Shown here piece by piece: positions 1 to 64,000 of a DNA stretch of 64,000 nt. Origin of the DNA: Frondihabitans sp. PAMC 28766 (GTDB taxonomy: Bacteria > Actinomycetota > Actinomycetes > Actinomycetales > Microbacteriaceae); assembly GCF_001577365.1 (NCBI RefSeq), contig NZ_CP014513.1:310001-374000 (forward strand), written 5' to 3'. Numbering within the stretch: the first letter of the stretch is position 1; each line of letters begins with the position of its first letter. Under the pieces are notes generated by a model that was given only the letters and a program-made list of their open reading frames with translations, made no database searches and was not told where the DNA came from. The position numbers were made by a program, and so were the translations under genes.

Positions 1-459
1 GACGACGGACGGGCCCAAGAGCACGTTCCCGGGTTTGATGTCGCGGTGCACGATGCCGGCATCATGGATCACGACCAGCGCTTCGGCGAGCTCGGTCGCC
101 AGGACGACGACGTCCGCCTCGGCAATCGCTCCTTCACGGAGACGCTCGCCCAGCGACGGCCCGTCGACCAGCTCCATGACGAGGAACGTCTTCTCTTGCC
201 CGTCGACGAGGGTCGTGTCGGCGTCGAAGAGGGTCACCAGACCCCGGTGGCTCAGAGACGCCAGCATCCGGATCTCGGAACGAGCCCGATCGGCGCCGAC
301 CGCATCCGCGTCGAGGAACGACAGGATCTTGACGGCGACCGATCGATTCAGAACGGTGTCCTCGGCCCGGTAGACCGTCGACATGCCGCCCCGCCCGAGC
401 GGCTCACCCAACCGGTACCGGTCGGCGAGCAGAGGAGTGGGCGGAGACGAATCGGGCAC
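1..459 (-). CDS. Serine/threonine protein kinase, N-terminal part (runs off the left edge)
   Basis: Reading leftward from a GTG at 459, the frame stays open to base 1 (153 codons). It shows a Pkn-type kinase domain: YRLGEPLGRGGMSTVYRAED is the glycine-rich ATP loop, the Lys of VAVKIL is the ATP-anchoring lysine, and HRDIKPGN near the edge is the catalytic loop. The DFG motif, the rest of the kinase domain and any membrane or PASTA part lie outside. An in-frame TAA four codons upstream makes GTG 459 the only early start. TAAGAC ends six bases before it, so the mRNA is probably leaderless. The gene is separated from the arsenic locus by a strong hairpin. The substrate cannot be told. Confidence 0.9.
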   Translation of the reverse strand, partial: MPDSSPPTPLLADRYRLGEPLGRGGMSTVYRAEDTVLNRSVAVKILSFLDADAVGADRARSEIRMLASLSHRGLVTLFDADTTLVDGQEKTFLVMELVDGPSLGERLREGAIAEADVVVLATELAEALVVIHDAGIVHRDIKPGNVLLGPSVV

Positions 460-573
460 AGGGAAGTCTTACTCCGGTGGCGACGCTGAAGCTCTCACCC
501 GGGAGCTCGCTCGGCGCGTCCGCTTCGACCATGTGAGCTTTCGAATATGAGCCGAGGGTGGCTTCTCGGAGGA

Positions 574-605
574 AGACCCCCTTCGCCGTTCAGCGGAGGG
601 GGTCT
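574..605. terminator. Strong hairpin terminator after the arsC unit
   Basis: AGACCCCCTTCGC and GCGGAGGGGGTCT form a 13-bp stem (one G-T pair) with a 6-base loop. It lies just after the micro-ORF at 624-653, read leftward, and before the kinase. There is no clear T tract, so intrinsic termination is inferred from stem strength and position. Confidence 0.65.
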
Positions 606-623
606 GGTAGTGGTTGGTGGCGC

Positions 624-653
624 TTAGCAGCAGCCCTCGCAGCACTCGTCCAT
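624..653 (-). CDS. Nine-residue Cys-rich micropeptide behind arsC
   Basis: The frame ATG...TAA encodes MDECCEGCC, four cysteines in nine residues. A textbook Shine-Dalgarno (GAGGAGGTGA) ends five bases before the ATG, one of the best ribosome sites in the window. The ORF starts 39 bases after the arsC stop on the same strand and is followed by the hairpin at 574-605, so it sits as the last gene of an arsC transcript. Paired CC motifs suggest a thiol ligand for arsenite or a soft metal; that is inference. I do not recognise a named family. Alternatively it could be a regulatory mini-ORF sensing cysteine supply, although those known in actinobacteria lie upstream of the gene they control. Confidence 0.6.
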   Translation of the reverse strand: MDECCEGCC

Positions 654-692
654 GGGGTTCACCTCCTCGGTTTGTCGGCAGAAAATGTGGTC

Positions 693-1103
693 TCAGACGG
701 CTTCGGGCAGGAGCCCTGCGACGAGTTTCTCGACACGCGTCTTGATCTCGTCGCGAACGAGTCGCACCTCGTCGAGGGGGCGGCCGGCAGGATCCTCGAG
801 CTCCCAGTCCTCGTAGCGCTTCCCGGGAAAGACGGGGCAGGCGTCGCCGCAGCCCATGGTGACGACGACGTCTGAGTCGCGCACCTGCTCGGTCGTCATC
901 AGCTGCGGCACTTCCTCGGAGATGTCGATGGCGACTTCGCGCATCGCCTCGACGGCGACCGGGTTGACAGAGGTCCCGGGTTCCGAGCCGCCGGAGCGGA
1001 CCTCGACGGCGCCCCCCGACAAGGCTCTGGTGAAACCGGCGGCCATCTGCGACCGCCCTGCGTTGTGAACGCAGACGAACAGGATGATCGGCATGTCGGT
1101 CAT
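693..1103 (-). CDS. arsC: Arsenate reductase, low-molecular-weight phosphatase fold
   Basis: A 136-residue protein reducing arsenate to arsenite in the cytoplasm. The N-terminal FVCVHNAGRSQMAAGF holds the CX5R nucleophile loop of the LMW-PTPase/ArsC family. Downstream, MGCGDACPVFPGKRYEDW carries the two cysteines (GCGDAC) that in thioredoxin-coupled ArsC relay the disulfide, and EDP carries the general-acid Asp. The start at 1103 is set by AGGGAG six bases upstream; a second Met three codons on is possible. It diverges from arsR at 1191 across a short region with two operators. Whether the electron donor is thioredoxin or mycothiol cannot be told from sequence. No arsenite exporter lies in the window. 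Confidence 0.93.
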   Translation of the reverse strand: MTDMPIILFVCVHNAGRSQMAAGFTRALSGGAVEVRSGGSEPGTSVNPVAVEAMREVAIDISEEVPQLMTTEQVRDSDVVVTMGCGDACPVFPGKRYEDWELEDPAGRPLDEVRLVRDEIKTRVEKLVAGLLPEAV

Positions 1104-1116
1104 GGACGGCTCCCTA

Positions 1117-1134
1117 CATTGACGGTTGTCGATG
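1117..1134. promoter_or_regulatory. Candidate ArsR operator on the arsC side
   Basis: CATTGA-CGGTTG-TCGATG is an inverted repeat with one mismatch, 13 bases before the arsC start. It matches the better copy at 1154-1171, so the divergent promoters appear to carry one operator each. Control by the adjacent arsR product is inferred. Confidence 0.55.
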
Positions 1135-1153
1135 GACCGAGTCTCACCCATTA

Positions 1154-1184
1154 CATTGATGGCTGTCAATGCATTCGGTATGGT
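1154..1184 (+). promoter_or_regulatory. arsR promoter with embedded ArsR operator
   Basis: CATTGA-TGGCTG-TCAATG (1154-1171) is a perfect 6-bp inverted repeat. The same bases contain a -35 (TTGATG, 1156-1161), followed after 17 bases by a -10 (TATGGT, 1179-1184). The arsR ATG begins six bases later, predicting a leaderless transcript. A repressor bound at the repeat would cover the -35. Confidence 0.7.
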
Positions 1185-1190
1185 GTGTGC

Positions 1191-1559
1191 ATGTCGACCG
1201 CGGAACTTCTCCCCCTGACCGTCCTCGGGGCATGCTGCTCTCCGTTGACCAAGCAGCCCATCGGCGCCGAGGACGCCGCGAGTCTTGCCCGCGTCCTGAA
1301 GGCAGTGGCTGAGCCGACACGGTTGCGCCTGGTGTCGATGGTCGCCTCGCACCAGGACGCGGAGGCGTGCGTCTGCGATCTGACAGAACCACTCGGCCTC
1401 TCGCAGGGCACGATCTCGCACCACTTGAAGATCCTGGTCGACGCGGGGCTTCTGACACGCGATCAGCGCGGCACCTGGGCTTATTACGCGCTAGTGCCGG
1501 GCGCGCTCGACTCACTGGCCGGGCTGCTCGCCAGCGCCCGAGGGGAAAGCGAGGCATAA
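1191..1559 (+). CDS. arsR: ArsR-family arsenite-responsive repressor
   Basis: A 122-residue winged-helix repressor. The HTH is around residues 60-90 (VCDLTEPLGLSQGTISHHLK). It carries a Cys pair at positions 15-16 (LGACCSP), plus Cys60 and Cys62 just before the HTH. A Cys15/Cys16 pair with a third Cys near the recognition helix is the arsenite site described for the Corynebacterium glutamicum ArsR, so arsenite sensing is well supported. I chose the ATG at 1191 because TATGGT lies exactly six bases upstream and upstream in-frame codons cross the operator. It diverges from arsC and probably represses both sides. Confidence 0.9.
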   Translation: MSTAELLPLTVLGACCSPLTKQPIGAEDAASLARVLKAVAEPTRLRLVSMVASHQDAEACVCDLTEPLGLSQGTISHHLKILVDAGLLTRDQRGTWAYYALVPGALDSLAGLLASARGESEA

Positions 1560-1583
1560 TCTGCGTATGCACTTGAATACGCA
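1553..1583 (+). promoter_or_regulatory. -10 box and operator over the start of the second ArsR gene
   Basis: CATAAT (1553-1558) is a near-consensus -10 ending eight bases before the ATG at 1567. TGCGTAT (1562-1568) and ATACGCA (1577-1583) form a perfect 7-bp inverted repeat that spans the predicted transcription start and the start codon. This fits autorepression by the ArsR-type protein encoded here. It differs from the CATTGA repeats of arsR, so the two regulators probably have separate targets. Confidence 0.6.
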
Positions 1584-1929
1584 ACTAAGCGGGCTCGATT
1601 CCGACTCCGAATATGTCGAGCTCGCCGTCGAGGTGTTCGCGATGCTTGCGGATGCCACCCGGGTGCGGATCATCCTCGCGTTGAAGAACGCCGAGGAGAT
1701 GTCGGTGAACCACCTGGCCGATGTCGTCGACAAGAGCGCGCCCGCGGTGTCACAGCATCTTGCGAAACTCCGACTGGCGCGGATGGTCCAGACGCGCCGC
1801 GAAGGCACGACCGTGTTCTATCGGCTGACGGACGAACACGCATCCGAGCTCGTCATCGATGCGATCAAGCAGGCCGAGCACGTCGTCGGATACGCGCAGC
1901 ACCACCAGGCCGATGAGGTCAACCGGTGA
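1567..1929 (+). CDS. ArsR/SmtB-family metal sensor of the CDF exporter
   Basis: A 120-residue winged-helix repressor with AMLADATRVRIILAL (helix 1-2 region) and SAPAVSQHLAKLRLA (recognition helix). The C-terminal helix has TDEH...AEHVVGYAQHHQ, which recalls the alpha-5 metal site of SmtB/NmtR (Asp-x-His plus later His), but the spacing is not identical, so the metal is uncertain (Zn, Ni or Co). Its last codons overlap the CDF gene by GTGA, so sensor and exporter are co-translated. The operator at the start codon suggests autoregulation. Unlike arsR upstream it has no cysteine pair. Confidence 0.85.
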   Translation: MHLNTQLSGLDSDSEYVELAVEVFAMLADATRVRIILALKNAEEMSVNHLADVVDKSAPAVSQHLAKLRLARMVQTRREGTTVFYRLTDEHASELVIDAIKQAEHVVGYAQHHQADEVNR

Positions 1930-2954
1930 GCGGGCACTCGCACGACCACGACCACCCGCACGATCACGATCACGATCACGGCCATCCGCACGATCACGAC
2001 CACCCGCACGGCGGCGTGAAGGGGTTCCTCTACGACCTCTTCGTCCCACACACGCATGACTCGGCCGACTCGATCGACGACGCCATGGAGGCATCTTCCG
2101 CCGGCGTACGAGCCCTGAAGATCAGCATGTTCGTCCTGCTCGGCACCACCGTCCTGCAGGCTGTTCTGGTAGGGCTCACCGGTTCCGTCGCCCTTCTGGC
2201 CGACACGATTCACAACTTCGCGGACGCCCTGACCGCCGTGCCGCTCTGGATCGCGTTCGTCCTGGGTCGGCGCTTGGCAACCCGCCGGTACACGTACGGC
2301 TTCGGTCGAGCAGAAGACCTGGCCGGCATGTTCATCGTCTTCGTCGTTGCGCTCTCCGCTGTCGTCGCCGGCTGGGAGGCCGTCGACAGATTCATCCACC
2401 CCCGCCCGGTTGAGAACCCGTGGCTGTTGGTCGCGGCGGGCCTGATCGGCTTCGCCGGCAACGAGTTGGTGGCCCTCTACCGCATCCGCGTGGGCAGGAA
2501 GATCGGTTCGGCGGCCCTCGTCGCCGACGGCGTCCACGCTCGCCTTGACGGCTTCACCTCGCTCTCGGTCATCCTCGGGGCCGTCGGCGTCCTCCTCGGG
2601 TTCCCGCTCGCCGATCCCATCATCGGACTCCTGATCGCGGTCTCGATCCTGCTGCTGCTCTGGGGCACGGTGAAATCGATCGGATCCCGACTCATGGACG
2701 CCATCGACCCCGACCTCTACGAGCGAGCCGAGCGCGCCCTCGAGCATGCCGATGAAGTCCACGCGGTCCGAGAACTCCGGCTTCGTTGGATCGGCCACCG
2801 CCTCACGGGTTCAGCGACGATCGAGGTCGCGACTCCCCACCTGCACGCGGCGACTCACATCGCTGATCACGCCGCCGAGCACGTTCACTCGGCAATCGGC
2901 AACCTGGACACCTTCCTGGTCACTCCAAAGGAGCATGCGGCAAGCGGGGGCTAA
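1926..2954 (+). CDS. Cation diffusion facilitator metal exporter with His-rich N-terminus
   Basis: A 342-residue inner-membrane antiporter exporting divalent metal, probably Zn2+ or Co2+. The first 28 residues are almost only His, Asp and Pro-His repeats, a likely metal buffer. Six transmembrane helices follow. The metal site is visible in TM2 (DTIHNFAD) and TM5 (DGVHARLD), both HxxxD, as in zinc-type CDF proteins. The C-terminal domain (about residues 260-342) is the cytoplasmic dimerisation domain and is also His-rich. The GTG start overlaps the sensor's stop as GTGA. Confidence 0.93.
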   Translation: MSGHSHDHDHPHDHDHDHGHPHDHDHPHGGVKGFLYDLFVPHTHDSADSIDDAMEASSAGVRALKISMFVLLGTTVLQAVLVGLTGSVALLADTIHNFADALTAVPLWIAFVLGRRLATRRYTYGFGRAEDLAGMFIVFVVALSAVVAGWEAVDRFIHPRPVENPWLLVAAGLIGFAGNELVALYRIRVGRKIGSAALVADGVHARLDGFTSLSVILGAVGVLLGFPLADPIIGLLIAVSILLLLWGTVKSIGSRLMDAIDPDLYERAERALEHADEVHAVRELRLRWIGHRLTGSATIEVATPHLHAATHIADHAAEHVHSAIGNLDTFLVTPKEHAASGG

Positions 2955-2977
2955 GGGGGACCCGCCACCCGCAGCTG

Positions 2978-3691
2978 TCAGTCGCCGCGTCGCGCGACGG
3001 CGTCCACCGCAGCCCGCACCCCGCCCTTCCAGGGTGCGCCGTGACCGGGGAGCACCCAGGTGGCGTCGGTGGCCAGGATGGACTGCAGCGACACGATGGC
3101 CTGATCGGGGTCGTCGGTGAACGGCGCCGGCTGCGGGCCCGTCGTGCCGGTCATGACGTGGCGCGTGGTGAGTCCGTCGCCGACGAACACGGCATCGGCC
3201 ATGGGCACGTACAGAGCGATGCTGCCCTCGGAGTGCCCGGGAAGCGCGATGATCTGAGGCTCGCCCGGCAGATCGAGCGTCTCGCCGCCGCGCACCTCGA
3301 CGACGTCGGTCAGCCACGTCGTCCGCAACCCGCCCTTCCGCACGGTGTAGGCGCCGAATGCGAGCAACGGCCCGAGCTTCATGGGCTGCTTCGCGTTCGC
3401 CGGCTTGGGTCCACCCTTCGCGCGGGCCGCATCGGCCGCGCCGATGTAGACCGGCACGCCGTGTTCGCGCCGAAGGCGCTCGGCGAAGCCCACGTGGTCG
3501 GAGTCGCCGTGCGTCAGGATGATGCCCTTCACGTCGGCGATCGTCAGGCCGATGGACGTGAGTTCGACGTTCAGGTCATGCCAGTGACCGGCCAGACCGG
3601 CGTCGATGACGGTCACCCCGGCGGGTGTGACCACGAGGTAGGCGGCGACGATGTCGTTGCCGATGCGGTGGAGCGATGAGGTGAGCTTCAT
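2978..3691 (-). CDS. Metallo-beta-lactamase-fold hydrolase
   Basis: A 237-residue soluble hydrolase. THGDSDHVG is the HxxxDH zinc-binding signature in one-letter variant form; ALPGHSEGS, FVGDG and VLPGHGAPW supply the remaining metal ligands of the fold. Substrate unknown: these proteins range from glyoxalase II-like to lactonases and quorum quenchers. It diverges from the TetR gene at 3745 across a short palindromic region, so it is probably the target of that regulator. It converges with the CDF gene 23 bases away. TACGAT ends seven bases before the ATG, suggesting a leaderless transcript. Confidence 0.88.
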   Translation of the reverse strand: MKLTSSLHRIGNDIVAAYLVVTPAGVTVIDAGLAGHWHDLNVELTSIGLTIADVKGIILTHGDSDHVGFAERLRREHGVPVYIGAADAARAKGGPKPANAKQPMKLGPLLAFGAYTVRKGGLRTTWLTDVVEVRGGETLDLPGEPQIIALPGHSEGSIALYVPMADAVFVGDGLTTRHVMTGTTGPQPAPFTDDPDQAIVSLQSILATDATWVLPGHGAPWKGGVRAAVDAVARRGD

Positions 3692-3692
3692 G

Positions 3693-3738
3693 ATGGCTAT
3701 CGTACGTAGCCATCATGGCTATGGTCAATAGCTATACT
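3693..3738. promoter_or_regulatory. Divergent promoters and TetR operator
   Basis: ATGGCTA (3693-3699) and TAGCCAT (3707-3713) form a perfect 7-bp inverted repeat with a 7-base centre. Rightward, TATACT (3733-3738) lies six bases before the tetR ATG at 3745. Leftward, TTGACC and TACGAT are 18 bases apart and lead to the hydrolase ATG. A second partial copy (GGCTAT/ATAGCT) lies beside the first. One repressor could cover both promoters. Confidence 0.65.
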
Positions 3739-3744
3739 CGATGC

Positions 3745-4296
3745 ATGCCTACGCCAGAGAAGACCTCGGTCGAAGCCATCGTGCTCGCAGCGCGCGACCT
3801 CCTTGAGCTCGACGGGCTGGCCGGGCTGACGATGAACGCGGTCGCCCAGCGCGTCGGCGTCCGGCCCCCCTCGCTCTACAAGAGGGTCGGCGGCAGGGAC
3901 GACCTGATCCGGCTCGTGGCGGAGGCGACACTGACCGACCTCGCCCGCCGCCTGGACGCCACCGCCGACCCGGTGGAGCTCGCCGCGGCAGTCCGCACTT
4001 TCGGAGGCGAGCGCCCCGCGGCGTTCCAACTGGTCATGACCCCGGGCGCGGGCGTTCCCGTCGCCCGCCCGGAATACGGGGAGGCCGCGAGCCGCGCCAT
4101 CCTCGACCTCGCCGCCCGTCTGGCGGGGCCCGATCACGCGCTGGAAGCAGCCCGGACACTGACCGCCTGGGTCGTCGGATTCGTCAGCATGGAGCTGAGC
4201 GGGGGCTTCACCCTCGGTGGCAGCGTCGACGACGCCTGGCTCTTCGGGGTGACGAACCTGCTCGACGTCCTGTCGACGACCGACCGGGAGGAGTAA
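3745..4296 (+). CDS. TetR-family transcriptional regulator
   Basis: A 183-residue regulator. Residues about 10-55 are a TetR HTH (VAQRVGVRPPSLYKRVGGRDDL), and the C-terminal part resembles the TetR_C ligand domain that starts PAAFQLVMTPGAG. The ATG at 3745 is preferred over an in-frame ATG at 3715 because the -10 TATACT sits six bases before it. The divergent beta-lactamase-fold gene is the obvious target; the dehydrogenase 113 bases downstream may be a second one. Ligand unknown. Confidence 0.88.
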   Translation: MPTPEKTSVEAIVLAARDLLELDGLAGLTMNAVAQRVGVRPPSLYKRVGGRDDLIRLVAEATLTDLARRLDATADPVELAAAVRTFGGERPAAFQLVMTPGAGVPVARPEYGEAASRAILDLAARLAGPDHALEAARTLTAWVVGFVSMELSGGFTLGGSVDDAWLFGVTNLLDVLSTTDREE

Positions 4297-4409
4297 CTTT
4301 ATGGCACCGGGTGCCTCAAGGATGATCGCAGCCATCAATGCCGTCGATCCCGGGCACCCGGAGCACGCTCCCACCGAGCGCGCACGTCACTCGCGAAGGA
4401 GCGAACGAA

Positions 4410-5264
4410 ATGGGTCTACTCGACGGAAAAGTCGTCTTCATCACCGGCGGGGGCCGCGGCCAGGGCCGCGCTCACGCCATCGTCTCGGCGAGGGAGGGTG
4501 CCGACATCGTCTTCGTCGACACCACGAAACCCTTCGCCAGCGTCCCCTACCCGCACACCACGCCCGACGACATCGCCGAGACCGTCAGCAAGGTCGAGGC
4601 GCTCGACCGCCGGGTGCTCGCCATCGAGGCCGACGTGCGCGAGCAGGATCAGCTCGACGCGGCCGTCGCCGAGGGCATCGCCCAGTTCGGCCAGATCGAC
4701 GCGCTCATCGCCAACGCCGGCATCTGGACGCTCGGCCCCGTGCAGGAGATGACGCGCGAGACCTGGCAGGAGATGATCGACATCAACATCACCGGCGTCT
4801 GGCAGTCGGTCAAGGCGGTCGTGCCGCACATGATCGAACGTCAGAAGGGTTCGATCGTGATGACCTCGTCGGTCAACGGTCTCGAGGGCGGGCCGTTCTT
4901 CTCGCACTACACGGCGGCGAAGTTCGCCGTTGTCGGGTTCATGAAGGCGATCGCGGTCGAGCTCGGCCCGCAGGGCATCCGGGCCAACACGGTGAACCCG
5001 GGCACGATCCTCACCGGCATGACCAACAACCAGCAGGGCTACGACATGATGTCGGGCCACCAGGGCGGCACGTACGACGACCTGCTGAAAGCCGGCAAGA
5101 CGTACGGCATCCTCAAGGGCTCGGGGTTCTTGAACCCCGAAGTCATCGCCAACGCCGCGCTGTTCCTCAACTCCGACCTGGCCTCCAACGTCACCGGCAT
5201 CTCGCTGCCCGTCGACTCGGGGCACCTCGCGATGGCCGGCATCAACATGGATCCGAAAGACTGA
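4410..5264 (+). CDS. SDR oxidoreductase, mycofactocin-coupled type
   Basis: A 284-residue Rossmann dehydrogenase. GGGRGQGRAHA is the cofactor loop, NAGIW the structural motif, and HYTAAK supplies YxxxK. The long insert after the second strand (FVDTTKPFAS...TPDDIAETVSKVEALDRR) and the RGQGR loop are marks of SDRs that hold a non-exchangeable nicotinamide and pass electrons to mycofactocin. Typical substrates are alcohols or aldehydes. AAGGAG nine bases upstream fixes the ATG at 4410. No mycofactocin biosynthesis genes lie in the window. Confidence 0.87.
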   Translation: MGLLDGKVVFITGGGRGQGRAHAIVSAREGADIVFVDTTKPFASVPYPHTTPDDIAETVSKVEALDRRVLAIEADVREQDQLDAAVAEGIAQFGQIDALIANAGIWTLGPVQEMTRETWQEMIDINITGVWQSVKAVVPHMIERQKGSIVMTSSVNGLEGGPFFSHYTAAKFAVVGFMKAIAVELGPQGIRANTVNPGTILTGMTNNQQGYDMMSGHQGGTYDDLLKAGKTYGILKGSGFLNPEVIANAALFLNSDLASNVTGISLPVDSGHLAMAGINMDPKD

Positions 5265-5275
5265 GCGGCACCGAC

Positions 5276-5303
5276 CCGGGGCGCGGCCTGGCCGACGCCC
5301 CGG
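5276..5303. terminator. Hairpin between convergent SDR genes
   Basis: CCGGGGCG and CGCCCCGG form a perfect 8-bp stem with a 12-base loop, 12 bases after the rightward SDR stop and 18 bases before the stop of the leftward SDR. It has no T tract; a bidirectional terminator is inferred from position. Confidence 0.45.
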
Positions 5304-5321
5304 CCGGCTGCTTCGCGCCTG

Positions 5322-6035
5322 CTAGGCGGCGACTCCGTCGAACGGCTCCTCGCTCGTCCACTCGGCCTGCGGCTGGGTGTGGAGACGCCAGTACAGGTCG
5401 GCGATGAGATCAGGATCGAAGAGCGTGCCCGGTTCGACAGCCCCGCTCACCGCCACGCTGACGACATGCACCCCGCCCTCCGACACCTCCGCGGCAAGCA
5501 TCGTCGCGGCCGACCGCAGGGCCGCCTTGCCCATCGAGACGGTCGCTATCCCCGGGCTCGGGTGGATGCCGGCGCCGCCGCTCGTGAAGATGACGGTGCC
5601 CTGCGCTGCCTCCTGCATCGCGGGCAAGAACACCTGCGCTGCCACGATCGCACCGATCACGTCGACCGCGTAGCCCTCGGCGAGCTTCGCCTCGCTCACC
5701 GTGAGCAGAGAAGTCGGCTCGAGCATCGCCGCGTTGTAGACCAGGATCGACGGGGGCGTCGCCCGGTCGCGGACCGCCTCGAGCGCCTCCCGCAGAGCGG
5801 CCGGGTCGCTCGCGTCGCCGGCCTGCACGTCGACGGTCGGCCCGTCGCTGCCGCCATCGCCGCCGCCGCTCGCGCGCAGGCTCACCGCCAGCTCGCCGAG
5901 TCGTGCGGTGTCGCGCGACACCAGCGTCAGGTCGAACCCCTCGCTCGCCAGTCGCCGTGCGACGGAGGCCCCGATGCCGGGCCCGGCCCCGATCACGACG
6001 GCGTGCGGACGGTTGCTCTCGGCTGTTTCGCTCAT
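5322..6035 (-). CDS. SDR-family protein lacking the catalytic tyrosine
   Basis: A 237-residue Rossmann protein. HAVVIGAGPGIGASVARRLA is the NAD(P) loop and ILVYNAA replaces NNAG. At the active site, where SDRs have SxxxYxxxK, this one reads PGIATVSMGKAAL, so Lys is kept but Tyr is replaced by Val. It may be a related subfamily with a different acid or a non-classical reaction; I have seen similar SxGKAA motifs in actinobacterial SDRs but cannot name a function. TAGCGT ends six bases before the ATG, so a leaderless start is likely. It diverges from the acyltransferase at 6154. Confidence 0.82.
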   Translation of the reverse strand: MSETAESNRPHAVVIGAGPGIGASVARRLASEGFDLTLVSRDTARLGELAVSLRASGGGDGGSDGPTVDVQAGDASDPAALREALEAVRDRATPPSILVYNAAMLEPTSLLTVSEAKLAEGYAVDVIGAIVAAQVFLPAMQEAAQGTVIFTSGGAGIHPSPGIATVSMGKAALRSAATMLAAEVSEGGVHVVSVAVSGAVEPGTLFDPDLIADLYWRLHTQPQAEWTSEEPFDGVAA

Positions 6036-6116
6036 GCCACCACGCTAGCCCCGCCCGCGTGGGCCGCACGGCGTCGCCGTCGTCGCCACCTGGCGCCTTC
6101 GCCCCGAACGGGAGGG

Positions 6117-6145
6117 TTGTCCTCCTTTCGGGGGACCCGTACGGT
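6117..6145 (+). promoter_or_regulatory. Promoter of the acyltransferase gene
   Basis: TTGTCC (6117-6122), a 17-base spacer and TACGGT (6140-6145), ending eight bases before the ATG at 6154. The predicted mRNA is leaderless or nearly so. Confidence 0.55.
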
Positions 6146-6153
6146 ATCGCACG

Positions 6154-7332
6154 ATGACACTCACTCAGCCCGGCGCGGGCCCCGAAACCGCCGCCAGCGC
6201 GCCCACTGCGGCCGCGCCCGAACGCTTCCGTCACCTCGACGGCCTCCGCGGCGTCGCCGCCTTCGTCGTGCTCGTCTACCACGGCGTGCTCGTCGTGCCG
6301 CACTTCGCCAACCCCGAGTGGCTGATCCCGAAGGCGGGCGGGTGGGGGTGGTTCGACTACTCGCCCCTGCGCGTCGTGCTGGCCGGCACCGAGGCCGTGA
6401 TGATCTTCTTCGTGCTGAGCGGCTTCGTGCTCACGCTGCCGGTTCTGCGCCGAGCGAAGTTCTCGTGGCGCGCCTACTACGGGTCTCGCATCCTGCGCCT
6501 GTATCTGCCGGTCTTCGGTGCGCTCGTCTGGGCCGCGATCGTCATCACCGTCTTCTCGCGGCACGGCCTCACCCACGACCCGAGCCCCTACCTGCGCGCC
6601 CACCCCGAAGACCCGACCGCGCTGAAGCTCGCCCGCGACGGGCTGCTGGTCGACGGAGTCAACTCGCTCGACGACCCGCTCTGGTCGCTGCAGTGGGAGG
6701 TGCTGTTTTCGTTGCTGCTGCCGCTCTACGTCGTCCTCGCCGTTCGGCTGAAGCGCTGGTGGCTGCAACTCGTCTTCGTCGTGGCCGCGCTGGCCGCGGT
6801 CGGCGCCGTCTCGAATCACCCGAGCCTCGAGTACCTCCCGGCCTTCGCCATCGGCGCGCTCTTCGCCACGGCGCTGCCCCGGCTGCAGGATGCCATCGGC
6901 AGGATCAACGGGTCGGCCCGCCACCGGGTCACGTGGTCGGTGCTCACCGTCGTGGCAGTGCTGCTGCTCACCGCCCGCTGGACGATCGGCCCCCGCCTGC
7001 CCGCACACCTGCTGGGCGCCACGCAGTTCCCCGTGCTGATCGGCGCCGCTCTCTTCGTCTTCATCGCGCTCGGCTCGGCCGTCGCCAAACACCTGCTGAC
7101 GCTGCGCGCGGTGCAGTGGCTCGGCATGATCTCGTTCAGCCTCTACCTCACCCACGAGCCCATCGTGATCGCAGTCGCGCAGCTGCTGCCGCGGTCGGCC
7201 GAGGGCGCCGCCGTCTTCATCGCGACCCCCGTGTCGCTCGCGTTCGGCTGGCTGTTCTATCGCATCGTCGAGAAGCCGGCGCACCGGTTGTCGCAGGTGG
7301 TGAAGCGAAAGCTGACGCCTGTGGCTCACTGA
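6154..7332 (+). CDS. Membrane acyltransferase, acyltransferase-3 (OafA/YrhL) family
   Basis: A 392-residue integral membrane protein with about ten hydrophobic helices. The N-terminal RFRHLDGLRGVAAFVVLVYH contains the family signature, with the His of the active site; FFVLSGFVL and the R-rich YGSRILRLYLPVF segment follow in the usual order. Such enzymes move acetyl or other acyl groups onto envelope sugars or lipids. No glycan genes are adjacent, so the substrate is open. The C-terminus ends in a basic tail. Confidence 0.88.
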   Translation: MTLTQPGAGPETAASAPTAAAPERFRHLDGLRGVAAFVVLVYHGVLVVPHFANPEWLIPKAGGWGWFDYSPLRVVLAGTEAVMIFFVLSGFVLTLPVLRRAKFSWRAYYGSRILRLYLPVFGALVWAAIVITVFSRHGLTHDPSPYLRAHPEDPTALKLARDGLLVDGVNSLDDPLWSLQWEVLFSLLLPLYVVLAVRLKRWWLQLVFVVAALAAVGAVSNHPSLEYLPAFAIGALFATALPRLQDAIGRINGSARHRVTWSVLTVVAVLLLTARWTIGPRLPAHLLGATQFPVLIGAALFVFIALGSAVAKHLLTLRAVQWLGMISFSLYLTHEPIVIAVAQLLPRSAEGAAVFIATPVSLAFGWLFYRIVEKPAHRLSQVVKRKLTPVAH

Positions 7333-7387
7333 CGGCGGGGCATGTCAACCCCGTACCCCGGTGGCAGCGACCGAGTACTCCTGACTC

Positions 7388-7555
7388 ATGATGATCTTCG
7401 CGAGGTCCGCGGCGCTCTGGTCGCTGCTCCTGCTGGTCGTGTTCGCGACGCGGCCGAGGCCCGTTCGGCTCGGAGGTACGGCCCCTGTGTCTCGTCGTCC
7501 CGACGCGGCCGAGCTCGATCAGACGAGCCTGGAGGCCGGCGACTACCTCGGCTGA
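7388..7555 (+). CDS. Possible 55-residue single-pass membrane peptide
   Basis: The 347 bases between the acyltransferase and the VOC gene hold no clear gene, but this frame is plausible: MMIFARSAALWSLLLLVVFA forms an N-terminal hydrophobic segment followed by an Arg-rich stretch and an acidic tail ending in DYLG. Third codon positions are strongly GC, as in real genes here. Against it, there is no Shine-Dalgarno or clear -10 and I recognise no family. It could be a remnant of a longer gene. Confidence 0.3.
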   Translation: MMIFARSAALWSLLLLVVFATRPRPVRLGGTAPVSRRPDAAELDQTSLEAGDYLG

Positions 7556-7679
7556 TCTTCGGCGGCTAGTTGAGCACTTCGGAGACTCCCCCCGGTAGGC
7601 AGTCCTTCATGGCAACGGTGCGGTTGCTGCCACTTAGGGGATGCTGCGGTCGGCGTATCGTATGGGCCGAGGAGGAACA

Positions 7680-8033
7680 ATGACGGTCACACGGGTCATT
7701 CCAAATCTGCGAGTCGATGACCTCGATGCCGCCCGCCGGTTCTACGTCGACTCGCTGGGCATGGTCGAAGAACCTCTCGGCCTGGAATGGATCACGCGTT
7801 TTCTCGACGACTCCACGGGCACCGCCCTGCAGGTGTTCACCCATGATGCAACGGCGCACGAAAATCCGGCTGCGACCGTCAAGGTCACGGATGTCGACGC
7901 GACTTACGCCACGATGCAAGCTGCCGGATACGAGATCGTGCATCCACTGGTGACCGAGGAATGGGGCGTGCGACGTTTCTTCGTCCGTCCCCCAGGTGGC
8001 GCCGTACTGAACATCGCCCAGGACCACGACTGA
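7680..8033 (+). CDS. VOC-family (glyoxalase/bleomycin-resistance fold) protein
   Basis: A 117-residue protein made of one VOC fold (two beta-alpha-beta-beta-beta modules). VIPNLRVDDLDAARRFYVDS is the typical opening, and the second module ends in FFVRPPGGAVLNIAQDHD. The start is fixed by GAGGAGG six bases upstream. Members include resistance-binding proteins and dioxygenases; no metal triad can be assigned safely. A hairpin follows at 8049-8067. Confidence 0.85.
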   Translation: MTVTRVIPNLRVDDLDAARRFYVDSLGMVEEPLGLEWITRFLDDSTGTALQVFTHDATAHENPAATVKVTDVDATYATMQAAGYEIVHPLVTEEWGVRRFFVRPPGGAVLNIAQDHD

Positions 8034-8048
8034 GGCGGACCACCACCC

Positions 8049-8067
8049 ACAAGCGGTTCCCGCTTGT
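8049..8067 (+). terminator. Short hairpin after the VOC gene
   Basis: ACAAGCGG and CCGCTTGT form a perfect 8-bp stem with a 3-base loop, 16 bases after the stop codon. No T tract follows. Confidence 0.45.
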
Positions 8068-8255
8068 CGACGTCCGCGAAACTCGGCAGGTCGCAACCCG
8101 CTAGGTACTGGCTGTAATAGCTGCACGAGCTTGCTGCGCCAGAACGGTGATCGGCTCATACACGTCGGACGTATCCGTCCGCGCACTAGTTTCCATGAAC
8201 GGTGCAGGCCCCGTCCGAATGGCGCCACGATTCGCCGACGGCTGAGGCCGGAGTA

Positions 8256-8298
8256 TTGACCGCTTAGTCAAAATGCATTCATAATGACTGTATGGTCA
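8256..8298 (+). promoter_or_regulatory. Promoter with two TetR-type operators
   Basis: TTGACC (8256-8261), an 18-base spacer and CATAAT (8280-8285) form a good promoter; the ATG at 8292 begins six bases after the -10. TTGAC-N6-GTCAA (8256-8271) and TGAC-N6-GTCA (8285-8298) are two copies of one inverted repeat, covering the -35 and the transcription start. This is the classic layout for repression by the TetR encoded as second gene of this operon. Confidence 0.7.
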
Positions 8299-8705
8299 AT
8301 AGTTTCTTCGGTATCTCCAGCCGGCAGAGAGCTGTCGCTCTCCCGACGGCTTCACGGCTCGTGGGGGCGTACCTCGTCGCCACCGCGGGCACCGTTGTCG
8401 CACTGGTGGTTCTCTCCATCACCGCGCCGGACCGGGCTACGGCGAACGCCTGGGGACACGCGATCATCGTCGCCGTGTTCGCGGTGGTGTTGCCGCTTCG
8501 TCTCCGACGCGCGCAGAGTGGCGGACGCGGCGGCATCCGGGCGGTCGGAGTCATCGCAGCCACCCTGCTCCTCGTCAACGTGATCGAGGCAGTGATCCCG
8601 GGATTCGTTCCCTTCTGGATGCGGATCGAGATGGTGATCGTCGCCCTCCTCATGGTGGGAGTCGTTCTCGACGTCGTGCGGTGGGCGGTGATGCACAAGA
8701 ATTGA
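8292..8705 (+). CDS. Small four-helix membrane protein, unknown function
   Basis: A 137-residue protein with four hydrophobic segments at about residues 22-43, 54-70, 84-104 and 111-133. It has no motif I recognise. It is the first gene of a two-gene operon with a TetR regulator four bases downstream, controlled by the doubled operator that overlaps its start codon. That layout is typical of small efflux or stress membrane proteins whose inducer binds the TetR; function is not assigned. The ATG at 8292 is predicted to be the mRNA 5' end. Confidence 0.8.
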   Translation: MVNSFFGISSRQRAVALPTASRLVGAYLVATAGTVVALVVLSITAPDRATANAWGHAIIVAVFAVVLPLRLRRAQSGGRGGIRAVGVIAATLLLVNVIEAVIPGFVPFWMRIEMVIVALLMVGVVLDVVRWAVMHKN

Positions 8706-8709
8706 CGTC

Positions 8710-9342
8710 ATGCCTGACGACTCGACAGACGACGTCCCGAAGCGACGCCGGGAGCGTCTCAGCGCGGACGAGCGACGCGAGCAGATCATCCGAGGCGCCA
8801 GCGAGACCATCGCAGCCCACGGCTACGCGAACGCCACTCTGACTTTGATTGCCTCGACAGCTGGTGTTGCCAAAGGGTTGATCTGGCATTACTTCGACGA
8901 CCGCGACGACGTGATGGAGCACACCGTCGCCCACCTGGCCAAGCGACTTCGCGAAGCACTTGTCACAGACCTGGACGTGTCCGCACCGGCACCCGACGTG
9001 ATTCGTGCCGTCTTCGCCGGCACCGCCCTGTTCACCCGCACTCACGGAACCGATCTCGACACGATCGACCAGATCGTTCATAACCTCCGGAGCTCTGACG
9101 GCAAACAGCGATTGAGCATGCTCGACTACGAAACCACGTACGCCGAGCACGAGCTGCTCCTCGCGCGCGGCCAATCCGAGGGAACGATTCGCGCCGCGGA
9201 TCTTCGCATCATGGCACTGGGATACCAGGGCCTGATCGATTCCCTGATCGGCTACCTCCAAGCCCACCCGGAAGCAGACCCTGCCACCCATGCAGCACAA
9301 CTCGCAGACCTCTTCCTCTCGGGAGTCGAAATCCACTCGTGA
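8710..9342 (+). CDS. TetR-family regulator of the membrane-protein operon
   Basis: A 210-residue regulator. After a charged N-terminal tail, RREQIIRGASETIAAHGYANATLTLIA... and VAKGLIWHYFDDRDDVMEHT form the TetR HTH; the rest is an all-helical ligand domain. It lies four bases after the membrane protein and is probably autoregulated through the TGAC-N6-GTCA repeats at 8256-8298. Ligand unknown. Confidence 0.88.
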   Translation: MPDDSTDDVPKRRRERLSADERREQIIRGASETIAAHGYANATLTLIASTAGVAKGLIWHYFDDRDDVMEHTVAHLAKRLREALVTDLDVSAPAPDVIRAVFAGTALFTRTHGTDLDTIDQIVHNLRSSDGKQRLSMLDYETTYAEHELLLARGQSEGTIRAADLRIMALGYQGLIDSLIGYLQAHPEADPATHAAQLADLFLSGVEIHS

Positions 9343-9479
9343 CCCGAGCTGCATCCATCAGGGATGCCTTCCCGGTCAGGATTCAGCCGAGTTGGCGTCA
9401 TAGAAAAATTACTGCTGGGCAGCCTGGCAGGCCGCGCACGGCGCCCTGGAGAATGGCTCGCCGTTGACGTGGATGTCCC

Positions 9480-10052
9480 CTAGGCCGTGTTGAGTAAGTC
9501 GGTGTTGATCCAGATAAGGGTCGCGGCGAGGGTGACGCCTGCTTGGTAGTTGCGGGCGGTTTTGTCGGATCGCATCGCGATGCCGCGCCAGTTCTTCAGC
9601 CGGTTGAAGCTGCGCTCGACGACGTTGCGGCGTTTATAAATCTCCGCATCGAACGCGGGCGGGCGACCACCCGCGGAACCTCGTTTTCGGCGGTTGCGTT
9701 CTTGGTCAGCCTTGATCGGGATCGTCGCTTTGATGCCACGGCCGGCGAGATAGATGCGGTTCGCCCGTGACGGGTAGCCCTTGTCCGCCAGGACCCGCTC
9801 GGGCCGTGTTCTGGGCCGGCCAAGACCTCCGGTCGGCACCCGGATCCGGTCGATCGTGTCGGCCAGCATCGTGGTGTCATTGACGTTCCCCGGCGTCAGG
9901 ATCATGCTCAACGGTCGCCCTCGACCATCCGCGACCAGATGAATCTTGCAGGTCAGACCGCCCCTGGACTTTCCGATCGCGTGATCAGAGGGCTCCGGGC
10001 CCAGAATCGTGTAATTCGATCGTGCCCCCTGTGGTGCGGGCGAGGGTCGCAC
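9480..10052 (-). CDS. IS5-family transposase, C-terminal frame (OrfB)
   Basis: This frame supplies the second and third catalytic residues of the DDE transposase: Asp in VLADKGYPSRANR and Glu in YKRRNVVERSFNRLKNWRG, the Y-R-E-K signature. SRGGLTCKIHLVADGRGRP is the conserved middle of the family. It is probably translated by frameshifting from OrfA near the G run in the overlap, not from its own ATG. Its stop codon TAG is not in the element: it is read from the CTAG target duplication at 9480-9482. Confidence 0.85.
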   Translation of the reverse strand: MRPSPAPQGARSNYTILGPEPSDHAIGKSRGGLTCKIHLVADGRGRPLSMILTPGNVNDTTMLADTIDRIRVPTGGLGRPRTRPERVLADKGYPSRANRIYLAGRGIKATIPIKADQERNRRKRGSAGGRPPAFDAEIYKRRNVVERSFNRLKNWRGIAMRSDKTARNYQAGVTLAATLIWINTDLLNTA

Positions 10053-10425
10053 CGTGCTGATGCACCCGCGTGATCGTCGAATCGATCGATACCACCCAGT
10101 CGAGCTTTCCGAGCTGGTCGCTGCGCGCTTGCACCGCCGTCAGAATCTCCTGCCAGGTACCATCCTTCGCCCACCGGTCGAACCGTTTGAACACCGTGTT
10201 CCACGGCCCGAACCGCTCCGGGAGATCCCTCCAAGGCGACCCCGTCCGGAACCGCCACACGATGCCCTCCACGACCATCCGGTGCGGCAACCACGGACGC
10301 GACCTTCCCTGGACGACTGGCAACAACGGCTCGATCACTGCCCACGCGTCGTCCGAAATCACATCACGCTCATGCATCCATCAATCGTGACCCGACACAC
10401 ACCCAAAACACTTGATCAACACGCC
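9484..10425 (-). mobile_element. IS5-family insertion sequence (942 bp)
   Basis: A complete element with two overlapping transposase frames. The ends are inverted repeats: GCCGTGTTGAGTAAGT on the left, and on the right the complement of GGCGTGTTGATCAAGT (13 of 16 match). Both ends are flanked by CTAG (9480-9483 and 10426-10429), the target duplication expected for the IS427-type group of IS5. Ends and target site are intact, so the insertion is probably recent. It lies between a TetR gene and a frameshifted channel gene. Confidence 0.88.
9985..10377 (-). CDS. IS5-family transposase, N-terminal frame (OrfA)
   Basis: A 130-residue frame opening with the usual ISDDAWAVIEPLLP and FRTGSPWRDLPERFGPWNTV. 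It holds the first catalytic Asp in VSIDSTITRVHQHGA. It overlaps OrfB by 68 bases; joining the two needs a +1 (or -2) shift, most simply at the GGGGG run near 10025, giving a product of about 300 residues. Whether the shift is programmed or a mutation cannot be decided here. Confidence 0.85.
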   Translation of the reverse strand: MHERDVISDDAWAVIEPLLPVVQGRSRPWLPHRMVVEGIVWRFRTGSPWRDLPERFGPWNTVFKRFDRWAKDGTWQEILTAVQARSDQLGKLDWVVSIDSTITRVHQHGATLARTTGGTIELHDSGPGAL

Positions 10426-10590
10426 CTAGTCGGAAACCTCACTGACGTGCACTGATATGCACCCCTGAGCGATCTTGGGCGAGTGGGAACTCGACGATGC
10501 GGGCTTTCACAGCGGTGTGAGGCGTCTCGACGTCGAAAAAGCTCTGGCTCGTCGAGGTCGAAGAAGATGACTGACGGATACTGTGCAGGA

Positions 10591-11222
10591 GTGACGAGCG
10601 ACAAGACCGAAGCCGAGCCGTCCATGGGCGTGGAGCGGATCGCGTTCTTCAGTGACGCGGTAGTCGCCATCGCCATCACCCTGGTCGTGCTCCCGCTGGT
10701 CGATGCGGCCAGAGACCTCGGTGGCGAGTCGGTCGGCACCTTCCTCTATCGCAACACCTATGGCCTCATCGCCGCTGCGTCGAGCTTCTTCGCCATCACG
10801 ATCTTCTGGATGTGGCACCACCGCTTCTATCAGAAGGTCACGGCCTACACCGCGTCGCTCCTCTGGGCGAACGCCGTCTGGCTGGCCTGCATCGTGTTCC
10901 TTCCCGTGGCGACCGTCGTGAACGTGACGACGGATGCCGCCGACCGAGTCGGCGTCGTGCTGTACCTCGGCACCCTGACCACGTCCATCGCGATGGGCGG
11001 GTTCAGGAGATCATCGCGGCAAGGCGGGGCCTGATCCCGTCGCGTTCTCGACGCAGCCCGCGGGGTGAGGCCGCGGAGTGGCTGGGAGTCGCCTTTCTCC
11101 TCGTGTGCATCGCCGTGGCGTGTGTCGACACCGCTGCGGGCCTGTGGGCGCTGCTGATCCTTCTCCTCCTGGGGCCCGCCAAGAGGCTGGTGCGGGGGCG
11201 GGACGTGGCGGCCGGGGCCTGA
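10591..11222 (+). pseudogene. TMEM175-like (DUF1211) potassium-channel gene, frameshifted
   Basis: The first part encodes MGVERIAFFSDAVVAIAITL, whose FSDAVxAIAxTL is the selectivity-filter helix of bacterial TMEM175 channels, followed by further helices. The frame ends at 11034, but the helices expected next (EWLGVAFLLVCIAVACVDTA and LWALLILLLLGP) continue in another frame to 11222. Adding one G to the GGG at about 11000 restores a protein of about 210 residues. Either a recent null mutation or a sequence error. I chose GTG 10591 (GATACT eight bases before); ATG 10567 is an alternative. The IS element ends 160 bases upstream. Confidence 0.72.
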
Positions 11223-11238
11223 CCTGGGTCGAGCGAGG

Positions 11239-11844
11239 TCAGCGGTCGAGCCGCGGGCCGAACTCGTCCATGAGCTGATCGAGTCGCTGCCGGAAGGCGT
11301 CGGGGTCTGGTGAGTACGCCTGGGGCAGGGCTGCCTGGAGGCACGCCCAGGCTGCACCCACTATCGCCCGGGCGCGGGACTCGTCTAGATTCGCCGCCGT
11401 CGTCTCGGCCGCGCGCTCGAGCAGCAGCTCTCGGAGGCGACCCTGCAGGTTCTCGAGTACGGCCAGCGACTGCGCGTGAAGGCCGGGCGACGCATCGATG
11501 ATGTTCTGGAGAGCTGCCACGCGGTCTCGTCGATCGGAGTCGGCGTAGTAGTCCAGGATCGTGTCGAAGGTCGCTCGAAGGCTGGCCCAGGGCGCCTCGC
11601 CGACGGGGCGTGAGCGCAGGCTGTCGACCATGTCGTCGACCCAGAGCCCGTATTTGCCGATGATGAGGTCGTCCTTCGACCCGAAGTAGCGGAAGAAGCT
11701 CCGCCGCGACATCCCGACCTTCGTCGCGATCTGCCCCACGGTGACGGCGTCGTAGCCCTGCTCGAGGAAGAGTTCTTGGGCCGCATCCGCCAGCTCAGAC
11801 TGGATCGCAGTGCGCATCCTAGAGTGGAGATCGGGCGCCGTCAT
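11239..11844 (-). CDS. TetR-family transcriptional regulator
   Basis: A 201-residue regulator with a clear HTH (VTVGQIATKVGMSRRSFFRYFGSKDDL) and an all-helical C-terminal domain. It diverges from the SDR gene at 11918 with a perfect palindrome between them, so it probably represses that gene and itself. TAGGGT ends six bases before the ATG, predicting a leaderless mRNA. Ligand unknown, perhaps the SDR substrate. Confidence 0.9.
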   Translation of the reverse strand: MTAPDLHSRMRTAIQSELADAAQELFLEQGYDAVTVGQIATKVGMSRRSFFRYFGSKDDLIIGKYGLWVDDMVDSLRSRPVGEAPWASLRATFDTILDYYADSDRRDRVAALQNIIDASPGLHAQSLAVLENLQGRLRELLLERAAETTAANLDESRARAIVGAAWACLQAALPQAYSPDPDAFRQRLDQLMDEFGPRLDR

Positions 11845-11862
11845 GCACCCACCCTATCTTCC

Positions 11863-11877
11863 TGACACCCTGTGTCA
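11863..11877. promoter_or_regulatory. Operator palindrome between tetR and SDR
   Basis: TGACAC-CCT-GTGTCA, a perfect 6-bp inverted repeat with a 3-base centre, 18 bases before the tetR start and 40 bases before the SDR start. TGACA/TGTCA half sites are typical of TetR operators. Confidence 0.65.
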
Positions 11878-11917
11878 CCCCTGGCGTATGGTGTTGAAAA
11901 CGACGAAGGAGAGCGAT

Positions 11918-12754
11918 ATGGCCAAGACATGGTTCGTCACCGGGGCAGGGCGCGGAATGGGCCGCGCATGGGTGGAGGCAGCTCTAGAGCGAGGTGACAA
12001 CGTGGTGGCGACATCACGCGACATGACGGGTGTGGACGATCTTCATGCTGGCTATGGGGAGCGCATGCACATCGAGACCCTGGACGTGAGGGATCGGGAG
12101 GCCGTACTGAAGAGCGTCCGCGGGGCAAAGGACCGCTTCGGCAGCCTCGATTTCGTCGTCGACAATGCGGGGACGGGGCATGACGGTGTCATCGAGGACG
12201 TGACCGAGGACGAAGCCCGCGCGTCGATGGAGACGAACTTCTTCGGCGCCCTCTGGGTGACGCAGGCCGCCGTGCGCGTCATGCGCCCACAGGGGTCGGG
12301 GCTGATCGTGCAGATGTCCACCCAGGGCGGGCAGATGGCTCACGCCGGGCTCGGGCTGTACCACGCGTCCAAGTGGGCGTTGGAAGGCCTGACCGAAGCC
12401 CTCGAACACGAACTCGCAGGAACAGGCGTTCACACCATCCTGATCGAGCCCGGCGCAGCCCTGACCGAATGGTTCACCCGCTCGTTGACCCGATCGCCCG
12501 AGAATCCCGCCTACGCCGACGTCATGGCGACTCGATTCGACCTCGATCCTGCACTGATGCCACCGGCTCGGGTCGTCGTCGACGCCGCGATGATCGCCGT
12601 CTGCTCCGAGGAGCCGCCGACTCGCATCCTGCTGACCGACCAGGCGTTCGACAACGTCACCACCGCCGTCCGCGAGCGTCTCCAGCAGTGGGAGGCGTGG
12701 GAGCAGGTCGCCCGATCCGCGACAGTCCAGCAGGCCGACATCGACGGCTCTTGA
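11918..12754 (+). CDS. Classical SDR oxidoreductase controlled by a divergent TetR
   Basis: A 278-residue protein. WFVTGAGRGMGRAW is the NADP loop, DNAGTG takes the NNAG place, Ser in QMSTQGG and YHASK complete the catalytic set. EPGAALTEW is the post-catalytic proline loop. AAGGAG eight bases before fixes the ATG at 11918. Substrate unknown. The divergent TetR with its palindrome makes induction by a small molecule likely. A two-step hairpin follows at 12768-12814. Confidence 0.88.
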   Translation: MAKTWFVTGAGRGMGRAWVEAALERGDNVVATSRDMTGVDDLHAGYGERMHIETLDVRDREAVLKSVRGAKDRFGSLDFVVDNAGTGHDGVIEDVTEDEARASMETNFFGALWVTQAAVRVMRPQGSGLIVQMSTQGGQMAHAGLGLYHASKWALEGLTEALEHELAGTGVHTILIEPGAALTEWFTRSLTRSPENPAYADVMATRFDLDPALMPPARVVVDAAMIAVCSEEPPTRILLTDQAFDNVTTAVRERLQQWEAWEQVARSATVQQADIDGS

Positions 12755-12767
12755 TGAGCGACCCCCG

Positions 12768-12814
12768 AGGCCCATGCGAGACCCTTTCAGCCGACGGTCT
12801 CCCGTTCTGGGCCT
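12768..12814 (+). terminator. Two-step hairpin after the SDR gene
   Basis: The outer stem AGGCCCA/TGGGCCT (12768-12774, 12808-12814) encloses an inner stem GAGACC/GGTCTC (12778-12783, 12796-12801). It begins 14 bases after the stop codon. No T tract. Confidence 0.45.
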
Positions 12815-12931
12815 GCAGCAGCAATGTTGGGCCAACGTCGCTTCTCACCGTGCACCGGAACGGTGCCTAATGTGCTCGTCTGGAAGCGTCCCCCTTCCGT
12901 CAAGCCCACGAGGAACGTTAGCCTCATCGCC

Positions 12932-13312
12932 ATGGCGAGGTTGGCGACAGTGGATGAATTCCTCGACTCACTGAGTCCACGGGAGCATCGGGCGAAATTG
13001 GAGGAGATTCTCAACTGGGTCGCCCGGACGTGGCCAGAGATGGAACTCGTCGTCAAGTGGAACCAGCCGATGTTCCTGCACCACGGAACTTTCATCATCG
13101 GATTTTCGGCGTTCCCGAAGAACATCGCGGTCGCGCCGGAACCCGCATTGATCGACCGCATGCGCGGCGATATAGAGGCGTCGGGTTACACGACCACTCA
13201 GAGACTCTTCCGGATTGGTTGGACCGACCCCATCGACTACTCGCTCTTGACCCGGATCATTGAAACGCAAATATCCGAGAAGGCCACAGTGACAACTCTC
13301 TGGCGTCCATAA
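12932..13312 (+). CDS. DUF1801 / iron-chaperone-like (YdhG-type) protein
   Basis: A 126-residue soluble protein of the DUF1801 fold: VDEFLDSLSPREHRAKLEEI at the start, then PEMELVVKWNQPMFLHHGTFIIGFSAFPKN, the conserved core, and GYTTTQRLFRIGWTDPIDYSLL. Frataxin-like iron binding has been proposed for relatives, without firm evidence in actinobacteria. The ATG at 12932 is chosen because TAGCCT lies seven bases before it. No operon partner. Confidence 0.82.
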   Translation: MARLATVDEFLDSLSPREHRAKLEEILNWVARTWPEMELVVKWNQPMFLHHGTFIIGFSAFPKNIAVAPEPALIDRMRGDIEASGYTTTQRLFRIGWTDPIDYSLLTRIIETQISEKATVTTLWRP

Positions 13313-13597
13313 GTCGCGATTGCGACCAGTCGGTCCTGTGAGTTGATTCGTGCGATGCGCGACGAGAAATCCTGACCGACAGTTCTTTGGAAAAGTCTCG
13401 GCCACGTCGCCCCTATTTCGCGAAGCCCTTGGCAAAGCCGTGTGATTCTCGACCACACGCCCGGATGCCCGCCACTTTAGGGAACGCAATCCTCGCCACT
13501 AGCGCCACGCTTGCACTTTTTTCCAGCGGAGCGGAAATGAAGGGCCACGAAAATCCGCCAAGTACAAGTCACTTTCCGTTTCATTGCCGGATGGCTA
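13313..13597. other. Gene-free stretch before tRNA-Ser
   Basis: I see no convincing coding frame here: the open frames lack start signals and family motifs. Base composition is less GC-rich than the neighbours in places (for example 13505-13585). No attachment-site duplication of the tRNA 3' end is visible. With the hairpin at 13598-13621 this fills the gap between the DUF1801 gene and the tRNA. Confidence 0.4.
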
Positions 13598-13621
13598 GGG
13601 TGGTCAAGGCCGTAACCACCC
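13598..13621 (-). terminator. Hairpin just after tRNA-Ser
   Basis: GGGTGGT and ACCACCC form a perfect 7-bp stem with a 10-base loop, starting six bases after the tRNA 3' end in the tRNA's direction. Probable tRNA terminator. Confidence 0.45.
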
Positions 13622-13626
13622 TTCGG

Positions 13627-13711
13627 CGGAGGGCGTGGGATTCGAACCCACGAGACATTTCTGCCCACTTGTTTTCAAGACAAGCTCCATCGGCCGCTCG
13701 GACAGCCCTCC
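13627..13711 (-). tRNA. tRNA-Ser (anticodon UGA)
   Basis: An 85-base class II tRNA. The acceptor stem GGAGGGC/GCCCTCC is perfect, with discriminator G. The anticodon stem CTTGT/ACAAG holds the loop CTTGAAA, anticodon TGA, reading UCA and related serine codons. The T arm has the standard GTGGGTTCGAATCCCAC, and a long variable arm separates it from the anticodon arm, as expected for serine. CCA is not encoded. Confidence 0.95.
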
Positions 13712-13827
13712 CGGCAGGCGATCGCGCAGGATGCCAGCCGCGCCGAGTCTATCGGACGCCTCTTCGCGGGCGCAGGGCGTGGCATCCTGCGCTCGCCTCG
13801 ACCCTTTCGAAAGGAACGAGCACGGCC

Positions 13828-13986
13828 GGGAGGAAGTTCTGGCCCCAGCACCGCGGCGGGAGGAAGAGCCGGCGGGTCGCGCTGAGGTTGGGGAGGATGT
13901 GCGCGCACCAGCGGAGGAGAAATAGGCTGAGAACTTCGCGCGGGGAGGAAGAAGGGCCCCGGGTCAGCGGCCGGGGAGGGAGGCGA
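13828..13986. repeat. Degenerate purine-rich repeat, about 30-base spacing
   Basis: GGGAGGAAG or close variants recur at about 13828, 13858, 13890, 13913, 13942 and 13974, in the 295 bases between tRNA-Ser and the HAD gene. The spacing is roughly 23-32 bases. The flanks (GAAGTTCTGGCCCC and GAAGAAGGGCCCC) are also partly alike. No gene is visible in this stretch. It may be an eroded tandem repeat. Confidence 0.4.
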
Positions 13987-14006
13987 CGCTGAAGTCCCTC
14001 CCGAAG

Positions 14007-14852
14007 CTAGAGCGTCGCAAGCACGGCCGCGAGACCGTCGTCGACGTCGGCCCCGGTGATCTCGGACGCCACCTCGATCACGTCGGCCGGGGCCTGCCCC
14101 ATGGCGACACCGCGGCCGCCACGCGACGCCCAGGTGAGCATGTCGATGTCGTTGCGACCGTCGCCGACGGCCATGACCCGGGCGGCCGGCACGTCGAGCC
14201 AGCCTCGCACGCGCTCCATCGCCGTCGCTTTCGTCACGCCGAACGGGGCGATGTCGAGCCACGCCGTCCAGCCGACGTTGTACGAGACCTTGTGCAGGCC
14301 CATACCCTCGACGATCTGGAGGAACTCTTCGAGGGAGTGGCTCGGCGAGAGCACGACGACGCGGGTGGCCGAGACCGAGAGCAGCTCGTCGAACGAGACC
14401 TCGTGGCTGGTGTCGGTGATCGCCGCCTGAGGGAAGGTGCCCTTGTAGAACATGTTGCCGTGGGCGTCCTCGACGGCGTAGCCGGCGCCTTCGAGGCTGC
14501 CGCTGATCGTCGTCAGCACCTCGCGGGGGTCGAACTCTTCGATGTAGACGGGCGCGTAACCGGTGTCGGTGGTGTCGTCGCGGCCGAGCGTGATCGCGCC
14601 GTTCGAGCACACCACGTAGTCGGAGCGCAGATTCAGCCGCTCGATCACGGGCAGCGTCATGTCGACGGAGCGGCCCGTCGCGATCATGATCTGGTGGCCC
14701 TCGTCGCGGAGGCGCCCGATCTCGCGATGCACGGCGTCGCTGATGTTGCCGCCCTCGGTCATGATCGTGCCGTCGATGTCGAGCGCCACCAGCCACGGGC
14801 TCTCGTGGCGGGCGACGTCGGGTGCCGAGGTCACGGGAGCGCCGTGGGTCAT
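14007..14852 (-). CDS. HAD-superfamily (Cof-type) sugar-phosphatase-like hydrolase
   Basis: A 281-residue phosphatase. [10 protein letters not shown] is motif I (two Asp), MIATGR motif II, the Lys of FGVTKATAM motif III, and [11 protein letters not shown] motif IV. A Cof-type cap domain lies between motifs II and III. Such enzymes dephosphorylate sugar phosphates or flavin and pyridoxal phosphates. The ATG overlaps the serS stop as ATGA (14849-14852), so the two are co-translated, a linkage I recall as common in Microbacteriaceae. Confidence 0.9.
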
Positions 14853-16114
14853 GCGACCGGCTCGAGGATCTCGAGCCCTCCCATGAACGGACGCAGCGCC
14901 TCGGGCACGACGACCGAGCCGTCGGCCTGCTGGTGGGTCTCGAGGATGGCGACGATCCAGCGGGTTGTCGCCAGAGTGCCGTTCAGCGTCGCGACGGGCG
15001 CAGTCTTGCCCGAATCGGTGCGGTAGCGGATGTCGAGGCGGCGGGCCTGGAAGGTCGTGCAGTTGGAGGTCGACGTGAGCTCGCGGTACGTGCCCTGCGT
15101 GGGCACCCAGGCCTCGATGTCGAACTTGCGCGCGGCACTCGAGCCGAGGTCGCCGGCCGCCACGTCGATCACGCGGTAGCTGAGCTCGCAGGCCTGCAGC
15201 ATCTGCTCTTGGAACGACACCAGGCGATCGTGCTCCTGCTCGGCGACATCCGGGTGAACATAGCTGAACATCTCGAGCTTGTTGAACTGGTGCACCCGCA
15301 GGATGCCACGGTTGTCTTTGCCCGCGGCCCCCGCCTCGCGCCGATAGCACGTCGACCACCCGGCGTAGCGGATCGGCCCGTCGGTCACGTCGAGGATCTC
15401 GTCGGCGTGGTAGCCGGCGAGTGCGACCTCGCTCGTGCCAGTGAGGTACAGATCGTCGGCCGGCAGGTAGTAGACCTCGTCGGCGTGCGCGCCGAGGTAG
15501 CCGGTGCCGCCCATGATCTCGGGGCGCACCAGGGTCGGCGTGATGAGCGGGGTGAAGTCTTCACGGATGGCCTTGTCGAGGGCCATGTTCATGAGGCCGA
15601 GCTCGAGGCGGGCGCCGACGCCGCGGAGGAAGTAGAAGCGCGAGCCCGACACCTTCGTGCCGCGCTTGATGTCGATCGCACGGAGCTTCTCGCCGAGGTC
15701 GGCGTGGTCGAGCGGCTCGAAGTCGAACGTCTTGGGCTCGCCGTGGGTGCGCAGCGTGACGAAGTCTTCTTCGCCACCGGCGGGCACACCCTCGATGACC
15801 AGGTTGCCGATGGCACGGATCGCCTCGTCGAAAGTGAGGTCGGCCGCGGTGGAGGCGGCCTGCGCCTCTTTCACCTGGGCTGCGAGCTGCTGCGCCTGGG
15901 CGACCAGGGCGGCCTTGTCGTCTTTCGGCGCCTTCGCGACCGTCTTGCCGAACGCGTTCTGCTCGGCTCGGAGGTCTTCGAAGATCGAGATGGCGGCGCG
16001 GCGGGCGACGTCGGCGGCGAGCGCCACGTCGACGGCCTCTTCGGAGTCGCCCCGGGCCCGCTGACTCTTCTTGAGGAGGTCGGGGTCGTCGCGGAGCAGC
16101 TGGGGATCGATCAC
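14849..16114 (-). CDS. serS: Seryl-tRNA synthetase
   Basis: A 421-residue class II synthetase charging tRNA-Ser; a tRNA-Ser gene lies nearby. The N-terminal 100 residues are the coiled-coil arm that grips the long variable loop. Class II motif 2 is [10 protein letters not shown]...[14 protein letters not shown] and motif 3 is [33 protein letters not shown] belongs to the serine site. The GTG start at 16114 is preceded by TAGACT with a six-base gap, so the mRNA is probably leaderless. Confidence 0.97.
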
Positions 16115-16207
16115 TCCGCCAGTCTAAGGAATCCGGATGCCGCACGCTGGCGCCACGTTTTACGTGCCCGGTACACGAGCGCCGCCCGGGTCGTTTACGG
16201 TGGGCCT

Positions 16208-17299
16208 ATGAGCACGCCGACCTCCTCCGCCGCAGCCCCCGCGACGCCCGACGATCGGCCGACGCCCGACGATCGGCCGGCGTCCCACGATCGGCCGGCG
16301 TCCCACGATCGGCCGGCGGCCGAGCCCGAAGCCCCGCGCGCGCGCAAGACAGCCGCAGTGGTCTACAACCCCGTCAAGGTGCAGCTCAAAGACATCCGCA
16401 AGTCGGTCAAGAAGCACCAGAAGCAGGCCGGCTGGGACGAGACCCGCTATTACGAGACGAGCATCGAGGATCCTGGTGGCGGCATCACCCGCATGGCTGT
16501 CGAGGCGGGCGCCGACATGGTCATCGCGGCAGGAGGCGACGGCACGGTCCGCAACGTCGCCGAGGCTCTGCGCGGCACCGACGTCGCCCTGGGCCTCCTG
16601 CCTTCCGGCACCGGCAACCTGCTCGCCCGCAACCTCAAGCTGAACCTCGACCATCTCGACCAGTCGATCGCCACGGCCTTCCACGGCGTCGACCGCAGGA
16701 TCGACCTCGGCGTCGTCGACATCGAGAACCCCGATGGCTCGCGCGACCGCAGCGTGTTCGTGGTGATGGCGGGTCTCGGCCTCGATGCGCAGATGCTCGC
16801 CAACACCAACGACAAGCTGAAGGCCCGCGTCGGCTGGCTCGCCTACGTCGACGCGATCATCAAGAGCCTGCGCGACAACAACGCGCTGAACATCCGCTAC
16901 CGCCTCGACGGCGGCGACCGCAAGACGATGAAGACGCACACGATCATCCTGGGCAACTGCGGGCTGCTGCCCGGCAACCTCATGCTGCTGCCCGATGCCG
17001 CCATCGACGACGGCCTCTTCGACATCGTCGCCCTGCGCCCCGAGCGCAAGATCGACTGGGTCGGAATCTGGGTCAAGGTCGTCTGGGAGAACGGCATCCT
17101 GCGTCGCAGCCGGGCCGGGCGCCAGCTGATGAAGCTCGCCCCCGACCTCAAGACAGTGCGCTACATGAAGGGCAAAGAGATCGTCGTGCGCCTCGAGTCG
17201 CCGCAGGATTTCGAGCTCGACGGCGACTCGCACGGCCTCGCCACGGCGATCCGCGCGTTCATCGACCCGCTGGCGCTGACGGTGCGGGTGCCGGAGTAG
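16208..17299 (+). CDS. Diacylglycerol/lipid kinase-like protein
   Basis: A 363-residue protein of the DagK/YegS family, phosphorylating diacylglycerol or a related lipid at the inner membrane face. AAGGDGTVRNVAEAL is the catalytic GGDGT loop and GLLPSGTGNLLARNL the second signature; the C-terminal half is the two-sheet lipid-binding domain. Residues about 13-36 are a low-complexity linker of six-residue repeats (P-D-D-R-P type). TACGGT ends six bases before the ATG: leaderless start likely. It diverges from serS. Confidence 0.9.
   Translation: MSTPTSSAAAPATPDDRPTPDDRPASHDRPASHDRPAAEPEAPRARKTAAVVYNPVKVQLKDIRKSVKKHQKQAGWDETRYYETSIEDPGGGITRMAVEAGADMVIAAGGDGTVRNVAEALRGTDVALGLLPSGTGNLLARNLKLNLDHLDQSIATAFHGVDRRIDLGVVDIENPDGSRDRSVFVVMAGLGLDAQMLANTNDKLKARVGWLAYVDAIIKSLRDNNALNIRYRLDGGDRKTMKTHTIILGNCGLLPGNLMLLPDAAIDDGLFDIVALRPERKIDWVGIWVKVVWENGILRRSRAGRQLMKLAPDLKTVRYMKGKEIVVRLESPQDFELDGDSHGLATAIRAFIDPLALTVRVPE
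16244..16315 (+). repeat. Four 18-bp tandem repeats inside the lipid-kinase gene
   Basis: Two copies of ACGCCCGACGATCGGCCG are followed by two copies of GCGTCCCACGATCGGCCG, encoding TPDDRP twice and then ASHDRP twice in the disordered N-terminal linker. Pairwise identity suggests two rounds of duplication. Copy number could vary between strains. Confidence 0.85.
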
Positions 17300-17330
17300 C
17301 CGACGACGCGGCCCTCCGGAGGCACCCCGC

Positions 17331-18314
17331 CTACTGGCCGGGCTCGCCGACGACGATGGCCCGCAGCCAGTCGCGCGCCTCGACGAACGCCGCATTGTCG
17401 TAGCGCGGCGTGACGGTGACCTGCTCTCGGTCGGCGCGCGGGTACGAGCCGAGGAAGATCACGTTCGGGCTGAACCGCTTGAGCCCGAGCAGGGCGTCGG
17501 CCACGCGCTCGTCGAGGATGTGCCCGTCGAGGTCGATGACGAAGCGGTACCGGCCGAGGGCGTCACCGATGGGCCGCGACTGCAGCAGGCTCATGTTGAT
17601 GCCGCGGGTCGCGAACTGCTCGAGCATGTCGAGCAGACCGCCGGCGCGGTCGTCGGGCAGCTCGGCGATGATGCTGGTCTTGTCGGATCCTGTCGCCGGA
17701 GGCACCGCCGCCGTGCGGCCCACGAGCACGAACCGCGTGACGGCGTTGGGGTTGTCGCCGATGCTCGTCGCGAGCACCTCGAGCGGGTGGATGTCGGTGA
17801 TGCCGGGCGGGGCGACGGCGGCGTCGGCGAGCGTGCCCACCACGGCGTCGGCGTCGGCCGCCGGCAGCAGGGCGGCAGCAGCAGCGACATTGGAGGTCGC
17901 GGGCAGGTGCGCGTGCTCGGGCAGGGCGCGCTCGAGCCAGTGGCGCGTCTGGGCGTACGCGACGGGGTGAGCGTTGACCACCCGCACGTCGGCGAGGCTC
18001 GTGCCCGGGCGTGCCACGAGCACGAAGTCGACCTTGACCAGGTACTCCCCCAGGATCCGCAGGCCGGGCACGTTGGCGAGGGCGTCCTGCGTCGCCGAGA
18101 CCCCGCCGTCGATCGAGTTCTCGATCGCGATCATCGCGGCGACGCTGCGCTCGGCCACGACGTCGGCGAGAGCTTCACCCACGTTGTTGACGCTGCGCCA
18201 GGTCTTGCCCTGGGCCTCGGGCACCTGCTTGAGAGCTGCCTCGGTGAATGTGCCGGCCGGGCCCAGGTAGGAGTAGGTCGTCTGGGGGTCGGAGGCGTGC
18301 TCTGGCATGGGCAC
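17331..18314 (-). CDS. pheA: Prephenate dehydratase
   Basis: A 327-residue enzyme converting prephenate to phenylpyruvate in phenylalanine synthesis. YSYLGPAGTFTEAALKQ opens the catalytic domain; IENSIDGGV and the TRF motif (VTRFVLVGR) are active-site landmarks. Residues about 215-295 are an ACT domain for feedback by Phe, where the usual ESRP reads QSRP. There is no chorismate mutase part. TAGGCT lies seven bases before the ATG at 18314; a second Met at 18308 is possible. Confidence 0.95.
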   Translation of the reverse strand: MPMPEHASDPQTTYSYLGPAGTFTEAALKQVPEAQGKTWRSVNNVGEALADVVAERSVAAMIAIENSIDGGVSATQDALANVPGLRILGEYLVKVDFVLVARPGTSLADVRVVNAHPVAYAQTRHWLERALPEHAHLPATSNVAAAAALLPAADADAVVGTLADAAVAPPGITDIHPLEVLATSIGDNPNAVTRFVLVGRTAAVPPATGSDKTSIIAELPDDRAGGLLDMLEQFATRGINMSLLQSRPIGDALGRYRFVIDLDGHILDERVADALLGLKRFSPNVIFLGSYPRADREQVTVTPRYDNAAFVEARDWLRAIVVGEPGQ

Positions 18315-18379
18315 GAGCCTATTGCCTGCGGGGCACGAGTCTGCGGCACGAGTCTGCGGCAGGTGCCAGGATGGCAGAC

Positions 18380-19999
18380 ATGACAGACCGCGCAGGCACC
18401 TACGCCGAAGCTTCCGACCTCATCGACCCCGAAGCCGTCTCGGCCGCCTACTACGACCTGATCCCCGACGTGACGAACCCCGCGCAGAAGGTGGTCTTCG
18501 GCACCTCCGGCCACCGCGGCTCGTCGCTCGACTCGGCCTTCAACGAGGCGCACATCGCGGCGATCACGCAGGCCATCTGCGAGTACCGCGCCGGCCAGGG
18601 CATCACCGGGCCGCTCTTCATCGGCCGCGACACCCACATCTTGTCCGGCCCCGCCGAGCGCACCGCCATGGAGGTGCTGGCCGGCAACGGCGTCAGCGTG
18701 CTGGCCGACGCCGAAGGCGGCTACGTGCCGACGCCGGTGGTGAGCCACGCGATCCTCGTCTACAACAACGACCCCTCGCACGACGACCAGGCCGACGGCA
18801 TCGTCGTCACCCCGTCGCACAACCCTCCGCGCGACGGCGGCTTCAAGTACAACCCGCCGCACGGCGGCCCCGCTGACAGCGACGCGACCTCGTGGATAGC
18901 AGACCGCGCCAACGAGATCATCGCCGGCGGCAACGCCCTGGTGAAGAAGAGCATGGTGAGCCCTGGCCGCCACGACTTCCTCCGCGGCTACGTCACCGAT
19001 CTCGCCAACGTGATCGACTTCGACGCGATCCGCGAGGCCGGCATCCGCATCGGCGCCGACCCGCTGGGCGGCGCGAGCGTCGAATACTGGGCCGCGATCC
19101 GCGATGCCTACGGCCTCGACCTGACTGTCATGAACCCCGCCGTCGACCCGACCTGGCGCTTCATGACGCTCGACTGGGACGAGAAGATCCGGATGGACCC
19201 GTCGAGCCCCTCGGTCATGGCGAGCGTCGTCGAGCGCAAAGACGAGTTCGACATCACCACGGGCAACGACGCCGACGCCGACCGCCACGGCATCGTCACA
19301 CCCGACGGCGGCCTGATCAACCCCAACCACTACCTCGCGGTCGCCATCGACTATCTCTACACGCACCGCCCCGACTGGCGGCCCGACGCCGCCATCGGCA
19401 AGACCCTCGTGTCGTCGTCGATCATCGACAAGGTCGCGGAGTCCCTGGGGCGACGCCTCTGGGAGGTGCCGGTCGGCTTCAAGTGGTTCGTGCCCGGGCT
19501 CGTCGACGGTTCGGTCGCGTTCGGCGGCGAGGAGAGCGCCGGGGCGTCCTTCCTGCGTCGCGACGGCAGCGTGTGGACGACCGACAAAGACGGCATCATC
19601 CTCGCCCTCCTGGCCAGCGAGATCCTGGCCGTCACCGGCAAGACCCCGTCGCAGCTCTACACCGAGCTCACAGCCCGCTTCGGCGACCCGGTCTACCAGC
19701 GCGTCGATGCCGCCGCCTCGAAAGAGCAGAAGGCTCGCCTCGGCAAGCTCTCCGGCTCGGACATCACGGCGACCGAGCTTGCCGGCGACCCGATCACGGC
19801 GAAGCTCAGCGAGGCGCCCGGCAACGGTGCGGCCGTCGGCGGGGTGAAGGTCACGACCGACAAGGCGTGGTTCGCGGCGCGGCCGTCGGGCACCGAAGAC
19901 GTCTACAAGATCTATGCCGAATCGTTCGAGGGCCCCGAACACCTGGGGCGGGTGCAGGCCGAGGCGAAGCAGATCGTCGACGCCGCGCTCGGCGCCTAG
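18380..19999 (+). CDS. pgm: Phosphoglucomutase (alpha-D-glucose-specific)
   Basis: A 539-residue enzyme interconverting glucose-1- and glucose-6-phosphate, feeding glycogen, trehalose and cell-wall sugars. FGTSGHRGSS is the N-terminal sugar-phosphate loop, VVTPSHNPP holds the phosphoserine, TGNDADADRHG is the metal loop, GGEESAG the sugar loop and RPSGTED the phosphate-binding loop; length is close to E. coli Pgm. I prefer ATG 18380 (MTDRAGT); ATG 18371 is also possible. A 62-base inverted repeat follows the stop. Confidence 0.95.
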   Translation: MTDRAGTYAEASDLIDPEAVSAAYYDLIPDVTNPAQKVVFGTSGHRGSSLDSAFNEAHIAAITQAICEYRAGQGITGPLFIGRDTHILSGPAERTAMEVLAGNGVSVLADAEGGYVPTPVVSHAILVYNNDPSHDDQADGIVVTPSHNPPRDGGFKYNPPHGGPADSDATSWIADRANEIIAGGNALVKKSMVSPGRHDFLRGYVTDLANVIDFDAIREAGIRIGADPLGGASVEYWAAIRDAYGLDLTVMNPAVDPTWRFMTLDWDEKIRMDPSSPSVMASVVERKDEFDITTGNDADADRHGIVTPDGGLINPNHYLAVAIDYLYTHRPDWRPDAAIGKTLVSSSIIDKVAESLGRRLWEVPVGFKWFVPGLVDGSVAFGGEESAGASFLRRDGSVWTTDKDGIILALLASEILAVTGKTPSQLYTELTARFGDPVYQRVDAAASKEQKARLGKLSGSDITATELAGDPITAKLSEAPGNGAAVGGVKVTTDKAWFAARPSGTEDVYKIYAESFEGPEHLGRVQAEAKQIVDAALGA

Positions 20000-20009
20000 C
20001 TCTCGCCTG

Positions 20010-20071
20010 GGCTCCGGCGACCGGCACACGCTCTAGTCCGCGGACTAGAGCGTGTGCCGGTCGTCGGAGCC
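20010..20071. terminator. 62-bp near-perfect inverted repeat between pgm and a convergent gene
   Basis: Bases 20010-20040 and 20041-20071 are reverse complements of each other with one mismatch in 31 and no loop. The inner arm is CCGGCACACGCTCTAGTCCG. The right arm is the last 27 bases of the leftward gene ending at 20045; the left arm is the same sequence in opposite orientation beyond pgm. It probably ends both transcripts, and looks like an inverted duplication of that gene's 3' end. Confidence 0.8.
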
Positions 20072-20362
20072 GAAGGCGGTCCACCACTCGTCGATGCGAG
20101 TGGCAACATCGCGCGCGAGCTGCTCCTTCATCGCGAGCCCGTAGTCGCGGGTGAGTGCCCCGGCGATCTCGACGGCCAGCGCCCGCGGCCGAAGACCGTG
20201 CTCGAGCTCGACCAGGATCGGGCGCACGAGGTCGTCGTACTCCCCCTCGGGCGCGGCGTCGGGCACCCCGAGCGGGTTCCACTGCCGCAGTATCGCCGCG
20301 AGCTCGAGCTCGACGGGCGAGAACTCCGCTCGGTCGGAGTTGGACGGGCTCGCGGTTCGCAT
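20045..20362 (-). CDS. Small conserved-looking protein of unknown function
   Basis: A 105-residue acidic, probably all-helical protein. LELAAILRQWNPLGVPD, EYDDLVRPILVEL and a C-terminal EQLARDVATRIDEWW resemble the DUF1871-type proteins of Bacillus, but only weakly. The ATG at 20362 is preferred over 20422 because CAGACT ends six bases before it. The stop lies inside the large palindrome at 20010-20071. It is bracketed by hairpins on both sides, so it is probably transcribed alone. Confidence 0.6.
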   Translation of the reverse strand: MRTASPSNSDRAEFSPVELELAAILRQWNPLGVPDAAPEGEYDDLVRPILVELEHGLRPRALAVEIAGALTRDYGLAMKEQLARDVATRIDEWWTAFGSDDRHTL

Positions 20363-20397
20363 CCCCTCAGTCTGCCGCACGCTTCCGACACCGCTAA

Positions 20398-20457
20398 ACC
20401 CTCGCGGGCGGCACTCGCGCAATGCCTAGGCATTGCGCGGACGCCGCCCGCGAGGGT
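20398..20457. terminator. 60-bp compound hairpin after the alkyl-DHAP-synthase-like gene
   Basis: Outer arms ACCCTCGCGGGCGGC and GCCGCCCGCGAGGGT (15 bp, perfect) enclose a 3/3 internal loop and a perfect 24-base inner palindrome (20416-20439, arms CGCGCAATGCCT). It starts 18 bases after the flavoprotein stop, read leftward. In that direction TTTAG follows. Confidence 0.75.
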
Positions 20458-20475
20458 CTGGCGAAAAGCGGGCGG

Positions 20476-22185
20476 TCAGCGACCGGTGATCTTGCCCGGG
20501 TTGAAGTGGCGCTCGGGATCGGCCGAGTCGAGCAGCCCCTGCATCAAGGCCGCGCCGGGAGCCGACACGTCGGCCTCCAGCCACGGCGAATGCTCGACGC
20601 CGACGCCGTGGTGGTGCGACAGCGTGCCGCCCTCGGCGATGAACGCGTCTTGAATGGCCCGCTTGACCACGTCGTACTGGCCGAGCGCGTCTTCGCCGTG
20701 CTCGAACGCGAACGTGAAGTAGAGGCAGGCGCCGGTGTGGTACGAGTGAGAGAGGTGACCCATGATCACGCCCTGCACGCCGATCTTCTCGAACGCGCGC
20801 TTCGCGGCGGCAGTGACCTCGGTCGAGAGCGTCAGCAGCTTCGACCACGGGGCGGCGGTCTCCGAGACGTCGGCTGCACCGCCGTGGTCGAGGAAGAAGT
20901 CGCGCAGGTAGGGGGTGTCGAACTTCTTCTGGTCGTAGAGCACGCCGGGGCCCTTGCCGACGCCGAAGCCGCCGTGCTTCTTGACGATCTTCGACACGAG
21001 CTTCTCGTTTCGGTCGACGTGCTCGTCGGAGCCCTCGTAGCCGATGAACGAGAGGCAGATCTTCGAGAGGTCCCAGCCCTTGAGCTTCATGAAGCGCTGC
21101 ACGCCCTGGTTGAGCAGCGCCGAGATGCCCTTGCTGGCCTTCGACGTGGCCAGCGACATCTCGGTCTCGACCTCGTTCGAGACGCGGGTGATCGACGGGG
21201 TGGCGTCGCTCTCCGAGATCGCCTGCATCGCACGCAGCCCCGCCGCCCAGGTCGGGAAGAAGTACGCCTGGATCTCGCGCTTCTCGGGGATGCGGTGCAC
21301 CTGCGCGGTGACCTCGGTGATCACGCCGAGGCGGCCCTCGGAGCCCAGGATCATCTCGCGGATGCTCGGCCCCGTCGACGTCGACGGCACGGCGCGCAGC
21401 ACCACGACGCCCTCGGGGCGCACCATGCGGAGGCCCCGGGTGATGTCGGCGATGTCGCCGAACTTGTCGGACTGCATGCCCGACGAGCGGGTGGCAACCC
21501 AGCCGCCGAGGGTCGAGTGCGTGAAGCTGTCGGGGAAGTGCCCCAGTGTCCAGCCCTTGGCGTTCAGCTGCTCTTCGATGTCGGGGCCCTGGGCGCCGGC
21601 CTGGATCCGTGCGAGACCTGCGTCTTCGTCGATGTCGAGCACGCGGTCGAGGCGACCCATGTCGAGCGAGACGACGATGCGCTGCTCTTCGGGCTGCGGC
21701 TCGAGGCTGCCGGCGATGTTGCTGCCGCCGCCGAACGGGATCAGCACGAGGTCGTGGGCGATAGCCGCCGCGACGACCTTGGCGACCTCAGACTCGGTGG
21801 CGGGGTAGAGCACCACGTCGGGCACACGGGGGAAGACGCCCTGGCGGATGCGGATCAGGTCGCGGATCGACTTGCCGTAGGTGTGGACGACGCGCTCCAT
21901 GTCGCCGGTGACGACGTTGCCCTCGCCGACGATCAGCGAGAGGGCGGACGTGACGTCAGCGGTGGTCCTGGAGGCCGGGATCTCGAGGTCGTCGAACGAG
22001 GGTGCCGCGGTGACAGCAGCGGTGCGGAGGTCGACGCCGACGACCTTCTTGACGAAGGGCGCGAAAGCCGGTTTGTCCTCGTGGTGGAAGGCGACGCCGT
22101 CGACGCCCCAGCCCCACCACTTCATGTGCTTGACGTCGGGGCCGTCGACGGTGCCCGAAACGGTCTTCGGCTTGAGATCGGTCAC
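20476..22185 (-). CDS. FAD-linked oxidase, alkyl-dihydroxyacetonephosphate-synthase-like
   Basis: A 569-residue flavoprotein of the vanillyl-alcohol-oxidase fold. FPRVPDVVLYPATESEVAK opens the FAD domain; PFGGGSNIAGSLEP and GHFPDSFTHSTLGGWVATRS are the signatures of AGPS, which swaps an acyl chain for a fatty alcohol to form the ether bond. The C-terminal HHHGVGVEHSPWL is the conserved His stretch of AGPS. Mycobacterial homologues are annotated AgpS but actual ether synthesis there is not settled. It overlaps the acyltransferase (GTGA) and lies in a cluster with an acyl reductase. Confidence 0.85.
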   Translation of the reverse strand: MTDLKPKTVSGTVDGPDVKHMKWWGWGVDGVAFHHEDKPAFAPFVKKVVGVDLRTAAVTAAPSFDDLEIPASRTTADVTSALSLIVGEGNVVTGDMERVVHTYGKSIRDLIRIRQGVFPRVPDVVLYPATESEVAKVVAAAIAHDLVLIPFGGGSNIAGSLEPQPEEQRIVVSLDMGRLDRVLDIDEDAGLARIQAGAQGPDIEEQLNAKGWTLGHFPDSFTHSTLGGWVATRSSGMQSDKFGDIADITRGLRMVRPEGVVVLRAVPSTSTGPSIREMILGSEGRLGVITEVTAQVHRIPEKREIQAYFFPTWAAGLRAMQAISESDATPSITRVSNEVETEMSLATSKASKGISALLNQGVQRFMKLKGWDLSKICLSFIGYEGSDEHVDRNEKLVSKIVKKHGGFGVGKGPGVLYDQKKFDTPYLRDFFLDHGGAADVSETAAPWSKLLTLSTEVTAAAKRAFEKIGVQGVIMGHLSHSYHTGACLYFTFAFEHGEDALGQYDVVKRAIQDAFIAEGGTLSHHHGVGVEHSPWLEADVSAPGAALMQGLLDSADPERHFNPGKITGR

Positions 22186-23081
22186 GGGCGGGCTCCTTCG
22201 GGCGATGCGGACGACCCAAGGATATCGGCCGAATACTGAACTTTCAGTCGCAGGATCTCGTCGCGAAGACGTTCAGAGAAGGCGACCGGCTTCTCGTCGG
22301 GCTCGGGCCGCATGGGCGCGCCGAACACGACGCCGACCGGCATGCGGCCCGGCCTCGGCCAACTCGTGCCGCGGGGCTGCGCGAGGTTGGCGCCGATGAG
22401 GGCGAGCGGCACGACCGGCACGTCGCAGGCGGCGGCGAGGCGAGCGGCTCCCGGCTTGAACTTGGCCATCTGGCCGTCCTTCGAGCGCGTGCCCTCGGGG
22501 AAGACGAGCACGGGGAATCCGCGCTGCAAGAGCGATGCGGCGCTGACCGACGGGTCTTCGCGGCGCGTCAGGCGGAGGCGACGACGTTTCTTGCCCTCGC
22601 TGCCGCGACGCTGGATCGGGAACGCGTTGAAGAAGAGGGAGGTGAGACCGCGCCGCCACCACACGTCGAAGAAGTAGTCGGCCGCGGCACCGGTGGCCGT
22701 GTAGCGCGCGAGCTTGCGGGGCAGCGCGCCGACGATGAGCGGGGCGTCCAGGTGGCTGGAGTGGTTGGCGACCAGCACGAACCCGCCCTCGAGCCCCTTC
22801 AGGTTCTTGCGGCCGAGCACCGTGACGTTGGTGATCGACCAGACGGTCGGCTTCATCACCCAGCGCTGGGCGACGAACCGGAACGAGGCGTGCAGGCCGG
22901 AGTTGAAGCGGTCGTTGATGTCGACGGCGGTGCCGCTGACACGACCGGCGACTTTGGAGAGACGAGGATGCGGCGCAGACGCGGAATCCTGCGCCGCCCT
23001 GTCCTGCGCGGTGTCGGCTTCGCCCGGCGCGTCGGTGTCGGCTTCGCCGGGCGCGCCCTTGCGCTCGTCGTCCACGATCAC
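22182..23081 (-). CDS. PlsC-like 1-acyl-glycerol-3-phosphate acyltransferase
   Basis: A 299-residue acyltransferase. NHSSHLDAPL is the HX4D catalytic motif and FPEGTRSKDGQ the substrate-binding motif of the PlsC family; VVPLALIGA completes it. About 60 residues of Ala/Asp-rich linker precede, including a near repeat of PGEADT. It overlaps the SDR stop and the flavoprotein start, both as GTGA, so three genes form one unit. In this context it could acylate alkyl- or acyl-glycerol-3-phosphate. Confidence 0.88.
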   Translation of the reverse strand: MIVDDERKGAPGEADTDAPGEADTAQDRAAQDSASAPHPRLSKVAGRVSGTAVDINDRFNSGLHASFRFVAQRWVMKPTVWSITNVTVLGRKNLKGLEGGFVLVANHSSHLDAPLIVGALPRKLARYTATGAAADYFFDVWWRRGLTSLFFNAFPIQRRGSEGKKRRRLRLTRREDPSVSAASLLQRGFPVLVFPEGTRSKDGQMAKFKPGAARLAAACDVPVVPLALIGANLAQPRGTSWPRPGRMPVGVVFGAPMRPEPDEKPVAFSERLRDEILRLKVQYSADILGSSASPEGARP

Positions 23082-23875
23082 GACCCGACCGGCTCGTGGT
23101 CGGCGGACGAGGCGGATCGGCTCGACGAGATCGCGGCTGACACGGAGCGCACGGCGCCCTTGGGTGCGTGGCGGAGCAACCCGACGAGCACCTTGTACCG
23201 AACGGTGGGTATGGAGATCACTTTGCCCCTGTCGACGTCGCGCAGACACGCGGTGACCAGTTGTTCGGTGTCGAGCCACAGGGCGTTTGGGATCTTCGAC
23301 GTGCCGATGGCGGCCCGCTGATGGAACTCGGTGCGCACCCAGCCGGGCAGCAGTGCGGTGACGCCCACCCCGGTGCCGCGCAACTCGACGGCGAGCCCCT
23401 CGGAGTAGGACGTGACCCAGGCCTTGATGGCCGAGTAGGCGCCCATGGCGAGCATGCCTGCGATCGACGAGACGTTGACGATCCTGCCGTGGCCACGGTC
23501 GCGCATGCCGCGTGCGGCGGCGCCCGACAGAACGAGCACCGTGCGGCACATCACCTCGAAGCCGCGGTCGTGAGCCGCGACGTCGGGCGTGGTCAGCGGC
23601 ACGTGCATGCCGAAACCGGCATTGTTCACGAGAAGGTCGATCGGGCGCGACGAGTCTTCGAGTCGAGCGGCCACACGATCGACGTCATCGCGGCTCGAGA
23701 GGTCGGCCGGAAAGGTCTCGACGGAGCGCCCGAGACGGCCGAGCTCGAGCGCCATCGACGCCAGTCTCGCCTCGTCTCGAGCGACGAGAACGAGGTCGTA
23801 CCCTTGATGTGCGAGCTGGCGGGCGAATTCGGCACCGATGCCGGACGTGCCCCCGGTCACGAGCGCTACAGCCAT
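23078..23875 (-). CDS. SDR reductase of the lipid cluster
   Basis: A 265-residue classical SDR. LVTGGTSGIGAEFARQLA binds NADP; NNAGFGM, SSIAG and YSAIK form the catalytic set. It belongs to the DltE/YqjQ-like group of lipid and keto reductases. In a cluster with AGPS- and PlsC-like enzymes, reduction of acyl- or alkyl-dihydroxyacetone phosphate is the simplest proposal. The ATG at 23875 follows TATCGT by seven bases (leaderless). It is the first gene of the leftward unit and diverges from the ferritin-like gene at 23953. Confidence 0.87.
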   Translation of the reverse strand: MAVALVTGGTSGIGAEFARQLAHQGYDLVLVARDEARLASMALELGRLGRSVETFPADLSSRDDVDRVAARLEDSSRPIDLLVNNAGFGMHVPLTTPDVAAHDRGFEVMCRTVLVLSGAAARGMRDRGHGRIVNVSSIAGMLAMGAYSAIKAWVTSYSEGLAVELRGTGVGVTALLPGWVRTEFHQRAAIGTSKIPNALWLDTEQLVTACLRDVDRGKVISIPTVRYKVLVGLLRHAPKGAVRSVSAAISSSRSASSADHEPVGS

Positions 23876-23952
23876 GCCGCTTACGATACGGTGCCTACGG
23901 GCATCTTCGTGCATCGATCACTGTGCAAGCCCGCCTCGGAGGTTCCCCCATC

Positions 23953-24774
23953 ATGACGACCAGCAGCCCGAAAGCGCGCGTGGAACCCTTCGACATCCGC
24001 GAGTTCACGCGGACCGCGCAGGGCAGCTTCCGCTCGGAGCTCGACCTGACCGCCTACGAGACCGAGCCTCTCGACCAGGCGACCCTCGACATCCTGCGCT
24101 ATCTCACCCGCCTCGAGGCTGCCACGATGGAGCACCTCCGCAACCTGCTCGTGACGGCGACGCACAAAGACGCCCGCGTCACCGCCTTCCTGGTGACCTG
24201 GGCCTTCGAGAAGTTCTGGATGGCCGACGCCCTCGACGGCGTGCTCGAGGCCAACGGCCTGGCGCGCACGAAGACCATCCCGGAGGGCGCGCCGCGGCGC
24301 TCGGCCGACGAGGTCGTGCAGCGCTCAGGGCCCATCCGTCGAGCCATCGCGGCCGTCGGTCTGGGCGCCCCGATCGTCTGCGTGCACATGACGACGGGCC
24401 TCATCGACGAATGGATACTCCGCCAGGCATATGACCACGTGAAGGCGACCACGACCTCCGAGGCGCTGCGCGCGACCCTCACTCGCATCCAGACCATCAA
24501 GCAGCGCCACGAGGCGTTCTTCGCCGACGAGACCGACTGGCGGCTGCGCGACTCCGCTCGCGCCGTGCGGCAGACCCGGGCGGCCCTGCTGACGGCGGTC
24601 TGGCCGATCGGGGCCGTCGAGCGTGCGGCGGGCGACCGCGCCATGTTCGAGAAGTACGTCTACGGCGGCTCCGACGGTCGCGAACGCGCCGATGACATCG
24701 GTCACCGCGTCGCCGAGCTGCCCGGCATGGGCAATCGCATCGGCGAGGCCACCGCCACGAAGCTGCTGCCGTGA
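23953..24774 (+). CDS. Ferritin-like helical protein with a broken di-iron site
   Basis: A 273-residue helical protein paralogous to the one at 27152. Shared landmarks are LRYLTRLE, TWAFEKFW, DEWILRQAY and KQRHEAFF. The paralogue's six ligands E45, E77, H80, E141, E171, H174 correspond here to E55, K87, M90, E153, K183, H186, so three are lost, including both Glu of the ExxH pairs. It is therefore unlikely to bind two irons and may be a partner or scaffold. GGAGG lies eight bases before the ATG. The stop overlaps the reductase start (GTGA). Confidence 0.75.
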   Translation: MTTSSPKARVEPFDIREFTRTAQGSFRSELDLTAYETEPLDQATLDILRYLTRLEAATMEHLRNLLVTATHKDARVTAFLVTWAFEKFWMADALDGVLEANGLARTKTIPEGAPRRSADEVVQRSGPIRRAIAAVGLGAPIVCVHMTTGLIDEWILRQAYDHVKATTTSEALRATLTRIQTIKQRHEAFFADETDWRLRDSARAVRQTRAALLTAVWPIGAVERAAGDRAMFEKYVYGGSDGRERADDIGHRVAELPGMGNRIGEATATKLLP

Positions 24775-27130
24775 GCGGCGCGACGCCCTCGGCCACGTCG
24801 GCCCCGCTCGCCTTCGACGGTCTCGCCGTCTCGCTCGGCTCGTCGCACGTGCTGCTCACCGGCGGCACCGGCTTCGTCGGGCAGGCCATTCTCGAGCGCC
24901 TGCTGGCCGACCACCCCGACACCACCGTCACGCTGCTGATCCGCACCAAGGGCAGCACGTCGGGCATCGACCGCCTGCGCCACCTCCTCCGCAAGCCGGT
25001 CTTCAAGTCGTGGCGCGAACGCGTCGGCGACGACGGGGTCGAGAAGGCCCTCACCGGTCGCCTGCGGGTGCTCGAAGGCGGCCTCGACGCGGTGCCCGAC
25101 CTGCCGCAGGATCTCGACGTGGTGATCCACAGCGCCTCGAGCGTCTCCTTCGACCCGCCCATCGACCAGGCCTTCGACACCAACGTCGGCGGGGCCGTCG
25201 GCCTGTACGAGGCGCTGCTCGCCACCGGCACCGACCCGCACGTCGTGCACGTGTCGACCGCCTATGTCGGGGGCCTCCGCAAGGGCATCTTCCCCGAGGC
25301 GTCGCTGACGCACGACGTCGACTGGCGCGCCGAGTTCGAGGCGGCCCGCGCCGCTCGCTCGCGCGTCGAGCTCTCCTCCCGCCAGCCGGAGGTGCTGCGG
25401 CGCTTCGTCGCCGAGGCCCGCGCCAAGCACGGCAAGGAGGGGCCGCTCGCGGTCTCGACCCACGCCGAGGAGGCGCGCATCACCTGGGTCAAGGCGAAAC
25501 TCGTCGACCACGGTCGTATGCGGGCCGAGAGCCTGGGCTGGACGGATGTCTACACGCTCACCAAGGCGTTCGCCGAGCGCGCCGCCGAGCAGCTCTGGGC
25601 GGCGTCCGGGCACCGGCTGTCGTTCGTGCGCCCCGCCATCGTCGAAAGCGCCCTACGGCACCCCTACCCGGGCTGGATCGACGGCTTCAAGGTCGCCGAC
25701 CCGCTGATCATGGCTTATGGCCGAGGGATGCTGCCCGAGTTCCCGGGGGTCCCCGACAGCGTGCTCGACGTGGTGCCGGTCGACTTCGTGGTCAACGTGA
25801 TCCTGCTCGTCGCCGCCAACCCGGCGCCGCCGGCGTCGCCGCAGTACTTCCACGTGTCGTCCGGGGCCAGCAACCCCCTCCCGATCCACCGGATGTTCTC
25901 GAACCTCAACGCGTTCTTCACCGAGCACCCGGTGCCGACGGCTGACAGCGGCTCGATCGAGGCGGCCGAGTGGCGCTTCCCTGGCGGCCGACGCGTCGAG
26001 CGCGCCGTCCGACTCCGGACCCGTCTCAACGACGCGCAGGAGAGGCTTTTCATCCGCCTCCCGTCGACCGATCGTACGAGGCGTGTCCTGGCCTCGGTCG
26101 ACGAGAAGCGTGCTGACCTCGAGTCGCTCCAGAGCCTGACCGATCTGTATCGGCACTACATCCAGTCTGAGATCATCTTCGACGACCGGAAGACGAAGGC
26201 TCTGCAGCAGCGCCTCGTCGCTACCCAGCCCGGAGAAGTTTCGAGCGACATCGGTTTCGACATGGCCGACATCCACTGGGAGCACTACTTCAGGGATGTG
26301 CACTTCCCGGCGATCACGACGATGACGAGAGCGTTCTCTGTCCGATCGGCATCGTCGGAGCGCCCCGAGGGCGCCCTGCCTGAGCGCTCCGATGTCATCG
26401 CCGTCTTCGACCTCGAAGGAACGGTCGTCGACTCCAACATCGTCGAGCAGTACCTGTGGGTGCGCGGCTCGGGCTTCGGCAAGGCGGCGTGGCCCGGCGA
26501 GGTCGCCAGCCTGCTCGCTTCGCTGCCGGGCTACTTGCGCGCTGAACAGCGCGACCGGGGCGAGTTCATCCGCGCGTTCCTCCGGCGCTACGAGGGCATG
26601 CCCGTGGCGAGGCTCGAGGAGGTCGTCTCGAAGGGCTTCGGCCAGACGATGCTGCGCCACACGATGCCCGAGGCGCTCGAGCGACTGGCGGCCCACCGCG
26701 CGGCCGGCCATCGCACGATCCTCGTCACCGGATCGATCGGAACACTGGTCTCGCCGCTCGCGGCGCTCTTCGACGAAGTGGTTGCCAGCACTATGCATGC
26801 CCGTGACGGCATCTTCACCGGCTACCTCGCCGCACCCCGCTGGTCGACGAGGCCCGAGCGGCCTGGTTGAAGCGGTATGCCGAGACGGAAGGCTACGACC
26901 TCTCAGCTTCCTATGGGTACGGTGATAGCCATTCCGACCTCGTCTGGCTTGAATTGCTGGGAAACCCCAGTGCCGTGAACCCTGACGCCAATCTCTCGCG
27001 TGAGGCGCTCCGAAGAAGGTGGAAGATCAGGGACTGGAAGCGCGGCCCTTTCGAGAAGACGGCAAAGTACGTAAACTCGACAACAAGCGTCGCTGACGCA
27101 ACCACCACGAAGGGAGTGGGCGGGGAGTAA
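24771..27130 (+). pseudogene. Fatty-acyl reductase fused to a HAD-IB domain, frameshifted near 26836
   Basis: Residues about 25-400 are an NAD-binding-4 reductase: LLTGGTGFVGQAILERLL, VHVSTAYVGG and YTLTK; then a FAR_C-like helical part. From about residue 540 a HAD domain follows: VFDLEGTVVDSN (motif I), LVTGS (motif II). The frame breaks at 26870, but WLKRYAETEGYDLSASYGYG, GDSHSD (motif IV) and NPSAVNPDANL continue in another frame to 27130. One missing C in the CCCC at 26835-26838 explains it. The intact protein would have about 786 residues, reducing acyl-CoA to alcohol or aldehyde. GTGA overlap with the upstream gene. Confidence 0.82.
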
Positions 27131-27151
27131 ATATTCCCCTCCCGACATGTA

Positions 27152-27946
27152 ATGGCATTCGACATCGACAAGTACGCAGCCGGCTCCGAGCGCCTGGGCT
27201 GGGACGACCTCGATCTCGACCACTTCCGCGAGCACCCCCTCTCACCCGAGACGCTTCGCACGCTTCGCTATATGGCCGACGTCGAATACCACACCGTCTG
27301 CTACACCCGCGACCTCCTGACGACACCGTCCCACAAAGAGGGCGACATCTCGACATTCATGACGATGTGGAACCGCGAGGAGTTCTGGCACGGCGAAGCC
27401 CTCGGTGCCGTGCTCGCCGTCCACGGCATCACCGTCGACTACGACGCCCTCCGCGCCTCGCGCCTCAAACTGGGCTGGCGCGACCGCCTCGACCCGATCA
27501 AGCAGTCGATGCTCGGCAAGATCGTCGGCAGCGACTTCGTCGCCGTGCACATGTCGTGGGGCGCCGCCAACGAGTGGTCCGCCGTCACGGCGTACAAGCG
27601 CATGGCCGACCTCGAGACCGACCCCGTGCTCGGCGAGCTGCTGCGGCGCATCGCCAAGCAGGAGACCCGTCACGTCGCCTTCTACGTCTCGCAGGCGCGC
27701 GATCGCCTGAACAAGAGCAAGCGCGCCCAGAAGCTCACGCGCCTGCTGCTGTCGAAGTTCTGGGCCCCGGTCGGCTCGAGCATCATGGAGCGCGAAGACG
27801 TGCAGTTCGTGTTCGGCCAGATCATGTCGGGCATCGAAGGTCGCCGCGAGATGAAAAAGCTGGACATGAACATCGCGAGCCTGCCCGGCATGAAGGGCCT
27901 CACGATCTTCGAGAAGGCTCTCGACGGGCTCGGCGTCGCCGCGTAG
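27152..27946 (+). CDS. Ferritin-like di-iron protein with complete ligand set
   Basis: A 264-residue helical protein. The ligands E45, E77-x-x-H80, E141 and E171-x-x-H174 form the E/ExxH/E/ExxH pattern of ferritin-like oxygenases and oxidases. Flanks (DVEYHTV, REEFWHGEAL, ANEWSAVTAY, KQETRHVAFY) show no named family I can assign with confidence. Its place after an acyl reductase suggests oxidation or desaturation of a lipid chain or ether, by inference. It starts 21 bases after the HAD part. Confidence 0.8.
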   Translation: MAFDIDKYAAGSERLGWDDLDLDHFREHPLSPETLRTLRYMADVEYHTVCYTRDLLTTPSHKEGDISTFMTMWNREEFWHGEALGAVLAVHGITVDYDALRASRLKLGWRDRLDPIKQSMLGKIVGSDFVAVHMSWGAANEWSAVTAYKRMADLETDPVLGELLRRIAKQETRHVAFYVSQARDRLNKSKRAQKLTRLLLSKFWAPVGSSIMEREDVQFVFGQIMSGIEGRREMKKLDMNIASLPGMKGLTIFEKALDGLGVAA

Positions 27947-28014
27947 TCGAGGCACGTTGCCCCGACCGTTCAGCCCGGCAGCCGCGCTCAGCGCGGTCGG
28001 GTAGCGTTTTGAGC

Positions 28015-28740
28015 ATGGTTCAGCGCGAGAGTCGGCGACGCGCACCCGTCGCGCTCCTCGTGACCGGCGCTCTCGGCATCCTGGTGGCCGTCGGTGCGGC
28101 CCTCGCCGGGCCGCTGCACTTCGGCGGGCCCCGCTGGCTGCCGAACGGCATCGCGAGCCGCCCGCCCGTCGCGCAGACCCAGCCTCCGGCGTCGTTCAGC
28201 ACGCCGACACCCAAGCCGCCGACCACGCTGCACAGTGTGCCGAACCTGGGCTGGCTCGCAATCGTGATCGGCGCCGTCGTCGTGGCGTTCGCCGTGTACC
28301 TCTTGGTGCGCTGGCTGCTGCGCCGACAGCGCGACAGCGCCGTCGCGACGCCTGGCGACCTCAACGAAGCGGGTGACCTCGAGACCCTGCCCGACGAGCC
28401 GTCGATCGAGACGAGCATGCCCTACCTGCGCCGCGGGCTGCAGCGGGCTCTCGACGTGCTCGACGGGTCGCGGCGCCCGACCGACGCGATCATCGAGGCG
28501 TGGCTCGGGTTGCAGGAGGCCGCTGAAGACGCCGGGTTCCAGAGGCAGAGCGCCGAGACGCCGACCGAGTTCACCACCAGGATCCTGCGCCAGGTCGACG
28601 TCGACCCGACGGCCCTCGCAACCCTTCGTCGGCTCTACCTCGCCGTGCGCTTTGGCGACCGCACGGGCACCGACGCCGACGTGGCCGAGGCGCGCGCCGC
28701 CCTGTTGATCCTGCAGAGCCAGTGGACGGCGGCAACGTGA
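28015..28740 (+). CDS. Membrane protein with DUF4129 domain
   Basis: A 241-residue protein with two transmembrane segments (about 12-36 and 78-103) and a cytoplasmic C-terminal DUF4129 domain (PYLRRGLQRALDVL...AIIEAWLGLQEAAEDAGF...TPTEFTTRIL). DUF4129 often goes with transglutaminase, MoxR and DUF58 proteins, as here. TAGCGT ends seven bases before the ATG (leaderless). It is the first of five GTGA-linked genes. Confidence 0.87.
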   Translation: MVQRESRRRAPVALLVTGALGILVAVGAALAGPLHFGGPRWLPNGIASRPPVAQTQPPASFSTPTPKPPTTLHSVPNLGWLAIVIGAVVVAFAVYLLVRWLLRRQRDSAVATPGDLNEAGDLETLPDEPSIETSMPYLRRGLQRALDVLDGSRRPTDAIIEAWLGLQEAAEDAGFQRQSAETPTEFTTRILRQVDVDPTALATLRRLYLAVRFGDRTGTDADVAEARAALLILQSQWTAAT

Positions 28741-29333
28741 GCGGCGGAGGGCCCGGCTTCTTCCGGCCGCCGCTGCGGCGTCTCACCGTGACGGTGATCG
28801 TCGCTGCGGTCGTAGTCGGCGGCATCGTGTGGTTCTTCGGGCTCGACATCCCGCAGTCGGTGCTCGTGGCGGTCGCGTTCGCCGGCGTCGGCGTCACGTG
28901 GATCGCCGTCGAGGGCGGCGAGAAGGCCGAGTGGCCGCTGCCGCCTGTGCGGCGCACCCCGGGGGCCCGGCGCGACGTCGAGGCGCTGACCTGGTCGATG
29001 AAGACCCGCGGCGGGGTCGCCGGCCAGTCGCTGGCCCGCGTGCGGGAGGCGACGCGGCACCGGCTGCTCTTCCTCTACGGCCTCGACCTCTACGACCCGG
29101 CCGACCGCTCGGGCGTCGAAGGCGTCCTCGCGCCCGGCGTCGTGCGGATCCTGCTCAACCCGAAGCAGACGAACCTCGACCTGGCCGCGTTCACCCGCTG
29201 CCTGAGCGCCCTCGAGCGCCTGGGCGCGCCCACGAGCGCTGCTGCTGACCCTCGCACTTCTGACACCCGCACTTCTGACCCTCGCACTCCTGACACCCGC
29301 ACTTCTGACACCCGCTCCGAAAGGCACCCGTGA
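28737..29333 (+). CDS. Membrane protein of the MoxR operon with repeat tail
   Basis: A 198-residue protein with two transmembrane segments (about residues 16-36 and 42-60) and a cytoplasmic part (RRDVEALTWSMKTRGG...LARVREATRHRLL). The C-terminus is a five-residue repeat (PRTSD/TRTSD). No named family recognised; relatives occupy this place between DUF4129 and MoxR genes in actinobacteria. It overlaps both neighbours by GTGA. Confidence 0.8.
   Translation: MSGGGPGFFRPPLRRLTVTVIVAAVVVGGIVWFFGLDIPQSVLVAVAFAGVGVTWIAVEGGEKAEWPLPPVRRTPGARRDVEALTWSMKTRGGVAGQSLARVREATRHRLLFLYGLDLYDPADRSGVEGVLAPGVVRILLNPKQTNLDLAAFTRCLSALERLGAPTSAAADPRTSDTRTSDPRTPDTRTSDTRSERHP
29250..29309 (+). repeat. 15-bp tandem repeat at the gene's 3' end
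   Basis: Four units of MCYCGCACTYCTGAC (CCT or ACC followed by CGCACTTCTGAC, one unit with CCT for TCT), encoding PRTSD, TRTSD, PRTPD, TRTSD, and a partial fifth unit. They form the hydrophilic tail of the upstream protein just before moxR. Confidence 0.85.
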
Positions 29334-30421
29334 CCACCACCCAGCCCCTGTCGATCGACGAGGTCAAAGACCTCAGCGCGCGGATTCTCGACCAGGTCGG
29401 CAGCGTCGTCGTCGGCATGCGCCGGCCGCTCGAGCTGGCCCTCGCGACCATGCTCGCGGGCGGCCACGTGCTGTTCGAAGACGTGCCCGGGCTCGGCAAG
29501 ACGCTTGCGGCCCGCAGCATCGCCGAGGCATCGGGCCTCGACTTCCGGCGCCTCCAGTGCACGCCCGACCTGCTGCCCGCCGACATCACCGGCTCGTTCC
29601 TCTACGCACCGGCCACCTCCGACTTCGTCTTCCGGCCCGGGCCGGTCTTCACCGGCCTCTTCCTCGCCGACGAGATCAACCGCACCTCGCCCAAGACACA
29701 GTCGGCCCTGCTCGAGGCGATGGCCGAGGGGCAGGTCACCGTCGAGGGTCAGAGCTTCCCGCTGCCGAAGCCCTTCCACGTCATCGCGACCTCGAACCCG
29801 ATCGAGTACGAGGGCACCTACGCGCTGCCCGAGGCCCAGCTCGACCGCTTCATGGTGCGCTTGGCGGTCGGTTACCCCAGCCGCGAGAGCGAGCAGCGCG
29901 TGCTGCTCAACCGCGTCGACCGGCAGCGCGAGGTCGCGTCCGTCGCGGCGGTCATCACGCCCGAGACCCTGCTCGCTATGCAGGCGACGGTCGAGAGCGT
30001 GCACGTCGACCCCGACATCGCGCTCTACTGCGTCGACCTCGTCAACGCCACGCGCACGCACCGCGACGTGCAGGTCGGCGCCTCGCCGCGCGGAGCCCAG
30101 GGCCTCATGCTCGTCGGCCGCGCCCGCGCCGTGATGGACGGCCGTGACTTCGTCGCCCCCGAAGACGTCAAGGCCGCCGCGGTCCCAGTGCTCGCCCACC
30201 GCATCTCGCTCACCCCGCAGGCGTGGGCCAACGGGGTCGACGCGGCCGCCGTCGTCACCGGCATCGTGGCGCAGATCGCGGGGCCGCCGGCTGTCGGGTC
30301 TCGGGCCGCGGCGCAGGGCGCCGGGTCGCCCGTCGGGTCCGCTGGGTCGGCTGGGTCCGTCGGGTCCGCTGGGTCGGCTGGGTCGTCGGCTGGTGCCGCT
30401 TCGCCGCAGGATGCCAGGTGA
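29330..30421 (+). CDS. MoxR-family AAA+ ATPase
   Basis: A 363-residue AAA+ chaperone-like ATPase. EDVPGLGKTLAARS is Walker A, FLADEINR Walker B, ATSNPIEYEGTYALPEAQLDRF holds sensor 1 and the arginine finger region, and GASPRGAQGLM is the sensor 2 region. The C-terminus ends in a Gly/Ser/Ala repeat tail (GSAGSAGS type) of about 40 residues. MoxR proteins act with VWA/DUF58 partners in assembling or activating envelope or metal proteins; the DUF58 partner is next. Confidence 0.93.
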   Translation: MTTTQPLSIDEVKDLSARILDQVGSVVVGMRRPLELALATMLAGGHVLFEDVPGLGKTLAARSIAEASGLDFRRLQCTPDLLPADITGSFLYAPATSDFVFRPGPVFTGLFLADEINRTSPKTQSALLEAMAEGQVTVEGQSFPLPKPFHVIATSNPIEYEGTYALPEAQLDRFMVRLAVGYPSRESEQRVLLNRVDRQREVASVAAVITPETLLAMQATVESVHVDPDIALYCVDLVNATRTHRDVQVGASPRGAQGLMLVGRARAVMDGRDFVAPEDVKAAAVPVLAHRISLTPQAWANGVDAAAVVTGIVAQIAGPPAVGSRAAAQGAGSPVGSAGSAGSVGSAGSAGSSAGAASPQDAR

Positions 30422-31899
30422 CCCCTTCCGACCCCGGAGCCGAGCCTCTCGTCCCCACGAGTGAGGGCGCTGTCCCCCGCGTCGACTCGCGATTCAGGGC
30501 AGCGGGCACCGACGACGGCCCGAACGGTGCCGCGAGCGACGACCGGACCCGGTGGCGCCCGCGGTGGTCGGTCAACCCGATCGTGGCCTTCGGGGTGGCC
30601 GCCGCCGTGCTGCTCGCAGGCGCCGCGCTGGTCTCCGGCCGACCCGAGCTCGCTCTGCTCGCGCTGCCGGGGTTGCTGACCGCGGCCTTCGGCCTCGACA
30701 GCCGCCCGCGTCGCGCTGCCGGCGCCACCGTCACGACTCACCTGACACCCGACGAAGACGGCTCCGGCGTGGGCTACACGATCCGATTCGACGTGCCCGA
30801 GCACGTCGAGGCGGTCGCCGTGCACCTGGTCGGTGCCGACGAGCGCATCCACCGCTTCGCCCTCAGCACGGCACCCGCCACCCGAGCCGGCTCGGACGGC
30901 GCCGGGGCCGGCGCGGCCGGTGGCACGACCGTCTCCGGCAGGATCCCGGTCACGCACTCCGGCCCCCAGCAGATCGTCCGACTGCACTACTCGCTGCTCG
31001 CCGCGGGCGGCGGCGCCCTCTCGTCGCCCGACCCCGGCCCCGAGAGCTCGCGTCTCATCCCGCCGCCGCGCCTGCGCATGGAGAGCCTGCCCATGCCGCT
31101 GCGCGTCATCGGCATCACCGGTGCGCACGATTCGCACAACCCCGGCGACGGCGGCGAATTCCGCGACGTCGCACTCTTCCAGCCTGGTGACCGACTGCGC
31201 CGCATCGACTGGAAGGCCACCGCCCGCCGCGCGCAGCGACCGGGCGAGCTGTACGTGCGACGCACCTTCTCGACCGCCGACGCCATCGTCCTCCTCGTGC
31301 TCGACGACCGCGACGACCTCGGCGCCGACGTCTCGCGCTGGTCCGGCGCCCGGGGCGCCGCAACCACCGCGACGTCGCTCGACCTCGGCCGCGAGGCGGC
31401 CGCGTCGCTCGCCGCCGCATACGTCGCCGCCGGCGACCGGGTCGGCCTCCGCGACCTGGCCGGCACGGCCCGGTCGGTCGAGCCCGGCGGCGGCACCCGC
31501 CACCTCGACCGCCTGCGGTCGACCATCGCGACGGCCGTGCCGACCGGCGAGCCGAGCCGCAACGCGCGCACCCCGCTCGTGCCCTCGTCGGCCCTGGTCG
31601 TCGTGCTCTCGACCTTCCTCGACGACCAGGCCGCCACCATGGCGATCACCTGGGCGTCGACCGGCCACCGGGTGATCGCCGTCGACACCTTGCCCACCCC
31701 CTTCTTGAAGGGCGCGACCCGCGAAGAGAGCGCCGCCTTCCGCCTCCTCATGGTCGAGCGCACCGACCGGATCGACGGCATGACCGCCTCCGGTGTGGAG
31801 CGGGTGCGCTGGCAGCCCGACGAGAGCGGCCTGGGCACCTCGGCGATGCCCGCCGCCGTGCAACTGCGTATGCTCTCGAGACCGCGGAGGACACGGTGA
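30418..31899 (+). CDS. DUF58 protein, MoxR partner
   Basis: A 493-residue protein. Two helices near the N-terminus (about residues 57-95) anchor it; FQPGDRLRRIDWKATARR is the DUF58 signature, and the region after it (ADAIVLLVLDDRDDL...) is a VWA-like fold. It overlaps moxR by GTGA. Its partner ATPase precedes it, as in most bacteria. Role inferred from family association only. Confidence 0.9.
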   Translation: MTPSDPGAEPLVPTSEGAVPRVDSRFRAAGTDDGPNGAASDDRTRWRPRWSVNPIVAFGVAAAVLLAGAALVSGRPELALLALPGLLTAAFGLDSRPRRAAGATVTTHLTPDEDGSGVGYTIRFDVPEHVEAVAVHLVGADERIHRFALSTAPATRAGSDGAGAGAAGGTTVSGRIPVTHSGPQQIVRLHYSLLAAGGGALSSPDPGPESSRLIPPPRLRMESLPMPLRVIGITGAHDSHNPGDGGEFRDVALFQPGDRLRRIDWKATARRAQRPGELYVRRTFSTADAIVLLVLDDRDDLGADVSRWSGARGAATTATSLDLGREAAASLAAAYVAAGDRVGLRDLAGTARSVEPGGGTRHLDRLRSTIATAVPTGEPSRNARTPLVPSSALVVVLSTFLDDQAATMAITWASTGHRVIAVDTLPTPFLKGATREESAAFRLLMVERTDRIDGMTASGVERVRWQPDESGLGTSAMPAAVQLRMLSRPRRTR

Positions 31900-32445
31900 G
31901 CCGGGGGCGCCTGCCGGGCTTCCCGACCTCGGCCGAACACTGCCTGCACCCGTGCTGACGGCGGTCGTGGTCGTGGCCGGGCTCGTCGGATCCTGGTTCG
32001 TCGTCGGCCTGAGCGGCTGGCTGGTCGTCTCGCTGCTGCTCTTGCTGGGAGCCGCGCTGCTGCCCCGAGGCCCACTCGCGGCCATCCTCACCTTGCAGTG
32101 GGGGCCGCACTGCTCGGCGCGGGCACCCCCGGCTACGACGCGCGCTTCGTCGTCGCGCTGCTGGCCGCGCACCTGCTGCTCGCCTGCGGCTCGATGGTCG
32201 CCTGGCTGCCCTTCCGCTCGCGGGTGCAGCTCGCCGTGCTGCGGCGACCGGCCCTGCGCTTCGTCGCGGTGCAGGTGGTCAGCCAGGCGGCTGCCTTCGT
32301 GGTGCTCGTACTCGTCTCGCCGGGCTCTGCCGGCGCGTCGCTCGTCTGGCTCGGTATCGTCGGCGCAGCGGCCGCCCTCGCTCTCGCGGCTCTCGTGCTG
32401 GCACCCGCGCTGCTGCGCCCGACCAGCTCGGAGGCTCGAAGCTAG
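31896..32445 (+). pseudogene. Membrane protein at the end of the MoxR operon, frameshifted
   Basis: A GTG overlapping the DUF58 stop (GTGA) opens a frame that stops after 20 codons. The next frame encodes helices TAVVVVAGLVGSWFVVGL and WLVVSLLLLLGAALLPRG, then breaks at about 32095, and a third frame continues with VVALLAAHLLLACGSMVAWL and more helices to 32445. Inserting one base near 31930 and one G near 32093 restores a protein of about 180 residues with five or six helices. A shorter start at GTG 31952 would need only the second correction. Two indels suggest sequence error or decay. Confidence 0.6.
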
Positions 32446-32479
32446 CCCGGCTCTGAGCCCCCACCGCAGGCCGGCTTGC

Positions 32480-32551
32480 CGCACCAGCCCTGTCATGCGC
32501 GCCAGCCCTGTCGCCCGCGCCAGCCCTGTCACCCGCGCCAACCGCGCCGGC
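32480..32551. repeat. 18-bp tandem repeats between convergent genes
   Basis: Three units of CGCRCCAGCCCTGTCRYS (32480-32497, 32498-32515, 32516-32533) and a decayed fourth (CGCGCCAACCGCGCCGGC). They sit just beyond the 3' end of the leftward AbiEi/DUF559-type gene and outside any gene. Confidence 0.75.
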
Positions 32552-32555
32552 CCCG

Positions 32556-33459
32556 TCAGACCCATGCCGCGCCTCCAAGCGCCGACTTCAGCCGCGTCAC
32601 GAGCTCGGGTCGGTGCGCGCCCAGGTCGCTCTTCGTCACCCGCACCATCCGCCATCCTGCCTCGGCGTATCGCTCGCGCCGACGGATGTCCTTCTCGAAC
32701 TGCTCGGGGTCGAGCCGATGGTGCTCCCCCTCGTATTCGGCGACGAACCGCGCGTCCCGCCAGACGAGGTCGGACATCCCGATCCACCGGCCGGCCCGAT
32801 CGAACACGTCGCCGTTGAGCTCGGGCTCGGGCAGCCCGGCTCGCACGACGATGAGCCGCAGCGCGGTCTCTTGCGGCGAGCGCACCTTGGGCCGCGCCAG
32901 CTCGAGCGCCTCGCGCAGCCGCGCCACACCGCGGCACCCGGCGCGCCTCGAGACAGCGGCCTCGAGTTCGTCGGGCGGCCGCATCCGTGCCGCCGGGTAC
33001 CGCGACCACCGCCCGAGCAACGCGTCGGCCATCGCCACCAGGTCGTCGAGCGGCAGCAGCTCGCCGCACTGCGCCCACGCCTCCACCGGCCCCACCACCG
33101 GCAGCCCCGCGCAGCACGAGCCTCTCGACCGGCAGGATGCGATGGCCAACCACCCCGAGCCGGTGCGGCTCGCGACCGACTGTCGCTGCGACGTGCAGCG
33201 GAGGCTTCCCCGCACCGGACGGCAGCGGCAGCCGCCACAGCCCGGCGGCGGTCACATGGCTGAAGACGTGCCCCGGCGAGAGCAGCGGAGCGTAGCTGCG
33301 GCAACGGTCGAGGAGTTCGGCGTCACCGAGAGTGGTTCGCACTCCGTGATGGGCCACGCGCAAGTCCTCTGCACGGAGCCGCCACTCCGTGACGCCAGCG
33401 CGCTGGGCGGCGCTGGCGGTGAACGCCTCGAGCGTGAAGGGGAGAGGTGATAGCCGCAT
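32556..33459 (-). pseudogene. AbiEi-like winged-helix / DUF559 nuclease-fold protein, frameshifted
   Basis: The first 115 residues (TASAAQRAGVTEWRLR, HGVRTT, SHVTAAGLWRLPLP, VVGHRILP) are the AbiEi-antitoxin-like N-terminus common in actinobacteria. The continuation, LPVVGPVEAWAQCGELLPLD and later SDLVWRDARFVAEYEGEHHR, a DUF559/Vsr-like endonuclease core, is in another frame. Removing one C from the CCCC at 33105-33108 joins them to one protein of about 300 residues. Function of this family is unknown; it is not linked to a toxin here. Confidence 0.72.
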
Positions 33460-33549
33460 GCCGACAACCTTGACCGCCTCGAGGCTGCCGCAGAAGGCCC
33501 CTCACCAATCTGTGGACAACAAGCCGCCTGTGGAGGAATTCACGCAGGA

Positions 33550-33607
33550 GTGAGTGGCAGATTTCCGCGGAGGATGGCCCCGTTTTCCGCGGAAATGTGC
33601 CACTCAC
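33550..33607. repeat. 58-bp inverted repeat between two leftward genes
   Basis: 22-base arms (33550-33571 and 33586-33607) pair with one mismatch; the loop has 14 bases. Each arm contains TTTCCGCGGA, itself nearly palindromic. It lies 33 bases before the lipoprotein's stop region and 90 bases upstream of the AbiEi-type start. Probable terminator of the lipoprotein gene. Confidence 0.7.
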
Positions 33608-33640
33608 CGGGCGCGAGGGAGCGGCAGGGGGGGGCGAGCG

Positions 33641-34570
33641 CTAGCTGCGCAGGGAGGTCGGCAGACTGTAGAACCAGACGGTGCCGCCGGGGTGGTCCTT
33701 CGTCAGAGTGGTGTCGAGGTCGCGGTAGTCGTAGTCGAGATTGTGTCCGACCAGCTTCACCGTCGTCGTGCCGGCCACCGTCGAGACGGCACTGACGATC
33801 ATCACGTGGTCGGGCACGCCGTTGTTGTTCCAGTCGAAGTACGCGAGGTCGCCGACCTGCAGCTGCGAGCGCTGCGTCGACGCCAGGCGAGTGAATCCGA
33901 GCGACGGGGCGAGGTCGTTGAACGATGGCGCGTACGCCCACGAGGTGCTGTGCGAGGCCTCGGAGTCGTAGAACCACGACGTCGACTTCGCCAGCCCCGC
34001 GGCGAGCAGCGACTGCGAGACGAAGTTCTGGCAGTCGCCGCCGAGCGAGTCGAAGTTGGCGTAGGCCGCGTTGTAGCGGGGGAGGTTCCAATGCGCGAAG
34101 GCGTACTGCATCTCGCGGTCGACGCCGGTCTTCGCCGCCCAGGTGTAGGTGAGCGAGCGGGCGGAGGCCACGATGGCGGCACCCTTGTAGACGGCGATCG
34201 CGCCGGATGACGGCTGGTAGTTCACGGCGCTCGGCACGACGGCGGTCACCGACGTGGGGCTCTTCGCGACAACCGCCGGAGACGCCACCCCGTTGAAGGT
34301 GACCTTGTCGACACCCGTGAGGTTCGACCCGCTGAGGGTGACCGTCTCGCCTCCGACGAGGGAGCCCGCCGACGAGCTGGCCGACGTCACGCGCGCCACT
34401 GTCGAGGCGGCTGCGGGTGCGGTCGCACCCGCCGAACCGGCGGCCGACGAGGCACCGGGCGTAGCACCCGACGTGCCACCGGCCCCGGTGGTGCAGCCGG
34501 CCAACAGGGCCGACGCGACGATTGCGGCCGCCGCAGCACCCAGGATCCTGCCGTTGTTGCCAAGACGCAT
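33641..34570 (-). CDS. Lipoprotein with IPT/TIG-like and Amidase_6 domains
   Basis: A 309-residue secreted protein. The signal peptide ends in the lipobox LLAGC; an Ala/Ser/Gly linker follows, then an IPT/TIG-like beta domain (GGETVTLSGSNLTGVDKVTF) and the Amidase_6 domain: YNAAYANFDSLGGDCQNFVS holds the catalytic Cys, GVPDHVMIV the His. This resembles NlpC/CHAP-type peptidoglycan amidases, so a cell-wall hydrolase is plausible, anchored outside the membrane. The start ATG at 34570 has no clear Shine-Dalgarno. Confidence 0.85.
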   Translation of the reverse strand: MRLGNNGRILGAAAAAIVASALLAGCTTGAGGTSGATPGASSAAGSAGATAPAAASTVARVTSASSSAGSLVGGETVTLSGSNLTGVDKVTFNGVASPAVVAKSPTSVTAVVPSAVNYQPSSGAIAVYKGAAIVASARSLTYTWAAKTGVDREMQYAFAHWNLPRYNAAYANFDSLGGDCQNFVSQSLLAAGLAKSTSWFYDSEASHSTSWAYAPSFNDLAPSLGFTRLASTQRSQLQVGDLAYFDWNNNGVPDHVMIVSAVSTVAGTTTVKLVGHNLDYDYRDLDTTLTKDHPGGTVWFYSLPTSLRS

Positions 34571-34742
34571 TCGGTGACACCCATCGCTTTCGGCCGTCGG
34601 TCGGCGAGAGCGACGATATCAAGACGAGGTCCCCAAGAGCCTGGGACACGAGTATCTTGACGAGCAAGGCAAGTCACGCGCAGCACTGTGGCGAGCACGA
34701 CAGGTCACGAGCACGACGAGATCACCGACGAGGGAGATCAGC

Positions 34743-36578
34743 ATGTCAGGGTCAGGATCAGGGGCGGCTGCGGCAGCGACTGCGGCAGCGAGCGCGGCGC
34801 CGGCCGAGCGCGAGGGGCTGATGACGCACAGGCAGATCCTGTTCGTCATCTTCGGCCTGATGGCGGGCATGTTCCTGTCGTCGCTCGACCAGACGATCGT
34901 GGGCACGGCGATCCGCACGATCGGCGACGACCTGCACGGTCTCGACCACCAGGCGTGGGTGACGACGGCCTACCTGATCTGCTCGACCATCGCGACGCCC
35001 ATCTACGGCAAGCTGTCCGACCTCTTCGGTCGGCGGCCGCTCTTCATCATCGCGATCGTGATCTTCCTGGTCGGGTCGGCCGCGGCGTCGTTCTCGACCT
35101 CGATGTACATGCTCGCGGGCTTCCGCGGCCTGCAGGGGCTCGGCGCCGGCGGCCTCATGGCTCTCCCGCTGACGATCATGGGCGACATCCTGGCGCCCCG
35201 CGAACGCGCGAAGTACCAGGGCTACTTCCTGGCGGTCTTCGGCATCTCGAGTGTCATCGGGCCGCTGATCGGCGGTCTCTTCGCCGGCACCCCGCAGATC
35301 CTGTTCATCACCGGGTGGCGCTGGGTCTTCCTCCTCAACGTGCCGATCGGCGTCATCGCCCTCGTGATCGTCGGCATCTTCCTCCACATCCCCGGCCAGA
35401 GGCGCAAGGACAACGTGGTGATCGACTGGTTCGGCGCCGTCTTCGTCATCGTCGCCGCGGCGCCGCTGCTGCTCGTGGCCGAGCAGGGCCGCACCTGGGG
35501 CTGGGGGTCGGTCACGGCCTGGGTCTGCTACGTGATCGGCGGGCTGGCGATCGTCGCCTTCATCTGGACGGAGCGTCGCATGGGCGACGCGGCCCTCATC
35601 CCGCTCAAGCTCTTCCGCAGCGCGACCTTCTCGATGGCGACGGTGCTGGGCGTCCTCGTCGGTTTCGGCATGTTCGGCGCACTGCTGACCGTGCCGCTCT
35701 TCCTCCAGTTGGTCAGGGGGGCGACGCCGACCCAGTCGGGGTTCCAGATGCTGCCGATGATCCTGGGCCTCATGATCTCGTCGATCGTCTCGGGCCAGAT
35801 CATCTCGCGCACGGGCAGGTACAAGATGTTCCCGCCCATCGGGACGGGCTTCATGATCATCGGCTTCGCCTGGTTCACGCAGGTGACCTACGACAAGCCC
35901 TGGTGGTTCATGTCGATCGGCATGGTGTTCGTCGGCCTCGGGCTCGGCCAGCTGATGCAGACGCTGACGCTCGCCTCGCAGAACTCCGTCGGCCCGCGCG
36001 ACATCGGCGTCGCCACGTCGTCGTCGACGTTCTTCCGGCAGATCGGCGGCACGCTCGGCACCGCGGTGCTCTTCTCGGTGCTGTTCTCGCGGCTGTCGAC
36101 GACGATCCCCGACGCCTTCAAAGACAAGACGCTGGCGGCCGCGCAAGCTGCGGCGTTGAAGGACCCGAAGGTGCTCGCCGACCCGAACAACTCGACGCTG
36201 CTGGCGCTCCTCAAGAAGGCCTCGACGGGCGACTTCTCGGCGCTCGGCAATGCGCTGAACGGCGACACGTCGTTCTTGAACAAGTCGACCGAGGCCCTCA
36301 AGGCCCCCTTCCTCGCCGGGTTCTCGAACGCGACGGTGACCGTCTTCACGATCGCCCTCGCCGTCGTGATCGTCGCCTTCATCCTGAGCTTCTTCCTCCG
36401 CCCGGCGCCGCTGCGCACGCGCTCGGCGATCGACGAGGTGGCCCACCAGAACGCCCAGGACGCCGCCGAGGCCGACCGTACGACCACGGTCGACGAAGCA
36501 GCCCTGGCGGCGCAGGCGGCCGCCAACCGCATGGGCTCGCCGGTGGCACCCGACACGGGCAGCATCAGGATCCCGTAG
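34743..36578 (+). CDS. MFS drug exporter, DHA2 (14-helix) family
   Basis: A 611-residue proton-driven exporter. FLSSLDQTIVGTAIRTIGDDL is motif D1, GKLSDLFGRRP motif A, FRGLQGLGAGG motif B, and LAVFGISSVIGPLIGGLF motif C of antiporters. A long loop between the last two helices and a charged tail follow, as in Lmr/EmrB-like proteins. GGGAGA seven bases before sets the ATG at 34743. No adjacent repressor; substrate unknown. Confidence 0.93.
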   Translation: MSGSGSGAAAAATAAASAAPAEREGLMTHRQILFVIFGLMAGMFLSSLDQTIVGTAIRTIGDDLHGLDHQAWVTTAYLICSTIATPIYGKLSDLFGRRPLFIIAIVIFLVGSAAASFSTSMYMLAGFRGLQGLGAGGLMALPLTIMGDILAPRERAKYQGYFLAVFGISSVIGPLIGGLFAGTPQILFITGWRWVFLLNVPIGVIALVIVGIFLHIPGQRRKDNVVIDWFGAVFVIVAAAPLLLVAEQGRTWGWGSVTAWVCYVIGGLAIVAFIWTERRMGDAALIPLKLFRSATFSMATVLGVLVGFGMFGALLTVPLFLQLVRGATPTQSGFQMLPMILGLMISSIVSGQIISRTGRYKMFPPIGTGFMIIGFAWFTQVTYDKPWWFMSIGMVFVGLGLGQLMQTLTLASQNSVGPRDIGVATSSSTFFRQIGGTLGTAVLFSVLFSRLSTTIPDAFKDKTLAAAQAAALKDPKVLADPNNSTLLALLKKASTGDFSALGNALNGDTSFLNKSTEALKAPFLAGFSNATVTVFTIALAVVIVAFILSFFLRPAPLRTRSAIDEVAHQNAQDAAEADRTTTVDEAALAAQAAANRMGSPVAPDTGSIRIP

Positions 36579-36806
36579 CGAGCGGAATGCCCCGGCGGTC
36601 GGCGGAATCACCCCGTTCAGCCCGGAAACCCTGCGCGACGATCGTGGTCTTACGAAATGTGACAGGCCCTCGAGGCCCGCGATTCCGGGCATCGGGGCGT
36701 TTGACGGCGCGGATGAACCGTCTGGTACACGATTTTTCGACCGGCGTAATCAGGAATCAATAAACGGGTGTCACGATTGATCCACACCTCGAAGAAGGAT
36801 TCGATC

Positions 36807-37310
36807 ATGGCGCTGACTCCCTACTCCCCCGACTCGCAGCTGCTGCGCACGACGTTCTCGTACTTCCCGTCCGGCGTCGTCGCTCTGGCCGCCGAAGTCG
36901 ACGGCGAGCACGAAGGCCTCGTCGCCTCGTCGTTCACCGTGGGCGTCTCGATGGAGCCGCCGCTGGTGCTGTTCTCGGTGCAGAACACGTCGACCACGTG
37001 GCCCACGCTCAAGAAGGCCGAGCGCATCGGCATCTCGGTTCTCGGCGAGACCCACGGCCAGACCGCCCGTCAGATCGCCGCGAAAGACAAGGCGACCCGG
37101 TTCGAGAACCTCGAGCTCGAGACGAGCAAGGGTGGCGCGCTCTTCGTGCACGGCTCGCCGGTCTGGCTCGAGACGAAGGCCTACGCCGAGTATCCCGCGG
37201 GCGACCACACCCTGATCCTGCTCGAGGTCACCGGTCTCTACACCGATGCCACGCTCGAGCCCCTCGTCTTCCACGGCTCCGCCTTCAAGCAGCTGCTCAA
37301 GACCGCCTAG
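36807..37310 (+). CDS. Flavin reductase-like (FMN-binding split barrel) protein
   Basis: A 167-residue protein of the flavin-reductase family supplying reduced FMN or FAD to monooxygenases. LLRTTFSYFPSGVVALAA, VASSFTVGVSMEPPLVLFSV (flavin-binding) and HTLILLEVTGLY are typical. GAAGGA nine bases before fixes the ATG at 36807. The 228 bases before it hold no gene I can support. A perfect 28-bp hairpin follows the stop. No monooxygenase is adjacent. Confidence 0.87.
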   Translation: MALTPYSPDSQLLRTTFSYFPSGVVALAAEVDGEHEGLVASSFTVGVSMEPPLVLFSVQNTSTTWPTLKKAERIGISVLGETHGQTARQIAAKDKATRFENLELETSKGGALFVHGSPVWLETKAYAEYPAGDHTLILLEVTGLYTDATLEPLVFHGSAFKQLLKTA

Positions 37311-37324
37311 CCCCCTCCCCGTTC

Positions 37325-37386
37325 TACCTATAGGTGCGGCCCTCCCGCAGCGAAACATCGCTGCGGGAGGGCCGCACCTATAGGTA
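37325..37386. terminator. Perfect 28-bp hairpin between flavin reductase and DNA methyltransferase
   Basis: Arms 37325-37352 and 37359-37386 match over all 28 bases, with a 6-base loop AAACAT. The arm base is ACCTATAGGT, itself a palindrome. It begins 15 bases after the flavin-reductase stop and ends 60 bases before the stop of the leftward methyltransferase: a bidirectional terminator by position. Confidence 0.8.
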
Positions 37387-37394
37387 AAACGAGT

Positions 37395-37465
37395 GGGGGT
37401 CAGACGAAGGTCGCGAGAGGGGGTCAGACGAAGGTCGCGAGCGGGGTCAGACGAAGGTCGCGAGC
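37395..37465. repeat. Tandem triplication of the methyltransferase 3' end
   Basis: Three head-to-tail copies of GGGGGTCAGACGAAGGTCGC plus GAG and one more base (24, 24 and 23 bases, differing by one G and one base). The third copy holds the real C-terminus and stop of the leftward methyltransferase (LATFV-stop); the other two are extra copies beyond the stop. Confidence 0.88.
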
Positions 37466-38295
37466 GGGAGGCGACGCCGCATCACGGCGACGGCCTCGGG
37501 GTTCGAGTCGACCAGCACGTAGCGCCGGCCGAGCGCCGCCGCGACCGAACCCGTGGTGCCGGATCCTGCGAAGAAATCGAGCACCCAGTCGCCTTCGCGG
37601 CTGGACGCCTGAACGATGCGCCGGAGGATGCCCTCGGGCTTCTGCGTCGGGTAGCCGGTCTTCTCGTTGCCCGTCGGCGACACGATCGTGTGCCACCACA
37701 CGTCGGTCGGCAGTTTGCCGCGCGCGACCTTCTCGGGTGTGACCAGCCCCGGCGCCATGTAGGGCTCTCGGTCGACCGCGGTCGAGTCGAAGTGGTAGCC
37801 GGTCGGGCTCTTGACGTAGACGAGGATCGTGTCGTGCTTCGTCGGCCAGTGGCTGCGGCTCTTCGCGCCGTAGTCATACGCCCAGATGATCTCGTTCAAG
37901 AACGAAGCGCGTCCGAACAGCGCGTCGAGCAGCACCTTCGCGTAGTGCGCCTCGCGGTAGTCGAGGTGCAGGTAGAGCGTGCCGTCGGGGCTGAGCAGCC
38001 GCCAGGCCTCGGCCAGACGTGGCTCCAAGAACGACCAGTAGTCGTCGAACCGGTCGTCGTATTTCATCAGGTCGCCGCGGATCCGCTCGTACTGCACGCC
38101 CTTGAACCCGGCGACCGCACCCGTGCGAGTGCCGCGGACGGAGTGGGTCTCGTGCCGCGTCTGGCTGCGCCCGGTGTTGAACGGCGGGTCGAGGTAGATC
38201 ACGGTGAACGCGCCATCGGGCAGAGACGGCAGGATCTCGAGGTTGTCGCCCTCGACCACGAGATCAGGCGACTTCGGGGTCCACAGGTCGGGCAT
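37447..38295 (-). CDS. Orphan beta-class adenine/cytosine-N4 DNA methyltransferase
   Basis: A 282-residue enzyme. The order is IYLDPPFNTG (catalytic DPPF, motif IV) first and DFFAGSGTTG (AdoMet motif I) near the C-terminus, which defines the beta group of amino-methyltransferases. HWPTKHDTILVYVKS and YPTQKPEGILRRIV are conserved in the family. No restriction endonuclease lies nearby, so it probably acts as a solitary regulator or defence remnant. The recognition site is unknown. CACAAT lies six bases before the ATG at 38295. Confidence 0.9.
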   Translation of the reverse strand: MPDLWTPKSPDLVVEGDNLEILPSLPDGAFTVIYLDPPFNTGRSQTRHETHSVRGTRTGAVAGFKGVQYERIRGDLMKYDDRFDDYWSFLEPRLAEAWRLLSPDGTLYLHLDYREAHYAKVLLDALFGRASFLNEIIWAYDYGAKSRSHWPTKHDTILVYVKSPTGYHFDSTAVDREPYMAPGLVTPEKVARGKLPTDVWWHTIVSPTGNEKTGYPTQKPEGILRRIVQASSREGDWVLDFFAGSGTTGSVAAALGRRYVLVDSNPEAVAVMRRRLPLATFV

Positions 38296-38355
38296 CCTCC
38301 TATTGTGGCGGCGTTCCGGGGAACCTCCGACCAAGCCCGGCGTAGGGTCGTCGCC

Positions 38356-38640
38356 ATGACCGTCGAAGTGCGCAATGACGAGGCCCAGAGCCAGTACACG
38401 ATCCTGAGCGACGGCGAGCCCGTCGGCTTCGCGGTCTACCAGATCTCGGGCGACGAGATCGCCTTCACGCACACCGAGGTCGACCCGGCCCAGCAGGGCA
38501 AGGGCTACGCCGGTCAACTCGTGCAGCACGCCCTCGACGACGTGCGCGCGACGAGTTCGCTGCGGGTCGTGCCCGCCTGCTCGTACGTGGTCGACTTCGT
38601 CAAGCGCCACCCCGAGTACGAAGAGCTCACGCGCCGCTAG
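38356..38640 (+). CDS. Short GNAT-fold N-acetyltransferase (YidJ/COG2388 type)
   Basis: A 94-residue minimal GNAT domain. FTHTEVDPAQQGKGYAGQLV is the acetyl-CoA loop; ACSYVVDFVKRHPEYEEL is the conserved C-terminal motif of this short subgroup. Substrate unknown. TAGGGT ends seven bases before the ATG, so the transcript is probably leaderless. Confidence 0.88.
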   Translation: MTVEVRNDEAQSQYTILSDGEPVGFAVYQISGDEIAFTHTEVDPAQQGKGYAGQLVQHALDDVRATSSLRVVPACSYVVDFVKRHPEYEELTRR

Positions 38641-38706
38641 CACCAGCGAGGCCCTGGGGCGGGCAAAGGGGTGCCCCCCGATCGTGGAGCCCCTGAACGT
38701 GGACTT

Positions 38707-39378
38707 ATGCCGCCTTGGCAATATCTCGACACTTGTCGTGTGACCCTCGCTCAGCAACTCTCGCGCCTCGAATCGCTTCTCGACTCGATCGACCCCGCCG
38801 TCCTGGCCTGGTTCACGCGCGCCTACGACGACGACACGACACCCGAGCAGTTGCGTGATCTGCAGGCCGACGTCGAAGCGTTAGTGTCGTCGCTGTGCGA
38901 GGCGGTCGAGGCGGCGGGGCCCGGGCCGGCCGCTCGCCGGCAGGCGCTGGGCGACTATTTGCGGCACGCGACCCAGCCGACCCGCGCGAGCGCTCCTGAT
39001 CCTGCCGCCGACACCGACACCGCGCCCGTGACCCTCACCGCACCTGTGCATGCGCCCGCGCCTGCGGTGACGCACAGCATCTCCGATCTCATTCGCGCGA
39101 GCGACACCGCCGAGACCACCGGCACGGTGGCGGCCACGGTCGTGGACGTGTGGTCGACCCCCGGCTACGTCGAGTACCGCCTGAGCGACGGAGCCGAGAC
39201 CCTGGTGATCGGCGTGCACGAGGCGGGCTGCGACGTGACGCCGACCACTGGACAGCAGGCCGTCACGACCGTCAGGATCGCGAAGGGCGCGGCCACGATC
39301 ACCGAGCCGGTCGACCCTCGGAGACCATCCATCCTCGGGGCCGTGCCCGCCGAGCTTCTGGAGTTCCGGCCCGTCTGA
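38707..39378 (+). CDS. Hypothetical protein, helical N-terminus and beta-rich C-terminus
   Basis: About 223 residues. The N-terminal 80 are helical (LAQQLSRLESLLDSI, QLRDLQADVEALVSSL); an Ala/Pro/Thr linker follows; the last 90 (GTVAATVVDVWSTPGYVEYR...VTTVRIAKGAATI) look like a small beta barrel, perhaps OB-like. I recognise no family. Start uncertain: ATG 38707 or GTG 38740. GC-rich codon use supports coding. Confidence 0.65.
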   Translation: MPPWQYLDTCRVTLAQQLSRLESLLDSIDPAVLAWFTRAYDDDTTPEQLRDLQADVEALVSSLCEAVEAAGPGPAARRQALGDYLRHATQPTRASAPDPAADTDTAPVTLTAPVHAPAPAVTHSISDLIRASDTAETTGTVAATVVDVWSTPGYVEYRLSDGAETLVIGVHEAGCDVTPTTGQQAVTTVRIAKGAATITEPVDPRRPSILGAVPAELLEFRPV

Positions 39379-39468
39379 CCCGGGCCCCACAGACCTCGCC
39401 CGCGCCCCAGCCGCCTCCGCCGGATCGGAGCCGTCGGGACGCGGGCGAGCCCCACGTGGGCGGCAGCG

Positions 39469-40518
39469 TCACGGGACGCGGGCGAGCCACTCCGGGGTCG
39501 CGAACTTCGTGCGCACGAGCTCGTCGGCGACAGCCAGCTCTTCAGGGGTGACGTGGCCGACCCGGGCGCCGTACAGCCCGGCGAAGGTCTGTTTGAGCCG
39601 CTCGATGATCTCGGCGCGCGACAGGCCCGTCTGCGAGCGCAGCGGGTCGACGCGCTTGGCAGCGCTCGTGGTGCCCTTGTCGCTCATCTTCTCTCGGCCG
39701 ATGCGCAGCACCTGCACCATCTTGTCGCCGTCCATGTCGTAGCTCATGGTGGCGTGGTGCAGCAGGGCACCGTTGCCGAGGCGCTTCTGCGCGGCGCCGC
39801 CGATCTTGCCCTTGGCGCTCGTGATGTCGTTGAGCGGCTGGTAGAAGGCGTCGATGCCGAGCGACTTGAGGCCGGTGATGACCCACTCGTCGAGGTAGGC
39901 GTAGCTGTCGGCGAAACTCATGCCCTGCACGAGGTCACCCGGGGCGTAGAGCGAGTAGGTGACGACCGACTCGGCGTCCATGAACATCGCGCCGCCGCCC
40001 GAGATCCGGCGCACGACCTCGAACCCGTACTTCGCAGCGTTCTCAGGATCGACCTCGTTGCGGAGGCTCTGGAAGCTCCCGATCACGACGGCCGGCTGCT
40101 TCCACTCCCAGAAGCGCAGCGTCGGCCCGCGTCGGCCGGCCCCGACCTCTTCGGTCAGCACCTGATCGAGGGCGAGGTGCGTGTTCGGCGAGACGGGGCC
40201 ATCGTGGACGATCTCCCAGTCGTAGTCGCGCCAGTCGGTGGCCCGGCTGAGGCTCCGCCGGACGGCGACGGCGATCGCCTCAGGCGTCACGCCGAGCATC
40301 GTCGTGCCCTCGGGCAGCCCGGCGCGCACAGCGGCGGCGATGTCGGCGGAGTCGGCGGCGGCGTCGAGGCCGTTGACGGAGCGGTCGATGGCCTCGAGCG
40401 CTTCGTCGGGCTCCAAGAAGAAGTCGCCCGCGAGGTGGAACGACGCGATGCGCCCCTCGCGCACGTCGAGGTCGACGACGACCAGCTTGCCTCCGGGCAC
40501 CTTGTATTCACCGTGCAT
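39469..40518 (-). CDS. lplA: Lipoate-protein ligase A
   Basis: A 349-residue enzyme that adenylates lipoate and transfers it to E2 and GcvH proteins. An accessory domain (about 1-95) precedes the BPL/LplA catalytic domain; VVRRISGGGAMF is the lipoyl-AMP loop and KIGGAAQKR carries the catalytic Lys region. The small domain being N-terminal is a known arrangement in actinobacteria. TAGGCT ends six bases before the ATG at 40518: leaderless. The gene is alone. Confidence 0.92.
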   Translation of the reverse strand: MHGEYKVPGGKLVVVDLDVREGRIASFHLAGDFFLEPDEALEAIDRSVNGLDAAADSADIAAAVRAGLPEGTTMLGVTPEAIAVAVRRSLSRATDWRDYDWEIVHDGPVSPNTHLALDQVLTEEVGAGRRGPTLRFWEWKQPAVVIGSFQSLRNEVDPENAAKYGFEVVRRISGGGAMFMDAESVVTYSLYAPGDLVQGMSFADSYAYLDEWVITGLKSLGIDAFYQPLNDITSAKGKIGGAAQKRLGNGALLHHATMSYDMDGDKMVQVLRIGREKMSDKGTTSAAKRVDPLRSQTGLSRAEIIERLKQTFAGLYGARVGHVTPEELAVADELVRTKFATPEWLARVP

Positions 40519-40564
40519 GCGGCCAGCCTACGGCCGGCCGCCGCGGCCAGGCACGGCGGGTCGC

Positions 40565-40621
40565 CGAGAGTGCGCAAATGGCCGAGTTCGCCCAAAGTGA
40601 GCGGCGAGTTGCGCACTCTCG
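40565..40621. terminator. 57-bp hairpin between lplA and the hydrolase gene
   Basis: CGAGAGTGCGCAA (40565-40577) and TTGCGCACTCTCG (40609-40621) pair perfectly; the 31-base loop can fold further. It starts 20 bases after the hydrolase stop, read leftward, and lies upstream of lplA. Confidence 0.65.
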
Positions 40622-40641
40622 AGGGAGGCCGGCTGAGGAGG

Positions 40642-41531
40642 TCAGAGGGCCGGGGCGGGGGCCGGGGCGGGAAAGCGCGCGTCGAGCCAGGCGACGAGAT
40701 CCGTGGTCACCTCGGCGCGGTTGGTCTCGTTGAAGACCTCGTGGCGTGCGCCGTCGTAGACGATCAGCTCGACGTCGGTGAGGTGGCTGCGGTTGAGGTA
40801 GGCGTGCGCCAGCTTCTCGGCGCTCGGGGTGCCGCCGAGCGGGTCGTCGCTGCCGACCATGATCAGCAGCGGCAGGTCGCGGGCGAGCCGCGTCGCCGGT
40901 CGCCCGTAGAGCCGCAGGGCGTCGCGCAACCCAAACAGCTTGAGCACGCTCGCCTCGACCGCGAGCGGGTCGACGGCCATGGCCCGAGAGACGGCAGGAT
41001 CACGGCTGAGCCACTCGAACCCCGTGGTGCCCAGGTGCGCGTGCCGCTTGTTGAGGTCGCCGCCGTTCATCGACCCCGGCGTCCGGTAGGCCGTGCCGGT
41101 CAGCACCACGCGTCGTACGAGGCGGCGTGCTCGTTGAGAATGCGCTGCGCCATGAGTGAGCCCCACGAGTGCCCCAGCAGGATGACGGGCGCGTCGTGGT
41201 TCTCTTCGCGAGCGATTCCGGTGAGCTGACGGATGGCATCCTGCGTCGCCGCGAGACCGCCGACCCCGAGGTGCCCGAGCATGCCGCTGCCCTCGCCCCA
41301 CTGCGCGATGCCCGTGCGGCCGTGGCCGCGGTGGTCGTCGGCGTAGACGGTGTAGCCGGCGCGAACGAGATTCTGGGCGAGCTCTTCGTAGCGCAGGGCG
41401 TACTCGCCGACTCCGTGGGCGATCTGCACGACGCCGCGGGCCTCCGGGGCGCGCCAGACGTAGTAGCTGATCACGACCCCGTGGGCGTCGACGAACTCGT
41501 GGTCGTGTCGGACGACGTCGGTGGCAGGCAT
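40642..41531 (-). pseudogene. Alpha/beta hydrolase (monoacylglycerol-lipase-like), frameshifted
   Basis: The first frame gives VVQIAHGVGEYALRYEELA (oxyanion HGxxE), DHRGHGRT and the nucleophile elbow LLGHSWGSLMA, then stops at 41100. VVLTGTAYRTPG, the catalytic Asp in MVGSDDPLGG and His in DGARHEVFNE follow in a second frame to 40642. One missing G near 41105-41112 explains the break. Restored length about 295 residues, as in lysophospholipase/MGL proteins. CAGACT lies six bases before the ATG. Confidence 0.8.
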
Positions 41532-41570
41532 GCGGTCAGTCTGCCACCGACCCCGGCACGGTCGGACGGA

Positions 41571-42324
41571 TCAGTGAGCCGAGTAGCCGCCGTCGACGAG
41601 GTGGTAAGACCCCGTGATGAACGACGCGTCGTCGCTGAGGAGGAAGAGCGTCAGAGCGGCGACCTCCTTGTCGGTGCCGAGGCGGCCGGTGGCGTGCTGC
41701 GCCTCCAGGGCGGTCAGCGCCTCCGGGCCGAGCGAGGAGCGGACGAGCGGAGTGTCGATGAAGCCGGGGCCGACCGCGTTGGTGCGGACGCCCTGGGCGG
41801 TGTACTCGAGCGCGGCGACCTTCGTCAGGCCGATGAGGGCGTGCTTCGAGGCGACGTAGGCCGCATTCTGGGCGATGCCCACCGAGCCGAGCACCGAGCT
41901 CATGTTGACGACGGCACCGCCGCCGGACGCGACGATCGCGGGCAGCTGGTAGTGCAGACCATAGAAGACGCGCGCTGAGGTCGATGCCGACGACACGGTC
42001 CCACGCGGCGATCTCGTAGTCGCCGATGGTGGCAGCCGGAGCGCCGATGCCGGCGTTGTTCACGGCGAGGTGCAGGCCGCCGAAGGTGTCCTGGGCGAAA
42101 GTGACCGCCTTCTCGCTGTCCTCGGGCTTCGCGGTATTGGCGACGAGAGCGGCCGCCCTACCGCCGGCCGCGACGATCTCGTCGACGACGCGCTGCGCCG
42201 ACTCCTGCTTGATGTCGGTGACGACCACGGATGCCCCCTCGGCGGCGAGCGCCTTGGAGATGCCTTCGCCGATGCCCGAGCCGCCGCCTGTGACGATCGC
42301 GACTTTGCCTTCGAACCTGCTCAT
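41571..42324 (-). pseudogene. SDR oxidoreductase, frameshifted
   Basis: The first frame holds AIVTGGGSGIGEGISKALA and NNAGIG; it shifts near 41970. The second frame continues with VFYGLHYQLPAI, MSSVLG, YVASK and PGFIDTPLV to the stop at 41571. Adding one base in the GCGCGCG near 41970 restores about 251 residues. It diverges from the MarR gene, whose operators lie between. RBS AGGAAG six bases before the ATG. Confidence 0.8.
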
Positions 42325-42399
42325 GACTTCCTTCGTTCCTTCGACTTGATATTGACAACAACCGTCGTCTATCTTACTGCATTCCCACTTGCCATTTAT

Positions 42400-42425
42400 T
42401 TAGCGCGGCTAATTTGTTAGGCTAA
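42400..42425 (+). promoter_or_regulatory. MarR-type operators before the MarR/MFS operon
   Basis: TTAGC-GCG-GCTAA (42400-42412) and TTAG-G-CTAA (42417-42425) are perfect inverted repeats sharing the half site TTAGC/GCTAA. TAGGCT inside the second copy lies eight bases before the ATG at 42432 and could be the -10. Autoregulation and control of the divergent SDR are inferred. Confidence 0.6.
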
Positions 42426-42431
42426 GGATCA

Positions 42432-42893
42432 ATGACCGATATGACCGCGACCGCCACGGGTGCCCTCCGCACCGTCCCTCACGCCCAGCTCGCCACCGAT
42501 GTCCGGCAGGGCGTTCTGCGTCTGTCCAGGCGCCTCCGCCAGCAGAAGGCCGACAGCCACGTCAGCGACGCGCAGATGGCGGCTCTCGGCTACCTGCTGC
42601 AGAACGAGCCGCTCACGATCGGCGCACTGAGCGAGCACGAAGGCGTGACTCCCCCGTCGATGAACAAGACGGTCAACAAGCTGGTCGAGCTCGGCTTCGT
42701 CGAGCGCGGCTCGGACGACGGCGACAGGCGCAAGGTCGTGCTGCGCACCACCTCGGAGGGCGCAACGTTCGTGCTCGAGACCCGGCGGCGGCGAGACCAG
42801 TGGCTCGTGCCCCGCCTGGCCAAGCTGACGGCCGACGAGCGGCGCACGCTCACCGAGGCCACCCGCATCCTGCGAGAGCTGGCCCAGTCGTGA
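42432..42893 (+). CDS. MarR-family transcriptional regulator
   Basis: A 153-residue winged-helix regulator. LTIGALSEHEGVTPPSMNKTVNKLVELGFVERG is the HTH and GSDDGDRRKVVLRTTSEG the wing with its D-x-R signature. Its stop overlaps the MFS start (GTGA), so it likely controls that exporter, induced by an aromatic or other exporter substrate. Confidence 0.92.
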   Translation: MTDMTATATGALRTVPHAQLATDVRQGVLRLSRRLRQQKADSHVSDAQMAALGYLLQNEPLTIGALSEHEGVTPPSMNKTVNKLVELGFVERGSDDGDRRKVVLRTTSEGATFVLETRRRRDQWLVPRLAKLTADERRTLTEATRILRELAQS

Positions 42894-44230
42894 GCGCCAT
42901 GTTCTCGAGCCTCAAGGTCTTCAACTACCGGCTGTGGTTCTCGGGCGCGCTCGTCTCGAACACCGGCACGTGGATGCAGGCGACGGCTCAAGACTGGCTC
43001 GTGCTCACGCGCCTGACGAACCACAACGCCACGGCGCTCGGCGTGACGATGGCGCTGCAGTTCCTGCCGCCGATCCTGATGATCCCGGTCACCGGTCTCA
43101 TCGCCGACCGCTACGACCGGCGGCGGATGCTCATGCTCACGCAGGGTTCGATGGGCATCCTCGGTCTCGCGCTGGGCCTCCTCGTCGTCACGGACGTCGT
43201 GCAGCTCTGGATGGTGTGGGCCTTCGCCCTCGTCATGGGCGTGGTGCAGGCCGTCGACGCGCCGATCCGGCAGAGCTTCGTCTCCGAGTTGGTGCCGCCC
43301 AAGAAGTTGACGAACGCGGTGTCGCTCAACTCGGCCTCGTTCAACGGCGCGCGACTGATCGGGCCGGCCGTCGCCGGCGTGCTCATCGCCGTGATCGGCA
43401 CGGGCCCCGTGTTCTTGATCAACGCCGCCTCCTTCATCGCCGTGCTGACGTCGCTGAAATTCATCCGCGTGAGCCAGCTGCAGTTCAAACCGCGGGTGAA
43501 GCGGGCCAAGGGCCAGATCAAAGAGGGATTCCGCTACGTAAGGGGGCGCCACGACCTCGTCGTCATCTTCATCATGATCTTCATCATCGGCACGTTCGGC
43601 CTGAACTTCCCGATCTACACCTCGACGATGGCGACCCAGTCGTTCGGGGTCGGCGCGAGCGGCTTCGGCCTGCTCACGAGCGCGGTCGCGGTCGGCTCGC
43701 TGGCCGGGGCGCTCCTGTCGGCACGTCGCGAGAAGCCGCGCATGCGAGTGCTCGTGCTCGCCGCGATCTCGTTCGGCGTCACTCTGACGGTGGCCGCCCT
43801 GATGCCCACCTACTGGAGCTTCGCCGCCGTGCTCATCGCCGTCGGGCTCTCGTCGATCACCCTCATGACGACGGCCAACGGCATCGTGCAGCTGAGCGCG
43901 GCGCCCGAGGTGCGCGGCCGCGTGATGGCTCTCTACATGGCGATCTTCACCGGCGGCACCCCGATCGGTGCGCCGATCGTCGGCTGGGTGGCCAACACGT
44001 TCGGCCCGCGCGAGGCGATCGGCGTCGGCGCCGCGGCCGGTTTCGTTGCCGCCGCGGTCGCGATCACGTGGCTGATCCGCGGCCAGCACCTGCGCGTGCG
44101 GCACGGCGACGGCCTGCACTTCCGCGTGCGACACGACGGCGACGGTATGCCCGTGACCTCCTCGATCGAGGTGCAGCGCGAGGTCGTGGCGACCGAGCTC
44201 GCGACCGAAGAGTCGCTCGCCCGCCAATAA
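42890..44230 (+). CDS. MFS exporter (MFS_3/EntS-like)
   Basis: A 446-residue 12-helix transporter. FNYRLWFSGALVSNTGTWMQ and ATAQDWLVL are the usual opening of this group; GLIADRYDRRRML is motif A; FAPEVRGR-like AAPEVRGRVMALYMA precedes the last helices. A hydrophilic tail of about 45 residues follows. Co-translated with marR. Substrate unknown. Confidence 0.92.
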   Translation: MSAMFSSLKVFNYRLWFSGALVSNTGTWMQATAQDWLVLTRLTNHNATALGVTMALQFLPPILMIPVTGLIADRYDRRRMLMLTQGSMGILGLALGLLVVTDVVQLWMVWAFALVMGVVQAVDAPIRQSFVSELVPPKKLTNAVSLNSASFNGARLIGPAVAGVLIAVIGTGPVFLINAASFIAVLTSLKFIRVSQLQFKPRVKRAKGQIKEGFRYVRGRHDLVVIFIMIFIIGTFGLNFPIYTSTMATQSFGVGASGFGLLTSAVAVGSLAGALLSARREKPRMRVLVLAAISFGVTLTVAALMPTYWSFAAVLIAVGLSSITLMTTANGIVQLSAAPEVRGRVMALYMAIFTGGTPIGAPIVGWVANTFGPREAIGVGAAAGFVAAAVAITWLIRGQHLRVRHGDGLHFRVRHDGDGMPVTSSIEVQREVVATELATEESLARQ

Positions 44231-44234
44231 GCGC

Positions 44235-44302
44235 GAGACCCCCCATTTCGGCCGTGGTCCCAGCGCCGCGGCTCGGAGACGTTGCCCGAAATGCGGGGTC
44301 TC
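44235..44302. repeat. Hairpin repeat family, copy A
   Basis: The 17-base arms GAGACCCCCCATTTCGG and CCGAAATGCGGGGTCTC pair with one mismatch around a 34-base centre that contains GGTCCCAGCGCCGCGGC (44256-44272). It starts four bases after the MFS stop. The centre and the 3' end GCGGGGTCTC recur at 50636-50699. Confidence 0.8.
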
Positions 44303-44337
44303 ACCGGCCGGGCCCGATGCTCCCGTAGGGTGATCGC

Positions 44338-45249
44338 GTGAACCGACCCCGTGGCATCCTGCACTCCGTGCTTGCGGCATCGCTTGCGCTCGGCGCCGTC
44401 GCCGCACTGGTCGCGTGCGCCGCGACCGGCACGGGCAGCTCGGGCGGCTCGGGCAGCACAGGCAGTTCGGGCGGCTCGGGCAGCACGGGCGGCTCGGAAA
44501 GCGCCTCGGTTGCACGCACCGACGGCGGCCACGTCACGCTGCCGCCGACCTCGGGGGCCGCCGACTACCAGCTCGGCGGCGCGTACCAGCCACCCGCGGG
44601 CGTGACGGTCGTGACCCGCGACAGCACGTCGCATCCTGCAGCCGGTGTCTATTCGATCTGCTACGTCAACGGGTTCCAGACGCAACCCGACGTGAAGTGG
44701 CCGAGCGACCTCTACCTGCACACCGCATCGGGTGCGCCGCTCGTCGACCCGGGCTGGCCGGGCGAGCACATCATCGACATCTCGACGGCGGCCAAGCGCA
44801 CCGCCGCTGCCGCCCGCATCGACGAGTCGACCGACCTCTGCGCGAAGAAGGGGTTCAAAGCCGTCGAGTTCGACAACCTCGACTCGTACACGCGCTCGAA
44901 GAAGCAGCTGACGCTCGGCGAGGCCGTCTCGTTCGCGACACTGCTGGTCGCGCACGCGCACGCGCAGGGGTTGGCTGCGGGCCAGAAGAACACGACGCAG
45001 CTCGGGTCACGAGGCAAGGCCGAGATCGGCTACGACTTCGCGGTCGCCGAGCAGTGCGACCTCTACAGTGAGTGCCCCGCCTACACGAAGGTCTACGGCA
45101 AGCACGTGATCGACATCGAGTACACCGCGGGCCTCCGCGGCACGTTCGCCCAGGTCTGCGCCCGGAAGACGACCCCGCCCCTGACGATCCTGCGCGACGT
45201 CGACCTCACGACGCCCGCCAGCAGCAGGTACGTCTACCGCCATTGCTAG
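44338..45249 (+). CDS. Lipoprotein with GH114-like (DUF297) TIM-barrel domain
   Basis: A 303-residue secreted protein. The signal ends in the lipobox ALVAC; a Gly/Ser-repeat linker (about residues 31-55) leads to the GH114 domain: VYSICYVNGFQ, FKAVEFDNLDSY (catalytic acidic residues), GLAAGQKN and DFAVAEQC. Some GH114 enzymes cut galactosaminogalactan-type polymers. The GTG at 44338 follows TAGGGT by six bases (leaderless). Confidence 0.85.
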   Translation: MNRPRGILHSVLAASLALGAVAALVACAATGTGSSGGSGSTGSSGGSGSTGGSESASVARTDGGHVTLPPTSGAADYQLGGAYQPPAGVTVVTRDSTSHPAAGVYSICYVNGFQTQPDVKWPSDLYLHTASGAPLVDPGWPGEHIIDISTAAKRTAAAARIDESTDLCAKKGFKAVEFDNLDSYTRSKKQLTLGEAVSFATLLVAHAHAQGLAAGQKNTTQLGSRGKAEIGYDFAVAEQCDLYSECPAYTKVYGKHVIDIEYTAGLRGTFAQVCARKTTPPLTILRDVDLTTPASSRYVYRHC

Positions 45250-45337
45250 TGTCTTTCTAATATTTAACTTTCTTGTTTGAGTTCTTCCTTTGTGGTTCGC
45301 TGAAGTCATGCAGCAAGGCTCGATGAAAGGAACCTCA

Positions 45338-45974
45338 ATGAAGAAGACCTTGGCCACCGCAACCCCGTTCGCGACGTGCGCTCTGACGGCGTTGACGGCG
45401 CTGCCTGCTCAAGCGAATGAGACCTCCCCGCAAAAAGTCGCTGCCCGGACAGAGCCGCTCGACGACTACCGAAGAGAGGATTTGTGAGAAGGCCCGCGCC
45501 GTAAATTCCGCACAGGGCAAGTGCTCCGCACAGGAGACGACTTCAACCTCCGAAGCCGCGGAAATCTCCGCTGCCGAGCTGCCCTCGAGCGATGCAGATC
45601 TTTGTGCGGCCGACGGTACGCGCCTCGCTGACGTGGCTGCCGTGCGCACGATCTGGACTCGAACATGGAGCCAGGAGATACGTGGCCTCTATTACATCAA
45701 CTGGCTCGAGAAGCACACAGGCCGCATCTACTACGACGGTTCGCGGGTGTGGTCGACGACGAGCACCTCCGGCTACAAGGGCAGCCACACTTGCAACCAG
45801 GGCTTTGGCATCGGCTACTCGGTGAAGGTGACTAGATGCTCGACCGAGAAAATCGGCGCGGGCTCACTGCGAGAGTGGGACTACTTTCAGGTCCACGTGA
45901 TCGCGCATAATATCCCGATCTACGTCTCGCACAGCATGCGTGCTGCCTTCAACGGCCCGGGGAGTATTTCGTGA
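45338..45974 (+). pseudogene. Secreted protein of unknown function, frameshifted
   Basis: A signal peptide MKKTLATATPFATCALTALT ending near PAQAN starts at 45338 behind AAAGGA. The frame stops at 45487, but a second frame (ICEKARAVNSAQGKCSAQET to GGSIS-type end at 45974) carries a Cys-containing, Tyr/Trp-rich domain: IRGLYYINWLEKHTGRIYYD, YKGSHTCNQGFGIGYSV. One base change near 45463-45476 joins them to about 212 residues. Less GC-rich than the neighbours, with no family I know; perhaps acquired. Whether the two frames form one gene is likely but not certain. Confidence 0.6.
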
Positions 45975-46231
45975 GCGCAACGTGGAGAGCCACGACGCGC
46001 ACCAGCGTCGTCTGGGTGGCGGTGACGCTCGGGGTGGCCGCGGTCGTGCCGGGCGGAGGGTTCGTCGTCGCGGCCGCGTCTCGACTGCCACGGTTTCGGG
46101 CGGCGAGCCCGTCGCTGGCCCTGCTGCTCGTGATGGCGTCAGCCGTGCTGCTGGTTCAACTCGCCGGTATGACGGCGTGGGCCGGTGTCACCACCGAGGT
46201 GGGGCCGCCGGAGCGCGTCGCGGTCTCGTAG
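45971..46231 (+). CDS. Small two-helix membrane protein
   Basis: An 86-residue protein with two hydrophobic segments (about 13-34 and 48-70). The GTG start overlaps the secreted protein's stop (GTGA), so the two are co-translated and may work together, for example as secreted effector and membrane partner. No family recognised. Confidence 0.65.
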   Translation: MSATWRATTRTSVVWVAVTLGVAAVVPGGGFVVAAASRLPRFRAASPSLALLLVMASAVLLVQLAGMTAWAGVTTEVGPPERVAVS

Positions 46232-46242
46232 AAGTCGAGGAT

Positions 46243-46280
46243 CGGCCGTCGAGGTGGTCCGCGGGCCACCTCGACGGCCG
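46243..46280. terminator. 15-bp perfect hairpin between convergent genes
   Basis: CGGCCGTCGAGGTGG and CCACCTCGACGGCCG pair perfectly around an 8-base loop; GAAACCGACTTTT follows. It lies 11 bases after the small membrane protein and 42 bases from the transglutaminase stop. Confidence 0.75.
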
Positions 46281-46322
46281 GAAACCGACTTTTAGCGGGC
46301 GGGGCGGGCGGGGCGAGCGGGG

Positions 46323-47168
46323 CTAGGCCTCGCGCGTGATCTCGACAGTCACGAAGAGCTTCGACGTGCGACTGCCGCCGTACACCCCGCGGAGCGGCGG
46401 CACGTCGTTGTAGTCGCGGCCGTGGCCGACGACGACGTGACGCTCGCCGATGTCGATGAGGTTGGTCGGGTCGTAGCCCTGCCAGGTGCCGCAGAAGTAC
46501 TCGACCCAGGCGTGCGACTCGCCCACGATCGTCTCGCGCAGCTCGGCCGAGGGCTTCGGGTGCAGGTAGCCCGACACGTAGCGCGCCGGGATGCCGACGC
46601 TCCGCAGCGCGCCGAGCGTGATGTGGGCGATGTCCTGGCAGACTCCGGCCTTCGCCTTCCACGCGTCGGTCGCGGTCGACTTCACGTTGGTGACGCCCCG
46701 CAGGTACTCCACGCGGTCGCCGATCTCCTCGCAGATGCGGAGGGCGGCCTCGCACGGCGTCGATGTGGCAGCCACCGCGTCCGAAGCGAGATGCACGACC
46801 TCGGCCGGCGGGTGCGTCAGCTGCGTCTGGTCGAGCTGCTCGACGAACTCCGAACGCCGCGTGGCCGCGGCCCGCAGCGCATCCCAGGACGTCTCGTGAG
46901 GCGGGTGAGGCGCGTGCCGCACCTCGATCAGGCTCGTCGCGGTCAGCGACAGCTGCTGGTGCGGCTGCAGCACCTCGAACGACGAGACACGCGTGCCCCA
47001 GTAGTCGAGGTATTCGTGCGCGCCCGAGTTCGGCTCGATGCGCAGGTTCGACGACAGCACGAACTGCGACTCCGTCGACGCCGGCAGCATGCGCGCCTCG
47101 TTGTAGCTGGCCTTGGCCTCGCCCTCGTACTGGAAGCCGGTGACGTGTCGGATGCGCAGGCGGCTCAC
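46323..47168 (-). CDS. Transglutaminase-like cysteine protease
   Basis: A 281-residue protein with the N-terminal beta domain (LRIRHVTGFQYEGEAKASYN) and catalytic triad: Cys in AGVCQDIAHITLGALRSVGI, His in GESHAWVEYF, Asp in GYDPTN. It is the third gene of the ATP-grasp/alpha-E/transglutaminase set, proposed in comparative studies to make and trim a peptide-like product. The GTG overlaps the alpha-E stop (GTGA). Confidence 0.92.
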   Translation of the reverse strand: MSRLRIRHVTGFQYEGEAKASYNEARMLPASTESQFVLSSNLRIEPNSGAHEYLDYWGTRVSSFEVLQPHQQLSLTATSLIEVRHAPHPPHETSWDALRAAATRRSEFVEQLDQTQLTHPPAEVVHLASDAVAATSTPCEAALRICEEIGDRVEYLRGVTNVKSTATDAWKAKAGVCQDIAHITLGALRSVGIPARYVSGYLHPKPSAELRETIVGESHAWVEYFCGTWQGYDPTNLIDIGERHVVVGHGRDYNDVPPLRGVYGGSRTSKLFVTVEITREA

Positions 47169-48094
47169 GAGCGCTCCCCCACCCACGTCGGTGCGGCGCT
47201 GGTGGGGAAGTACCGCTGCCGGATCGCCTCCGACGCGGCCGAGGTCGCCGCCTGCACGGCGTCCATGTGCCTCGGCAGGTCGTCGAGGATCTCGGCGATC
47301 GGCTTGTATTCGAGCTCGGAACGCATCTGCCCCAGGATCCTGACGCCCGCATCGGAGGTGGCCGTGCGTGCGGTGTTCGGCTCGACTTCGCGGAGGCACG
47401 CCTCGGCGCGGGAGATCGCGAAAAGCACCGAGCGGGGGAAGAGCCGGTCGAGCAGCAGGAACTCGGCGGCGTTGCGGGCACTCGGCACGCCGCGGTAGGT
47501 GCGCAGGTACGCCTCGTACGCGCCGACGGACCGCAGGATCGTCGTCCACGACGGCCCCGAGACCTCCGTCAGGGTGCGTGTGGCCAGGAGGCGCGCGGTC
47601 ATGTCGGCGCGCTCGATCGAGCGGCCGAGAGTGAAGAACTGCCAGACCTCGTCCCGGCTGGTCGCCGACTCGATGATGCCGACGGCGAGCGCCGAGCGCT
47701 CACGGACCCAGGCGAAGAACTCGTGCACCTTCTCGCTCGAGACCTTGCGCGGCATCCTCGCCCTCGTGGTGTTGAGGCACTCCCAGAGCTCGGTCGAGAC
47801 GATCTCGCGGGCTCGTCGGGCGTTCTCGCGGGCGGCGCCGAGCGAGTAGGCGATCGACGCGGGGTTGTGGCGGTCGACGGCGAGCATGGAGAGGACGTCG
47901 CTGCGGGTGATCGAGGCGTCGTCCGGCGCCTCGGAGCCCATCACGCTGAGGAGGCTGCGGCAGGCGGCGTCCTCTTCGATCCAGGGGTCTTCGAGGAGGA
48001 GCTGCAGGTGGACGTCGAGGATGCGCGCGGTGCCGTCGGCGCGTTCGATGTACCGGCCGATCCAGAAGAGGCTCTCGGCGATCCGGCTCAGCAT
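47165..48094 (-). CDS. Alpha-E domain protein
   Basis: A 309-residue all-helical alpha-E protein: MLSRIAESLFWIGRYIERAD is its invariable opening, with ARENARRAREIVSTELWE in the middle. Function unknown; it nearly always accompanies a circularly permuted ATP-grasp and a transglutaminase. Its ATG lies inside the last codons of the ATP-grasp gene (7-base overlap). Confidence 0.92.
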   Translation of the reverse strand: MLSRIAESLFWIGRYIERADGTARILDVHLQLLLEDPWIEEDAACRSLLSVMGSEAPDDASITRSDVLSMLAVDRHNPASIAYSLGAARENARRAREIVSTELWECLNTTRARMPRKVSSEKVHEFFAWVRERSALAVGIIESATSRDEVWQFFTLGRSIERADMTARLLATRTLTEVSGPSWTTILRSVGAYEAYLRTYRGVPSARNAAEFLLLDRLFPRSVLFAISRAEACLREVEPNTARTATSDAGVRILGQMRSELEYKPIAEILDDLPRHMDAVQAATSAASEAIRQRYFPTSAAPTWVGERS

Positions 48095-49749
48095 GAGAAC
48101 CCTTCCTGACTCTGCGATTGCTGCTGCTGCGACTGCTGGTCGCGCTTGGGGTCGTCCTGCGGCGAATGGTCGGGCACGTGGTCGGCCGCGACGATCGGGA
48201 TCGACGACGTGGTCGCCGCCTGCTCGCCGACGAGTGTGCTGACACCCTGCCCGGCGGCCCAGGTGCCGGCGTCGACACCGACCACCCAGGTGTCCTTCGA
48301 GCCGCCGCCCTGGCTCGAGTTCACGACGAGCTGGCCCTCGGGCAGGGCCACGCGCGTCAGGCCGCCGGGCAGCACCCAGATGTCGTCGCCGTCGTTGACC
48401 GCGAACGGCCGCAGATCGGCGTGCCGAGGCCGGAGACCGTCGTCGACGAGCGTCGGAATCGTCGACAGCTGCACCACCGGCTGCGCGATCCAACCGCGCG
48501 GGTCTTTGAGCAGCCGCTTGCGCAGCGTCTCGAGCTCTTCTTTCGAGGCGTCGGGGCCCACGACGAGCCCCTTGCCGCCCGAGCCGTCGACCGGCTTGAC
48601 CACCAGCTCGTCGAGCCGGTCGAGCACCTCTTCGAGGGCGCCAGGGTCTTCGAGCCGCCACGTGTCGACGTTCGGCAGCAACGCCTTCTCGCCCAGGTAG
48701 TACTCGATGAGCTCGGGCAGGTAGGTGTAGATCAGCTTGTCGTCGGCCACGCCGTTGCCGACCGCGTTGGCGATCGTGACCGTGCCGAGCCTCGCCGCCA
48801 TCAAAAGGCCCGGCGACCCGAGCACGGAGTCGGCGCGGAACTGCAGCGGGTCCAAGAACTCGTCGTCGACCCGGCGGTAGATCACGTCGACGCGCTGCGG
48901 GCCGGCGGTGGTGCGCATCCAGACCCGGCCGCCCGAGCAGTAGAGGTCGCGGCCCTCGACCAGCTCGACGCCCATCAGGCGGGCGAGCAGGGTGTGCTCG
49001 TAGTAGGCGGAGTTGAAGACACCCGGGGTCAGGACGACGACGGTCGGATCCTCGACGCCGACCGGCGCGCTCTTCCGCAGGGCGTGCAGCAGGCGGTTCG
49101 GGTAGTCACCGACCGGTCGCACCCGCATCGAGACGAACAGCTCGGGCAGCGTCTGAGCCATCACCCGCCGATTGGAGATCACGTAGCTGACCCCCGACGG
49201 CACGCGCACGTTGTCTTCGAGCACACGCCAGTCGCCGCCCTCGTCTCGGATGAGGTCGATGCCCGAGACCTGGATCCTGACGCCGTTGGCCGGGTCGATG
49301 CCCGCCGCCTGCCGGTGGAAATGGTTCGACGAGGTGATGAGACCGGCCGGGATGACGCCGTCGGCGACAGCTCGCTGCGCCCCGTAGACGTCGGCGAGAA
49401 AGGCCTCGAGGGCCCGCACCCGCTGCTTCACGCCGCGCTCGACCGACTGCCACTCGGCCTGCTCGATCACCCGCGGCACGGCGTCGAGCGGGAAGGGCCG
49501 CTCTTCGCCGGCGAAGTCGAACGTCACCCCCTGCGCGAGGTAGGAGTCGGCGAGCGCCGCGGTGCGCCCGCGCAGCTCGTCCTGCGTCATGCTCTCGAGC
49601 GCCGTGTGGATCTCGCGATACATCTCGCGCGGTGAGCCCGGGAGCTCGAACATCTCGTCCCACGCGCTTCGGCCACCCGGGCGGATCGTCCGGCTCGCAC
49701 CGCCATCTCGGCCAGTGACGGCGGCGTATCCGTCGAAGAGGTCACCCAT
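48088..49749 (-). CDS. Circularly permuted ATP-grasp protein
   Basis: A 553-residue predicted peptide ligase. VQVSGIDLIRDEGGDWRVLEDN-type core (IDLIRDEGGDWRVLEDN), VVLTPG, SGGKGLVVGPDAS and PFAVNDGDDIWVLPGGLTRVA carry the permuted ATP-grasp signatures. The tail is Gln/Ser-rich and ends in GFSC. TAGGTT ends six bases before the ATG, so the operon mRNA is probably leaderless. It heads the unit with alpha-E and transglutaminase. Confidence 0.92.
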   Translation of the reverse strand: MGDLFDGYAAVTGRDGGASRTIRPGGRSAWDEMFELPGSPREMYREIHTALESMTQDELRGRTAALADSYLAQGVTFDFAGEERPFPLDAVPRVIEQAEWQSVERGVKQRVRALEAFLADVYGAQRAVADGVIPAGLITSSNHFHRQAAGIDPANGVRIQVSGIDLIRDEGGDWRVLEDNVRVPSGVSYVISNRRVMAQTLPELFVSMRVRPVGDYPNRLLHALRKSAPVGVEDPTVVVLTPGVFNSAYYEHTLLARLMGVELVEGRDLYCSGGRVWMRTTAGPQRVDVIYRRVDDEFLDPLQFRADSVLGSPGLLMAARLGTVTIANAVGNGVADDKLIYTYLPELIEYYLGEKALLPNVDTWRLEDPGALEEVLDRLDELVVKPVDGSGGKGLVVGPDASKEELETLRKRLLKDPRGWIAQPVVQLSTIPTLVDDGLRPRHADLRPFAVNDGDDIWVLPGGLTRVALPEGQLVVNSSQGGGSKDTWVVGVDAGTWAAGQGVSTLVGEQAATTSSIPIVAADHVPDHSPQDDPKRDQQSQQQQSQSQEGFSC

Positions 49750-50049
49750 GTGTTGAACCTAGGCCCGGGTCGTTGCGGCAGTGTTTCGTGCGCGCGGCGG
49801 CGGTGTTTCGCCTCGCTCGCGGCGGGCCCGGCGTCGGCTCGGGTCAGGCCCGCGCTAGCTCGCGGCGGCCCCTGCGCTCGCTCGGCTCGGGCCGGAATGC
49901 GTCAGGGCGGGCGCAGGATCCTGACGCGTCTGTACCCCGAATCGCCTCACCCTGACAGCGCCCCGACCGCCGGCGTCTAGCGTCCATTCAGCAACCCGGC
50001 GGTGCGCACTGCACCGCTTCCGCACATCGGTTCCACTGGGAGGACTCGC
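49750..50049. other. GC-rich 300-base spacer before a small membrane protein
   Basis: No coding frame here has a start signal or known motif. The first half is a stretch of GCGGC/CTCGC-type low complexity. TAGCGT at 49978-49983 is a possible -10 for the gene at 50050, giving a leader of about 60 bases; no good -35 is seen. Confidence 0.4.
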
Positions 50050-50247
50050 ATGCGACCCAAACTCTTCTTCATCCTGATCATCGCGGCCGTGGCCTATCTG
50101 CTCGGCTCGAAGGGCGGCACGGCCCGCTACAACCAGGTCGCGGGCGCGCTCTCGTCGATCTGGAACGACCCCAAGGTCAAGAAGGCGCGCAAGCAGGCGT
50201 CGAAGGATGCCGCCAAGGCCGCCAAGAAGGCCCGCAAGCGCCTCTAG
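50050..50247 (+). CDS. Small membrane protein with a lysine/alanine-rich tail
   Basis: A 65-residue protein: one transmembrane helix (LFFILIIAAVAYLLGS) and a basic helical tail (KKARKQASKDAAKAAKKARK) that could bind nucleic acid or acidic lipids. GGGAGGA six bases before fixes the ATG. Similar short proteins (YtxH-like) occur beside stress genes. Function unknown. Confidence 0.75.
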   Translation: MRPKLFFILIIAAVAYLLGSKGGTARYNQVAGALSSIWNDPKVKKARKQASKDAAKAAKKARKRL

Positions 50248-50354
50248 GGGCCAACCCCTCCCGCTTTCATCCCCCGAGACGACGCACCCGTCGCCTCGTC
50301 CGCACGACCGGCGCGCACCATCCCGTCGCGCCCTTTCACGATTGGACCCACACC

Positions 50355-50621
50355 ATGGGCATCATCTCGTTCCTCATCTTCGGCCTCATCGCCGGCATCG
50401 TCGCTCGCCTCGTCCTCCCGGGCAAGCAGCCCGGCGGCTGGGTCATCACGCTGATCATCGGCGTCGTCGGGGCCTTTCTCGGCGGCTGGATCGGCAGCCT
50501 GATCTTCCACGTGAACTACGCCACCTGGAGCATCCCGAACTTCATCCTCAGCGTCGTGGGTGCGATCATCCTGCTGCTGATCTGGGGCGCGATCACCGGT
50601 CGCGGCACGCGCCGGGCCTAG
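50355..50621 (+). CDS. GlsB/YeaQ/YmgE family stress membrane protein
   Basis: An 88-residue protein with three hydrophobic segments and the family's Gly-rich pattern (LIFGLIAGIVARLVLPGKQP, GVVGAFLGGWIG, GAIILLLIWGAI). Relatives are induced by general stress. It stands 107 bases after the YtxH-like gene. Confidence 0.88.
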   Translation: MGIISFLIFGLIAGIVARLVLPGKQPGGWVITLIIGVVGAFLGGWIGSLIFHVNYATWSIPNFILSVVGAIILLLIWGAITGRGTRRA

Positions 50622-50635
50622 TCGGCACCCCAACA

Positions 50636-50699
50636 CCCCCGTTTTCGGACAAGGTCCCAGCGCCGCGGCGCGGGGGCCTTGTCCGTTTTGCGGGGTCTC
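50636..50699. repeat. Hairpin repeat family, copy B
   Basis: Stems ACCCC/GGGGT and CGGACAAGG/CCTTGTCCG enclose the centre GGTCCCAGCGCCGCGGC (50653-50669), identical to copy A at 44256-44272; the 3' end GCGGGGTCTC is also shared. The arms otherwise differ but still pair. It lies between convergent genes, just after the GlsB-like gene. Confidence 0.8.
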
Positions 50700-50707
50700 G
50701 AGTCTCG

Positions 50708-51658
50708 CTAGGCGATGAGCTCTTCGGAGACCGACCAGAGACGCTCGGCAGAAGCCGGGTCGAGAGCGTACGACTTCACGCCCCGGCCCGGCTTCTCTGC
50801 GTCGAAGGGTTCGGCCTCGTTCGCGTCTTCGAAGTAGCGGCCGGTGACGCCCTCGACCAGGGGCGACGCGGCGACCAGCACCGAGGTCGACGCGCCCTGC
50901 TCGGTCGTCTTGAACGCGGGGTTCACTACGCCGTTCTCGTCGACCCAGCCGCGGCGGCGGGGCTCGTCGGGGTCGAGGTGGCGCTGCAGGTTCGTCATGA
51001 TGCCGCCCGGGTGCACGGCGTTCGCCGTGATGCCGTCGTCGGCCCACCTCTGGCCGACTCCGACGGCGAAGAGCACGTTGGCGGTCTTCGACTGCCCGTA
51101 GCCGGCCCACGGGTCGTACTCGCGGCGCTCGAACATGAGGTCGTCGAAGATCACGTCGCTGGCGTGGTGGCCCGTCGAGCTGAGGCTCACGATGCGGGCG
51201 CCGCCTGCGCCTGCTGCGGCCGCCAGCGCGTCGTGCAACGCCAGCGCCAGCGCGAAGTGGCCGAGGTGGTTGTTGGCGAACTGCAGCTCGTACCCCTCCG
51301 GCGTGCGGGTCAGCGGCGTCGCCATGATGCCCGCGTTGTTCACGAGGATGTCGAGCGGGCCCTCCCACTCGCTGCCGAACTTCTGCAGTGTGACGCGATC
51401 GGAGAGGTCGAGGTAGGAGGCCGTGACCCGCTCGGATCCTGTCGTCGCACGGATGTCGGCGACCGCTTTCGCGCCGGCTTCGAGGTTGCGCACGGCGAGG
51501 GTCACGTCGGCCCCCGCGCCGGCCAGCGCCCGGGCGGTCTCGATGCCGATGCCCGAGGCGGCGCCGGTGACGACGGCCTTCTTGCCCGTCAGGTCGACGC
51601 CCTCGAGCACTTCTGCGGCGGTGGTCTTGGCCCCGAAGGGCGTGGTGAGACGTGTCAT
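50708..51658 (-). CDS. SDR oxidoreductase (retinol-dehydrogenase-like)
   Basis: A 316-residue extended-length SDR. AVVTGAASGIGIETARALA, NNAGIMATPL, SLSSTGHHAS and YGQSK form the cofactor and catalytic set; NNHLGHF is typical of the RDH/WWOX-like group. The ATG at 51658 is preferred over 51676 because TAGCGT ends seven bases before it (leaderless). Confidence 0.87.
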   Translation of the reverse strand: MTRLTTPFGAKTTAAEVLEGVDLTGKKAVVTGAASGIGIETARALAGAGADVTLAVRNLEAGAKAVADIRATTGSERVTASYLDLSDRVTLQKFGSEWEGPLDILVNNAGIMATPLTRTPEGYELQFANNHLGHFALALALHDALAAAAGAGGARIVSLSSTGHHASDVIFDDLMFERREYDPWAGYGQSKTANVLFAVGVGQRWADDGITANAVHPGGIMTNLQRHLDPDEPRRRGWVDENGVVNPAFKTTEQGASTSVLVAASPLVEGVTGRYFEDANEAEPFDAEKPGRGVKSYALDPASAERLWSVSEELIA

Positions 51659-51722
51659 GCGGTCGACGCTACTCACCTCGAGTGCCCTCGAGGCAAGTGG
51701 GGGCGGCGGGCGAAGCGAACGC

Positions 51723-53036
51723 TCAGACGACGGTGGCGACGGCCGCCGCGCCAGCGCCGGTGGCAGCCGAGGGCGCCTGCCGCTGCCAGAGCGTCACGAG
51801 CCCGCGGGCGTTGCGCGCCATCGCCAGGTAGTGCCCGACCACCCCGAGCACGAAGAACGCGAAGCCGACGCCGACGAGCCCGCGCTCCAGCGGCGGCACC
51901 GCCTCGCCGAACAGCATCATGAACAGCCCGACGAACAGCAGCGCCGTGCGCACCTTGCCCACCTTCGAGACCTTGACGTCGGGCGCGCCCCTGAACGAGA
52001 CGACGGCCCAGGCCGCCGACAGCACGTCGGGGATCAGCAGGATCACGACGAGCTGCCACGGCACCACACCCGACGCCGCGAAGGCCGCCACCACGACGAC
52101 CACGGTGAAGCGGTCGGCCACCGGGTCGAGCCAGGCCCCCAGATTCGAGGTCTGGTTGAAGTGCCGTGCCACGAACCCGTCGACGAAGTCGCTGACGAAC
52201 ACCAGCAGCAGCACGATGATCGACGCCCAGAAGTCGTGCACCACGAGCAGGATGCCGAAGACGGGCAGCAGCAGGATACGGATCGCCGACACGACGTTAG
52301 GCACCGTCTTCCAGTTGTCCTCGTGGAAGAGCCTCTGCCGCAGCCCGGTGTCGTCGCCCGACGGGTGCGGCGCCATGCCGGCTACCGAGCTGTTCCCGAG
52401 CACGCGCCGCGGGTCGCCGTCCGGCAGTCGCACGGAGAGCGCGCGCACCGCGAGGTAGACGATGCCGACGCCGACGAGCACGGCCAGAACGAGCGACCCG
52501 CCGACGCCGATGTACGGCTTCGACGCATGGAAGGAGGCGCGGGCGAGCACACCGACCGCGACCCAGACGATCGACCACGCGAGCGAGGCGACCACGCTGG
52601 CGCCGAGGAAGCGGGACGCGGCGACCCCTCGGGATCCTGCGATCGCGGGCGCAAGAGAGCGCGGGGTCGGCACCAGTCGCACGAGCAGCGCGGGCAGCGA
52701 GCCGTGCTGACGGGCGACGCGGTCGGCCGTCGACCACTGGTCGGATCCGATACGTCGGGCGATGGCCGAGGTGGCGAGAGCGTCACCGCGGCGACGGCCG
52801 TAGAAGAACAGGATGCCGTCACCGACGACCCGCGCGATCACGGCGACGACGAACAGCAGCAGGATGCGACGGACGCTCTCGGTGCCGGCCGCCGCCACGA
52901 TCACGACGGGCCCGCCGGGCACGTACGACAGCAGCCCCAGCGCCGACTCGAGCAGAACGGCGACCGCGGTAGCCCCCAGCGCGAGGGCGAACGGCAGCAC
53001 CGCGTGTCCGGCGTTCAGCCACTCGAAGAAGTTCAC
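51723..53036 (-). CDS. Fusion of DedA-like and CDP-alcohol phosphatidyltransferase domains
   Basis: A 437-residue membrane protein. Residues 1-200 are DedA/SNARE-associated: LGLLSYVPGGPVVIVAAAGT, RLVPTPRSLAPAIAG and the C-terminal helix. Residues about 240-420 are a CDP-alcohol phosphotransferase with the complete DG-x2-AR-x8-G-x3-D-x3-D motif (from DGFVARHFN to LDPVADR). It could make phosphatidylglycerol- or inositol-type lipids and also move lipid via DedA. GTG start at 53036. Confidence 0.88.
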   Translation of the reverse strand: MNFFEWLNAGHAVLPFALALGATAVAVLLESALGLLSYVPGGPVVIVAAAGTESVRRILLLFVVAVIARVVGDGILFFYGRRRGDALATSAIARRIGSDQWSTADRVARQHGSLPALLVRLVPTPRSLAPAIAGSRGVAASRFLGASVVASLAWSIVWVAVGVLARASFHASKPYIGVGGSLVLAVLVGVGIVYLAVRALSVRLPDGDPRRVLGNSSVAGMAPHPSGDDTGLRQRLFHEDNWKTVPNVVSAIRILLLPVFGILLVVHDFWASIIVLLLVFVSDFVDGFVARHFNQTSNLGAWLDPVADRFTVVVVVAAFAASGVVPWQLVVILLIPDVLSAAWAVVSFRGAPDVKVSKVGKVRTALLFVGLFMMLFGEAVPPLERGLVGVGFAFFVLGVVGHYLAMARNARGLVTLWQRQAPSAATGAGAAAVATVV

Positions 53037-53082
53037 GCCCCCATCATCCTCGTTCGAAGGCGCGAGAGCGACTCCAGCCCGG

Positions 53083-53856
53083 TCAGCGGCTCCGCGAATA
53101 TGCCGTCAGCAGCATGTTTCCGGCGAGGAGGACGTGGTCGAGGGTCATGGCGCGCAGGTCGACTGGGTCACCGCAGTGGTACGCGATCCTGGGCCCCGAG
53201 CCCCCCTCGAGCGCGGGGCTCACCGTCAGGCAGAGGGCGTCGAGCACGTCGGCCGCGATCAGCGAGCCCAGCAGCGTCGGCCCGCCCTCGCAGTGAATCT
53301 GCGTCAGCCCGCGCTCGACGAGAGCTGCCACGACGCGAAGCGGGTCGACCTCGGCGGTGCCGCAGGAGACGACGTCGGCCACGGCCTCCAGGGCACGGCG
53401 GCGCTCGGAGTCCGCCGAGTCACACGTCAGGACGAGCGGGCGCACCGGCGCTTCGGCGAAGAAGGCCGAGGCGGGGTCGAGCGACAGCGAGCCGCTGACG
53501 ACCGCGACGGCAGGATGCGACGCGAGATCGTGCGAAACCCGCCACGCACCGGCCTCGGCCGAGACCAGCGGCCCGGCATACCCCTCGGCGCGAACCGTGC
53601 CCGACGCCACCAGGATGACGTCGCACAGCTGGCGCAGCACGTCGAACACTCGCCGGTCGGCGGGGCCGCCGAGGCTGCCCGACACCCCTTTCGCCGTGGC
53701 GGAGCCGTCGACGCTGGCGACGAAGTTCGCGCGCACCCACGGCGTCGACCGGTCGTGCCGGGCGTAGAGCGACAGCAGGTCGCGGTCGGACAGCCCGTCG
53801 TCGCTGTCGGACGGCGCCGGCGGGTACAGCCGGGTGATCGGCCCCTCGCCGCTCAC
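53083..53856 (-). CDS. RibD C-terminal-like (pyrimidine/dihydrofolate reductase fold) protein
   Basis: A 257-residue NADPH reductase of the RibD_C family: WVRANFVASVDGSATAKGVS, DVILVASGTVRAEGY and IHCEGGPTLLGSLI are its signatures. No deaminase part. It is co-translated with the folP-like gene (GTGA), so a pterin or flavin intermediate is a plausible substrate; reduction of dihydrofolate cannot be claimed. Confidence 0.87.
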   Translation of the reverse strand: MSGEGPITRLYPPAPSDSDDGLSDRDLLSLYARHDRSTPWVRANFVASVDGSATAKGVSGSLGGPADRRVFDVLRQLCDVILVASGTVRAEGYAGPLVSAEAGAWRVSHDLASHPAVAVVSGSLSLDPASAFFAEAPVRPLVLTCDSADSERRRALEAVADVVSCGTAEVDPLRVVAALVERGLTQIHCEGGPTLLGSLIAADVLDALCLTVSPALEGGSGPRIAYHCGDPVDLRAMTLDHVLLAGNMLLTAYSRSR

Positions 53857-54761
53857 AGGTTGTGCACCGGATCGACCGGGTCGCGCCAGCCAAGGATCGC
53901 CTCGAGCATGCGCATGGCGTCGACGGACTCGGGCACCGCGTGCATCCTCACGATCCTGGCGCCCAGCATCGCGCACGCGGTCGCAGCGGCGATCGACCCG
54001 GCGAGGCGCTCGCTCTTCGGGCGTGCGAGCGACTCGCCGATGAAGTCTTTGTTGGACACCGCGGCCAGCACGGGGAAGCCCAGCGAGACCACCTCGCCGA
54101 GGCGCCTCGTGACTTCGAGAGTCTGCACAGTGTTCTTGTTGAGGTCGTGGCCGGGGTCGACGATGATGCGGTCTTCGGGCACCCCGCGGGCGATGGCGAG
54201 GTCGACCCGTTCGAGCAGGAAGTCGCGCACCTCGCCGGCCACGTCGGCATACTGAGGCCTCATCAGCGGGCGGCGCGGGCTGGCCAGCGAGTGCGTGATC
54301 ACGAGGGTGGCGTCGGAGTCGGCCACGACGTCGGCAAGGCGTTCGTCGTGGATGCCGGTGGTGTCGTTGATGACAGAGGCACCCGCTGCGATGGCTGCCG
54401 CAGCGACCTCGGGGCGGAAGGTGTCGACCGAGATGACGACGTCGGACTGCTGTGCGAGCGCTGCGACGACCGGGACGACGCGCGAAGCCTCCTCGTCTGC
54501 GGGCAGCTCGGGGCCCGGCGCGAACGGCACCCCGCCGATGTCGACCCAGTCGGCGCCGTGCTCGTCGGCGCGGACAGCGGCCTCGACCGCACGGTCGAGG
54601 GCGAAGGTGGCGCCCTGGTCGAAGAACGAGTCGGGGGTGCGGTTGACGATGGCCATCACGGCGATCCGGTGGTCGAAGTCGAAGGTGTGACGGCCGATGG
54701 TGCGGACGGGCGAGCGCAGCTCGGGCAGCTGGAACCCGGGGGGCAGAGTTCTGTCCGTCAC
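53853..54761 (-). CDS. Dihydropteroate-synthase homologue, FolP2-like
   Basis: A 302-residue TIM-barrel protein. MAIVNRTPDSFFDQGATF, INDTTG and ALGWP-type VLAAVSNKDFIGESL match mycobacterial FolP2 better than FolP1. The pABA-site loop, GGESTRPG in true synthases, reads GGVPFAPGPE. Mycobacterial FolP2 has been reported to lack synthase activity, so dihydropteroate synthesis should not be assumed. Co-translated between folE and a RibD_C gene, so a pterin-related role is likely. Confidence 0.85.
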   Translation of the reverse strand: MTDRTLPPGFQLPELRSPVRTIGRHTFDFDHRIAVMAIVNRTPDSFFDQGATFALDRAVEAAVRADEHGADWVDIGGVPFAPGPELPADEEASRVVPVVAALAQQSDVVISVDTFRPEVAAAAIAAGASVINDTTGIHDERLADVVADSDATLVITHSLASPRRPLMRPQYADVAGEVRDFLLERVDLAIARGVPEDRIIVDPGHDLNKNTVQTLEVTRRLGEVVSLGFPVLAAVSNKDFIGESLARPKSERLAGSIAAATACAMLGARIVRMHAVPESVDAMRMLEAILGWRDPVDPVHNL

Positions 54762-55486
54762 GCGCGGCCCGCGCCTCGCGACGACACTGCGGTGCCGGCG
54801 GAGGCGCCGCCGCCGGAGGCACTGCCGGCCGATGCGCCGGTCGCGACAGCGCCGGCTGGCGGCGACCCGATCAGCGCGATGGCCTCCGCACGACCGGCAG
54901 GATCGGCGAGCACGCCGCGCGACGCGATCGTCACCGTCGAGCTGTGGGTCTGGCGCGACCCGCGCGAAGTCACGCAGCCGTGCACGGCGTCGAGCACGAC
55001 GAGCACGCCCGCCGCCCCGACACCCGCGAGCAAAGCGTCGGCGATCTCTTCGCCGAGGCGCTCCTGCAGCTGCGGTCGCGAGGCCAGCGCGTCGACGAGG
55101 CCCGGGATCTTGCCCAGCCCCACGATCTGCGACCCGGGCACGTAGGCGACGTGCGCCACGCCCAGGAAGGGCAGCAGGTGGTGCTCGCACACCGACCGGA
55201 ACTCGATGTCGCGCACGATCACCAGCTCGCCCAACTCGCCCTGCGACGCGGCGACGACACTGCCGCCGAGCATCGCGGGCACGTCGACCTGGAGGCCGGC
55301 GAAGAACTCTTCGTAGGCGTCGGCCACGCGGCGCGGGGTGTCGGCGAGCCCGGCCCGCGTCGGGTCGTCGCCGATGGCCGACAGGATCTCGAGCACGGCC
55401 GCCTCGATGCGCGGCCGGTCGAACTCGCGGGGCGCCGCCGCCGTGATGGCCGCGCCCGTCGGGCCAGTGTGCAACTCGCTGCTCAT
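54758..55486 (-). CDS. folE: GTP cyclohydrolase I
   Basis: A 242-residue enzyme making dihydroneopterin triphosphate from GTP, the first step of folate and pterin synthesis. VCEHHLLPFLGVAHVAYVP holds the zinc Cys/His, GLGKIPGLV and HGCVTSRGSRQ the substrate site. A Gly/Ala/Ser tail of about 30 residues follows. ATG 55486 is preferred over 55519; TACACA lies six bases before it. It heads the folE/folP-like/RibD_C unit. Confidence 0.93.
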   Translation of the reverse strand: MSSELHTGPTGAAITAAAPREFDRPRIEAAVLEILSAIGDDPTRAGLADTPRRVADAYEEFFAGLQVDVPAMLGGSVVAASQGELGELVIVRDIEFRSVCEHHLLPFLGVAHVAYVPGSQIVGLGKIPGLVDALASRPQLQERLGEEIADALLAGVGAAGVLVVLDAVHGCVTSRGSRQTHSSTVTIASRGVLADPAGRAEAIALIGSPPAGAVATGASAGSASGGGASAGTAVSSRGAGRA

Positions 55487-55495
55487 ACCTGTTGT

Positions 55496-55546
55496 GTACC
55501 CCTTCGCGTACCCCGACACTGCGGGGCATCCGGGGAAGAGTACCCC
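55496..55546 (-). repeat. Three GTACCCC repeats before folE
   Basis: GTACCCC occurs at 55496-55502, 55508-55514 and 55540-55546, two of them followed by TT. They cover the predicted -10 and upstream region of leaderless folE, so they may be regulator sites. Confidence 0.4.
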
Positions 55547-55563
55547 TTGCTTCCGACAGTCCC

Positions 55564-56016
55564 TCAGCCCGCTGTGGAGAACAGCGTCGGCGAGATCTGC
55601 CGGGTGAAGATGTCGGCCGTCTTCGGCCCGACGCCCGTGTACTCGGTGAGGCGAGAGCGCAGGGTCGCCGCGTCGGCAGACGAGCGCACGAGATGGTTGA
55701 CCGAGCCGTGCTCGCTGTCGATGCGGCCCATCACCTCGTGCAGCTCGTCGGCCATCACGTAGTCGATGCGGGCGTACGAACCTTCGTCCAGGATCCTGCG
55801 CAGGGCCTCGCGGCCGACCTCGGCGAAGCGAGCCGGGCTCGTCAGACCGTGGTCGATGAGCACGTGGTAGGTGTCGGCCGAGACCTGCTGCTGCACGGGC
55901 CGCCCGAAGAGCACGCTCGCGAGCAGCCAGCGGTAGAGAGCCTGCGGAGTCGGATCGGCCGTGTCGGGGTCGAGGTCGATGCCGAGGTCGCGGGGCTGGA
56001 GGTTGTCGTCGGCCAT
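55564..56016 (-). CDS. HhH-GPD/endonuclease-III-like protein without visible catalytic set
   Basis: A 150-residue helical protein. YTGVGPKTADIFTRQI is a helix-hairpin-helix DNA-binding motif of the endonuclease III type; WLLASVLFGRPVQQQVSADT precedes it. The catalytic Lys/Asp pair and the FeS Cys cluster are not visible, and it is shorter than true glycosylases. TACCGT lies seven bases before the ATG. Confidence 0.75.
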   Translation of the reverse strand: MADDNLQPRDLGIDLDPDTADPTPQALYRWLLASVLFGRPVQQQVSADTYHVLIDHGLTSPARFAEVGREALRRILDEGSYARIDYVMADELHEVMGRIDSEHGSVNHLVRSSADAATLRSRLTEYTGVGPKTADIFTRQISPTLFSTAG

Positions 56017-56070
56017 GCGGGCGACGGTACCCCGCCGCCCGACCCGGCGTCTCGGCTCCTGCGCCGCCGG

Positions 56071-57342
56071 CTAGGCCCGACCCAGCACCCTCGAGTCGAC
56101 GAACCCGCCGCCGAACTTGTGCTCGGGGTCGTGCTGCTCGGCGAGCGCCCGGAACTCGGCCAGACGCGGGTAGCGCGACTCGACCTCGGCCGGAGACAGC
56201 GACGACACCTTGCCCCAGTGCGGCCGCGGCGTGAACGGTGCGAGCACACCTTCGATCTGCGGCAGCAGCGCCGCGACCTCGGCGGGGTGCTTGTTGAAGG
56301 TGAAGTGGATCGCGAGCGAGTCGCGACCCTGCGTCTCACTCAGCCAGTAGTCGTCGGCCCGGATCGCTCGCAGCTCGGTGACGAGCAGGTGCGGCTGGAT
56401 CCGGTCGGCGAGGGTGCGCACGGCGGCCACGGCCTCGGCGCCCTCGTCGAGTGCGACGAAGTACTCGGCCTGGATCTCGTCGCCGTTCGACGGAGTCCGG
56501 TCGAGCCGGAAATGGGGCAGTCGCGTGGCCCAGGAGCCGACGGAGCCGTCCATCGGCGTCGTGTTGTCGTCTTCGCTGACGAAGGCGACTCGGTCGGGGT
56601 GGTGCTTCGCCCCGAAGACCTCGTCGGGCACCTCGATGTCGGCCTGGCCCTCGGGGACTCTCGACTTCACCCACACCTGCGTGATGTCGTCGGCGTACGT
56701 GGTGAAGGCCGAGGTGCTGTAGCCGAGCTCCATCAGCGCGCGGATGCCGCCGCCCGCGAGCTCCGACCACGGCACCCCGAGATAGACGTCTTGGCGCACG
56801 CGGTAGCTCGGCTCGACGTCGAGGGTCACGCGGGTGACCACGCCGAGGGCGCCGAGGTGGATGACGCTGCCGTCGAACTCAGGATCACCGCGGCGCACGG
56901 TGCGCAGCGAGCCGTCGGCTCCCACGAATTCGAGCGCTCGCACGGCCGTCGCGAGCGAGCCGTTGCGAGCGCCCGAGCCGTGGGTGCCGGTCGCAGTCGC
57001 GCCGGCCACCGAGATGTGCGGCAGCGACCCCATGTTGTGGAGGGCCAGCCCCGCCTCTTCGAGAGCGAGAGCGACCTCGCCGTAGCGCGTGCCGCCGCCG
57101 AACGTCACCGACTTGCGGTCGTCGGCGATCACGAGGTCGGTCGGGATGCCGGTCGTCGTGACGAGCACACCCGGGCCGTCGGCCACCTCGTTGAACGAGT
57201 GACGCGTGCCGAGAGCACGGATCTTCGGCTCGCGCGCGACGATCTCTTGCAGCTCGGCGATGCTGGTGGGGTTGAGGATTCGCGATGCGCCGTACACGTA
57301 GGTGCCGGCCCAGTTCTGTTCGCGTTCGGCGGTGAACGTCAT
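56071..57342 (-). CDS. FAD-dependent alditol oxidase (AldO/XyoA-like)
   Basis: A 423-residue flavoprotein. GTRHSFNEVADGPGVLVTT contains the His that in AldO binds FAD covalently; LALHNMGSLPHISVAGATAT, GTHGSGARNGSLA and the C-terminal PRPHWGKV match Streptomyces AldO over its whole length. Such enzymes oxidise sugar alcohols (xylitol, sorbitol) at C1 with peroxide release. ATG 57342 is chosen because the AldO-like sequence starts there; 57411 is possible. Confidence 0.9.
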   Translation of the reverse strand: MTFTAEREQNWAGTYVYGASRILNPTSIAELQEIVAREPKIRALGTRHSFNEVADGPGVLVTTTGIPTDLVIADDRKSVTFGGGTRYGEVALALEEAGLALHNMGSLPHISVAGATATGTHGSGARNGSLATAVRALEFVGADGSLRTVRRGDPEFDGSVIHLGALGVVTRVTLDVEPSYRVRQDVYLGVPWSELAGGGIRALMELGYSTSAFTTYADDITQVWVKSRVPEGQADIEVPDEVFGAKHHPDRVAFVSEDDNTTPMDGSVGSWATRLPHFRLDRTPSNGDEIQAEYFVALDEGAEAVAAVRTLADRIQPHLLVTELRAIRADDYWLSETQGRDSLAIHFTFNKHPAEVAALLPQIEGVLAPFTPRPHWGKVSSLSPAEVESRYPRLAEFRALAEQHDPEHKFGGGFVDSRVLGRA

Positions 57343-57419
57343 GGCGTCAACTCTGCCATGCGCGGTTCTACGCCGGAAGAGGCAATTGTTGACGCGCGCA
57401 ACAAATGCCACGGTCGGTC

Positions 57420-58274
57420 TCAGTCGCCGAAGCCGGTGTAGACCGACGAGATGTCGTCGTCGCCGTGCCCCTTGTCGGACGCGGCCGCATAGACCTTGCC
57501 AAGAGCGTCGATGAGCGTGGTGTCGACACCGTTCGCTCGCGACGCGTCGGCGATCAGCCCGACGTCCTTGCGCAGCCCGTCGAGCGCGAACGATGCCGGG
57601 TAGTCGCCCTTGATCATGTTCGCGCCCTTCTGATGCGCGTATGGCGAGTCGGAGGCCCCGCCGTCAATCGCCTGCAAGAAGAGGTCGGGATCGAGGCCGA
57701 GAGCCTTCGTCACGGCCAGTGACTGGGCGGTGCCGGCCGTGATGGTGGCGATCCAGGCGTTTGCGGCCAGCTTGAGCGCTGTGCCGTTGCCGACCGTCGG
57801 GCCGGCCACGACGGTCTTCTGCCCCATCGAGTCGAGCACGGGCTGAGCCTTCTCGATCAGGGCCTTTTCCCCGGCGGCCAGCATCACGAGCTTGCCGGTC
57901 TCGGCCGGAGTCTTGGTACCCAGCATCATCGCCTCGATGAGGGGGATGCCGTGCTTCGCGGCGGTCTCCACCACGCGGCCGGTGCCCTCGAGCCCGATCG
58001 TGCTCGACTGCACCCAGACAGCGCCGTCGGGCACGTGCCCTTCGGCCGCGTCGAGCACATCGATCACGGAGTCGGCGTCGAACACGATCGACAGGATCAC
58101 GTCGGCGTCGGCCACGGCCGCTGCCGGGCTCTCGGCAACGGTGGCGCCCTCGTCAGCGAAGGGGGCGGCCTTCTCGCTCGAGCGGTTCCAGACCGTCACG
58201 TCGAAGCCGTCGCGCAGCAGCGTGCGCGCCACTCCCTGGCCCATGATCCCCAAGCCCAGCACTGCCACCTTCAT
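57420..58274 (-). CDS. Beta-hydroxyacid dehydrogenase (HIBADH family)
   Basis: A 284-residue NAD(P) enzyme. VAVLGLGIMGQGVARTLL is the cofactor loop, SSTIGLEGTG the substrate motif and GNGTALKLAANAW carries the catalytic Lys. Substrates in the family include 3-hydroxyisobutyrate, tartronate semialdehyde and succinic semialdehyde. AGGA lies before the ATG. It lies just upstream of the AldO gene on the same strand and may share a sugar-acid pathway. Confidence 0.9.
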   Translation of the reverse strand: MKVAVLGLGIMGQGVARTLLRDGFDVTVWNRSSEKAAPFADEGATVAESPAAAVADADVILSIVFDADSVIDVLDAAEGHVPDGAVWVQSSTIGLEGTGRVVETAAKHGIPLIEAMMLGTKTPAETGKLVMLAAGEKALIEKAQPVLDSMGQKTVVAGPTVGNGTALKLAANAWIATITAGTAQSLAVTKALGLDPDLFLQAIDGGASDSPYAHQKGANMIKGDYPASFALDGLRKDVGLIADASRANGVDTTLIDALGKVYAAASDKGHGDDDISSVYTGFGD

Positions 58275-58380
58275 GTCTTTCGTCCTCTCCTGGCGCGCGC
58301 CGCGCGCACCCCGTCGAGGCTACTGCCGTCGCCTATTCGAACCGCTCAGCGTGCTCGACGGCCCGTCAGCACTCGATTCT

Positions 58381-58424
58381 GACTACGTTATTGCAGTCAT
58401 TGCTCCGACTCGGTTATCGTAGTC
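58381..58424 (+). promoter_or_regulatory. Two HipB-type operators upstream of hipBA
   Basis: GACTACGTTATTGCAGTC (58381-58398) and GACTCGGTTATCGTAGTC (58407-58424) are two 18-base sites with the same GACT...TTAT...AGTC frame, 26 bases apart. Palindromic pairs before hipB are the usual antitoxin autoregulation sites. Confidence 0.7.
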
Positions 58425-58463
58425 ACACGAATGACGATGATAAGCGAGTCAGGAGGCCTCGGT

Positions 58464-58703
58464 ATGAAACTGTCCGGACGCGTCGAGAACGCGCAAGATC
58501 TGGGTCGGATGCTGCAGCAGGGCCGGCTGCTCTCGGGGATGACGCAACGTCAGATCGCTGAGCAACTGGGGGTGAGCCAGCGCTACGTGTGGGAGCTCGA
58601 GTCGGGCAAGCCCTCTCTCATCATGACGCGCCTCTTCGAGATGATGCGAGCCACCGGCGTCGAGCTGACGGCCGAGGTCGACGACCACACAGGCGACGCC
58701 TGA
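58464..58703 (+). CDS. hipB: HipB-type antitoxin
   Basis: A 79-residue HTH_3 (Xre-type) protein: DLGRMLQQGRLLSGMTQRQIAEQLG and VSQRYVWELESGKPSLIMTRL form the DNA-binding helices. It binds and inactivates HipA and represses the operon. ATG 58464 is preferred because AGGAGG stands seven bases before it; ATG 58431 would add 11 residues. Its stop overlaps the hipA start (TGATG). Confidence 0.9.
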   Translation: MKLSGRVENAQDLGRMLQQGRLLSGMTQRQIAEQLGVSQRYVWELESGKPSLIMTRLFEMMRATGVELTAEVDDHTGDA

Positions 58704-59959
58704 TGGCCGACCTCACGGTCGAGCTCTACGGCACCATCGTCGGTGAACTCGTCGGCACCAGCCCCCGCACCTTCGATTTCCGGTCAGCATCCACGGCGCT
58801 TGAGACCTTCGGCCTCGGGTCGACGGTCCTCTCCGAAGCAGTGCCCTTCGACGTCGTGCCCAACCGCGGCCGAGCGGCCCACCGCCGCAACTTCTTCACC
58901 GAACTCCTGCCCGAAGACAATCTCCGCACTTACCTCGCCCGGCAGGCCGGTTTGAGCGAAGCGGACACGATCGGCCTTCTGTCGCACTACGGTCGCGACG
59001 TCGCCGGCGCCCTCCAAGTCTGGGACCCCGACAACCCGGGCGAACCTCGGACTCCGTTCGCGAACCCGATCGACGACGACACCATCGCCGACCTCCTTCG
59101 AGACGCTCGAACGTACCCCCTAGGCAACAGCGTCGAAACGGGCAAGTCGCTCATCAACGGCGTCCAGACGAAGATCGTGCTCGTCCGCGAAGACGATCGA
59201 TGGAAGCGCCCCGAAGACGGCTTCCCGTCGACTCACATCCTCAAGCCTCGACTCGACGACACCTCGACCATCGTGTTCGACGAGGAGTACGGTTCCCGAC
59301 TCGCACGCCTGCTCGGTCTTGCGACGCATGCGACGTGGATCGATCGATTCGACGACGTCGACACCCTGGTCGTCGAGCGATACGACCGCTCCGCGTCCAG
59401 CCCGGACGGCCGCATCCATCAGGAGGACATGAACCAGGTCCTGGGCGCCAGCGGCCCGGAAAAATACCAGAAGCTCGGCGGCCGGGTCTCTTCGCGCCGG
59501 ATCGCGCATGTGCTCCGCACGGTCACCGACGCTGATTCTCTCCTGCGATTCGCGCGCCTCACGGTCCTCGCCGCCGCTGTCGGCGATCTTGATCTGCACG
59601 CCAAGAACGTCTCGCTGCTGCACCCCTTCGAGGCGCCGCGAAGCCTCGCCCCCGCCTATGACGTCGTCCCCATGGCCCACCTCGACAACGACCACGAGAT
59701 GGCGCTCGCCGTCAACGGCGTCTACTCGCACGCGGCAATCACCATCGATGATCTGATCTCCGAGACAGAGGGGTGGGGGCTCCGTGACGCCCGGGCGGTC
59801 GTGCTCGACTCAGTCGCCGAGATCAGAAGCCTCGCGCGGGTCGAGGCACCCCTGGCGGGCTCCTGGTCTGGCCTCCAGGAGGACATCGCGTCCTTTACAG
59901 AGAACCTGCTTGCCGGTCGCGCCATCGGTGGCAGCCGGCAGTTCGGGGCCGGCGCTTAG
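58703..59959 (+). CDS. hipA: HipA-type serine/threonine kinase toxin
   Basis: A 418-residue kinase. FFTELLPED, KSLINGVQTKIVL, STHILKP (ATP-site), VERYDR, HQEDMNQVLG and DLDLHAKNVSLL (catalytic loop; usual GNxDxHxKN) with PAYDVVP are all HipA signatures. E. coli HipA phosphorylates glutamyl-tRNA synthetase and causes persistence. The gene is intact. Its stop codon overlaps that of the convergent GNAT gene. Confidence 0.93.
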   Translation: MADLTVELYGTIVGELVGTSPRTFDFRSASTALETFGLGSTVLSEAVPFDVVPNRGRAAHRRNFFTELLPEDNLRTYLARQAGLSEADTIGLLSHYGRDVAGALQVWDPDNPGEPRTPFANPIDDDTIADLLRDARTYPLGNSVETGKSLINGVQTKIVLVREDDRWKRPEDGFPSTHILKPRLDDTSTIVFDEEYGSRLARLLGLATHATWIDRFDDVDTLVVERYDRSASSPDGRIHQEDMNQVLGASGPEKYQKLGGRVSSRRIAHVLRTVTDADSLLRFARLTVLAAAVGDLDLHAKNVSLLHPFEAPRSLAPAYDVVPMAHLDNDHEMALAVNGVYSHAAITIDDLISETEGWGLRDARAVVLDSVAEIRSLARVEAPLAGSWSGLQEDIASFTENLLAGRAIGGSRQFGAGA

Positions 59960-60474
59960 CCGCGCAGCGCCTTCGCGAAACGCAGGTAGCTGATCGCCTC
60001 GAGGTCGCCGTCGAGGTCGAAGAGCGGCTCGTAGCCGAGCGCGAGGTAGAGCCCGACGGCCTCGGGCTGACGGGCACCCGTCGTCAGGTGGGCCGTCGCG
60101 TAGCCGCGGGCGAGGGCCTCGGCTTCGAGCTCGTTCATCACCCGGCGCGCGAGGCCCTGGCGCCGGTGATCCGGGTGCGTCCAGACGCGCTTCATCTCGG
60201 CGACCGTGTCGGTCTCGCGCATGAAGGCGCCGCCGGCCACGGCCTCGCCGTCGACGTGCAGCACGACGAAGGCGCCGCCGAGCGACGGGTCGAAGAGCTC
60301 GGACGGGTAGCGCGACAGCTCGGCCGACGACGGAATGCCGTCGTTCGGCTCGTAGCGCTCGTCGTAGTCGCGCGCGAGATCGTCGATCAGGGGTCGCGCC
60401 AGCTCGGAGTCGGGCGTCGTCCAGACCGACACGGGCGCGAAGGGCGCGGGCTCAGGCGGTGGTACGGCGTTCAC
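59956..60474 (-). CDS. GNAT-family N-acetyltransferase
   Basis: A 172-residue acetyltransferase. [20 protein letters not shown] is the acetyl-CoA pyrophosphate loop and [13 protein letters not shown] the last strand region. Substrate unknown. The GTG start is two bases from the recQ stop, so it may be co-transcribed with recQ. Confidence 0.88.
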
Positions 60475-60476
60475 GC

Positions 60477-62605
<2,129 letters not shown>

Positions 62606-62642
62606 GCGGGAAGTCTACGAGGCGCGGCCGACACTCCCGTGC

Positions 62643-62690
62643 TTATCCACAGGTTATATTGATATTTAATATGCATAATAGCCTGTCCCC
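62643..62690 (+). promoter_or_regulatory. AT-rich promoter region of the lipoprotein gene
   Basis: TTATCC (62643) and TTAATA are about 17 bases apart in a stretch of very low GC (TTGATATTTAATATGCATAAT). CATAAT is an alternative -10. The start codon lies about 50 bases on, so this gene has a leader and a Shine-Dalgarno. Confidence 0.4.
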
Positions 62691-62724
62691 CGTATTGCAG
62701 TGCCCCACCACATCAGGAGAACCC

Positions 62725-63231
62725 ATGAAGCGCCTCATCGCCGCCACCGTCGTCACGGCCGCGGCCGTCGCCGCCCTCGCCGGCTGCACCGTCAGCACCT
62801 CGCAGCCTCTCGTCTTCAACGCCGACTCGTGCACGAAGCTCGCCCCGAGCGTCGAGAATCAGATCGACGGCCTGAAGCTCGACCCGTCGTCCAAGCTCGC
62901 CGACGCGACCGGCACCTGCATCTGGTCGGACGACACCGGCCGCTCGGTCGCCATCGCCGTGGCCGGCAAGGGTGACGGTGTCGGCGTGCAGGCCGGCGCC
63001 CAGAGCAAGCGCGAGAAGATCGCCGCAGACAAGTCGCTCAGCATCATCGACAACGAGACGCTCTCGGGCGACGACAAGGTGCTCTACACCGAAGCGGGAT
63101 CGACCGCCGACAGCAGCCGCACCTTCACGGCCGACGCCGACCTCGACGGCAAGGTCACGTTGACCGTCGACGGCGTCAAGGTCACCGACGGCGACGCCTC
63201 GGCGATCTTCACGGCGCTGTTCACCGGATAG
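62725..63231 (+). CDS. Small secreted lipoprotein
   Basis: A 168-residue lipoprotein: signal MKRLIAATVVTAAAVAALAGC with lipobox LAGC, then a domain with ADSCTKLAPSVENQIDGL and CIWSDDTGRSVAI resembling DUF3558 proteins of actinobacteria. Function unknown. AGGAGA lies five bases before the ATG. Its end overlaps the convergent CPBP gene by 11 bases. Confidence 0.82.
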   Translation: MKRLIAATVVTAAAVAALAGCTVSTSQPLVFNADSCTKLAPSVENQIDGLKLDPSSKLADATGTCIWSDDTGRSVAIAVAGKGDGVGVQAGAQSKREKIAADKSLSIIDNETLSGDDKVLYTEAGSTADSSRTFTADADLDGKVTLTVDGVKVTDGDASAIFTALFTG

Positions 63232-64000
63232 TCGGGTCTTGCCGGCCCCCGGTGAGCGGAGCCGGCACGAGAGGCCCGGGCGCAGTGCGCTCGGGCCTCT
63301 TTTTGCGCGCCAGCCAGCTCACCATGCCGACGTAGGCCGCCGACGAGATCACCGAGACAGCCGCCCCCGCGGGGCTGCCGTTCGACTGGGTGTTCGTGAC
63401 GATCGGCGCCGCCAGCACGAACACCACGACGTTGTTGACGACGTGCGCCGCCAACCCCGCCTCGAGCCCGCCGGTGCGCCAGGTCAGATAGCCGAAGGCG
63501 ATGCCGAGCGCGGCGACGTCGATCTTGCCCCAGACGTTGTAGCTGTGCGCGAAGGCGAAGCCCACGGTCGGCACGACGATCGCCACGACTGGCCACGGAA
63601 ACCACGAGCCGAACGTCTGCATGCCGAGCCCGCGGAAGGCGAACTCCTCACCCGCGGCCTGGACCGGCACCAGGATCACGATCAGCACGATCGACACGGC
63701 CAGCGCCCCCGCCGGCGTCGCCTGACCGGTGCCGGAGGAGGCGGCATCGGCCCCCTGCCACGACAGCGGCACGACCTGGTTCAGCCCGATGTCGATCGCC
63801 ATGTAGACGGCCGAGGGCACCAGGCAGAGCAGCATCCACCGCCAGCGCAGTCGCCCGACGACGCTCGTGAGCTGGCCGAGCGGACCGAGCCGCAGGATCC
63901 TGACCGCCAGGATCACCGCGGGCAGCATCGTCGCGAGCGACCCCAGCGTGAAGAGCATCACGAGCGGATTCGAGGCGTTCTGCTGGTCGTGCTCCCAGGC
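63221..64000 (-). CDS. CPBP-family intramembrane metalloprotease (start beyond the right edge)
   Basis: The frame is open from the edge (at least 259 residues). AAGEEFAFRGLGMQTFG holds the EExxxR motif, FAFAHSYNVWG the HS, and AAHVVNN the last His of the CPBP/CAAX-protease family, in about seven helices. Relatives process prenylated proteins or bacteriocins or give immunity. Codons upstream of the first internal Met remain coding-like, so the start is outside. Confidence 0.87.
   Translation of the reverse strand, partial: AWEHDQQNASNPLVMLFTLGSLATMLPAVILAVRILRLGPLGQLTSVVGRLRWRWMLLCLVPSAVYMAIDIGLNQVVPLSWQGADAASSGTGQATPAGALAVSIVLIVILVPVQAAGEEFAFRGLGMQTFGSWFPWPVVAIVVPTVGFAFAHSYNVWGKIDVAALGIAFGYLTWRTGGLEAGLAAHVVNNVVVFVLAAPIVTNTQSNGSPAGAAVSVISSAAYVGMVSWLARKKRPERTAPGPLVPAPLTGGRQDPTIR
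63270..63304 (+). terminator. Intrinsic terminator, inside the convergent gene
   Basis: AGAGGCCCG and CGGGCCTCT form the stem (with an inner GCGC/GCGC), followed directly by TTTT. A classic rho-independent terminator, 38 bases after the lipoprotein stop, lying inside the coding sequence of the leftward CPBP gene. Confidence 0.85.

Follow-up and report, generated by a model that had tools for sequence, protein, structure and literature searches.

Cysteine-rich micropeptides encoded next to arsC: a candidate family of ribosomally made thiol ligands for arsenite

A nine-codon, cysteine-rich open reading frame (ORF) behind an arsenate reductase gene is best read, with slightly better than even confidence, as a real gene whose product belongs to a new family of thiol peptides made on ribosomes, which would be produced together with ArsC as ligands for As(III) or other soft metals. 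Its reading frame is conserved among relatives, and it is linked both to arsC genes that are divergent from arsR, on either side of which it can lie, and to CmtR-like regulators. From these patterns, the peptide is predicted to be translated, regulated, able to bind metal(loid)s and able to hand them over.

A nine-codon ORF behind arsC

Within the window (the whole 64-kb stretch of DNA that was analyzed), the minus strand at positions 653-624 encodes the 9-aa micropeptide MDECCEGCC, which has four cysteines and ends at a TAA stop (codons ATG GAC GAG TGC TGC GAG GGC TGC TGC TAA). The initial annotation had placed an ORF at 624..653, 39 nt past arsC, without giving a strand; the spacing between the arsC stop and the micropeptide ATG is indeed 39 nt, and the strand is minus. 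The Shine-Dalgarno sequence that it described five bases ahead of the ATG was also found, as GAGGAGGTGA at 668-659 (minus strand). This had been called one of the best such sites of the window, a claim that was examined through the exact 10-mer only: GAGGAGGTGA is present as a single copy on the two strands of the window, with 0.19 copies expected and with at least one copy in 16 of 100 shuffled windows.

The arsC gene that precedes the micropeptide (minus strand, 693-1103) encodes an arsenate reductase of the LMW-phosphatase family; it matches PF01451, and the NCBIfam arsenate-reductase models score below their cut-offs. Divergent from it is arsR (plus strand, 1191-1559), the product of which is an ArsR/SmtB-family regulator that matches NF033788 above the cut-off as well as PF01022. 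Two operator-like palindromes, CATCGACAACCGTCAATG ahead of arsC (minus strand, 1117-1134) and CATTGACAGCCATCAATG further into the arsC/arsR interval (minus strand, 1154-1171), are the only zero-mismatch matches to the operator-like pattern in the 64 kb, and they are predicted to be bound by ArsR. On the strand of arsR, positions 1567-2954 contain a second ArsR-family regulator gene followed at once by a gene for a histidine-rich CDF-family cation transporter.

Past the micropeptide, a hairpin of -22.9 kcal/mol (minus strand, 605-574) starts 18 nt beyond the stop codon and is the putative 3' end of the arsC-micropeptide unit. It corresponds to what had been described as a strong terminator, a description that is only partly borne out, since the hairpin has no clear T-run and a consensus terminator scan of positions 1-2000 made no call. 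The minus strand also carries a protein-kinase-domain gene (1-459), which starts approximately 115 nt past the hairpin.

Recurrence of the ORF in related loci

Nine codons alone are weak evidence, and an ORF of this size could be a chance occurrence in GC-rich DNA that has no product. Micro-ORFs were counted by a strict scan (ORFs of 7-45 aa with four or more Cys, a Cys content of 17% or higher, and a ribosome site), in which the only match on both strands of the window was the MDECCEGCC ORF. Across 160 arsC loci drawn from searches of the genus, family, and order (441,548 bases), the same scan returned 22 sense ORFs in 18 loci, alternative starts included, whereas the antisense strand gave none and five Markov-shuffled versions of the sense strand averaged 0.0. 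A Cys-Cys end is shared by all 22 without having been a condition of the scan. The chance explanation is contradicted by these counts, and frame, Cys codons, and place are all conserved; even with 15 of 38 like loci lacking a member, it is considered extremely improbable.

Two further scans used looser criteria. A slightly looser one covered 20 longer stretches (9-16 kb each), of which 18 had been picked for holding a then-known member, and found 15 ars-linked members and one unrelated ORF. A relaxed scan of 187 loci, in which a Cys-Cys end was demanded and a ribosome site was not, found 26 sense and 2 antisense ORFs and added six plausible members (L028, L165, L202, L208, L238, and L242). Two of the 26 sense ORFs look unrelated and were excluded (L145 and the second ORF in L227), and one of the two antisense ORFs, L283, was counted as a member.

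Other searches returned little. No member was present on the arsC strand of an additional 40 arsC loci taken from the order and class lists, which include loci of the same family, and the 27 loci added by a class search contained L283 as the only member. Similarly, a scan of four annotated ars plasmid regions found no member, a tblastn search of plasmids with one 23-mer member gave no match, and of nine ORFs in viral stretches that contain the pattern, none is a Cys-rich micropeptide. The exact motif TGYTGYNNNGGNTGYTGYTRR was searched over 149 relatives and set aside as too short to inform: it matches in 35 genomes, most of these matches not being established micro-ORFs, and the reversed control matches many genomes too.

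Composition and sequence constraint

As assembled here, the family consists of 31 peptides of 9-27 aa. These are the 23 members at arsC loci with a divergent arsR (including that of the window and the six from the relaxed scan), L283, which comes from a different family of the class, and seven of the 69 stretches returned by a pattern scan of genome contigs (three from Agromyces, two from Arthrobacter, one from Naasia, and one from Omnitrophota). Duplicates were dropped (L185, which duplicates L184, and five more duplicate arsC loci), as was L333, and L133, L128, and L105 were among the pattern-scan stretches that were left out. Also left out were two Cys-rich ORFs without a CC end or a recognized metal context: MDHCCPDCCPYCCPP in a Thermoproteota metagenome-assembled genome (MAG; L138, position 1859) and MDECCTNCGTLREECCCPCGQE in Glycomyces (L080, position 7028), each of which has a strong ribosome site.

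The composition of the 31 members (601 residues) is 29.8% Cys and 22% Asp plus Glu, with one Arg and no Lys. The C-terminus is Cys-Cys in all 31, which is partly the selection criterion itself; each member has one to three vicinal CC pairs, and the number of cysteines is even in 28 of 31. CCxxCC was considered as a family motif and was dropped, as the window's MDECCEGCC is the one member that has it. The archaeal ORF of L138, which is outside the 31, also contains CCxxCC. Six members of 21-27 aa were compared with Pfam-A and NCBIfam at E values up to 10 and matched no family; the 9-mer of the window is too short for the tool.

In seven close pairs (one sequence used twice), Cys codons are kept in 36 of 36 comparisons, and the pooled pN/pS over all codons is 0.28 (0.26 over eight pairs). 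The non-Cys codons of the seven pairs have a pN/pS of 0.47 (17 replacements and 11 silent changes), and thus the non-Cys part of the peptide also appears to be constrained, albeit loosely and on small numbers.

Two gene orders at arsR-divergent arsC loci

An ArsR homologue is divergent from arsC in 38 of the 221 distinct arsC loci (227 in total), and a member is present at 23 of these 38 but at only 1 of the remaining 183 (Fisher 3.5e-20 with loci as the unit; the loci are related by descent, so that this value is not a probability of independent events). The sole member among the 183, L283, also has an arsR-arsC pair nearby. At the 23 loci, eight members lie 24-40 nt behind arsC and 15 lie before it. 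Conservation of a short Cys-rich ORF behind arsC in relatives had been set as the test of the initial annotation, and the eight distinct loci, the window included, show such conservation; together with the 15 loci before arsC and with further members at Cd/Pb-type and other ars loci (see below), they support translation of the peptide and its link to metal(loid) resistance.

The peptide is not essential, since 15 of the 38 loci have no member within the longer stretches and, in the genus of the window, only 2 of 7 genomes (G000 and G001) have a member at an arsC locus, the other five being without one. Among the genus genomes, G006 has the arsC closest in identity (84%) and no member in 11 kb. 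On a tree of 40 arsC proteins, the starred branches force at least four changes of the upstream label and at least two of the downstream label; the peptide has thus been gained, lost, or moved repeatedly.

An operator-like palindrome is present 31-64 nt ahead of the coding start in 12 of the 15 upstream-class members, and with a looser pattern such palindromes are found ahead of arsC in 7 of the 8 downstream-class loci. Considered with the gene layout of the two classes, this suggests that one ArsR-type unit of two genes occurs in both orders. In L288, a locus from another family of the class, an 82-aa ORF (8997-9245) separates arsR from the micropeptide and shares the strand of the latter. 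Because this ORF comes before the peptide there, a reading of L288 as a one-gene unit was dropped.

An ORF ahead of arsC could also be a cysteine-sensing leader, in which the ribosome would stall at Cys codons when Cys-tRNA or thiols are low under arsenic, alter the next hairpin, and thereby control the next gene. Hairpin energy showed no clear difference between the micropeptides (median -24.35 for 32 peptides, i.e., the 31 plus L138) and 60 arsC 3' ends (-20.75) and was rejected as a marker; therefore, stem length was compared with shuffles instead. A stem of at least 9 bp is found within 60 nt past the stop in 13 of the 15 upstream-class members (5.5% of shuffles), and 12 of these 13 stems begin 2-11 nt past the stop. 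The corresponding counts are 4 of 8 for the downstream class (7.7% of shuffles) and 3 of 8 for other members. Ribosome-controlled attenuation would require a hairpin as near to the stop as this, and the leader is the main rival for the upstream class. There is also precedent in mycobacterial polycysteine short ORFs (Canestrari et al. 2020, as cited in PMC9094748) and, in an ars operon, in the internal hairpin that PMC4562236 describes as a probable attenuator in ars1 of Bacillus sp. CDB3.

However, eight of the 23 members, including that of the window, are behind arsC, and in four of seven downstream layouts, which were based on mechanically called ORFs, a convergent gene comes next, so that nothing is left there to attenuate. 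Additionally, the Agromyces members come after a CDF gene, the non-Cys residues are under some constraint, and a ribosome site by the strict list precedes 17 of 23 members. A leader is therefore an unlikely explanation of the family. The earlier suggestion of a thiol buffer for arsenite or a control element is supported in part, in that the conservation fits a thiol buffer and a control element is possible for the upstream class.

Neighboring genes and other genomic settings

The seven members from the pattern scan differ in their neighbors. In Agromyces (3 of 3 loci), the genes ahead of the member encode a CmtR-like regulator and a CDF-family protein; the match in L075 scores 176 bits in comparison to a cut-off of 150, and the others are 91-92% identical to it. 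The CmtR-like regulator of the Naasia locus scores 134, below the cut-off. The 8 kb read at these four loci contained no ArsC match. Both Arthrobacter members (2 of 2 loci) are directly behind a thioredoxin reductase gene. Lastly, an Omnitrophota MAG encodes the ten-residue MDCCDGAGCC between an arsR-like gene and acr3, followed by an arsC-like gene; for a peptide of this length, either common descent or convergence could account for the occurrence.

These settings bear on whether the peptide could be a thiol partner of ArsC, replacing mycothiol or thioredoxin as the reductant or thiol acceptor when arsenate is reduced, and not acting as a sink for the product. Such a role would fit the tight pairing with arsC in 23 loci, the thioredoxin reductase ahead of the Arthrobacter members, and the dithiol of the C-terminal Cys-Cys. 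It is nevertheless rather improbable, as the Agromyces and Naasia loci with their CmtR-like regulators have no such ArsC match and as related arsC genes manage without the peptide (182 of 183 non-divergent loci).

An ArsO-like flavoprotein gene lies within 3.5 kb at 9 of the 15 divergent loci without the peptide, in comparison to 0 of the 24 member arsC loci. Eight of the nine matches have at least 50% identity, and the remaining one (L362) has 29%. An ArsO-like FAD protein adjoins arsC or arsR in L348-L354 and L358. The counts, from loci that are related by descent, suggest that the peptide and the ArsO-like flavoprotein may be alternative second steps after ArsC. This is not a rule, since Arthrobacter L090 and Naasia L113 have both, with the ArsO-like gene just behind the peptide.

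For membrane exporters and channels, an ACR3 match within 3.5 kb of arsC was found at none of the 24 member loci. ACR3 scores above the cut-off in 4 of 23 member genomes, elsewhere in the genome, in comparison to 0 of 13 comparison genomes; absence of ACR3 was therefore dropped as a correlate of the peptide, as none of the 13 exceeds the cut-off either. PF02040 matches occur in 24 of 36 genomes at no more than 99.8 bits and may be other permeases. An aquaporin-family (MIP) gene is found by arsR at 7 of the 24 loci with a member and at 3 of the 15 without one (p 0.71), and the MIP channel was accordingly rejected as a partner of the peptide. In L293 (3980-4651) and six other member loci, the MIP gene follows arsR and could be a passive exit for arsenite.

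If the peptide were a metallochaperone, it would pass As(III) on to an exporter or channel in the membrane, in the way that ArsD supplies ArsA. Its paired cysteines, the MIP gene by arsR in some member loci, and the Omnitrophota member that precedes acr3 are consistent with such a role, but MIP genes are no commoner than at loci without the peptide, ACR3 exceeds the cut-off in few member genomes, and the PF02040 matches are weak. Therefore, this role is regarded as distinctly doubtful.

Discussion

The peptide is found at either end of the arsC unit; in CmtR-type loci it comes after a CDF gene, and in four of seven downstream layouts it follows the last gene and has a convergent neighbor. A product acting in trans best explains these positions, and on genomic evidence their shifting favors it. 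Paired thiols carried by an acidic chain are ligands for As(III), Cd, and Pb. An in-trans product whose paired thiols suit these metal(loid)s points to a dedicated thiol ligand made with ArsC.

As envisaged, arsC and the micropeptide would form a two-gene unit that is divergent from arsR and probably under ArsR. Entry of arsenic would release ArsR from the DNA, and ArsC would convert arsenate to arsenite. The peptide made at the same time, a short acidic chain with one to three vicinal Cys pairs and a Cys-Cys C-terminus, would capture As(III) with its thiols (or Cd and Pb in the CmtR-linked members), and the captured As(III) would be kept off other thiols until its export or a presumed hand-over. 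Against a thiol ligand, the members vary in length (9-27 aa) and in their non-Cys residues, and a 9-mer could be quickly degraded.

More tentatively, and with somewhat less than even confidence, the peptides may be a gene-encoded counterpart of phytochelatins. They would be minimal ribosomal thiol peptides that, within a single actinobacterial family, make up a recurrent, position-free arsR-arsC module. In this reading they would usually alternate with the ArsO-like flavoprotein as the step that follows ArsC and would have been recruited to CmtR/CDF loci, with a perhaps independent occurrence in Omnitrophota. If this is true, then few gene products that detoxify metal(loid)s are smaller, and a CCxxCC motif occurs naturally among them.

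ORFs of this length are passed over by gene finders, and thus annotation may lack an entire family of resistance peptides. If arsenite is bound, then a product dedicated to detoxification needs no more than nine amino acids, which would be a test of minimal functional gene size, and the peptides would be ready-made arsenic-binding tags and sensors. For the ars field, the question is why some arsR-divergent arsC loci have a thiol peptide and others a flavoprotein.

Searches of open-access full texts turned up no account of such peptides in ars or cmt loci, and comparison is therefore with systems that share some of their features. Bacterial metallothioneins such as SmtA and MymT are roughly 50 aa in length. 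The micropeptides are likewise small, Cys-rich, and in metal-responsive units, with linkage to a regulator; however, they have 9-27 aa and a C-terminal CC pair, and the six tested members have no Pfam or NCBIfam model. The engineered tetracysteine tag CCxxCC binds biarsenical dyes, and CCEGCC in the peptide of the window has identical spacing. The micropeptide is natural, however, and this spacing is found in only 1 of 31 members and is therefore not the rule of the family.

ArsD, which is described in PMC4562236 as an arsenite metallochaperone with vicinal cysteine pairs, resembles the micropeptides in these pairs and in being encoded in ars operons, whereas the micropeptides are far too short for a folded domain, and the six tested members match no model. 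The polycysteine short ORFs of mycobacteria, which are attenuators according to Canestrari et al. 2020 as cited in PMC9094748, are also actinobacterial and rich in Cys codons, and the ORFs described here are in part ahead of an operon gene and a hairpin. In contrast, 8 of the 23 are behind arsC, that of the window has a Shine-Dalgarno sequence, the loci are of arsenic and Cd/Pb type, and all end in Cys-Cys. Moreover, the mycobacterial attenuator is the first ORF ahead of the regulated genes, which the member of the window and seven others of the 23 are not; the other 15 precede arsC. Finally, phytochelatins are enzymatically made gamma-Glu-Cys polymers, as outlined in PMC8041291. Both they and the micropeptides are very short, acidic, cysteine-rich, and tied to soft-metal defense, whereas the micropeptides are encoded in DNA, would be ribosomal products if translated, contain vicinal Cys pairs, and terminate in Cys-Cys.
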